DNA from: an uncultured Clostridia bacterium
GTDB lineage: Bacteria > Bacillota > Clostridia > Christensenellales > UBA1242
Direction: 5' to 3'
NCBI GenBank assembly: GCA_944349805.1
Contig: CALVNP010000031.1
Location: 1 to 35,324, forward strand
DNA length: 35,324 bases
The position numbers and the translations under genes are program-made. Of the stretch, positions 1-35,324 are shown in pieces. Positions within the stretch are counted from its first letter, which is position 1; each line of letters starts with the position of its first letter. Under the pieces are notes generated by a model. That model made no database searches and was not told where the DNA came from. It saw only the letters and a list, made by a program, of their open reading frames with translations.

Positions 1-208
1 TTAATAAATTTAAAATTCCCTTCGCACTTACCTTTTCATTAAATTTATGATAAGTTATAAGCTGTTTTTTAATATCATAGAAATTTAGAAGTTTTATAGA
101 TACTCGTGTGTCCTCACAAGCTATAACATCAACACTTTTTAATGTTTCTAGTGCCCTTAAAGATATATCTCCCAAATTCCCGATAGGAGTTGCAATAAAA
201 TATAACAT
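1..208 (-). CDS. rsmI: 16S rRNA (cytidine1402-2'-O)-methyltransferase RsmI, N-terminal part
   Basis: This is the first 69 codons; the gene runs off the left edge of the window. The N-terminus MLYFIATPIGNLGDISLRAL and the following ACEDTR are the SAM-binding start of the tetrapyrrole-methylase fold as found in RsmI, which 2'-O-methylates C1402 in the decoding centre of 16S rRNA. The ATG at 206-208 has an AAGGTGA ribosome binding site and lies 4 nt after the stop of the methyltransferase gene upstream, so it is the last visible gene of the holB-ricT-trmN6-rsmI operon. The identification is firm; the C-terminal half cannot be seen. Confidence 0.93.
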   Translation of the reverse strand, partial: MLYFIATPIGNLGDISLRALETLKSVDVIACEDTRVSIKLLNFYDIKKQLITYHKFNEKVSAKGILNLL

Positions 209-212
209 AAAA

Positions 213-911
213 TCACCTTACTTCATTAATTGTCAAATTTTCTATATATTTACCATCACTATTATTTGTGATAATAGGTGGTAAAACTTTTATTTGTTCT
301 CCAGCACCCTTTACTGCCTCTACAAAAACTATTGAAGCTTTTTTGTTCAAGCTTGCATAAGTAAAAAACATACTTTTGGGTTCTAATTTATAATTTTTTA
401 ACTTATATAATAATTCTGCACTTCTGTCTGCATCATAGCAAATATAAAATTTCCCATTGGGTTGTAAAAGTTTGTTTACTGTTTTTAATAGGTTCTCTAA
501 GTTTATTTCAATTTCGTGCCTTGCTATTGCTCTGGATTTATTAACATTTGCAACAGAATTGCATTTTTTATATGGTGGATTAGAAACAATAACATTTGCT
601 TTTAAATTCACATCTAACATATTTTTATTAATTATTTCTATTTTGTCACTTAATTTATTTAGTAAAACACTTTTTTTAGCCATTTCAGCAAGTTCTTGCT
701 GAATTTCAATTCCATAAACCTTGTTTATTTCATTTCGTTTTGCTAAATATAAAGCAATGACACCACTACCTGTTCCCAAATCTATTATCACATCATTTTT
801 CTTTACTTTTACAAATTTTGCAAGTAATATTGAATCGCTTGTAAATGTGTACAAATCTGAATTTTGATATATTTTTAAACCATAATCTAAATTTTCTATT
901 TTTTCCATCAT
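213..911 (-). CDS. tRNA1(Val) (adenine37-N6)-methyltransferase family protein (TrmN6/YabB-like)
   Basis: A 232-aa class I SAM-dependent methyltransferase. The SAM-binding loop DLGTGSG is at residues 44-50, an acidic residue ends the second strand (GIEI, about 67-70), and the catalytic NPPY motif of N6-adenine and glutamine methylases is at 111-114. E. coli TrmN6 (YfiC) methylates A37 of tRNA-Val; the Bacillus relative in this neighbourhood is YabB. The start overlaps the ricT stop by one base (TAATG), and rsmI follows after 4 nt, so translation is probably coupled. A second ATG directly follows the first. Family and operon position are secure; the exact target nucleoside is inferred from homology. 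Confidence 0.88.
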   Translation of the reverse strand: MMEKIENLDYGLKIYQNSDLYTFTSDSILLAKFVKVKKNDVIIDLGTGSGVIALYLAKRNEINKVYGIEIQQELAEMAKKSVLLNKLSDKIEIINKNMLDVNLKANVIVSNPPYKKCNSVANVNKSRAIARHEIEINLENLLKTVNKLLQPNGKFYICYDADRSAELLYKLKNYKLEPKSMFFTYASLNKKASIVFVEAVKGAGEQIKVLPPIITNNSDGKYIENLTINEVR

Positions 912-1735
912 TATTCCATATTTGAAGTAGAATCAACTTTATTAAATTTTATCTGAGAAACTTGATATTCCTTTTTGTCATCATCAAATTTTACCGTAAC
1001 CGTTCTTTTCAATAAGTCATTGTATAAAACAGTACCTTTTCCATCTGGTGTCATAACTTCACTGTTAATTTTGGGCATAAGTTTTAATGTTTCTAAATAA
1101 TGCTCATTTTCATAACCTAAACAACATAGCAATCTTCCACAAAGTCCACTTATATTAGATGGATTTAACGATAACCCTTGATTTTTTGCCATCTTAATAC
1201 TTACGTGTTCAAAATCCCCTGTGTTTTTGGTACAACAACAAGGTCTTCCACAAGGTCCCATTCCCCCTAAAATTTTAACCTCGTCTCTTGGTCCTATTTG
1301 TCTTAATTCAATTCTTGTTTTAAATTCACTAGCAAGAGTTTTTACAAGCTCTCTAAAATCCACTCTATTATCTGATGTGAAATTGATTAACATTTTCGAA
1401 CCATCAAGTGTATATTCAACATTTACAATCTTCATTTCCAACTGAAAATTTTTTATAATGTCTATAATTTTTGCTTTTGCCAACTTTGCTTCTCTTAAAT
1501 TTGTTTGTTTTTTTTCTAAGTCCTCTTTGTCAGCAATTTTAATAATCTTTTTTAGTGGTTCTTTATCCTCATCTAAATCAATGGTTTTTATGGGAGTTGC
1601 AACCTTTCCTAGCTCTATCCCTCTAGCTGTATCCACAACAACAAAATCACCAACATTTAATTTATATCCGTTTGCGTCAAAACTATATATTTTTGGTTGA
1701 CTTTCAAAGCTTATTCCAACTTCATTTACTTGCAT
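911..1735 (-). CDS. ricT: RicT (YaaT), PSP1-domain iron-sulfur regulatory protein
   Basis: A 274-aa PSP1-domain protein. Cysteines cluster in two groups, C162/C166-168 (PCGRPCCC) and C199/C204-205 (GLCGRLLCC), the signature of the RicT/YaaT family. In B. subtilis RicT joins RicA and RicF in a complex with two [4Fe-4S] clusters that promotes RNase Y-dependent mRNA maturation and affects sporulation, competence and biofilm formation. No ricA or ricF is visible here. The start overlaps the holB end by 10 nt and is preceded by GGAGG; its stop overlaps the next start. Adjacency to holB matches Bacillus. Identification is firm; function in this organism is by homology. Confidence 0.93.
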   Translation of the reverse strand: MQVNEVGISFESQPKIYSFDANGYKLNVGDFVVVDTARGIELGKVATPIKTIDLDEDKEPLKKIIKIADKEDLEKKQTNLREAKLAKAKIIDIIKNFQLEMKIVNVEYTLDGSKMLINFTSDNRVDFRELVKTLASEFKTRIELRQIGPRDEVKILGGMGPCGRPCCCTKNTGDFEHVSIKMAKNQGLSLNPSNISGLCGRLLCCLGYENEHYLETLKLMPKINSEVMTPDGKGTVLYNDLLKRTVTVKFDDDKKEYQVSQIKFNKVDSTSNME

Positions 1736-2640
1736 AAGTATTTAACCTCCAAAATCCCCATCAACAAACAATCCCCAATCAAGTTTAAATTGCAATTAGA
1801 TTGTAATTGTTTTTTTGATTCGTTAATTTTGCAAAAAATATGAGCTATTGCCTGCTTTGTATACTCACAATCTTTACCATTTATTATATCATTCAACATA
1901 TTGTCAAAATACTTTTCCAAAATGTTCAATCTCTCTTCAAATCCGTCTTTTTGTGAAAATTCATTAGTAAATTTAATAACATCTTTACTTGTTTTCATAT
2001 TTTGAAGTATATTTTGAACAATTATATTGTTTTTTTCAAAATTAGTATCTTTATATTGTTTTAATGTCTTACAGGGCCATCCATCACCATCATCAAGTGC
2101 AAATATATTTAAATCTAAATTGTTTTTATCAGCAAAAGATACAATCTCTTTTTTGTCAAATTTTGATAATTCAATTTGTTGAACTCTGGACATAATTGTT
2201 GGTAAGATAGGATTTAAGTTTATTGCATTAAGAATAAAGTGCACATTTTTAGGTGGTTCTTCTAACAATTTTAATAGTTTGTTTTGCGCCTGAATTGTTG
2301 CCTTGTTAAAATTATCAATTATGAAAATTTTATACTGCGACAACATTGGCGCTACATTTATTTCATCATTGATATTTTCCGAATCTTCAACAACAAAATT
2401 TTTATTTTTGGGATATACAATGACATCAGGGTGAGTATTATTAATAATTTTTACACAGGAAGAACATTCACAACAAACATTTTCACAATTAAGTCTTAAT
2501 GCAATCAATCTAGAAAACATTTTATTATATTCTTCATCTGGACTAAAAATCAAATATGCGTGAGAAAGTTTATCAAACTCTATTAGCTTGACAAATTGCT
2601 CATATGATTTACTTTTTTTAATTAATTCAAATAAATTCAC
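1726..2640 (-). CDS. holB: DNA polymerase III delta' subunit (clamp loader)
   Basis: A 304-aa AAA+ clamp-loader subunit. It has the zinc module of delta' (C52, C56, C59, C62, with an extra C57), the TIQAQNKLLKLLEEPP segment typical of delta' and gamma/tau, and a TIMSRVQ stretch at the place of the usual SRC sensor. The Walker A region reads FSPDEEYNKM, so it is not an ATP-binding site, as expected for delta'. The start is GTG at 2638-2640; an in-frame TAA four codons upstream excludes a longer reading and there is no ATG nearby. No Shine-Dalgarno sequence is visible. It is first in the holB-ricT-trmN6-rsmI operon. Confidence 0.93.
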   Translation of the reverse strand: MNLFELIKKSKSYEQFVKLIEFDKLSHAYLIFSPDEEYNKMFSRLIALRLNCENVCCECSSCVKIINNTHPDVIVYPKNKNFVVEDSENINDEINVAPMLSQYKIFIIDNFNKATIQAQNKLLKLLEEPPKNVHFILNAINLNPILPTIMSRVQQIELSKFDKKEIVSFADKNNLDLNIFALDDGDGWPCKTLKQYKDTNFEKNNIIVQNILQNMKTSKDVIKFTNEFSQKDGFEERLNILEKYFDNMLNDIINGKDCEYTKQAIAHIFCKINESKKQLQSNCNLNLIGDCLLMGILEVKYLCK

Positions 2641-2646
2641 TTTATA

Positions 2647-2675
2647 AGGTTAACACAAATTAAAAAAAACTTCAA
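2647..2675 (-). promoter_or_regulatory. Weak candidate promoter of the holB operon
   Basis: Minus-strand TTGAAG (2670-2675) and TAACCT (2647-2652) are separated by 17 nt, directly downstream of the preceding terminator. The -10 is poor (3/6). If used, transcription would start at or next to the GTG start codon, which also lacks a Shine-Dalgarno sequence. Confidence 0.3.
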
Positions 2676-2686
2676 CTAAAGAAATA

Positions 2687-2714
2687 TAAAAAAATCACGG
2701 TTTTCCGTGATTTT
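2687..2714 (-). terminator. Rho-independent terminator of the surface-protein/ABC operon
   Basis: On the minus strand a 10-bp stem (AAAATCACGG with CCGTGATTTT, 4-nt loop) is followed by a run of seven T. It lies 5 nt beyond the stop codon of the 1018-aa surface-protein gene and separates that operon from holB. Confidence 0.9.
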
Positions 2715-2718
2715 ATTA

Positions 2719-5700
2719 TTAAGCCGAAATGGGATACAATCCAGCAAAAATTAGTATTCCAGAGAAATCACCTAAAGCATCACTATTGATTTTAGCTTCT
2801 ATTAAATTTAATTTTTCAGAATTTCCTTCTTTTAACTCTATTAAATCATTAGTTAGTGTTACGGCAACACTTACAAGCAATAAATTTGAATCTGTTTTTG
2901 CACTCTGTTTAATTGTTTCAACACCTGTCAACAAAGCATTTATGCTTGTATGATAAGCTTGAAGTGCTGGGTTTTGCAATAAAGCCTTATATAAATTTAT
3001 ATTTGTTTGAATAGTGTTGTAAAGTGTATAATCACAAAGATAAACAATTTTTTCTTGGTCAGAAAGCTGATTTAACACCTTAAGACCATTTGTTAAATCC
3101 CCACCAGCTAATGCACTTATTTTGTTTTTTATTACCTGCTTTATAGGTGTATAGTTGCTTTGCAAAGCATTATTTACTGTATTAATAACAGTACTATCAC
3201 CATTTAGGAATGTCGCAATTTCACTTGTTCCGTTGTCTTGTGTTATATCTGTAACGAAATCAGATGATGCTAAGTAACCTCCTACTAATCCTGTTAACAA
3301 TAACAAATCTTCCACATCACTAATTTTACTCACTCCACCAAGATATACATTTCCCAAAGCTGTTGTTATAGCATTGTTATAATATCCAGATTTTCTTTCT
3401 ATTGTTGTATATTTTTCAACACCACCTTCAATGCCATCAAAATAATTAATAACAATTTGAGAATCTACTGTTTTATTCACAACACAATTTGTTCCATTAA
3501 TATCATACTTTTCATTTGGGTTATATTTGTTAACCAAGTAATTACCGTTTCTAACAAGGTATGTTCCACTAACATAAGTTTCCCAACCATCTTCACTGCC
3601 AACATTTGTTATTGTGTTATTAATTGAAACATGATTTTTTTCTCTTCCAAATTGAATAGCGAAATTAAACATTTCATATTCTGTTTCTTCAATTATTTCG
3701 TCTTTTACAACAGTTTTTCCAAGTGTTTCAATTTGTGTATTTAAAGTTCCCTTTAATGATGGAACAATTTGAGAAAGTCCATTCACAATAAAGTAACCTT
3801 CCGTACCTGAAACATAGTTATCTATAACTACATTTTGTCCAAATGTTAGGGTTGCATCCATCCATTCTGGACTATATTCATCAGTAACGGTTGCATCAGT
3901 AATACAAACTGCAGCACCACCTGCTCTGCTTATTGTAGAATTGTTTAATTTAACGACTGATGTTCTCCAACCCAAAATTCCATTGCCCCAAGAATCGTTT
4001 ATTAAGGTGTTGTTTAAATCCACTCCACCACAAACACCTGTTGCATACAAACCGATGTTTGTTCTAAGAACTACAACATTATTTGTATTGACTTGAACTG
4101 CTCCTCTTCCCATAATTCCAGCGTGTGAAGAACCCTGATTTGCAATAGTTTCTGCCTCATCTTCCAATATTTCATCACCTGTTTCATACAAAATCCCCGT
4201 AGATGTATTTCCTTCAACTTTTAAATTATACAAATTAAAGTTTACAGGATTCTCTTTTTCAACACCATTATCATAAGCATCTTGTGTGTTTTCTTGAACT
4301 TTAAATATGGCTGTTTGAATACTTGCACAAGGGTATCCACTGCTTTGGGTCCAGCTTAAAGGGTCGTGGGATGAATAACCACTTCCTGCATCTTGAACAG
4401 TTAAGTATGGCAACTTTGTCCCATCAATTTTAAAATAATTTCCATACACATTGACTTCTGCTCCAACAGAAAAATCAATTTCATCTTCTGTATATAATCT
4501 AGTATAAATATCTCCCGTTATACCATTATTGCTTGTCAATTCACTAAAATTAATAACTCTTCCATAAGGATCTAATTGGTTGTTATTTACTTTTGCAACA
4601 ATATTTGAATGAATGATAAAATTAGTGATATCTAAATTAGAAAAATTTTCTTTTAATTCTTCGTGAGAATAAACATTTATACCTTCAACAAGCACAAAAT
4701 TGAATGTTAATGCATCTTTGTTTAAAAAATTATATTTTGGTGAAATTTGCACTTCATATTCTTTTCCAACATTATTAGAAGCAAATGTCAATGTTCTATC
4801 ATTATTAATAGAGAACACTTCTGAATTTTCTACCAAAACCTTTTCGCCACCAACTACTTCATATGTAACATATAATAATTCTGCATTTGCCAAGTCAATG
4901 TTATCATAATTGTTATCTTGTATTACAATGTCAAAATGGAAGGCATTATCAACACCAATCTGATATTTTTGAGCATTCTTATTTAAGAAGTTAGCTGAAA
5001 TTGTTTCATTATTTAAATTATTTACAGTTTCAATATAGCCCGAATAAGAAATTCCCATCATAAACGCATTTACAAATTCAACAACTTGAACATTTTGTGT
5101 TTTTCCCGTACCATTAAAATTAAATTTTAAAACAAACTCACCTTTTGTAAATGTTTCTAAAACATCTTCATTTAAACTAGCAACTTCTGTTTCAGAAATG
5201 TCTATTTCCCCTTCACTTACTAATGAATATTTCACACCTTGATAAAGATAAAGAGTATCGTTTTCAGTTTTAGAAAGATTAACTTCCCCTACATCACTGC
5301 CAAATTCTAAATTCCCAAGATTGTCTAAATTAACATTTAAACCTGCCTCACTGGTTGCTGGCCAAACAAGTTGAGCAACTGCCTTTTGTTGAGAGGAATC
5401 CTTTGCTTCCAAAGTTATAAAAACACTATCTTCCTTTAAAAATGTAACCAAGCCGTTTTCATCAACTGTTGCAATGCTTGTGTTAGACGATTTAAAATTA
5501 ACTGTTTTATATGTTGCATTTGAAGGAGCAACTGTATAATCTATTTTAAATGTTTTATTACCATTAACAACAGTCGTATTTTCATCTTTCATCATAAAAC
5601 GGCTTACAGTGTAACCACCACTGTTATAAGTATCATATTTTTCCGTAGTTATTGTTATAGAATTAACATAAATTTCCTTGTTATGTAAGTCTGGATTTGA

Positions 5701-5775
5701 TCCTACGATTGCAATAATTACAATAGCAATAACAGCTACGACACCAGCAATTATAGGTATAAATTTTTTTGCCAT
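2719..5775 (-). CDS. Membrane-anchored surface protein with Ig-like (BIG2) domain and beta-helix-like region
   Basis: A 1018-aa protein I cannot assign to a named family. The N-terminus (residues 1-25) is two lysines and a long hydrophobic helix with no cysteine lipobox, so an uncleaved anchor or signal peptide. Residues about 34-140 form a BIG2-type Ig-like domain (SNTSIATVDENGLVTF). Residues about 510-655 contain short repeated strands with N-rich turns (VEGNTSTGILY, LRTNIGLYATG, LNNSTISRAGG) that look like a right-handed parallel beta-helix. The C-terminal third is helical and ends without LPXTG. Start: ATG with AAAGGAGT upstream, 11 nt after the ABC permease stop, so it belongs to the exporter operon and may be its cargo or an extracellular partner. 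Confidence 0.75.
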   Translation of the reverse strand: MAKKFIPIIAGVVAVIAIVIIAIVGSNPDLHNKEIYVNSITITTEKYDTYNSGGYTVSRFMMKDENTTVVNGNKTFKIDYTVAPSNATYKTVNFKSSNTSIATVDENGLVTFLKEDSVFITLEAKDSSQQKAVAQLVWPATSEAGLNVNLDNLGNLEFGSDVGEVNLSKTENDTLYLYQGVKYSLVSEGEIDISETEVASLNEDVLETFTKGEFVLKFNFNGTGKTQNVQVVEFVNAFMMGISYSGYIETVNNLNNETISANFLNKNAQKYQIGVDNAFHFDIVIQDNNYDNIDLANAELLYVTYEVVGGEKVLVENSEVFSINNDRTLTFASNNVGKEYEVQISPKYNFLNKDALTFNFVLVEGINVYSHEELKENFSNLDITNFIIHSNIVAKVNNNQLDPYGRVINFSELTSNNGITGDIYTRLYTEDEIDFSVGAEVNVYGNYFKIDGTKLPYLTVQDAGSGYSSHDPLSWTQSSGYPCASIQTAIFKVQENTQDAYDNGVEKENPVNFNLYNLKVEGNTSTGILYETGDEILEDEAETIANQGSSHAGIMGRGAVQVNTNNVVVLRTNIGLYATGVCGGVDLNNTLINDSWGNGILGWRTSVVKLNNSTISRAGGAAVCITDATVTDEYSPEWMDATLTFGQNVVIDNYVSGTEGYFIVNGLSQIVPSLKGTLNTQIETLGKTVVKDEIIEETEYEMFNFAIQFGREKNHVSINNTITNVGSEDGWETYVSGTYLVRNGNYLVNKYNPNEKYDINGTNCVVNKTVDSQIVINYFDGIEGGVEKYTTIERKSGYYNNAITTALGNVYLGGVSKISDVEDLLLLTGLVGGYLASSDFVTDITQDNGTSEIATFLNGDSTVINTVNNALQSNYTPIKQVIKNKISALAGGDLTNGLKVLNQLSDQEKIVYLCDYTLYNTIQTNINLYKALLQNPALQAYHTSINALLTGVETIKQSAKTDSNLLLVSVAVTLTNDLIELKEGNSEKLNLIEAKINSDALGDFSGILIFAGLYPISA

Positions 5776-5786
5776 ATTTACTCCTT

Positions 5787-7388
5787 TTACATTTGTATTC
5801 TATCAAAGTAAACTTTGATGTTAAGCTGAAATAAGTATAACCTAACACCAAAAAATAGTCCAGCGATTAAAGGTAGTTTTAACATATTTATTAAATTCAT
5901 TCCTTGAAAACAGAAGAAAGCAATTCCTGCAAAGACAATAGAAACTAAAAAGCCAATCAAAACACATTGTCCAATGTTTTTACTATCTCTTAAATTTCCA
6001 GAGCTTGCAAATTCTAAAAGCCTTGGTTTTAATAAATCAATTTGCAAAGACCAAAACATATGTGCAGTGTTTACAAGCAAAAATGTTATAAAAATTAAAA
6101 ATAATGAAAAGGAATTAAATTTGGTTGAAATTGCTAAAACAATAATTGAGCTTAAAACACCCAAAAGCGAAATAATAAAGTTAACTGTAAATTTAGCATA
6201 ACATATTTTATATGTATCACTTGGAGCTGTTTTAATTAAGCCAAATTCTGCACCTTCACTTGTTATTGCCGATGCACTGATTGTATTTGTTGCCGTCAAG
6301 AACATCAATCCTATTAAAATATTCACTGCAAACGCAATTGCTAGACCATTAAGATTTACATCTATTGCCGATATAATTTCATTAACCACAAAAAGTAGCA
6401 CAGGTAAACTAACTATGTATAAGATGTGTGAAATAAATGTTTCAGTATTTCTTAAATTTAAAATAATTTCTTTTTTTACAAACACCCAAAAAGTATTTTT
6501 TATTGGTTTTTCATCTTTATGTTTTTTGGTTTTTGTAGCATACTCAAAACTCTGACTTGCAATTTTAAAATATAAAAATCCTATTCCAACGCAAATGCCA
6601 GACAAAACAATCAATGTTGCAACAAAGATTAAGAAATTTGTAAGAAAATTGATATTTAACATTAAATTTGAAATAACCATATAAATTGTAGAAAATTGAT
6701 TTATGGAGACAATCAACCCTTTTACAAAATCAAAAAATTGATTATATATTGCTAAAATTCTCAATGGTCTTGGAATAATTTGTGTAATATATATTAATAA
6801 CCAAATAATTAATCCAGCAATTATAAAGGAAAAAATAATTTTTAAAGCTGGTATTTTTTTAAACATTTTTTTAATATACATTAAGGGTAAAGAAAAAATT
6901 GCACCAATTAATACGGGTAAAAATGGCAATAAAATTATCATAAATATAATTAAAATGTAAAATAAAACATTAAGTTTTAATACAATTCCAAAAGCTAAGA
7001 AAAATGGAACTAAAAAAAATAAATTCTTTTTAAATTCTGTTATGTAATAAACTGTTAATTTACTTACAAAAATTTCAAATGGAGATGCTGGCAAGCTGAA
7101 AATAACTGAATTATCTTTGCTTAAATACAAAAAATTAGCAAGTCCAAAAACACAAGTTAAAATTCCCACTGCCTGAGTTATAAACAACATAAATAAAAAG
7201 AAATTAGAATCAATTGGCAAAATTGCAAGTTGTTTTATATAATTTAATAAAAAATATAATCCTAATATCATTAAAAGACTAATTGAAACTTGAATTATTA
7301 TTGATATGCTTGTATTTATTCTATTTTTATTTTTATTTTTTTTATTTTTTAATTGAAGCAATGTTAATGTTTTAATTCTATTTATCAT
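5787..7388 (-). CDS. ABC-2-type exporter permease
   Basis: A 533-aa polytopic membrane protein with about 10-12 hydrophobic segments and Lys-rich cytoplasmic loops (residues about 14-22; [10 protein letters not shown] between the two halves). It fits the large ABC-2 exporter permeases. The reading frame is open further upstream, but I place the start at ATG 7386-7388: GGAGG lies just before it and it overlaps the end of the ATPase gene by 11 nt, the usual coupling of ATPase and permease. The surface-protein gene follows 11 nt after its stop. The substrate is unknown. Confidence 0.85.
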
Positions 7389-9612
7389 CAACGCCTCCAA
7401 ATTTCTCTTGCAATTCAAGTGCTCGTTTTTGAACTTTTTCTAACTCTTCTTTATTTTTATCTTTTTGATTTTCAACAAAGCTTAAATACAAATCTTCCAA
7501 ATCAATGTTGTTTTTCTTTAAAGTTTTTAAATCAAAAACACCTTTTAATACACCCTTTTGAATTATTGCAATCCTATCGCATATTTTTTCCACCACCTCT
7601 ATTACGTGACTTGAAAAGAAAACAATATTTCCATTATCAGCGTGTTCTCGCATACATTCCTTAATTTGATATGCACTACTTGGATCAAGTCCTGTTAAAG
7701 GTTCATCTAACACCCATACCTTAGGATTATGAATTAAGGCAGATATAACAACAATTTTTTGTTTCATACCGTGACTATAACTTTTAATTTGATTATCAAT
7801 AGCTTCTTCAAGCTGGAACATTTTTAGATATCTTTTTAATCTTTCTTCCCTTTCTTCCTTTGGAACCATAAATAAGTCTGCAACATAACTAATATATTCT
7901 CTTCCTGTTAAGTTTTCATAAACTGCGTGATTATCAGAAACATACCCTATTTGAAGTTTTGCTTGAAGAGGTTGTTTTTCTATATCATATCCACAAATTT
8001 CAATTTTTCCTTCCGTAATGCTTTGAATACCAACCATACATTTAATTAAAGTTGATTTCCCTGCTCCGTTATGTCCTAAAAACCCAAACACTTCACCAGC
8101 TTTTACTTCCAAACTAAAATTATCAACAGCCTTGTGTTTATTCAACCCATAAGTTTTGGAAAAATTTGTTATCTTTATCATATTACCCCCCTTAGGATTT
8201 ATTGGTTTTGTTATATCTTTTAAATCTTTTTTTAATTGCGCAATTCTTAATTTATCAATTTTTTGTAACACAAAAAGCTCTTTGTAGTGGTCTTCAACAT
8301 TATAATAAATTTTATAACCTCCCCAAATGACAAACATCAACGCAATATAACCAATATACACTAATATGTCATATAACCAATAAATCTTATATAATGTTCC
8401 AGAAATGTTTATCAACAATTGAAAATTTAATCTAATTGTTTCCAAAAAAGGAAGATATTTCGATATTGCATCTCCATAAAGGAAGAAATAATCTACAGGT
8501 GTAAATGTATTTATCCAAGCATTTGCAACCACCATTGCAACAAAATATGCTGAAAAAATAAATATGGAATTTCGCATATATTTAAATGTTGGTCTTTTAT
8601 ACAAACCAAACATCATAGCTAAAATTGGCAAAATTAACACATAAGCGTGCGTAAACCAAAAATGAATTCCAGAATAAGAAAATAATGTTGCAGTAGTGTT
8701 TGGGAAAAACATTGCAAAAAATGAGCCAATAACATTTACAAAATAAGTAAAATAATACACACTATTCAATTTAAATGCAAAAGCAATAAAAATTAAAAAT
8801 ACAGCAGTGTTACACAAGTGCAATGGCAAATTCGCATATGTAAATGTAAAAACATTCCAAGAGTAACAAAACAAAATTAAGGCACTTGTTGACATTGTTA
8901 ACAGCACTGCTTTTTTAACATTATCTTCTTTTTTCCTAAAAATAATAAATAAAATCCCAATAGTAAATATTGTGAAATATAAAAATAATCTATGTGCTAA
9001 ATTAAAATCTTCTAATGCCCCACCAAAATTCCCAAATAAAACCTGAAAGGTAGAAAGTGGGAAACAAGAAATAGTTATACCTGCATAAGCAAAAAACATT
9101 ATTCCAACTTCTTTTCTGTTGGGGTATTGTTTATTTTTTAATAAATCAAAAAGTTCATAGGCAGATATGCCCAGCAAAAGTCCAAGCTCTAAAATAAATA
9201 GTATAGATCTATAATGAAAAAATGAAACATTGATGTTGCCAACAAATGCAATTATGTTTTGTTTTAAAAATATAATATTTAAAATTGCAAAAAACAATGT
9301 AATAAATGCTGTTATATTTCTATAAGATTTCAATTTAACAAATGGAGATAACATTGTTGCCAATATCGCAGTTAAAGTAAACCATCTTAAAACTGCCAAA
9401 AAGCCTGTCATTGGTCTTGAAAACAAATCTGTTTCTAAGGAATATATTCTATCAAAAGCATCTTCAAATATAATTCTAAGCCCAAATAACAAAATTAGAG
9501 CAGTTGTAAAAAGAATGGTAATTAATACAGTTTTATTGTTAAATTTCTTTTTTAATAAAAATAAACTTAAAAAAACTATACTTGCAAACAAAATAACAGC
9601 TATATATTCCAA
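7378..9612 (-). CDS. YwaF/TMEM164-like membrane domain fused in frame to an ABC transporter ATPase
   Basis: As written, one 744-aa reading frame. The N-terminal 477 residues are polytopic (about a dozen hydrophobic segments); the later part has [30 protein letters not shown] and [11 protein letters not shown], which resemble the YwaF (TIGR02206)/TMEM164 family. The last 267 residues are a complete ABC ATPase: Walker A GHNGAGKS, signature SHGMKQK in place of LSGGQ, and Walker B VWVLDEP. I choose TTG 9610-9612 because AAGGGG lies about 7 nt upstream; the frame stays open to 9705, but that stretch lies in the promoter and terminator. The junction has a six-G run that is also a ribosome binding site for an internal ATG at 8179-8181, so two separate proteins are possible. 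The permease gene follows with an 11-nt overlap. Confidence 0.8.
8179..8193 (-). promoter_or_regulatory. Internal ribosome binding site and start of the ABC ATPase
   Basis: Minus strand AAGGGGGG (8186-8193), then TAAT, then ATG at 8179-8181. A start here gives a complete 267-aa ABC ATPase beginning [13 protein letters not shown], a normal N-terminus for this family. This supports separate translation of the ATPase even though the upstream frame reads through. Confidence 0.65.
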
Positions 9613-9642
9613 AACTATTCCCCTTAAATTATTATCTGCAAA

Positions 9643-9672
9643 ATTGTAACATATATTTACAAAAAAGTCCAA
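9643..9672 (-). promoter_or_regulatory. Candidate promoter of the ABC exporter/surface-protein operon
   Basis: Minus-strand TTGGAC (9667-9672), an 18-nt spacer and TACAAT (9643-9648) lie between the lysS terminator and the TTG start at 9612. The -10 matches the sigma-A consensus at 5 of 6 positions; the -35 is weaker. Confidence 0.5.
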
Positions 9673-9693
9673 AAAATTTAAACCATATAAAAG

Positions 9694-9719
9694 AAAAACA
9701 CGCAAATTGCGTGTTTTTT
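9694..9719 (-). terminator. Terminator of the trxB-lysS operon
   Basis: A nearly perfect inverted repeat (AAACACGCAA facing TTGCGTGTTT) with A and T runs on both sides directly follows the lysS stop codon on the minus strand. With T runs on both strands it could work in either direction. Confidence 0.85.
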
Positions 9720-11275
9720 TAGAATTTTAATAAACTAAAAAGTTTATCCTTAGGAATTGCCATCAAGAAAATGCCCAATTTTGGTCCTTGATTTTTCCCT
9801 AGTATCAAATTATACAAAATTTCAAAATACTTTTTTTGCATCTGCTTTAATTCCTGTGGTTCTAAATTTAAATACTTAATAACAGAATATAACTCAGATT
9901 GCAATTCGTCACTTGTAGCATATTCTTTGTCAAGAAGTTCAATAGTTTTCTTAATCCAAAATTTTTCTTCTTCATTTAATTTGTCGTAATATTCAATATT
10001 TTTTTCTTCAAGTAAATTAACTTGATATTCTTTTCCGTAATTTTCCACCCAAAACATAGCTCTTTCTAATCTTTCCTTATAATAAGAACTAGAAGGATCT
10101 GCGTTTTCTTTTTCCATTAACTTTGCTAAAAATTCCAAATTATAATTTACTATTGGTAAAAATGTTGCAAGATAACTAAAATTAGGATACTTTAAATAAT
10201 CTTCCTTCACATCAGTGAATTGCAAAATCTCCTTATTCCCATCATCAATTCTTCCTTCAAAAAACATTTTAGCATATCTATCAAATTCACTGTAATATCT
10301 TATAACATCGTTATCTAATGCCAAATTAAAATTTTGCATTGGTTTATACTTTGCATAGAACCATAAAATCAAATTTTTATCATACACTTTTAGTAAATCT
10401 GTTAGAGTTAGAACATTACCGGTGGAAGAACTCATCTTTGCTCCTCCCCCCTTTATTCCAATAAAATTATATGGTTCATAAATTGGAGGTTCAAATCCAA
10501 AAATTTCTCTTGATATTCTTTCTGCAACATCGTGACTACCATTTGCAGTTGAATGGTCCATTCCACCAGATTCAAATATAACATTTTCTTCTTGCCATCT
10601 CATTGGCCAATCAACCTTCCATTGGAGTTTTATATTTCTAGCAGTGAAAATATTAATTTTGCACATATGTCCACATTCACATTTATATTCTATATCTCCA
10701 CTTTGACTATCATAAGAAATGATTTGTTTTGTTTCCTTTCCACAGTTATCACAATAAATACTTATTGGATAATAATTATCTTTTTCGCCCTCTTCTGCAT
10801 CTTGAGTTCTAAAACTATCAATAATATCAAAAATTTCAAATCTTTTATCCATTGCAAGTTTTATTTTTTGAGCATATCTACCACTTCTATACTCTTTTGC
10901 TTGATAAATACATTCTGGCTCAATCCCAACTTGTTTTAACTCGTTTAAAAAACGCTTTTCAAAATATTCTGCATAACTTTCACCCTGAGAAAAAGGACTT
11001 GGTATGTCAACATAAGGTTTACCAATATATTTTGAATATTCACTAGGTATATTACCAGGCACCTTTCTGAATCTATCAAATTCATCAAGTGATAAAATGA
11101 ACCTGACATTTTTGCCTTTGTTTTTTAATGCTTTTGCAACAAAAAGAGGGGTTACAATTTCTCTAAAATTTCCAATATGCACAAAACCAGATGGACTCAC
11201 CCCCGATGCAATGGTATAAACTTTTTCGTTTGGTCTTTCCTTAATAATTCTATCAGCAATTTCATTTGCCCACAT
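9719..11275 (-). CDS. lysK: Lysyl-tRNA synthetase, class I
   Basis: A 518-aa class I LysRS, which charges tRNA-Lys with a Rossmann catalytic domain. The HIGH-type motif is HIGN at residues 33-36 ([13 protein letters not shown]) and the KMSKS-type motif is KMSSS at 280-284. Cysteines at 175/178 and 199/201/205 (CDNC, CECGHMC) form the zinc-binding insertion. This is the archaeal-type enzyme, found in a minority of bacteria; most Bacillota use the unrelated class II LysS. The start ATG has AGGAG 8-9 nt upstream. It follows trxB by 18 nt and shares its terminator, so the two are probably cotranscribed. Confidence 0.95.
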
Positions 11276-11293
11276 AAATTTTTCTCCTAACTT

Positions 11294-12214
11294 TTAAAAA
11301 TTTTTTGAAATATAATCAATTATATCAACAGATGCAATAGCACCATCACTGCAAGCTGTTACAATTTGTCTCAACCTTTTTTTTCTAACATCACCAACGG
11401 CATAAACACCATCAATGTTTGTTTGCATATTTTCATCTGTAATTATATAACCATTTTCGTCAATGGAAATTTTTTCTTGCAAAAGTGTGGTGTCTGGACG
11501 CCTACCTATTGCAACAAACAACCCATCGACCTTAATCTCTCTGGTAGTTTTGTCCATTTTATTTTCAACTACAATGCTTTCAAGTTTAGTATCCCCATTT
11601 AACTCCTTTATAGTTGAATTTAAAACAAATTCAATTTTATCATCTCGTTCTAATTTGTAAAGCTTTTCAAGTGTATGTCTGTCACCTCTAAACTCATCTC
11701 TTCTATGAATAAGATATATTTTTTTTACTATATCAGACAAATACAAACAATCTTCAAAACTAGTATTTCCCCCACCAACAACTGCAACCTCTTTATCTTT
11801 AAAGAAATTTCCATCACAAGTTGCGCAATAACTCACACCTCGACCTATAAATTTCTTTTCATTTTCAACATCTAGTTGTCGAGCGACAGCCCCGATGGCC
11901 AACACTATTGTTTTACCTTCAAATTCTCCATCATAAGTTTTTACTTTTTTAATTTTTCCCAGAAGTTCGTAGTCTAAAACATCGGAAAAAACTGTTTCCA
12001 ATCCAAGTGATAATGCCTGATCAAACATCAAGCTTGCAAGTTCCATTCCATCAATACTTTTAAAACCAGGATAATTTTCTATTTTGCCCGTTTGTGCAAC
12101 CTGCCCACCTGGAGAATATCTTTCAATTAAGAGGACTTTTTTCTTTGCTCTTAATGCATATATTGCTGTTGTCAATCCAGCAGGTCCACCACCTATAACT
12201 ATAATGTCATACAT
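11294..12214 (-). CDS. trxB: Thioredoxin reductase
   Basis: A 306-aa flavoprotein of the low-molecular-weight thioredoxin reductase family; it transfers electrons from NADPH through FAD and a redox disulfide to thioredoxin. FAD-binding GGGPAG is at residues 8-13, the redox-active CATC at 130-133 (SYCATCDG), the NADPH-binding GGGNTS at 147-152 with HRRDEFR after it, and the C-terminal FAD motif GVYAVGDVR near 270. The start ATG has GAGGTG upstream. lysK lies 18 nt downstream. No thioredoxin gene is in the window. The flavin-domain order is complete and the length is typical. Confidence 0.94.
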   Translation of the reverse strand: MYDIIVIGGGPAGLTTAIYALRAKKKVLLIERYSPGGQVAQTGKIENYPGFKSIDGMELASLMFDQALSLGLETVFSDVLDYELLGKIKKVKTYDGEFEGKTIVLAIGAVARQLDVENEKKFIGRGVSYCATCDGNFFKDKEVAVVGGGNTSFEDCLYLSDIVKKIYLIHRRDEFRGDRHTLEKLYKLERDDKIEFVLNSTIKELNGDTKLESIVVENKMDKTTREIKVDGLFVAIGRRPDTTLLQEKISIDENGYIITDENMQTNIDGVYAVGDVRKKRLRQIVTACSDGAIASVDIIDYISKNF

Positions 12215-12285
12215 TTTTCACCTCAAAATTATCTTTTATAGAATAACATAAGTTAATAAAAAATAAAAACAAATTGTAAAAAAAT

Positions 12286-12328
12286 AAAAAAATACAAGTG
12301 TAAAGAAAAGACTTCCAAACACTTGTAT
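12286..12328 (-). terminator. Terminator of the rplM-rpsI operon
   Basis: A 10-bp perfect stem (ATACAAGTGT with ACACTTGTAT, 17-nt loop) followed on the minus strand by TTTTTTT, 12 nt after the rpsI stop codon. Confidence 0.8.
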
Positions 12329-12340
12329 ATTAACATCATA

Positions 12341-12760
12341 TTAACGCTTACTAAATTGTGGAGCTTTACGAGCTTTCTTTAACCCATATTTCTTTCTTTC
12401 CTTTGTTCTGCTGTCACGAGTTAAGAATCCTGCTTTTTTGAGTTCTGTTCTCAAATTTTCTTCAGCTTTTGTTAAAGCTCTTGAAATACCTAAACTTATT
12501 GCGCCTGCTTGACCAGTAAGTCCACCACCAACAACATTAACAAAAATATCATATTTTTCAGTTGTGTTTGTAAGTTCTAATGGTTGACGAACAATAAGTT
12601 TTAAAACATCACTTTTAAAATAATCGTTTATATCTTCTTTATTAACAACAATTTTGCCCTTTCCATTAGGAATAAGTCTTACTCTAGCAATTGCTTTTTT
12701 CCTTCTTCCTGTTCCAAGGAATTGAGTTTTTTGTTTTAAAGTTGCTTTCTTCTCTGCCAT
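12341..12760 (-). CDS. rpsI: 30S ribosomal protein S9
   Basis: 139 aa. It has the S9 hallmarks: [16 protein letters not shown] near the N-terminus, [21 protein letters not shown] in the middle, and the basic C-terminal tail [18 protein letters not shown], whose final Lys-Arg reaches the P-site tRNA. The start overlaps the rplM stop by one base (TAATG) with AAAGGAGC upstream. This rplM-rpsI pair is conserved across bacteria. Nothing unusual. Confidence 0.98.
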
Positions 12761-13203
12761 TATTTTCTAGCTCCTTTTAATTCTATACTTATTGGTTGTT
12801 GTGCAACATGATCGTGCTCTGCACCTTTAAAAACTCTTAAACGAGTGAGCATCTTTCTTCCAAGAGAATTTTTGGGGAGCATACCTTTAACAGCTTGTAC
12901 AACAGCTTTTTCAGAATTAGTTGCCATAAGTGTTTTATAATCAACTTCCTTTAATCCACCAACATAACCGGTGTGCCAACGAAGTTTTTTCTGTGATAAC
13001 TTTTTACCTGTTAAGATAATGTTATCTGAATTTATAACTATAACATGATCTCCAGCATCTACATTTGGTGTATAAGTCGCCTTATTTTTTCCGTGAAGAA
13101 TATCAGCAACTTGACTAGCTAGTCTTCCAAGTGGCATATCTGTTGCATCTACAATATACCATTTTCTTTCAACTTCAGCTGGTTTTTCCATCAATGTTTT
13201 CAT
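12760..13203 (-). CDS. rplM: 50S ribosomal protein L13
   Basis: 147 aa. Conserved L13 segments are [31 protein letters not shown] and [14 protein letters not shown]. The frame is open from an ATG at 13213-13215, but that ATG overlaps the GGAGG that serves the next ATG at 13201-13203, so I start there ([11 protein letters not shown]). It is first in the rplM-rpsI operon with its own promoter and a structured leader. In other bacteria this operon is under autogenous control; regulation here is inferred from the leader. Confidence 0.97.
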
Positions 13204-13287
13204 ATTAACCTCCATAAATTATGCCCATTTAAAGCACAGATTTGTAGGGGGCTAATCCACAAAAAAAGCGCCTTAAAGTTAAGACGC
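13204..13287 (-). promoter_or_regulatory. Structured 5' leader of rplM (candidate L13 leader or attenuator)
   Basis: Right at the predicted transcription start, the minus strand has a GC-capped hairpin (GCGTCTTAA with TTAAGGCGC, 13268-13287) followed by seven T, in form an intrinsic terminator. After it, GTGGATT (13254-13260) can pair with AATCTGT (13237-13243), partly by G-U pairs, enclosing a C-rich loop whose GCCC could pair with GGGC at 13223-13226, just upstream of the GGAGG. This may be the Firmicutes L13 leader RNA; I could not match it to the published consensus. The hairpin could equally be the terminator of the gene upstream. Confidence 0.5.
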
Positions 13288-13291
13288 ATTA

Positions 13292-13320
13292 AGTTTATAT
13301 CATTTTTTACATAATGTCAA
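13292..13320 (-). promoter_or_regulatory. Promoter of rplM-rpsI
   Basis: A perfect -35, TTGACA (13315-13320), a 17-nt spacer and TAAACT (13292-13297); TATAAA two bases upstream, with a 15-nt spacer, is an alternative -10. Start of transcription is expected near 13285, at the base of the leader hairpin. Confidence 0.65.
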
Positions 13321-13347
13321 CAGTATTTTACAAATTTTTCAAGAAGT

Positions 13348-14040
13348 TTAAGCTGTTTCCATACTTTCCGTTCTTACAGCTTTTTTAACTGAATTTCTTT
13401 GCTCATTTATTTCTGCAATTGCGACATTTTCATACATTAATTCACTAAAATCTAAAAATAATGCATGATATCTTTCTCTATGCTTTCTAAGCTCTTTAGC
13501 GTAATTTTCATAAGCTTTTAACATACGATTTTTAAACTCAGCTTCAGTTACATCGGGCATAGACTGAAACATAACAGAAAGTTTTTCTTTATCATTCAAA
13601 ATTGATTTAGCATTTTCCATATTATGTACTGCATATTTTAATTGCTTTTTTGCACCTAATGTACTTTCAGAAACACTATCAATCTTTTTTTGACTTATAC
13701 CCTTAATTAGCCATTCCGTCTTAGCTCTTTCCTGAGCTTTTATTCGTCCCATTTCCCTAAAAACAAGTTCAATCTTTGACTGCATTTCTCCTTTTCCAGC
13801 AAGAAGATCGGCAACCTTTGAATCGTAGTGGTCAAATAATAAATTTAAGTTACTTTCAAGTTCTTTCTGTGTTTTTGAAGATTTTATAATTTTTAATATA
13901 TTTGGAAAATCTTCAACTATATATTTATCAAACTCATCACAAGATTTACCACTTGTAATCAAGAATCTTCTATTTAAAGAATTTAAAAAATGAACAAGTT
14001 CAACATAATCACCATCAATTTTTTCTTCTAGTGGATACAT
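13348..14040 (-). CDS. Hypothetical helical protein, 230 aa
   Basis: I do not recognise this protein. It is soluble, highly charged and almost wholly predicted helical, with coiled-coil-like stretches (about 85-110, 130-160 and 175-200) and no signal peptide, membrane segment or catalytic motif that I can see. It has two cysteines or fewer and ends RTESMETA. The ATG at 14038-14040 has AAAGGAGT upstream and a promoter of its own. It lies between truA and rplM, but spacing gives no sign of a functional link to either. Start and coding status are well supported; function unknown. Confidence 0.85.
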   Translation of the reverse strand: MYPLEEKIDGDYVELVHFLNSLNRRFLITSGKSCDEFDKYIVEDFPNILKIIKSSKTQKELESNLNLLFDHYDSKVADLLAGKGEMQSKIELVFREMGRIKAQERAKTEWLIKGISQKKIDSVSESTLGAKKQLKYAVHNMENAKSILNDKEKLSVMFQSMPDVTEAEFKNRMLKAYENYAKELRKHRERYHALFLDFSELMYENVAIAEINEQRNSVKKAVRTESMETA

Positions 14041-14063
14041 ATTCTACTCCTTTGTTTGACAAT

Positions 14064-14092
14064 ATGATAACAAATAATAGTCAAAACAACAA
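14064..14092 (-). promoter_or_regulatory. Candidate promoter of the 230-aa hypothetical gene
   Basis: Minus-strand TTGTTG (14087-14092), a 17-nt spacer and TATCAT (14064-14069), 23 nt before the ATG, with AAAGGAGT between. Confidence 0.5.
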
Positions 14093-14158
14093 GTGTTTTA
14101 TACAATTTTATAAATATTTATACAAAAAATTTTATAAAGTTACATTATTATAACAAAT

Positions 14159-14890
14159 TTAATATTCAACATTTAGTAAATATAATCCACAAGCTGGCAT
14201 ATTTTTTGTAATATGTTTATGCTGATAATCATTTAAAGCAAGCTTTATATCTTCATAAGAAATTTTATGTCTTCCCACTTCCACAAGTGCCCCAACAATT
14301 CTTCTAACCATATTGTATAAAAAACCATTACCTGTAATATAAAACCAAAACTCATCATTTTTTTGTTCAATATTTAAATCATATATTTCCCTTTCAAATG
14401 ATTTAACAGATGAACCTTCTGAACAAAAGCCCTTAAAGTTATGAACTCCTAAAAACAATTTTGAGGCCTTAACCATATTTTCATAATCGAGTGGATATGG
14501 TATATGTGCGTAAAGCCCTTCTTTTAATGGACTTTCAATATTCCTAGAAAAAAGTTTATACAAATATGTTTTTTTATGCGCATTTGTACAAGCATTAAAA
14601 TTGTTATCAACTTGTTTTGCTGACAGTACTCGCACACACTTTGGTAAAGCAAAATTCACTGCTAATGGTAATTTTTTTAAGTCGAAATTACAATTCATAT
14701 CAAAATGTGCCTTCTGACAAATTGCGTGTACCCCTGCATCAGTCCTTCCACTTCCAACAATTTTTATATCCTCTTGCAAGAGTTTACTTAAAATATCTTG
14801 TAAGACATTTTGTACTCCAAGCCCATTTTTTTGACTCTGCCAACCGTTAAAATTATTTCCATTATACTCAATTTCAATTAATACTCTCAT
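14159..14890 (-). CDS. truA: tRNA pseudouridine(38-40) synthase TruA
   Basis: A 243-aa TruA, which converts uridines 38-40 of the tRNA anticodon arm to pseudouridine. The catalytic motif GSGRTDAGVHA is at residues 47-57 with catalytic Asp51; EYNGNNFNGWQ at the N-terminus and YNMVRRIVGALVEVG near residue 195 are also typical. The start ATG 14888-14890 matches the family N-terminus, and an in-frame TGA five codons upstream excludes extension. There is no Shine-Dalgarno sequence; the -10 box ends 6 nt before the ATG, so the mRNA is probably leaderless. It stands alone between por and the 230-aa gene. Confidence 0.95.
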   Translation of the reverse strand: MRVLIEIEYNGNNFNGWQSQKNGLGVQNVLQDILSKLLQEDIKIVGSGRTDAGVHAICQKAHFDMNCNFDLKKLPLAVNFALPKCVRVLSAKQVDNNFNACTNAHKKTYLYKLFSRNIESPLKEGLYAHIPYPLDYENMVKASKLFLGVHNFKGFCSEGSSVKSFEREIYDLNIEQKNDEFWFYITGNGFLYNMVRRIVGALVEVGRHKISYEDIKLALNDYQHKHITKNMPACGLYLLNVEY

Positions 14891-14896
14891 ATAAAA

Positions 14897-14925
14897 ATTA
14901 TATCATAATGTAAATTATATGTAAA
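14897..14925 (-). promoter_or_regulatory. Promoter of truA
   Basis: TTTACA (14920-14925), a 17-nt spacer and a perfect TATAAT (14897-14902). Only 6 nt separate the -10 from the ATG at 14890, so transcription should begin at or next to the start codon. Confidence 0.75.
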
Positions 14926-14972
14926 TTTAAAAAGTTATGAATATTTTTTAAAAATTTACAAATATTATGTTT

Positions 14973-15032
14973 GTAAAGAAAATTATTTTCTTTACCGTAG
15001 CAAACGGCAGAAGCAATAATGCTTCTGCCGTT
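14973..15032 (-). terminator. Two tandem perfect hairpins downstream of por
   Basis: The first after the por stop has a 12-13-bp perfect GC-rich stem (AACGGCAGAAGC, 15003-15014, with GCTTCTGCCGTT, 15021-15032). The second has a 10-bp AT-rich stem (GTAAAGAAAA with TTTTCTTTAC, 14973-14995). Neither has a long T run on the minus strand, so a terminator or an mRNA 3'-end stabiliser are both possible. Confidence 0.6.
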
Positions 15033-15046
15033 CTGCATTTTAGATA

Positions 15047-18000
15047 TCATTCGCCGTCAAGCTTATTTAATCTTTCAAATCTATTTTTTGCATTTTGTTC
15101 ACTTTCTTCAAATAAAACTTTTGCCATATCTGGATTTCTTTTTACCATTGAAGTAAATCTGGTTTCTCCTGCCAAAAATTCTGAATATTCTTTTGAAGGT
15201 TTACTATCTATAACCAATTTTTGTTCATTATCTGGATTATACCTAAAAAGATTCCAATAACCCGTCTCCACTGCCTTTTTCATTTCCCCAAAACTATTGG
15301 ACATATTAAATCCGTGATTAATACAAGGAGCATAAGCAATTATAATACTTGGGCCTTTATGAGCTTCTGCTTCTTTAAAAGCTTTTATGCATTGAATAGG
15401 GTCTGCTCCTAAAGAAACGGATGCAACATAGACATCACTATATGCCATTGCCATATAAGCAAGGTCTTTTTTATTTGTTCTTTTACCACCCATTGCGAAT
15501 TTTGCAAAAGCACCTTTTGTGGTTGATTTTGAACTTTGTCCCCCTGTGTTAGAATACACCTCTGTGTCTAGAACTAAAATGTTAACATCTTCATTTGATG
15601 CTAAGATATGATCAAGTCCACCATAGCCAATATCGTATGCCCAACCGTCTCCACCAAATATCCACACACTTTTCTTAGCTAACATATCCTTTTGCTCTAA
15701 AATTGAATTTGCTCCTACGCTTCCATCAAGTTCAAGTTCCTTAATAATTTCTCTACATTCAAAATATGAGAGATTATTTTGATTTTTAATCCATTTTTGT
15801 GATAAATCTTTTAATTTTTCATTAGATGTTACTGATATTAATTTTTTAAATTTGTTTTCAAGCTCCAACTTCTGACTTTTTATTCCAAGTTCAATTCCCA
15901 TTCCAAACTCTGCATTGTCCTCAAACAAACTATTCGCCCAACTTGGACCGTGCCCGTTTTCATTTTTTGTATAAGGACAGGCAGGTGCAGAACCTCCATA
16001 TATGCTCGACCAACCTGTTGCGTTTGCTATTATCATACTTTCTCCAAAAAGTTGAGTTGCAAGTTTGATGTAAGGAGTTTCTCCACAACCACCACAAGCA
16101 TAGTTATATTCAAAGTAAGAATTAGCAAACTGCAAACCTTTTGGTGTGTTATTTCCAAATGGTTGTTCAAGTTTGGGTAATGTTTGAGAAAATTCAAAGT
16201 TTCTAATTTCTTTATCTAGTATATTTGTACTTAGAGTCATATCAAGTGCTTTTGTAGGACAAACATTTGCACATACACCACAACCTGTACAATCAAGTGG
16301 ACTTAATTGAATTTTATAATTTGCGCCATTAATTCCTATTGCCTTTTTACTATCAAAACCATCAGGAGCGTTTTTTAAATTGTTGTCATCAATCAAAACG
16401 GCTCTCAAAGCAGAATGAGGACAAGCAAGCACACAGAGCCCACACTCAACACATTTTTCCGTATTCCAATTTGGACATTCTAATGCAATTCCACGCTTTT
16501 CAAATTGAGTTGTACCTGTAGGGACATAACCGTTTGGATTAAAGGCAGAAACTTTTAACTCATTTCCCTTTAATTCATTGATTGGTTTTATAAAGTTGTC
16601 ATAATACTCATTGATTTTTTTCTCTTCATAATGCTTACCAACAAGTTTATTTACATCAACTTTTAAAAGTCCATTTAAAGCTTCATCAATTGCTCTATAA
16701 TTCATTTCAACAACGGCATCACCCTTTTTGCCGTATGTTTTTTTAACTGCAATTTTCATACAGTTTACAGCACTTTCATAATCCATTATGTTTGCAAGTT
16801 TAAAAAACGCAGTTTGCATAATAACATTAATTTTATTCCCAAGCCCACACTTTTTAGCTATTTCTTGAGCATTTAAAATGTAAAGTTGTGCATTTGTAGA
16901 TTGTAGTTCTTTCACAAAATAATCGGGCAAATCATCGGAAAGACCTTTTTCATCTAAAACGGTATTTAAAAGAACTATTCCATTTTGATTTAATCCCTTT
17001 AAAACATCATACCTACTTACAAAACTATAATTATGAATAGCTATAAAATCGGCATTAGTCAATGTATAAGTAGATTTTATAGGTGTATCTGAAATTCTTA
17101 AATGAGAAATGGTTATACTTCCAGATTTCTTTGAATCATATTCAAAAAAACCTTGTGTATACTTATTAGTGTTTTCTCCTATAATCTTTATACTGTTTTT
17201 ATTGGCACTAACAGTACCATCGCTACCCAATCCAAAAAATTTATATTCAAGATTATCGTGTCCAATTGAAAAAGGTTGAATTTTTAAAGATAAATTTGTG
17301 ACATCATCTTCAATTCCAACAGTAAAAGAGTTCTTTGGATTTGCAGAATCCAGATTGTCAAAAACAGCTTTGACGCAGGCAGGAGTAAATTCCTTACTTC
17401 CAAGTCCGTATCTTCCACCAACCACACTTGCACCTATGCCCATCCTTGCAAGTGATGTTACTACATCTAAATAAAGAGGTTCACCAACTGCCCCACTTTC
17501 TTTTGTTCTATCTAACACTGCAATTTTTTTAACAGATGAAGGAATAACTTTTGCTAAAGCTTCACAATTAAAAGGTCTAAAAAGCCTTACTTTAACAAGC
17601 CCAAGTTTTTCTCCTTTTTTATTTAAATAATCTATAGTTTCTTCTGCTGTTTCTGCTCCACTGCCCATCATAATGATAATTTTTTCAGCATTTTTATCAC
17701 CATAATAATCAAATGGTTGATATTTTCTTCCTGTTATGGTTGCAACTAAATTCATTGCATTGACAACTTCATCGTATGCTTTAAAATAAAACTTATTTGA
17801 CGCTTCTCTATTTTGAAAATATATGTCTGGATTTTGCGCTGTCCCCTGCTCGTGTGGGTGCTCTGGATTTAATGCTCTTGACTTAAACTCCTTAATTTTA
17901 TCGTAAGGAATAATCTTTTTTATATCTTCTTCGTCAATATCAAATATTTTCTGAATTTCGTGCGATGTTCTAAATCCATCAAAAAAGTGCATAAATGGCA

Positions 18001-18487
18001 AACTAGAATTCAAACTTGCAATGTGTGACACCAATGCCAAATCCAAACTTTCCTGAACACTGCCTGAGCATATCATACAAAAGCCTGTACTTCTTGCAGA
18101 CATAACATCAGAGTGGTCACCAAAAATAGATAGTGCGTGTGTTGCTAAAGCTCTTGCTGAAATGTGAAAAACTGTTGGTAACAACTCGCCTGCAATTTTA
18201 TACATATTAGGTATCATTAAAAGCAAGCCTTGACTTGCCGTAAATGTTGTTGTTAATGCCCCAGACGCCAATGAACCGTGAACAGCACCAGCAACACCAG
18301 CCTCAGACTGCATCTCCCTAACAATTAATGGTTTCCCCAAAAAATTCAATTTTCCCCCATCACTCCATTCATCACATAGTTCTGCCATAACAGACGAAGG
18401 TGTTATTGGATAAATTTCTGCGACTTCGCTTAAAAAATATGCAATTTTAGCAGCAGCTGTATTTCCATCAATATTTATAGTTTTCAT
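15047..18487 (-). CDS. nifJ: Pyruvate:ferredoxin (flavodoxin) oxidoreductase
   Basis: A 1146-aa single-chain PFOR, near the usual 1170-1180. It oxidises pyruvate with CoA to acetyl-CoA and CO2 and reduces ferredoxin, using TPP and three [4Fe-4S] clusters. The N-terminus has the pyruvate-site YPITPSSVMAE; two ferredoxin-type clusters are CVECGLCVLACP (about 679-690) and CTGCGVCANVCP (733-744); ACGGCGETPY supplies cysteines of the cluster near TPP, and GGDGWAYDIGYGGLDH near 945 binds TPP. ATG with AGAGGT upstream. It is monocistronic, with a near-consensus promoter and strong 3' hairpins, as expected for a very highly expressed anaerobic enzyme. Confidence 0.96.
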   Translation of the reverse strand: MKTINIDGNTAAAKIAYFLSEVAEIYPITPSSVMAELCDEWSDGGKLNFLGKPLIVREMQSEAGVAGAVHGSLASGALTTTFTASQGLLLMIPNMYKIAGELLPTVFHISARALATHALSIFGDHSDVMSARSTGFCMICSGSVQESLDLALVSHIASLNSSLPFMHFFDGFRTSHEIQKIFDIDEEDIKKIIPYDKIKEFKSRALNPEHPHEQGTAQNPDIYFQNREASNKFYFKAYDEVVNAMNLVATITGRKYQPFDYYGDKNAEKIIIMMGSGAETAEETIDYLNKKGEKLGLVKVRLFRPFNCEALAKVIPSSVKKIAVLDRTKESGAVGEPLYLDVVTSLARMGIGASVVGGRYGLGSKEFTPACVKAVFDNLDSANPKNSFTVGIEDDVTNLSLKIQPFSIGHDNLEYKFFGLGSDGTVSANKNSIKIIGENTNKYTQGFFEYDSKKSGSITISHLRISDTPIKSTYTLTNADFIAIHNYSFVSRYDVLKGLNQNGIVLLNTVLDEKGLSDDLPDYFVKELQSTNAQLYILNAQEIAKKCGLGNKINVIMQTAFFKLANIMDYESAVNCMKIAVKKTYGKKGDAVVEMNYRAIDEALNGLLKVDVNKLVGKHYEEKKINEYYDNFIKPINELKGNELKVSAFNPNGYVPTGTTQFEKRGIALECPNWNTEKCVECGLCVLACPHSALRAVLIDDNNLKNAPDGFDSKKAIGINGANYKIQLSPLDCTGCGVCANVCPTKALDMTLSTNILDKEIRNFEFSQTLPKLEQPFGNNTPKGLQFANSYFEYNYACGGCGETPYIKLATQLFGESMIIANATGWSSIYGGSAPACPYTKNENGHGPSWANSLFEDNAEFGMGIELGIKSQKLELENKFKKLISVTSNEKLKDLSQKWIKNQNNLSYFECREIIKELELDGSVGANSILEQKDMLAKKSVWIFGGDGWAYDIGYGGLDHILASNEDVNILVLDTEVYSNTGGQSSKSTTKGAFAKFAMGGKRTNKKDLAYMAMAYSDVYVASVSLGADPIQCIKAFKEAEAHKGPSIIIAYAPCINHGFNMSNSFGEMKKAVETGYWNLFRYNPDNEQKLVIDSKPSKEYSEFLAGETRFTSMVKRNPDMAKVLFEESEQNAKNRFERLNKLDGE

Positions 18488-18504
18488 ACTTTACCTCTTG
18501 AAGA

Positions 18505-18533
18505 ATTATAAACACTTTATTATTCATAGTCAA
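18505..18533 (-). promoter_or_regulatory. Strong promoter of the PFOR gene
   Basis: TTGACT (18528-18533), a 17-nt spacer and TATAAT (18505-18510): 11 of 12 consensus positions with ideal spacing. It lies just after the tkt terminator and 17 nt before the start codon. Confidence 0.85.
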
Positions 18534-18537
18534 ATAA

Positions 18538-18569
18538 AAAAATATAAAAAGCGCCCCGACAATGGACGC
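18538..18569 (-). terminator. Terminator of the transketolase operon
   Basis: GCGTCC (18564-18569) pairs with GGGCGC (18551-18556) across a 7-nt loop, followed by TTTTTATATTTTTTT on the minus strand. It precedes the PFOR promoter. Confidence 0.8.
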
Positions 18570-18572
18570 TTG

Positions 18573-18599
18573 TGCGAGAAAGTCTATTGACTATTCGCA
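18573..18599 (-). other. Nested hairpin upstream of the tkt terminator
   Basis: On the minus strand TGCGA pairs with TCGCA, and inside it AGTC pairs with GACT around an AATA loop. It lies 41 nt after the tkt stop and directly before the terminator hairpin. It may be part of the tkt 3' UTR structure; I see no match to a known riboswitch. Confidence 0.4.
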
Positions 18600-18640
18600 A
18601 ATATAATATGTGTAAAAATTTTTGTTTTATTCACTATTTG

Positions 18641-20584
18641 CTAAATATTATTTTTAATAAATTTTGCCAAATCTTTTGGTAAATAATTTAATTTTTTTAA
18701 CACATCTTTACCTTTACCACTATACCCAAAAGTATCTATACCAAAAAATTTACCCCCAAACACTTTAAGCCACTTATAATCAGATGAAGCTTCAACACAA
18801 AATCTTTTTTGTATTTCAGGTTTTAAAATAGACTTTTTGTACTTTTCAGGTTGACTTTCAAATATTTCAATACTTGGAACACTTACAATTGTAACATTAA
18901 TATTTTCTTTATTTAAAATATCCTTAGCTTTTAAAGCCAAATGCACTTCACTACCACTTGCAAAAATGATAATTTTAGAATTTTCATCTTCTCTAAGAAC
19001 ATACGCACCACAAGTTGCACCGTCAAAGCTACTTTCAATTAATGGTAAAACTTGTTTTGCTACAACTATTGCACAAGGTTTTCTGTTTTCATACGAAGTG
19101 TTAAAGACTGCTGTGAGTTCATTTTGGTCTGCTGGTCTATATACAGTAAAGTTTGGAATGGCACGAAGTTGAGCTAATTGTTCAATTGGTTGATGAGTTG
19201 GTCCATCTTCCCCCACAATAATGCTATCATGCGTAAAAATGTATTGTACAGGAAGATTCATAAGTGCACTCATTCTAATGGCAGGGATTTCATAGTTTGA
19301 AAAAGATAAAAATGTTGAACAAAAAACCATTGCCCCAGCATAAAGAGAAATACCATTTGAAATTGCTCCACTTGCGTGTTCCCTAACACCATAGTGAATA
19401 TTTCTTCCCCTATAATTTTGTGAAGAAAAATCTCCACCATCGTCAATATAGGCAAGTGTAGATGACGAAACATCTGCCGTTCCCCCCATATATGAACTAA
19501 CATTTTTTGCAATCTGGTTCAAAACAATATGTCCCGACTCTCTCATACTTAAATTATCTGTTAATTTACCTTTACAAAGCTTTTGCAAATTCAATTTTGG
19601 ACGACTGAAAAAATCAAAAAACTGTTGACATAAATCAGGATGAGTATTCTTATATAGAATAACCTGTTTTTCCCATTTATAGTATTCCACCTTAGCTCTT
19701 CTATGTGCTCTCAAACAGTATTCTTTAACATCTTCATCAATTTTAAAATCACCCTCAATTTCTAAATTTTGCTTCAATCTATCTATTTCTTCTAAAGAAA
19801 GTGGTTTCCCGTGAATTTTGTTTGAGCCTTCATAAATGCTACCATAACCAATATGAGTTTTAAAAATTATAATGGTAGGTTTTATTTTACTCTTTTTTGC
19901 TTTTGATATAGCTTTTGTTATACAAGAATAATTATTTCCATTCCAAACTGTAATTACATTCCAGCCCATTGCCTTAAATTTGCGTTTGCAATTTTCTGTG
20001 TTTGATATCTCTAATTTTCCATCAATTGTAATTTCATTACAATCGTAGAGTACAATAAGTTTGTTTAATTTTAAATTACCAGCAAGGCTTACAGCTTCTT
20101 GTGCAACACCTTCCATTAAACAGCCATCGCCAACAAAACAATATGTATAGTTATCTATAATATTAAACTTCTGGACATTAAATCTTTCTGCTAAACTTTT
20201 TTGAGCAATTGCCAAACCAACTGCGTTTGCAACTCCTTGACCTAATGGTCCTGTACTTACCTCTACTCCATCAGTACTTCCAACTTCTGGATGCCCAGGA
20301 GTTTTTGAACCAATTTGTCTAAAATTTTTCAAGTCCTCCATACTTACATCAAAACCGAACATATGTAGGTATGCATAATAAAGTGCACTTGCGTGACCTG
20401 CAGACAAAACCAACCTATCTCTATTAATGTATTTATTAGAGTAAAAATTATAGTGATCTTTAAAAAGTGCATACAATATTGGTGCTGAACCAAGTGCTAT
20501 TCCCGTATGCCCAGAACCAGCTCTATTTATCATTTCTGAGGCAAGAACTCTTGCTGTGTTAATGCACTTTTGATTTATTTTCAT
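18641..20584 (-). CDS. tkt: Transketolase
   Basis: A 647-aa full-length transketolase, transferring two-carbon ketol units in the pentose phosphate pathway with TPP and a divalent metal. Seen in order: AGSGHTGIALGSAPILYALF (about 22-41), STGPLGQGVANAVG (110-123), the TPP/metal motif GDGCLMEG (152-159) with a later NEITIDG, and in the second half THDSIIVGEDGPTHQPIEQL and ASGSEVHLA. The start ATG overlaps the stop of the shikimate-kinase-like gene (ATGA) and has AAAGGAGA about 8 nt upstream, so translation is coupled. A hairpin terminator follows about 70 nt after its stop. Confidence 0.95.
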   Translation of the reverse strand: MKINQKCINTARVLASEMINRAGSGHTGIALGSAPILYALFKDHYNFYSNKYINRDRLVLSAGHASALYYAYLHMFGFDVSMEDLKNFRQIGSKTPGHPEVGSTDGVEVSTGPLGQGVANAVGLAIAQKSLAERFNVQKFNIIDNYTYCFVGDGCLMEGVAQEAVSLAGNLKLNKLIVLYDCNEITIDGKLEISNTENCKRKFKAMGWNVITVWNGNNYSCITKAISKAKKSKIKPTIIIFKTHIGYGSIYEGSNKIHGKPLSLEEIDRLKQNLEIEGDFKIDEDVKEYCLRAHRRAKVEYYKWEKQVILYKNTHPDLCQQFFDFFSRPKLNLQKLCKGKLTDNLSMRESGHIVLNQIAKNVSSYMGGTADVSSSTLAYIDDGGDFSSQNYRGRNIHYGVREHASGAISNGISLYAGAMVFCSTFLSFSNYEIPAIRMSALMNLPVQYIFTHDSIIVGEDGPTHQPIEQLAQLRAIPNFTVYRPADQNELTAVFNTSYENRKPCAIVVAKQVLPLIESSFDGATCGAYVLREDENSKIIIFASGSEVHLALKAKDILNKENINVTIVSVPSIEIFESQPEKYKKSILKPEIQKRFCVEASSDYKWLKVFGGKFFGIDTFGYSGKGKDVLKKLNYLPKDLAKFIKNNI

Positions 20585-21030
20585 CTATTTTCTCCTTTCA
20601 AAGAATTAATAATCTTATTATACACATCTTCAACATTATTTTCCACATTTTCAATAATTGCATTACAATAACTTTTTATAAGTTCAATTCTATCAGCCAT
20701 TACAATTTTATCAACATCTTCAAGATTTTGGGGAATAATAAAAATTTTGTAACAACCAGAATTAAAGAAATCTTTATTATTAATAAAAATATCATAAGGA
20801 ATATTTATAATTGTATTTTCATAATCAGCAACATTTCTTACGGTCTTTTTTTCTTCTTTTTCTATATATTCTCTACCACATCTTAAAAGTGCTTCCTTAC
20901 TATTTATTAAATTATATTCAATTAATTCTGCAACATCAACAAAAAACATATCCAGCTTATCTGCAAGATATAGGCATAAATCCTTGTTAAATTGTTTTTC
21001 AAAACCAATTATTACTAAATTAGATTTCAT
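20581..21030 (-). CDS. Shikimate-kinase-like protein lacking the P-loop
   Basis: 149 aa. The layout resembles shikimate kinase: a first strand and loop (VIIGFEKQFNKDLCLYLADKL) where GxxGxGKS should be, then FFVDVAELIEYN like the DxDxxI segment, then LLRCGREYIEKEEKKTVRNV like the FxxxGExxFRxxE segment. The Walker A glycines and the Lys-Ser/Thr are absent, so ATP binding in the usual way is unlikely. It may be a degenerate or regulatory relative; I rate the family link moderate and give no function. The 4-nt overlap with tkt implies coupled expression. No Shine-Dalgarno sequence is seen at the ATG. Confidence 0.6.
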   Translation of the reverse strand: MKSNLVIIGFEKQFNKDLCLYLADKLDMFFVDVAELIEYNLINSKEALLRCGREYIEKEEKKTVRNVADYENTIINIPYDIFINNKDFFNSGCYKIFIIPQNLEDVDKIVMADRIELIKSYCNAIIENVENNVEDVYNKIINSLKGENR

Positions 21031-21042
21031 AATTTCATATAG

Positions 21043-21070
21043 ATATTATCATAATTTATCTCATTATCAA
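21043..21070 (-). promoter_or_regulatory. Candidate promoter of the kinase-like/tkt operon
   Basis: TTGATA (21065-21070), a 16-nt spacer and TAATAT (21043-21048). The predicted start leaves only about 5-7 nt of leader, and the gene has no Shine-Dalgarno sequence. Confidence 0.45.
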
Positions 21071-21092
21071 AACAAAAAAAACAAGATTTTTT

Positions 21093-21125
21093 TATATAAA
21101 AAAAACCACTTTGTAAAAAAGTGGT
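21093..21125 (-). terminator. Terminator of nrdD-nrdG
   Basis: An 8-bp stem (ACCACTTT with AAAGTGGT, 5-nt loop) followed by a T8 run on the minus strand, 28 nt after the nrdG stop. Confidence 0.9.
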
Positions 21126-21152
21126 AATTTTTCAATGATTTTAAAAAATCCC

Positions 21153-21830
21153 TTACATATCAATGCCTCGTAAATTTGTGAGTGGTGCAAACTTACGAGC
21201 AAGCATTAATGCATTTTTAAATTCATCAACTGAATGTGGTATTTTAACCACTTTTTCATTTGGTAAATTATATTTTTGTATGTAATATTTATTATTTTCC
21301 CCAACGATTTTAGCAATACTTTCAATGTCTTCAATTTTAAGTTCAGGTTCAAAAGTTGTTCTAAATTCGTGGTCCACATTAGATAATTTCAAAATTTCTA
21401 TACTTTTTTTAATCTTTTCACTCACGCCCTTACAAAATCTGTCGTACTTGTCTGGCACAGTTTTTATGTCCATTGCAACATAATCTAAGAGTCCATCATT
21501 TAACAAATCTGCAAGTATCTCAGGATTAGACCCATTTGTGTCGAGTTTTACTAAAAAACCCTGTTTTTTTATTTTAATAATAACATCTTTTAAATCTGGT
21601 TGAATTGTTGGTTCCCCTCCTGTAATCACAACACCATCAATCAATCCCTTTCTAGAAAGAAGAAAATCAAAAATTTGAATCAAACTTATTCTAGACGGCA
21701 TATTCCCACTAATCAACTGACTGTTATGACAAAAGTCGCAAACAAAATTACAACCATTTGTAAATATTACAGAAGAAATATTATTAGGAAAATCAACAAA
21801 AGAATTTTTTATAAATCCACCAATATTCAC
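21153..21830 (-). CDS. nrdG: Anaerobic ribonucleotide reductase activating protein (radical SAM)
   Basis: A 225-aa radical SAM activase that installs the glycyl radical on NrdD. The CxxxCxxC cluster motif is C27, C31 and C34 (GCNFVCDFCHN), and VVITGGEPTIQPDL supplies the SAM-binding GGE motif. At 225 aa it belongs to the longer NrdG type (TIGR02495) usual in Clostridia rather than the about 155-aa enterobacterial form. It starts with GTG at 21828-21830; the nrdD stop TAG overlaps it by one base, and GAGGAT lies upstream. Its pairing with nrdD fixes the partner. Confidence 0.93.
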   Translation of the reverse strand: MNIGGFIKNSFVDFPNNISSVIFTNGCNFVCDFCHNSQLISGNMPSRISLIQIFDFLLSRKGLIDGVVITGGEPTIQPDLKDVIIKIKKQGFLVKLDTNGSNPEILADLLNDGLLDYVAMDIKTVPDKYDRFCKGVSEKIKKSIEILKLSNVDHEFRTTFEPELKIEDIESIAKIVGENNKYYIQKYNLPNEKVVKIPHSVDEFKNALMLARKFAPLTNLRGIDM

Positions 21831-23926
21831 TAAATCATATCCTCATTAATTGTATATTTTTTCCTTAATTTATATTCTTCTCTTTTACTCTCATTAAAGT
21901 CTTGAACCTGTCTTAGATATCCTACAACACGACTCCAAACTTCTGTTTTTTCTCCACATTCTGGACAAGTAAAGTGTTCACCTGCAATATATCCGTGTTT
22001 CTGACAAATACTAAATGTTGGAGTTAAAGATATGTATGGCATTTTTGAAGTTGAGAAAATTTTTCTAATAAGTTTTTTTGCAATTTCTTTATCTTCAATT
22101 TTTTCACCAAGATACAAGTGAAGTACTGTACCACCCGTATACAAGCTTTGAAGTTCACTTTGAAGCTCAACAGTTTTAAAGATATCTTCTGTGAATTCAA
22201 CAGGGAGTTGTGTACTGTTTGTATAAAAGTTTTGTTCTTTACCAGCTGTTATAATGTCAGGGAATCTCTTTTTATCTAGTTTTGCGAGTCTTGCAGTTGT
22301 ACCTTCTGCTGGTGTTGCTTCTAGGTTATAGTTATTACCCGTCTCAGCTTGAAATTGTTGCATTTTTTCTCTAAGGAAGTTCATAGTTTTAATTGCAAAA
22401 GCTTGACCTTTTGGAGTTGTAATATTTTCATCTTTTCCGAAAAGATTCATAATTGCTTCATTCATACCAACAATACCTATTGTATTGAAGTGATTTTCCC
22501 AATATTTTCCTGTTCTTTGTTTAACACTTCTTAAATAGAATGCACAGTATGGATAGAGACCGTTGTCTGTTTGATGTTCAACAATTTTTCTTTTAATTTC
22601 AAGTGAGGTTTTAGCTATTTCGGCAAGTCTTGAAAGTCTATCAAAAAATTCATCTTCACTTCTTGACAAATAACCAAGTCTTGGAAGTTTAAGCGTTACC
22701 ACACCAATAGATCCTGTAAGTGGATTAGAACCAAAAAGCCCACCACCTCTCTTTCTCAACTCTTTTACATCAAGACGCAAACGACAGCACATAGAAACAG
22801 CATCTTCTGGTGAAAGATCAGATGTTACATAGTTTGCAAAATATGGAATACCGTATTTACAAGTCATTTCCATCACAGCATTCATAACATCGCTATCCCA
22901 ATCTGTATTTTTTGTTATGTTGATTGTTGGAACAGGGAATGTAAACACTCTACCATTTGCATCACCTTCTAGCATTACTTCACAAAAAGCCTTGTTGAAG
23001 ATATCCATTTCTGCTTGAAAATCACCATATGTTTCTTCTCTTGGGACACCACCGATAATTACAGGTTGATCTTTAAGTGTGTTTGGAACTTTTAAATCCA
23101 ATGTAACATTACTAAATGGACATTGAAAACCAACACGAGTTGGAACATTAATGTTAAAGATAAATTCTTGAATTGCTTGTTTAACTTGTTCATAGCTTAA
23201 ATTGTCGTATCTAATAAATGGTGCGCAATATGTGTCAAAACTACTCCAAGCCTGAGCTCCTGCTGTCTCACCTTGTGTTGTAAATGTCGCATTTACAACT
23301 TGACCCAAAAAGCTTCTTAAATGTTTTGCTGGTTTACTTGAAACTTTACCTGGAACACCTGTAAAGCCATCAACCAAAATAGACCTTAAATCCCAACCTA
23401 CGCAATAAGCTCCAAAAAAGCCTAAGTCGTGAATATGCATAGCACCACTTAAATGTGCCTCTCTAACTTCCGTTGGATAAACTTCGTTTAACCAATAGTT
23501 TTTTGTAAAAGCTTCACGAACATAGTTGTTTAATCCAGCAATACTTCTTTGCATATTTGCATTTTCTTTAACTTTCCAATCTCTTTCTTGAAGATAATCT
23601 TCAAAAAGATTGATTGTTGCCACAATTAATGCATTTGCTTCCCTTGCCTGACTTCTTGTTTCTCTGTAAAGAATGTATGCCTTTGCAACCTGAGCGTGAC
23701 GATTTTCAATTAAAACTTTTTCCACCATATTTTGAATTTCTTCAACAGTTGGAATTCCACCGTCTTTATTTCTTAAAGCTTCGTCAACTTGCAAAGCAAG
23801 TTTCATAGATGTTGCTCTATCATTTCCTCCACAAGACTCTGCTGCTTTAAATATTGCATCAGCAATTTTGTTTATATCATACTCCTGATATGTACCGTCT
23901 CTTTTGTGTACTTTTGTTAATATCAT
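21830..23926 (-). CDS. nrdD: Anaerobic ribonucleoside-triphosphate reductase
   Basis: A 698-aa class III ribonucleotide reductase, which makes deoxynucleotides without oxygen. The N-terminal ATP-cone (about 1-95; VHKRDGTYQEYDINKIADAI) is the allosteric activity domain. The C-terminus has a zinc site (C641, C654, C657; TCPECG) and the glycyl-radical loop RVVGYL, with the radical on about Gly669. The substrate-binding core has AQAWSSFDTYCAPF and NVPTRVGFQCPFSN, whose cysteines are candidates for the thiyl radical. The start ATG has AAGGAGG. A palindromic candidate operator lies just upstream; nrdG overlaps its end. Confidence 0.96.
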   Translation of the reverse strand: MILTKVHKRDGTYQEYDINKIADAIFKAAESCGGNDRATSMKLALQVDEALRNKDGGIPTVEEIQNMVEKVLIENRHAQVAKAYILYRETRSQAREANALIVATINLFEDYLQERDWKVKENANMQRSIAGLNNYVREAFTKNYWLNEVYPTEVREAHLSGAMHIHDLGFFGAYCVGWDLRSILVDGFTGVPGKVSSKPAKHLRSFLGQVVNATFTTQGETAGAQAWSSFDTYCAPFIRYDNLSYEQVKQAIQEFIFNINVPTRVGFQCPFSNVTLDLKVPNTLKDQPVIIGGVPREETYGDFQAEMDIFNKAFCEVMLEGDANGRVFTFPVPTINITKNTDWDSDVMNAVMEMTCKYGIPYFANYVTSDLSPEDAVSMCCRLRLDVKELRKRGGGLFGSNPLTGSIGVVTLKLPRLGYLSRSEDEFFDRLSRLAEIAKTSLEIKRKIVEHQTDNGLYPYCAFYLRSVKQRTGKYWENHFNTIGIVGMNEAIMNLFGKDENITTPKGQAFAIKTMNFLREKMQQFQAETGNNYNLEATPAEGTTARLAKLDKKRFPDIITAGKEQNFYTNSTQLPVEFTEDIFKTVELQSELQSLYTGGTVLHLYLGEKIEDKEIAKKLIRKIFSTSKMPYISLTPTFSICQKHGYIAGEHFTCPECGEKTEVWSRVVGYLRQVQDFNESKREEYKLRKKYTINEDMI

Positions 23927-23946
23927 TTTCTCCTCCTTGTGTTTGA

Positions 23947-23980
23947 GACCACTCTATCACATACTATATGTTGTGGTCAA
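23947..23980 (-). promoter_or_regulatory. Candidate promoter and NrdR-like operator of nrdDG
   Basis: TTGACC (23975-23980) and TAGAGT (23951-23956) with an 18-nt spacer. The spacer holds an inverted repeat, ACATA-CTA-TATGT (23959-23971), and a GACCAC/GTGGTC pair flanks the region (23947-23952 and 23973-23978). The core resembles the NrdR box (ACACnATATATnGTGT) at roughly 12 of 16 positions. A repressor binding here would block RNA polymerase. No nrdR gene is in the window. Confidence 0.45.
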
Positions 23981-24129
23981 GCAAAATTGCCAAATCAATA
24001 TATTGTATTTTTAAATTTAGACAAATTGTACAAATTTAAAAAATTATATTAAAAAAGTAGACAAATTTAAAACCTGCCTGCTTTAAAGAAAAATGATAAT
24101 TAATTTATAACAAAATACATAAGAAAAGT

Positions 24130-24159
24130 AAAAAGTGCAAAATTATTCTTGCACTTTTT
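24130..24159 (-). terminator. Terminator of the patatin-MBL operon
   Basis: An 11-bp stem (AAAAAGTGCAA with TTGCACTTTTT, 8-nt loop) ending in T-rich sequence on the minus strand, 2 nt after the stop codon of the MBL-fold gene. The remaining sequence between it and the nrdD promoter (about 23981-24129) is AT-rich and shows no gene. Confidence 0.85.
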
Positions 24160-24161
24160 AT

Positions 24162-25292
24162 TTACTTTTTTCTTCTTTTTAATTTCTTTTTAGTACCCAC
24201 TGTAAAAATTAGCAGAAGCCCAGCCCCACCAACAACGATAACAAGTTGATACCACTCAACCTTAAACCCTATTGTTACAGTACCCAAAGATGCAGAAATA
24301 GTTCCATCGCTTGCAACACCAATTATGATATTACCATTTAAGTCTGTTCTATAAATATTTTTTACACCAGATGATTGCAACCTGTTTAAAATTGTCTCGC
24401 TTGGATGTCCATAAGAATTGTTTTCCTCGTCCGTACATATAACTGCATATCTAGGAGTAATTGCATCAACAAAATCTTGTGTTGTAGATGTTGTACTGCC
24501 GTGATGTCCTACTTTTAAAATATCAATGTCAATTACACTTCTTGCATACTCACCACTAAAATTGTCGTACAAGTTTAATATTGCTTCTTCAACTTCTTTT
24601 TCAGCATCTCCCGTAAACATAGTTTTAACACCAGCATAAGTTAAAATCATAACCGGAGAATAATTGTTTTTAACAGAAAAACTTTTTTCTAATGGTGCAA
24701 TAAAATCAATGCTAAAATCATCTTCTACAATATCAGAATCAACATCAAAAAACTCAACCTCGCAATTTTCATTATTTAATGCTTTAACAAAGTTTTTGAA
24801 CACAGCAGTATTTACAATTTGATTATCATCAACAATTCCTAATGCCTCTGCTTCATCTGGCGTATACTGATTTGGTCTAAAACATTTTTCAATTTCATAG
24901 GTTTGAAACAAAATTTCAGCTCCACCTGAATGGTCAGCATCAGAGTGAGTTAAAACAAAATAATCTATTATTCTCTCTTCTCCTGCTTCAAAAAAATTAT
25001 TATTTAGGTAATTTATTAATGCCGTTCTTGATTCATTATTTTTGTCTCCACTATCAATTACCATATGCTCGCCGTTAGGCATTTCTATTGCAATAGCATC
25101 TGCATTACCGACATCAATAAAATGCATTTTTAATTCAGAGTTCGTAACATCGCTTGAAACTTCTGGATAAAATATTGTATTTAAAAAATTTTCAATTTCA
25201 TATCTAACAAAATAGGTTGAAAGTATTGCTCCTATAAATACAATTGCAACAATAAACCTTATAATAAATGACCTTTTTTCTTTTGCTTCCAT
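24162..25292 (-). CDS. Membrane-anchored metallo-beta-lactamase-fold hydrolase (ComEC C-terminal type)
   Basis: 376 aa. One membrane helix at about 10-28, then an MBL domain of the ComEC/Rec2 type: MHFIDVGNADAIAIEMPNGE (56-75), metal-binding HSDADHSGG (116-124), MFTGDAEKEVE, and KVGHHGSTTSTT. A second helix (about 352-367) is followed by a basic tail KKKLKRRKK. Both termini should be cytoplasmic and the catalytic domain outside. In ComEC this domain is thought to act on the non-transported DNA strand; stand-alone versions are poorly characterised, so the substrate (nucleic acid or other phosphodiester) is unknown. Its ATG overlaps the patatin stop (TAATG). Confidence 0.85.
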   Translation of the reverse strand: MEAKEKRSFIIRFIVAIVFIGAILSTYFVRYEIENFLNTIFYPEVSSDVTNSELKMHFIDVGNADAIAIEMPNGEHMVIDSGDKNNESRTALINYLNNNFFEAGEERIIDYFVLTHSDADHSGGAEILFQTYEIEKCFRPNQYTPDEAEALGIVDDNQIVNTAVFKNFVKALNNENCEVEFFDVDSDIVEDDFSIDFIAPLEKSFSVKNNYSPVMILTYAGVKTMFTGDAEKEVEEAILNLYDNFSGEYARSVIDIDILKVGHHGSTTSTTQDFVDAITPRYAVICTDEENNSYGHPSETILNRLQSSGVKNIYRTDLNGNIIIGVASDGTISASLGTVTIGFKVEWYQLVIVVGGAGLLLIFTVGTKKKLKRRKK

Positions 25293-26143
25293 TATATAAT
25301 TTCCAAATTATCCTTTTTAATTTTTATTTTATTTTTAGGTGCTTTACCCTGAAATAATGCTAAAATTTCTGGCATTCTGTCAATTGCTTCCCTATAACCC
25401 TCTTCAATCATATCTAAGTACCCTTCTGTACTTGTAGACTTAAATCTCTTTGTTTCAGGTTTTAAAACAACATCTCCATTGATATAACCACTTATTACAT
25501 TTCCCTTCATAAGTATTCTTATTGTGCAAGCAAGGACATCAAAAACTTTTGTGGAAGATGTCCCATATGCTCTTGACTTATTAACATCAATGGCAACAAC
25601 ATAGTCACACCCCATAAGTTTAGGTATATCAGCAGGTATTGTGTTTTGTAAACCACCATCACAGAGAATCCTTCCTTCAAATTCAACAGGTTGAAAAATT
25701 CCAGGAACACAACAACTTCCAGCGACAGCTTTTGCTAAATTGCCTTTTGTTATACAAACTTCATTTGTGGTTTTTAAATCGACAGCAACAGCAGAAAATG
25801 GTTTTTTGAGCTGTTCAATGTTTATATCACCCAAGTTGTCTGTAATTATTTTTTCTATACCATCAGTTTTAGATGGCATAAAAACAATTTTATTTGTTTT
25901 TATATCCTTAATTTTGATAGTTTTTGCAACATTAAAAATTTCGCTATAAGAATATCCAGCAGAATAAAAAGCGCCAACCAAACTTCCTGCACTTGTTCCA
26001 CAGACATAGTCAAAGTCCAAACCATATTCTTCAAAAGCTTTTAAAGCGCCCAAATGAGAAAATCCTCTTGCGCCGCCACCACCAAGAGCTAACCCAATTT
26101 TGGGCTTTTTTTTCTTAAAACCTATAAAATTTAAAAATCCCAT
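25292..26143 (-). CDS. Patatin-like phospholipase (RssA/NTE type)
   Basis: 283 aa from ATG 26141-26143. The catalytic dyad of the patatin fold is complete: oxyanion loop GGGGARG (21-27), nucleophile elbow GTSAGS with Ser51, and DGG with Asp162. The frame stays open upstream to a GTG at 26179, but that stretch is the T-run side of the previous gene's terminator, so I reject the longer form. There is no Shine-Dalgarno sequence; an extended -10 (TGCTATGAT) ends 6 nt before the ATG. It has a basic patch (FKKKKPK) after the first ten residues and no signal peptide, so it is probably cytosolic at the membrane face. The MBL gene overlaps its end. Confidence 0.88.
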   Translation of the reverse strand: MGFLNFIGFKKKKPKIGLALGGGGARGFSHLGALKAFEEYGLDFDYVCGTSAGSLVGAFYSAGYSYSEIFNVAKTIKIKDIKTNKIVFMPSKTDGIEKIITDNLGDINIEQLKKPFSAVAVDLKTTNEVCITKGNLAKAVAGSCCVPGIFQPVEFEGRILCDGGLQNTIPADIPKLMGCDYVVAIDVNKSRAYGTSSTKVFDVLACTIRILMKGNVISGYINGDVVLKPETKRFKSTSTEGYLDMIEEGYREAIDRMPEILALFQGKAPKNKIKIKKDNLEII

Positions 26144-26149
26144 AGCAAC

Positions 26150-26158
26150 ATCATAGCA
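26150..26158 (-). promoter_or_regulatory. Extended -10 element of the patatin gene
   Basis: Minus-strand TGCTATGAT (TGn plus TATGAT, 5/6) directly after the T run of the upstream terminator, with GTTGCT then the ATG. No good -35 is seen at the normal distance, as is common for extended -10 promoters. It predicts a leaderless mRNA. Confidence 0.45.
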
Positions 26159-26161
26159 CAA

Positions 26162-26199
26162 AAAAAATATTTTCGCCACAATAAGCGAAAATATTTTTT
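26162..26199 (-). terminator. Terminator after the acidic coiled-coil gene
   Basis: A 15-bp perfect inverted repeat (AAAAAATATTTTCGC with GCGAAAATATTTTTT, 8-nt loop) plus a T run on the minus strand, 10 nt beyond the stop at 26210. Confidence 0.88.
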
Positions 26200-26209
26200 A
26201 AAAATTAAT

Positions 26210-27142
26210 TTAATTTTCTGTATTATTTTGAGGAACTTCCAATTCTTCAGTTTGATTATCCTCAACACTTTCTACTTTTTCTCCATCATCAGAGCTATTT
26301 GTAGCTTTTAATTTTTCAATAGCCATTTCAACATCTTGTATATCTTGTTTAATTTCTTTGTTTACAGTAGTTAAAATTCTATTTGTTGTTTCAAGTATTG
26401 GATATCTCTCTTTATTTGCTGAAATAACTTCCTCGCAATGTTGTACAGATAATCTCAAACCGTCTAACAAATCCAAATCTTCTGCTAATTTCTTTGCTTT
26501 TTCTTCGTCAATATCAACATAGTTGTTAACGCCATAAAGAACAACTTTTTGTTTAGCAACTAATGCTTCTTTTCTTCTTAATTTTTTCTTATCGTTATCA
26601 AGATTTTTTCTAACTCTCATTAATGGCAAGAATTCTTTTTTGTTCGCCTTTAAATCTTTTTCGTTTGCCTTTAATCTTTCCTTTAAAACTTCCAATCTTG
26701 CTTCATATTCTTTTAAAGTCATCATTGGCACAAACTTTTCTTCTTCACTTGTAGCTTCAAAAAGATTTTCAAGAGCTTCTTTTTCTTCTAACCACTTGTT
26801 CTTTTCTTGTTCAGATTTTTCTTTTAAAGCTAAATATTCAGCTTTTTGTTCTTCTAATTCTCTTTTTAACTCGTCAATTTCAGATTGAGTATCTTGAACT
26901 TCTTCTGTTGAAGCATCTGTTGCTTGTTCAACAACTCCTTGTTCTTCTTGCTTTTCTTCTACGATTTCATCATTGAAGATAGAAACTTGGCCATCTAATT
27001 GTTCTTCTTTTTCTTCTGCTGATGCTTCTTGTGATTCTTGTTCTTCCTCAAAATTATCAACGCCAAAATTAAAATCGTCATCATCGAAGAAGAAATCATT
27101 AAGGTCTATATCATCTTCGGAATTTTCCTGAGTAGAAGTCAA
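26210..27142 (-). CDS. Acidic coiled-coil protein, downstream part of an interrupted frame
   Basis: 310 aa counted from TTG 27140-27142, the only usable start codon; GAGGAAAG lies upstream at longish distance. The first 80 residues are extremely acidic (DIDLNDFFFDDDDFNFG); the rest is a long Lys/Glu coiled coil, with FVPMMTLKEYEARL and FLPLMRVRKNL as short hydrophobic breaks. No enzyme motif or membrane segment. The same frame is open for a further 46 codons upstream with the same charged composition, up to the TAA that ends the membrane-anchored piece at 27281. I think this is the larger part of one 460-residue protein. Function unknown. Confidence 0.65.
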   Translation of the reverse strand: MTSTQENSEDDIDLNDFFFDDDDFNFGVDNFEEEQESQEASAEEKEEQLDGQVSIFNDEIVEEKQEEQGVVEQATDASTEEVQDTQSEIDELKRELEEQKAEYLALKEKSEQEKNKWLEEKEALENLFEATSEEEKFVPMMTLKEYEARLEVLKERLKANEKDLKANKKEFLPLMRVRKNLDNDKKKLRRKEALVAKQKVVLYGVNNYVDIDEEKAKKLAEDLDLLDGLRLSVQHCEEVISANKERYPILETTNRILTTVNKEIKQDIQDVEMAIEKLKATNSSDDGEKVESVEDNQTEELEVPQNNTEN

Positions 27143-27280
27143 ATTTTGTCTTTCCTCAATTGCTTTAAGATTTCTCTGTTTAAACTCTTCTTCAGCAGCT
27201 CTTAATTCCTTAAAGTTATCATATTCTTCTACTTTTTCTTCCTTATTGTCAAAACCTAATTCTAAACGTTCTTTTTTTTC

Positions 27281-27595
27281 TTAATCTTCATCAACAGACT
27301 TAACTTCATCATTTTGTTTGACAATATCTTCTTGTTTATCTTTAACTTCAGTAATAGGAACAAATTTTGCTTCTTCAACTTTTTGTTCTTCTCTTAAAAC
27401 TTCAGGACGACTTTCTTTTTTCCCCGAAACATTATTTTTCTTTTCTTCTGTTTTAGGATCTAATATAGATAATAAAAGGTCTCCCAAAAAGAATATTATG
27501 AAACCTCCCGCAATAATGATTGCAATAATAGCAAGTACATTAACAAGTGCACTACCAAAATCTACAAATGATAATAAAGATGTAAAATTAATCAT
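27281..27595 (-). CDS. Membrane-anchored N-terminal part of the acidic coiled-coil protein
   Basis: 104 aa from ATG 27593-27595, which has AGAGG upstream; an in-frame TTG two codons earlier overlaps that site. One strong membrane helix (about 15-45, NVLAIIAIIIAGGFIIFFLGDLLL) is followed by a charged Lys/Glu tail with KFVPITEV, which resembles FVPMMTL in the downstream piece. The TAA stop is followed in the same frame by EKKERLELGFDNKEEK and so on. As it stands it would be a small single-pass protein; it more likely is the anchor of a longer protein. No family recognised. Confidence 0.7.
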   Translation of the reverse strand: MINFTSLLSFVDFGSALVNVLAIIAIIIAGGFIIFFLGDLLLSILDPKTEEKKNNVSGKKESRPEVLREEQKVEEAKFVPITEVKDKQEDIVKQNDEVKSVDED

Positions 27596-27622
27596 AAACA
27601 ACCTCTTTCTTTAAGTACCCAC

Positions 27623-27651
27623 ATTCTACCACATAAGTTATCCATTTGCAA
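27623..27651 (-). promoter_or_regulatory. Promoter of the membrane-anchored coiled-coil gene
   Basis: TTGCAA (27646-27651), a 17-nt spacer and TAGAAT (27623-27628), 27 nt before the ATG. Confidence 0.65.
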
Positions 27652-27694
27652 TACCCTTTATTGAAAAATTTTAAAATTTTGCTTAAAAACTATA

Positions 27695-27732
27695 AAAAAA
27701 CACGATTTTTAACATATTTTATCGTGTTTTTT
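27695..27732 (-). terminator. Terminator of the 82-aa gene
   Basis: A 12-bp stem (AAAAAACACGAT with ATCGTGTTTTTT, 14-nt loop) ending in T7 on the minus strand, 15 nt after the stop at 27748. Confidence 0.85.
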
Positions 27733-27747
27733 ATTAATTTTTTTATT

Positions 27748-27996
27748 CTATCCTTGAAGCCCTCTTGCTTGTCTATCCATATCTTCTACTACTATATCAT
27801 ATATTTCACCCAATTTAGAGCAGTACTCTAAAACTTTCCAAGGTTCATTTGTGTGAAAATGAATTTTTATTAATTCTTCATCTCCAACAACTAAAAGACA
27901 ATCTCCTTGAAAATTTGAATCAAAATAATCTCTAATTTTATCATCACTTAAATTTTTTCCTTCAATTAAAAGTTGAGTATCATATTTAAATTCCAT
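27748..27996 (-). CDS. Small protein resembling a segment of the FakA (YloV) C-terminal domain
   Basis: 82 aa. YDTQLLIEG, then GDCLLVVGDEELIKIHFHTNEPWKVLEYCSKLGEI, then IVVEDMDRQ: this matches my memory of the part of FakA/YloV (fatty acid kinase ATP-binding subunit) just after the DAK2 domain, where a GDSxVVVGDxxxxKVHVHTxxPGxVL segment occurs. It is a complete gene: GGAGG 4 nt before the ATG and its own terminator. The kinase domain is missing, so it cannot act as the kinase itself. It may be a stand-alone regulatory or adaptor form, or a gene remnant that has kept good signals. Confidence 0.7.
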   Translation of the reverse strand: MEFKYDTQLLIEGKNLSDDKIRDYFDSNFQGDCLLVVGDEELIKIHFHTNEPWKVLEYCSKLGEIYDIVVEDMDRQARGLQG

Positions 27997-28097
27997 ACTT
28001 CCTCCATAAATTTTGTATTACAATTTTCTTAAACAGCTTTCAATATATTTAAAATTGTCAAATTCTATGTTAAAACAGTAAAAACTCCTTTTTATAT

Positions 28098-28446
28098 TGG
28101 TGGAGACGGTGGGAATTGAACCCACGTCCGAAAAAGGTGAAGATTGCTTTTCTACGATGTGTAGTTTATGCTCATTTCTCTCACAAAAGCATAATCATAA
28201 ACAAGTATACTTTTGCCAGCGCTTTAAATTTTTTAAAACAAATAAGCACTAAATTTGTTTTAAAGGTTCACGAAATTGTACACAAATTTTAAACTCGTGC
28301 GCATTTAAACTGTGTGTTGCTATTAAGCAGCAACTAAATTTTCGCTATAATCTGCGTTTATTTTTTTGTGACTTTTTAGGCAGATTCACACTGCCACACG
28401 CTTTATGCAAAATTCACTACTTCCCCGTCGAAACCTGTTCGTCCCC
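28098..28446 (-). ncRNA. ssrA: Transfer-messenger RNA (tmRNA)
   Basis: 349-nt one-piece tmRNA. The 5' end GGGGACG pairs with CGTCTCC at the 3' end; the T arm reads GGTGGGTTCAATTCCCACC and CCA is encoded. The 5' region has the usual GAACAGGTTTCGACGGGG. The message-like segment is AAAAAGTCACAAAAAAATAA, then AC and the resume codon GCA at 28353-28355, aligning well with the E. coli sequence before its GCA. The tag reads ADYSENLVAA, then TAA TAG (28320-28325). It rescues stalled ribosomes with SmpB, whose gene ends only 3 nt upstream. No good terminator is seen after CCA. Confidence 0.97.
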
Positions 28447-28449
28447 AAG

Positions 28450-28893
28450 TTAAATTTTTTTGGAATATCTTTTTATTTCCATTTCAGCAGATTTTTGTTT
28501 TAAACTTTCCCTTTTATCGTAAAGTTTTTTACCTTTTGCTAATCCACATTCAATTTTAACTATGCCATTATTAATATATACTTTCAATGGAATCAATGTG
28601 TTACCTGAAACATCACATTTCTTTTTAAGTTTTAAAATTTCAGCTTTATTTAGCAAAAGTTTTCTAGTTCTTTTTTCATTTGGTGCAAATGATGAAGTTT
28701 TATCATATTGTTTAATATATGCATTTTTTAAAAAGACTTCTCCATCTTTAATGATGATAAAAGCCTCATTTATACTTATTCCACCATCTCTAACCGACTT
28801 CACCTCACTACCTTCAAGCATAACCCCAGCTTCAAAATTGTCCGAGATAAAATAGTTATGATAAGCTTTTTTATTTGTTGTAATAACCTTCAT
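28450..28893 (-). CDS. smpB: SsrA-binding protein SmpB
   Basis: 147-aa SmpB, the partner that carries tmRNA into the A site of stalled ribosomes. Typical segments: NYFISDNFEAGVMLEGSEVKS, SINEAFIIIKDGEVFLKNAYI, RTRKLLLNKAEI, and KGKKLYDKRE with the basic C-terminal tail that lies in the mRNA channel. The ATG has no Shine-Dalgarno sequence, and TATAAT ends 7 nt upstream, so the mRNA is probably leaderless. The tmRNA begins 3 nt after the stop codon, so both are probably on one transcript that must be processed. Confidence 0.96.
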   Translation of the reverse strand: MKVITTNKKAYHNYFISDNFEAGVMLEGSEVKSVRDGGISINEAFIIIKDGEVFLKNAYIKQYDKTSSFAPNEKRTRKLLLNKAEILKLKKKCDVSGNTLIPLKVYINNGIVKIECGLAKGKKLYDKRESLKQKSAEMEIKRYSKKI

Positions 28894-28900
28894 CTTTTAT

Positions 28901-28928
28901 ATTATACCATAATAAAATAAAATTTCAA
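28901..28928 (-). promoter_or_regulatory. Promoter of smpB-ssrA
   Basis: TTGAAA (28923-28928), a 16-nt spacer and an extended -10 TGGTATAAT (TATAAT at 28901-28906). Start of transcription is expected at the ATG. The -35 box lies within one arm of the terminator of the gene upstream. Confidence 0.75.
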
Positions 28929-28955
28929 CAGAATTTTCCGTCGAAATTTTATTTT
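28914..28955 (-). terminator. AT-rich terminator of the 569-aa gene
   Basis: A 13-bp inverted repeat, AAAATAAAATTTC (28914-28926) and GAAATTTTATTTT (28943-28955), with a 16-nt loop, 3 nt after the stop codon. The downstream sequence is T-rich but not a clean run. Confidence 0.55.
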
Positions 28956-28958
28956 TTA

Positions 28959-30668
28959 TTATTTTTCCAACCCACCATTTTTCTGAGATTGGACATAATT
29001 TGCAATCATATCACTTATCATCTGAGAATCTGACAATGTTTTAACAATATGCCTAATCTCTTTTTCTGGTAAATACCCCACTAATTCATTTTGCCTAGCA
29101 CTAGCAAAAGCAACAAAAAATTTTCTTCTTTCTTCAAGTGGTCTAACCAACCCAACCTTTACTTTCTTAGCTTCAACTATTGTTGAGCTAGTACTTCTTA
29201 TATCTTTTCTTTCAGAAGGTTTGCCAAAAAATTGCTTTGCGTGAGTCAATTGGTTGTATATTTCAGATGTATTTTTTCTTTCTTCTCCCTTTTGAGTTCT
29301 ACATTGTTTTGCTAGTTCCCTACAAGCTTTGCTAAGTTCTGAATATACCACTTTGTTAAATATGTTTTTTAACGATTTTTCTGAAACTAATTGTACTGAG
29401 TCAAGTTTCCCACTATATATTTTTTTATAATTAACCTGTTCTTCTGTTTCCATATCTTCTTGCTCATCTATAGCACTAACAAAATCCGGAGTATTGGGTC
29501 CATCGTCTATCTCATTTTGTCCTTCTTTTATTCCATCAGTTCTTCCAGGTAACAAAATTACTTCTTGCTCATCTTCAGAATTGTTTTGTATATCTTCATC
29601 TTCTTGAAGTCCTTGAGCTAGCAACCACTTTTCCGTCGCTTTTAAAAGTTCTTGCCTTTGCGCTCCCTTTAATGTTCCTGCAAAATGGCTTTTGCTTTCA
29701 ATTTTTGCAGTATTTTCAAAATGCATATCATCACTGTAATCGCTAAATTTACCTATTATCTTTTTTGCAATATTGTCTGGCATAGGCGAATTAAACATTA
29801 CATTATGTCTCTCTCCATAAAGAACTTCATAGAGTGATACTGGTTCTTCTTTATACCTATAGCCTATTTGAGTTAATGTTCTATAAATATCAAGCTCGGA
29901 TTTTTCTGACACTTTTAAAAATCTTGCGACAGCTCTTTCAGTTTGAAAACTTATATTTCGCAATGTATCTGCCGAAGCATTTCCTAAAGCTGCTATTGAA
30001 TTTGAAATTTGCAATCTTAAAGCATTATCAATTTTCCTATTAAAATCAAATCCTAAATCATAACTTTCAGCAATAAACATTGTTGTCATAAGTTCCACAA
30101 TAAATTTTTCTCTATCTGACATCTCACTGCTTAACTGATTTTTTATGCTTTCCTTTGCAATTAAATTAAATAGTACAACTAATTTATCTACTTCCGTCAA
30201 ATTTTGACCATTATATGTTTGGGTCAACCTTATGTTTTTACCTTTAACAACTGCTGGTACTGACAATCTTTCATTGTCCTTAATTTTAACACCAAACTGA
30301 TGTTCTATATCTTTTACAATTGATTTAAAATTGGGGCATATATTTTCGTCTTTACCAAAATATTTTTTAATTGCACCATAATTCCCTGTAATTGGACACC
30401 TTAAAGATAATGCTTTATCTCGTAAAGCAAACGAAGAGTGTCCATTTTTTGTGTAGCTAGGAACACCTATCATAACATCTTTACCATAAATCATAGCAGA
30501 ATCTATGTATAAAGGGTCAGCCGTTGTTTGAAACCTTGTGACTAGTTTAGTAGAATCGAGGTCAAAATCATAATCATAACCCATCATAGTTAATGCGTCG
30601 TGGTCATTTTCAAGATAGTCTACAAAATCTTCATATGTTTCTTTTGTCATCAAGTCCTTATAAAGCAT
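28959..30668 (-). CDS. Unrecognised 569-aa protein next to the VirB4-like ATPase
   Basis: I cannot assign a family. No signal peptide or membrane segment is visible. Three parts can be seen: a globular N-terminal region (about 1-345) with two cysteines in RCPITG and ICPNF; an acidic, proline- and glutamine-containing linker (about 350-410); and a basic helical C-terminal region (about 415-569). It is well expressed in form: GGAGG 5 nt before the ATG, a near-consensus promoter and its own terminator. It follows the VirB4-like gene by about 70 nt, so it may be a cytosolic partner or substrate of that ATPase; this is inference from position only. Confidence 0.8.
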   Translation of the reverse strand: MLYKDLMTKETYEDFVDYLENDHDALTMMGYDYDFDLDSTKLVTRFQTTADPLYIDSAMIYGKDVMIGVPSYTKNGHSSFALRDKALSLRCPITGNYGAIKKYFGKDENICPNFKSIVKDIEHQFGVKIKDNERLSVPAVVKGKNIRLTQTYNGQNLTEVDKLVVLFNLIAKESIKNQLSSEMSDREKFIVELMTTMFIAESYDLGFDFNRKIDNALRLQISNSIAALGNASADTLRNISFQTERAVARFLKVSEKSELDIYRTLTQIGYRYKEEPVSLYEVLYGERHNVMFNSPMPDNIAKKIIGKFSDYSDDMHFENTAKIESKSHFAGTLKGAQRQELLKATEKWLLAQGLQEDEDIQNNSEDEQEVILLPGRTDGIKEGQNEIDDGPNTPDFVSAIDEQEDMETEEQVNYKKIYSGKLDSVQLVSEKSLKNIFNKVVYSELSKACRELAKQCRTQKGEERKNTSEIYNQLTHAKQFFGKPSERKDIRSTSSTIVEAKKVKVGLVRPLEERRKFFVAFASARQNELVGYLPEKEIRHIVKTLSDSQMISDMIANYVQSQKNGGLEK

Positions 30669-30692
30669 AAAAACCTCCTAAATTTCGTGTTT

Positions 30693-30721
30693 ATTATATC
30701 ACTTAACAAACACAATTTCAA
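30693..30721 (-). promoter_or_regulatory. Promoter of the 569-aa gene
   Basis: TTGAAA (30716-30721), a 17-nt spacer and TATAAT (30693-30698), 24 nt before the ATG with GGAGG between. The -10 sits in the loop of an imperfect inverted repeat (AAATTGTGTTT and AAACACGAAATTT). Confidence 0.75.
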
Positions 30722-30741
30722 GGGGGTTTTATAATTTATTT

Positions 30742-33369
30742 TTAATCTTGACTAAAAATTCTCTTTACATAATCATAAGCAACAATTTGAACCATTGTTC
30801 TGCTCATTGGACCTGTTATTAAGAAAGCTTGTCCGACACCAGCTGTAACAATGCTGTTTTGTTCTTCTTCGTTAATTTCTCCAGATTTACTATAAAGTTC
30901 AACTAAATCATTTATATCATTTGGAGAAAGCGAGAATATGAAGGAATACTGACTTGCATTGATAACTGCCGTTGATTGTCTCTGAATTTCTGGAGAGCCC
31001 ACAAAGTCCTTTATGTTTTGAGTAATAACAATTTGCATACCATTGTACTTACGAATACGCTTTGCCATTTGAGCCATAAAGTCCAATGCTATTGGATAAT
31101 TAGGATTAATAAATACGTGAGCTTCATCTACAGCAACAACTATTTTTCTTTTTACATTAAATCTTTCGTTGAAATCTTTATTTTTAATAATCTCATTATC
31201 AAGATATTTGAAAATTAATAACATTTGAGCATTAGCGATAACTTGGTTTCTATTTGCAAGCAAGGACCTAAAATTAAATGTAACAAAGTTTTCTTTTGTT
31301 TCCATACTTGTTGGGCCATTCCACAAGTTTGCATTTCTTCCACCACTAGCAAATTTTTTTACATAAGTTTCAACAGTCATATAATTTCTTTTTTCAAAAT
31401 CGTTTTGAGCTGTTTTAATTTTTTCAACAATATATTTATACAAATCATCAAAAATTGGAAAATCCTTTGGTTTTAATTTAGAAAGTTCAACACCTGGTCC
31501 TATTCCCTTTTGTTTATAAACCTCAACAACTGCTGAGTTTAAAACTTCAAAAGAATCGCTGTTCATTCCTTCCATAATAACTTTAAAAAACTGTTCCAAG
31601 AATTGCAAGTGTATTGAATATGAATCATCACTTCCACCCTCATCTGCTTCAAGAGATGTTATGATGTGAAATGGATTAATAATTCCCATAGCAGAAGAAC
31701 CAACATCAATCCATTTTCCTCTTAAATTTTTTGAAAGTTGAGTATACTCATCTTCTGGGTCTAAAATAAACACTTTTGTATTGTCGGCAGCGAAGTTGGC
31801 AAGAAGAGTTTTTGTTGCGTAACTTTTTCCTGATCCAGACTTACCAATAATCATCATATTACTGTTAACTCTTTCTCTATCGCGTTTAAAGAAATCAACA
31901 AAAACAGGGAATTCATTATAACCAATGTAAAAACCATTTGGATCTTGAAGAGCACTAGAAACAAATGGGAAAATAGAGGCAAGTGTAGAAGTTGGAAGAC
32001 CTCTTTTGGTGTTTTCAATATTATCTCTCATAGAAATATTAGAACTTACAAAAGCATCTACTTGTCGACCAAACATTTCAGAATACCTAAATCCTTGTTG
32101 CTTCAAAATTGCTCTAACTTCTTTTCTTGCAGGTTCTTCACAAGTGATAAATATGTTAATGTCATAAAGTTGTTGATTGTTGTTTTTTAAGCTTGCAAGC
32201 AAATCTTTTAATGTTTGTAAGTGTGTTTCATTTTCTATTTGTCTACTACTTCTTGTAACTTTGGAAACTTTTGTCTCCATTTCCATAATTGCCTTATCAA
32301 TTGCAGTTTCTGCCTTATATTTTTGAATAGGTTTAATTTTTGTTATTACCCTTGTTCTATCTAATCTATAAAATGGATATCCCCACGCATTTGGGACTTG
32401 AAGGGGATAATCACTTACCACGAATTGACGATATGCCTTATCATCAATGATAACTCTGTTTGCTTGAAACCTTATCTTGTTTGGTGTTGCCCAATCTATA
32501 TGTTTTGAAAATGGTAAGCTGTCAAGTTCACGCTCGTCGAATTCTTTTCCAAAATTTGCACGAAGGAAAACAGCTAAATCATTACCTACTACCCTCTCTG
32601 TATGCATAGGCGTTGGAGAATTTTGCATAGTATTCATAATACCATTTATTGTATTTTCCAAAACTTCTTTATCTTTATCGTAAACAACAATGTAAAAATA
32701 ATCTTTAAAAATTTTTTCATCTCTGTTCATAGATTCCATTCTGGATACTCTTTCTTCAAAAACACCAGAACGGACCTCGACTTCTTGTGGACTAATTTCA
32801 CCCTCGTATTGCAGTTCTAATAAGTTATCATATTTTTTATCTTCACTGTAAATATAAGAATCCAAAATCATAGCTTTATTGATTTTAACAATAGAAGCAG
32901 ATTGTTCATCTGACAATCTTCTAAGAGCATTAGCAAATGTTTCAATAACCATCTCTTGTTTATATTCATTTAAAAGTCCAAATTCTAAAGGATAAACTTC
33001 AATGACCATTGCATAATAATCTTTAAAATCAATAAACCTGTCCTGAACAATATCAACAAATGGTATTATTTCAGTTACAGGATAATACTTTTTGTTTTTT
33101 TCTTTTGAATATCTCTTCTTTTGTGCTAAAAATCTAATTGCATATCCCAAAGTTTGATACAACCTTACATCATCAGCAACTTTAAAATACATACTAACAA
33201 TAATAGAAATCCAAGCAATACCTAACCAAATACCCAAATTGTTTGGCAAACCACTTAAAAATAATCCAAGACCTACAGCAACTCCAATAAAAGCTAAAAT
33301 AATGTCACCTAAGGTAACATTTTTAATAAACTCCATTTTTACTTTGGTTCTTCTTGGAATAACTTTCAT
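30742..33369 (-). CDS. VirB4/TraC-like membrane-associated ATPase
   Basis: 875 aa. Two close N-terminal hydrophobic segments (about 18-40 and 44-62) precede a VirB4-type N-terminal domain and a FtsK/HerA-family motor domain with Walker A GKSGSGKS at 509-516, LDPEDEY shortly after, and Walker B VAVDEAH with DEAH at 748-751. The final QNIKDFVGSPEIQRQSTAVI and LITGPMSRTMVQI are typical of VirB4/TraE of Gram-positive conjugative elements. VirB4 energises type IV secretion; the N-terminal helices suggest a fused VirB3- or PrgI-like anchor. No relaxase, coupling protein, VirB6 or VirB1-like hydrolase is in the window. ATG with AAGGAT upstream. Confidence 0.9.
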   Translation of the reverse strand: MKVIPRRTKVKMEFIKNVTLGDIILAFIGVAVGLGLFLSGLPNNLGIWLGIAWISIIVSMYFKVADDVRLYQTLGYAIRFLAQKKRYSKEKNKKYYPVTEIIPFVDIVQDRFIDFKDYYAMVIEVYPLEFGLLNEYKQEMVIETFANALRRLSDEQSASIVKINKAMILDSYIYSEDKKYDNLLELQYEGEISPQEVEVRSGVFEERVSRMESMNRDEKIFKDYFYIVVYDKDKEVLENTINGIMNTMQNSPTPMHTERVVGNDLAVFLRANFGKEFDERELDSLPFSKHIDWATPNKIRFQANRVIIDDKAYRQFVVSDYPLQVPNAWGYPFYRLDRTRVITKIKPIQKYKAETAIDKAIMEMETKVSKVTRSSRQIENETHLQTLKDLLASLKNNNQQLYDINIFITCEEPARKEVRAILKQQGFRYSEMFGRQVDAFVSSNISMRDNIENTKRGLPTSTLASIFPFVSSALQDPNGFYIGYNEFPVFVDFFKRDRERVNSNMMIIGKSGSGKSYATKTLLANFAADNTKVFILDPEDEYTQLSKNLRGKWIDVGSSAMGIINPFHIITSLEADEGGSDDSYSIHLQFLEQFFKVIMEGMNSDSFEVLNSAVVEVYKQKGIGPGVELSKLKPKDFPIFDDLYKYIVEKIKTAQNDFEKRNYMTVETYVKKFASGGRNANLWNGPTSMETKENFVTFNFRSLLANRNQVIANAQMLLIFKYLDNEIIKNKDFNERFNVKRKIVVAVDEAHVFINPNYPIALDFMAQMAKRIRKYNGMQIVITQNIKDFVGSPEIQRQSTAVINASQYSFIFSLSPNDINDLVELYSKSGEINEEEQNSIVTAGVGQAFLITGPMSRTMVQIVAYDYVKRIFSQD

Positions 33370-33388
33370 AATATAATCCTTTTTTGCT

Positions 33389-33416
33389 ATTATAACCGAA
33401 TTATGTAAAAAAACAA
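33389..33416 (-). promoter_or_regulatory. Promoter of the VirB4-like gene
   Basis: TTGTTT (33411-33416), a 16-nt spacer and TATAAT (33389-33394), 19 nt before the ATG. Confidence 0.6.
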
Positions 33417-33454
33417 AACATTTTAAAAATAAAAATTAATTAAAAATTAATTAA

Positions 33455-33487
33455 TAATAAAAAACAAACAATACACTTGTTTGTTTT
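33455..33487 (-). terminator. Terminator of the repeat-protein gene
   Basis: A 9-bp stem (AAAACAAAC, 33461-33469, with GTTTGTTTT, 33479-33487) followed by T-rich sequence on the minus strand, 31 nt beyond the stop at 33519. Next to it is a short AT palindromic stretch (AATTAATTAAAAATTAATT), with no gene. Confidence 0.8.
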
Positions 33488-33518
33488 TAAATAATATCTT
33501 AATATTTTACAATATTTT

Positions 33519-34628
33519 TCAATTGAATTCAACTATATCTCGATCAGAACTTATATCCATATATTTTGGAATTTTATTTGAATTATCCGTTTTTAAAGTT
33601 AAAAATTCTTTTCTAAATTTGTCCGTCCATAAACCATCACCACTTTCACAAACGACTTTCCAATGCTTTAATAAATCAGCACCCTTTGTGTCTTTAACAA
33701 AATAAAAATTCCACATTGGATCCTTGCTACTTGCAATCACATCGCCGTGAAGTTTTACGTTTGCCCCTTGAACATCTCTTGCGAAATAATAATTTAAAAG
33801 CACATTCCCTTTTTCTGCAACTATATTTCCAAGAGCCAAAACATCTGCATCATCTACTAACAACGTATATTTATAACACCAATAATCATTGCCTGAATTA
33901 ATAACAACTTTTTCGTTTAATTTTTTATTTATTCCACTAATATTAAAAGCAAAGTGAGTGTTAAATTCTGGATTTCGACTTTCCAAAATCACCTTTTGAT
34001 GTAAAAATACGTTTGCAACTTTAATCTGTTTAGCAAAATCATAATTCCAATTCAATGCCCTACTTTCAGCAACAATTTTTCCGTGATTTTCTATGTCTGC
34101 ACCAGCTATATCTCTTGCGAACAAAAAATTATATTGAGGGTCTTTACTTTCCATTATAACTTTTCCGTGAGCAAGTATATCAGCACCCGTAACTTCTTTT
34201 GCAAATTTATAATTTTGCAATACATTTCCATAATTAAGCACAACTTTCCCGTGAGCAAGCACATCAGCATCAAAGATATTCATAGCATACTGTAATGAAA
34301 TGTCTGGATTTTTACATTCCAAAATAACTTTTTCGTGATCTTTTCTATTACAACCTTTAACATCTCTTGCAAATTTATAATTTATAGTTACATTCCCATT
34401 TTGTAAAATTTTTTGTGCAAGCAACTTTACATTTTGCCCTAAACAATTATATTGCGCAAAAGAATATATTTGCTCTGGAGTGCCATACTTAATTAATAAA
34501 TTTTGAAGTTTATCATAATATGGTGTTGTTTTATAAACTTTTTTTCCATTTTCAAACACCACCTTTACTTTTTGTGCTTCTAATAATATTTCCTTTAAAA
34601 ATTCATTAAAACTAATCATTCTAACCAT
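33519..34628 (-). CDS. Protein of ten tandem 28-residue repeats
   Basis: 369 aa from ATG 34626-34628, which has GGAG 6 nt upstream; an in-frame TTG four codons earlier overlaps that site. After a 56-residue helical N-terminus come ten repeats of 27-29 residues with consensus FArDvxGADvxxHgKVvxeSxdPxxNYx, ending in a 32-residue tail. No signal peptide or membrane segment. Similar short helical-repeat proteins occur in Clostridia and are generally unannotated; DUF4116 has a comparable plan, but I cannot confirm membership. Such solenoids usually bind proteins. It lies between rnr and the VirB4-like gene with its own promoter and terminator. Confidence 0.85.
   Translation of the reverse strand: MVRMISFNEFLKEILLEAQKVKVVFENGKKVYKTTPYYDKLQNLLIKYGTPEQIYSFAQYNCLGQNVKLLAQKILQNGNVTINYKFARDVKGCNRKDHEKVILECKNPDISLQYAMNIFDADVLAHGKVVLNYGNVLQNYKFAKEVTGADILAHGKVIMESKDPQYNFLFARDIAGADIENHGKIVAESRALNWNYDFAKQIKVANVFLHQKVILESRNPEFNTHFAFNISGINKKLNEKVVINSGNDYWCYKYTLLVDDADVLALGNIVAEKGNVLLNYYFARDVQGANVKLHGDVIASSKDPMWNFYFVKDTKGADLLKHWKVVCESGDGLWTDKFRKEFLTLKTDNSNKIPKYMDISSDRDIVEFN
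33618..34460 (-). repeat. Ten coding repeats of about 84 bp
   Basis: The ten protein repeats start at residues F57, F86, A115, F142, F170, F198, F226, Y254, F282 and F310. Most conserved are F-A at 1-2, G-A-D/N at 7-9, the H-x-K-V-[IV] core at 13-17 and N-[YF] near the end. At DNA level only short pieces are shared (for example CCGTGAGCAAG occurs more than once), so the array is old rather than freshly expanded. Confidence 0.85.
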
Positions 34629-34645
34629 TTCTTTCTCCAAAATTT

Positions 34646-34674
34646 ATAATATTATAAATTTGTTAAATAGTCAA
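34646..34674 (-). promoter_or_regulatory. Promoter of the repeat-protein gene
   Basis: TTGACT (34669-34674), a 17-nt spacer and TATTAT (34646-34651), 17 nt before the ATG. Confidence 0.7.
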
Positions 34675-34708
34675 TACTTAAAAAAATTATAGGTTAGTAA
34701 TATATATT

Positions 34709-34743
34709 AAAAAAACAAGCAAATTGTAACTAATTTGCCTGTT
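34709..34743 (-). terminator. Terminator of rnr
   Basis: A 12-bp stem (AACAGGCAAATT with AATTTGCTTGTT, one G-U pair, 6-nt loop) followed by T5 on the minus strand. It overlaps the last rnr codons, and the stop codon (34730-34732) is at the loop. Confidence 0.8.
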
Positions 34744-35324
34744 CTTTATTAAAAGTTGTTTTTCGATTTTTTTGCAAAACCTGTTCAAAATCTATTTTAC
34801 GACTAAACATATTGCTTGCAGTAACTTTAACTTTAATTTTATCACCCATAGCATAAGTTCGTCTGTCGCCAATCAATCGGGATTGTTTTTCTACAAACAC
34901 ATAGTTATCTCGTGGTAAATTTTCTAGTTTTATAAGCCCTTCAACAGTATTAGGAAGTTGAACAAAAACACCAAAGTTTGTTACTGTTGAAATAATACCA
35001 TCGTAAATTTCTCCAATGTTTTTAGACATAAATTCAGCTTTCTTTAAATCGTCAACTGCTCTTTCTAAATCATCTGCCCTTCTTTCCGTTTTACTAGATT
35101 GTATACTTGCCTCTATAACAAAATCTTCTAAGTCATAATATTCTTGTTTACTTAGTTCATTCTTTAAACACGATTTTATTATTCTATGTATACATAAATC
35201 CGGATATCTTCTAATTGGTGAAGTAAAATGACAATAATTAGTTGAGGAAAGTCCAAAATGTCCCAAATCCTCCTCTAAGTAGAGTGCCTTTTTAATACTC
35301 ATCAAAATTACTTTGTTTACAACC
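34730..35324 (-). CDS. rnr: Ribonuclease R, C-terminal part
   Basis: Only the last 198 codons are in the window; the 5' part lies to the right and the frame is open to the edge. HFGLSSTNYCHFTSPIRRYPDL is the conserved end of the RNB catalytic domain of RNase II/R, and the following GEIYDGIISTVTNFGVFVQL is the C-terminal S1 RNA-binding domain. RNase R degrades structured RNA and, in complex with SmpB-tmRNA, the mRNAs of stalled ribosomes. In many Bacillota rnr is directly followed by smpB and ssrA; here three other genes lie between. Confidence 0.94.
   Translation of the reverse strand, partial: VVNKVILMSIKKALYLEEDLGHFGLSSTNYCHFTSPIRRYPDLCIHRIIKSCLKNELSKQEYYDLEDFVIEASIQSSKTERRADDLERAVDDLKKAEFMSKNIGEIYDGIISTVTNFGVFVQLPNTVEGLIKLENLPRDNYVFVEKQSRLIGDRRTYAMGDKIKVKVTASNMFSRKIDFEQVLQKNRKTTFNKEQAN

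Follow-up and report, generated by a model that had tools for sequence, protein, structure and literature searches.

A VirB4 ATPase of UBA1242 Clostridia as the probable motor of a domesticated, relaxase-less type IV secretion system

In type IV secretion systems (T4SSs), VirD4 takes in the substrate, the ATPase VirB4 drives transport and the handling of pilin, and VirB6 constitutes the membrane pore. Among the closest described systems is the Mycoplasma/Mollicute ICE module Mbov_0395-0396-0397, which is accompanied by a CD1115-type VirD4 (MPF-FATA); the mycoplasma ICEs are without VirB1- and VirB8-like parts. A second is the T4SS of Patescibacteria, which is chromosomal, mostly without a relaxase, carries VirB2-like pilins and is required for epibiotic growth, as in Southlakia epibionticum (PMC12102498, PMC12857230). 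According to a 2025 review, nearly all known Gram-positive T4SSs move DNA only, dedicated effector transport is a long-standing open question, and pilin-bearing, growth-essential systems are unique to Patescibacteria among monoderms (PMC12857230).

The DNA analyzed here comes from Candidatus Caccopulliclostridium, a genus placed in the GTDB family UBA1242 (PMC8035907). Genomes of this family lack pathways for making amino acids, nucleotides and lipids as well as the standard transporters for uptake, and the bacteria have been suggested to live obligately off other cells, as symbionts or parasites, a lifestyle that is itself genome-inferred; the same description guesses at "intercellular connections" and leaves secretion, VirB and conjugation unmentioned (PMC12306168). 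The machine parts discussed below are known already, and we found no earlier report of a T4SS in UBA1242 in the openly licensed literature, where, for Christensenellales and type IV secretion, a cockroach SAG study mentions T4SSs just generally, for Firmicutes SAGs. We consider it probable that the gene under study, virB4 (30742..33369, minus strand), codes for the motor ATPase of a T4SS that has been domesticated, has no relaxase and is fixed in the chromosome. This T4SS is kept across nearly the whole of UBA1242 and would pass protein out to a partner cell, or take in DNA or other macromolecules from one.

The virB4 gene and its neighbors

The window, the whole stretch of 35,324 nucleotides that was analyzed, contains virB4 as an open reading frame with an ATG start codon and an 875-aa product, a T4SS ATPase of the Mbov_0397 type that falls in the core (non-mobile) clade. 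The original prediction of a VirB4-type ATPase is supported by matches to NCBIfam NF045975 (Mbov_0397-family ICE VirB4; aa 4-872 covered, N-terminal helices included, E=4e-176), to the VirB4 of PDB 4ag5 (1.8e-50) and to the Pfam models P-loop_TraG (2e-21) and HerA/DUF87 (6e-11). Because its NF045975 score of 587.4 bits is 2.6 below the equivalog cut-off of 590, the protein is, as judged by sequence, a close relative of this family and not formally an equivalog. The Pfam model CagE_TrbE_VirB has zero matches in the genome, and this VirB4 would therefore escape detection if that model were the only one used. Both nucleotide-binding motifs are intact, as had been predicted, Walker A as GKSGSGKS at aa 509-516 (31822..31845, minus strand) and the end of Walker B as DEAH at aa 748-751 (31117..31128, minus strand). 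DEAH is kept in 103/103 core VirB4 sequences, as is the P-loop once the variants GKSGGGKS and GKSGCGKS are included. Comparison with the nearest species gives a dN/dS of ~0.02 (0.016/0.79) and hence purifying selection on a functional gene. A defense role was rejected, PADLOC yielding just weak HerA/mad8 ATPase-domain matches, and so was a viral origin, no relative being found in viral_contigs. In one sister-species MAG (G050; L002/L034), virB4 is broken by an in-frame TAA into parts of 499 and 372 aa, through either an assembly error or a real break.

The N-terminal ~95 aa of VirB4 (33085..33369, minus strand) include two hydrophobic, predicted transmembrane helices at about aa 20-39 and 45-63, which are real and conserved in all the relatives read. 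The built-in membrane anchor pointed out in the original prediction is not a special trait; the VirB4 of mycoplasma ICEs and all the relatives read have one too. PrgI is the commonest Pfam match of this segment (6/14 members) but a weak one (best E 0.0075), and in some Gram-positive plasmids a separate small protein occupies the place ahead of VirB4. On these grounds the segment is likely to be a fused VirB3/PrgI-like part.

The 3' part of rnr (34730..35323; RNB and S1 domains), a gene for a 373-aa repeat protein (33519..34640), virB4, a gene for a 569-aa soluble protein (28959..30668) and smpB (28450..28893; SmpB 4e-53) lie in one direction, on the minus strand, with gaps of 65-149 bases, and co-transcription of this run is therefore possible. 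Besides the flanking rnr and smpB, the neighbors are mostly housekeeping genes (nrdDG, transketolase, PFOR and ribosomal genes), and no coupling protein, relaxase or VirB6 is present among the scanned genes of the window, in agreement with the original prediction. Elsewhere in the window, a 1,018-aa protein with a bacterial Ig-like domain (2719-5775) adjoins two ABC-transporter-like genes and may be a surface protein.

Two neighbors had been proposed as partners of VirB4. The 373-aa repeat protein is found between rnr and virB4 in L031 but the interval lacks it in the sister species (L032-L035), so that it is not a conserved part. The 569-aa protein fares better as the conserved neighbor directly downstream of virB4, but it is clade-specific, occurring in only part of the family (21/80 clustered loci), and it evolves faster (dN 0.15 versus 0.016 for virB4, nearest species). 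The gene after virB4 varies by clade and encodes a ~600-aa soluble protein, as here, a 730-760-aa protein, or a ~3,300-aa lipoprotein, the last in about 40 loci (L061-L110, e.g. L061:12779-22660), with a lipobox-like N terminus and no significant Pfam domain.

One domain of the 569-aa protein (29799..30359, minus strand) is predicted (pLDDT 91.6) to have a zincin-like fold of the ArdC C-terminal type with no HExxH, a putative dead protease. Its best solved fold matches are two ArdC entries, with Z scores of 7.7 (6i89, 138 residues aligned, rmsd 4.3) and 7.3, and other zincins rank lower; the gene also sits in the slot that ArdC holds in the mobile copies of the system. The protein lacks an ArdcN match as well as the HExxH motif, two marks of ArdC, and Foldseek gave no significant match. 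Homology to ArdC by sequence was rejected, the profile comparison being no better than shuffled columns. Since a Z score under 8 can reflect a common arrangement, the ArdC-like fold is a lead, backed by fold and gene slot. Comparison of this protein family with the 730-760-aa proteins of the same slot (A3) by hhalign gave a score of 40 and a probability of 25%, column shuffles of a different alignment reaching ≤20.

Other parts of the machine and their distribution

The original prediction regarded VirB4 as an orphan, a view that is ruled out by whole-genome searches. The genome (926 kb, 55 contigs, 98.7% complete) carries VirD4, a T4SS pilin and VirB6 side by side on contig C48, adjoining the S10 ribosomal operon, with virD4 divergent from the pilin and virB6 genes. 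VirD4 is present in a single copy (PF02534 1.4e-50; NF045973, the CD1115 family, above cut-off); the VirB2-like pilin matches PF18895 (7e-8) and scores 35 bits against a cut-off of 40 for NF045849; and VirB6, a protein of 778 aa with seven helices, is above the cut-offs of NF045848 and NF045889. VirB4, VirD4, VirB6 and pilin are thus all present in one genome, and the proposed genome-wide check for VirB6, VirD4 and a relaxase recovered the first two and no relaxase of the families sought, MobL, PF03432 and PF03389. Among the loci read, neither a VirB1-like hydrolase nor a VirB8-like protein was seen. Sister species have a ~2,600-aa surface protein after virD4, and a PRC-barrel protein lies near VirB6 at L171:5785-6471, a similar-looking protein being located immediately ahead of virB4 in many relatives (cluster c6, L061-L110).

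The family was sampled as 98 genomes of these ~1 Mb Clostridia for VirB4 and 96 for VirD4, pilin, VirB6 and relaxases. Matches were obtained in 95/98 genomes for VirB4, 93/96 for VirD4, 93/96 for the pilin and 95/96 for VirB6, with the reservation that VirD4, pilin or VirB6 matches in genomes that bear mobile elements may partly represent the copies of those elements; all four are present in 88/96 genomes by hand count from the match tables. Three genomes have no VirB4 match and two (G038, G073) only a mobile-type VirB4. Some absences look like assembly gaps, such as that of virD4 at a contig end in G050. In an order-level sample with a threshold of 1e-20, VirB4 matches were found in 15/15 members of UBA1242 versus 31/204 others (Fisher p 9e-12). 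The genus of the window has the split arrangement, whereas VirD4, pilin, VirB6 and VirB4 form one cluster in several other genera (G001, G023, G047, L107, L108). The refuting finding named in the original prediction, a complete conjugation gene set adjoining virB4 in close relatives, turned up by half: the four genes are clustered at L103, L107 and L108, but the relaxase is absent.

If the gene were a true orphan, a leftover of an ancestral ICE in decay that has survived by chance, the dispersal of the genes and the interrupted virB4 frame in one sister MAG might be accounted for. This is extremely improbable, since purifying selection and the retention of the system have already largely ruled it out: dN/dS is about 0.02, the P-loop and DEAH are intact throughout the core sequences, and the system is near-universal in reduced genomes.

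Pilin genes are duplicated in several genera, with up to 8 matches per genome (G003, G044), and several VirB6 genes are found in others (G031:C16, G034:C7, G059:C9, G080:C7), the length of VirB6 reaching about 4,100 aa (L234). Secreted or lipoproteins of 2,400-3,300 aa flank virD4 or virB4. An organelle for adhesion or pilus display, in which the T4SS builds pili and shows giant surface proteins to hold a partner with little or no translocation, would suit the pilin duplications and these very large neighbors and has a precedent in the Trw system of Bartonella. However, Trw-type systems are without VirD4, which is kept here, and we regard this explanation as quite improbable.

Relaxases, mobile copies and inheritance

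Relaxases are rare in the family, MobL being present in 18/96 genomes, PF03432 in 7/96 (above cut-off in 1) and PF03389 in 0/96, and no MobL was found across the 107 stretches with a core VirB4, 1.9 Mb in total. A relaxase of these three families linked to virD4 or virB4, the mark of a conjugative system or ICE, is lacking in this genome. Since this genome has none of the tested relaxases, and the family few, although nearly all its members have the machine, the system probably serves a form of translocation other than conjugation, as the original prediction had suggested.

Some genomes have a second VirB4, ~46-47% identical to the fixed copy, inside sporadic integrative elements (L177, L178, L231, L237). 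MobL lies beside VirD4 in L178, L231 and L237 and just past L177 in G012; the L177 element also has an integrase and a DNA methylase. These elements further carry a 1,400-1,500-aa surface protein, a pilin, a short lipoprotein and a short VirB6 (about 465 aa), with an ArdC gene directly after virB4, and the MobL/integrase elements are conjugative relatives of the fixed system. The HExxH of the element-borne ArdC is intact in L177 and L233 and lost in L178, L220, L231, L237 and L242, although the gene is retained.

The proposed phylogenetic check separates the two kinds of VirB4: the fixed copies, 103 of the 126 sequences in the tree, are monophyletic with support 1.0, beside six of the seven mobile copies. 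VirB4 and VirD4 have co-evolved, their distances being strongly correlated (Mantel r=0.95, 13 genomes) though the loci are often separate. The corresponding correlation of VirB4 with RplB, ribosomal protein L2, is r=0.58 (18 genomes), and identities to the window for VirB4 versus RplB in 80 genomes give Pearson 0.63 and Spearman 0.36. These results support a mostly joint, largely vertical inheritance of VirB4 and VirD4; because the correlation with RplB is moderate, some transfer between lineages is possible.

Ordinary conjugation, with resident elements providing the relaxase in trans or with a relaxase from an unrecognized family, would be in keeping with the nearest relatives being true ICEs with integrase or MobL, with the MobL elements found in 18/96 genomes and with a relaxase search that took in three families. 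It is nevertheless improbable: the system is fixed in nearly all genomes, its VirB4 clade is distinct from the ICE copies, it has housekeeping flanks and genes spread over loci, and relaxases of the MobL, PF03432 and PF03389 families are missing from most genomes.

Proposed role and comparison with known systems

In the favored reading of a domesticated T4SS, the machine comprises at least VirB4, probably with the fused VirB3-like segment, the VirD4 coupling ATPase, an extended VirB6 channel and the VirB2-like pilin, and surface proteins of very large size are often encoded beside its genes. In the genus of the window, virB4 lies between rnr and smpB, and virD4, pilin and virB6 adjoin the S10 ribosomal operon. 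On contact with another cell, VirB4 and VirD4 would power assembly and transport through the VirB6 pore and the pilin structure. Since no relaxase of the tested families is present, relaxase-bound plasmid DNA is an unlikely substrate, and the cargo may instead be a protein sent to a partner cell, or DNA or other macromolecules drawn from it. That cell would be the support on which the auxotrophic UBA1242 bacteria, with their genomes of ~1 Mb, depend. Exchange with a partner cell is the likeliest role that we infer, because UBA1242 has been proposed to be partner-dependent and the T4SS of Patescibacteria is needed for epibiotic growth.

A more restricted role as a domesticated machine for DNA import or exchange, similar to archaeal Ced/Ted or Helicobacter ComB, in which pilin, VirB6 and VirB4 take in DNA of neighbors and ComEC completes uptake, for repair or nucleotide supply, is rather unlikely but has to be taken seriously. 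In its favor, ComEC (PF03772) is encoded in 95/96 genomes, this one included, and the T4SS of Patescibacteria has itself been proposed to serve import. Yet ComEC is common in general, and the epibiotic growth of Patescibacteria did not require it. VirD4, which normally passes substrates outwards, is as universal here as VirB4, and ComB is without it. Ced/Ted likewise combines a VirB2-like pilin, a VirB6-like channel and a VirB4-like ATPase, domesticated and chromosomal, with no relaxase (PMC9905601), but Ced is described as four proteins, none of them VirD4-like, and the matches here to the CedD and CedB models are weak and confined to the ATPase domain.

That nearly all members have the machine but few have a relaxase of the tested families suggests a turn to another use, perhaps contact with a partner cell. 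If the favored reading is correct, the "intercellular connections" of UBA1242 (PMC12306168) gain a tangible candidate in this T4SS, and the presence of a T4SS with pilin but no relaxase in almost every member of a second lineage of monoderms with reduced genomes would make the question of Gram-positive effector transport testable by comparison.

On the sequence matches, the UBA1242 system is homologous to the Mbov_0395-0397/CD1115 conjugation type. It resembles the mycoplasma ICE module in the full-length NF045975 match of its VirB4 and in having its own VirB6 (NF045848/NF045889) and VirD4 (NF045973) above cut-offs; it differs in that VirB4 and pilin fall 2.6 and 5 bits, respectively, under the equivalog cut-offs and in that the genes are chromosomally fixed, at two loci here, and near-universal in the family, with the tested relaxases absent from this genome. 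In Mesomycoplasma hyopneumoniae NCTC10127 (L285, a record labelled plasmid 2), an Mbov_0395-0396-0397-0399 module adjoins dprA, between serS/eno and rpsT/aspS, in a stretch with no annotated relaxase, and is possibly another fixed copy. The integrative elements of UBA1242 (L177, L178, L231, L237) share with the fixed system the gene set of VirD4, surface protein, pilin, lipoprotein, VirB6 and VirB4, but are distinguished from it by MobL and/or an integrase, a short VirB6, ArdC after virB4 and sporadic occurrence.

With the T4SS of Patescibacteria the UBA1242 system appears closely parallel, a parallel drawn from gene content. The systems differ in that UBA1242 belongs to the Bacillota, in the N-terminal anchor of VirB4 here as against no VirB3-VirB4 fusions there (PMC12102498), and in location, near dnaA there and at rnr/smpB and the S10 operon here. 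Common to both are a chromosomal, mostly relaxase-less set of VirB4, VirD4, VirB6 and VirB2-like pilins, with several pilin copies, and PF18895 is the pilin model used in that study too (PMC12102498); reduced genomes and a predicted dependence on partners are also shared. The UBA1242 system is thus chromosomal, relaxase-less, pilin-bearing and near-universal in a reduced-genome lineage, the features that mark the Patescibacteria type. It is conceivable, and we put it forward tentatively, that in a lineage of Bacillota, separately from Patescibacteria, a conjugation machine has become fixed and now serves as an organelle essential to life on or off other bacterial cells, giving a Gram-positive, non-conjugative T4SS that practically every member of a family possesses.
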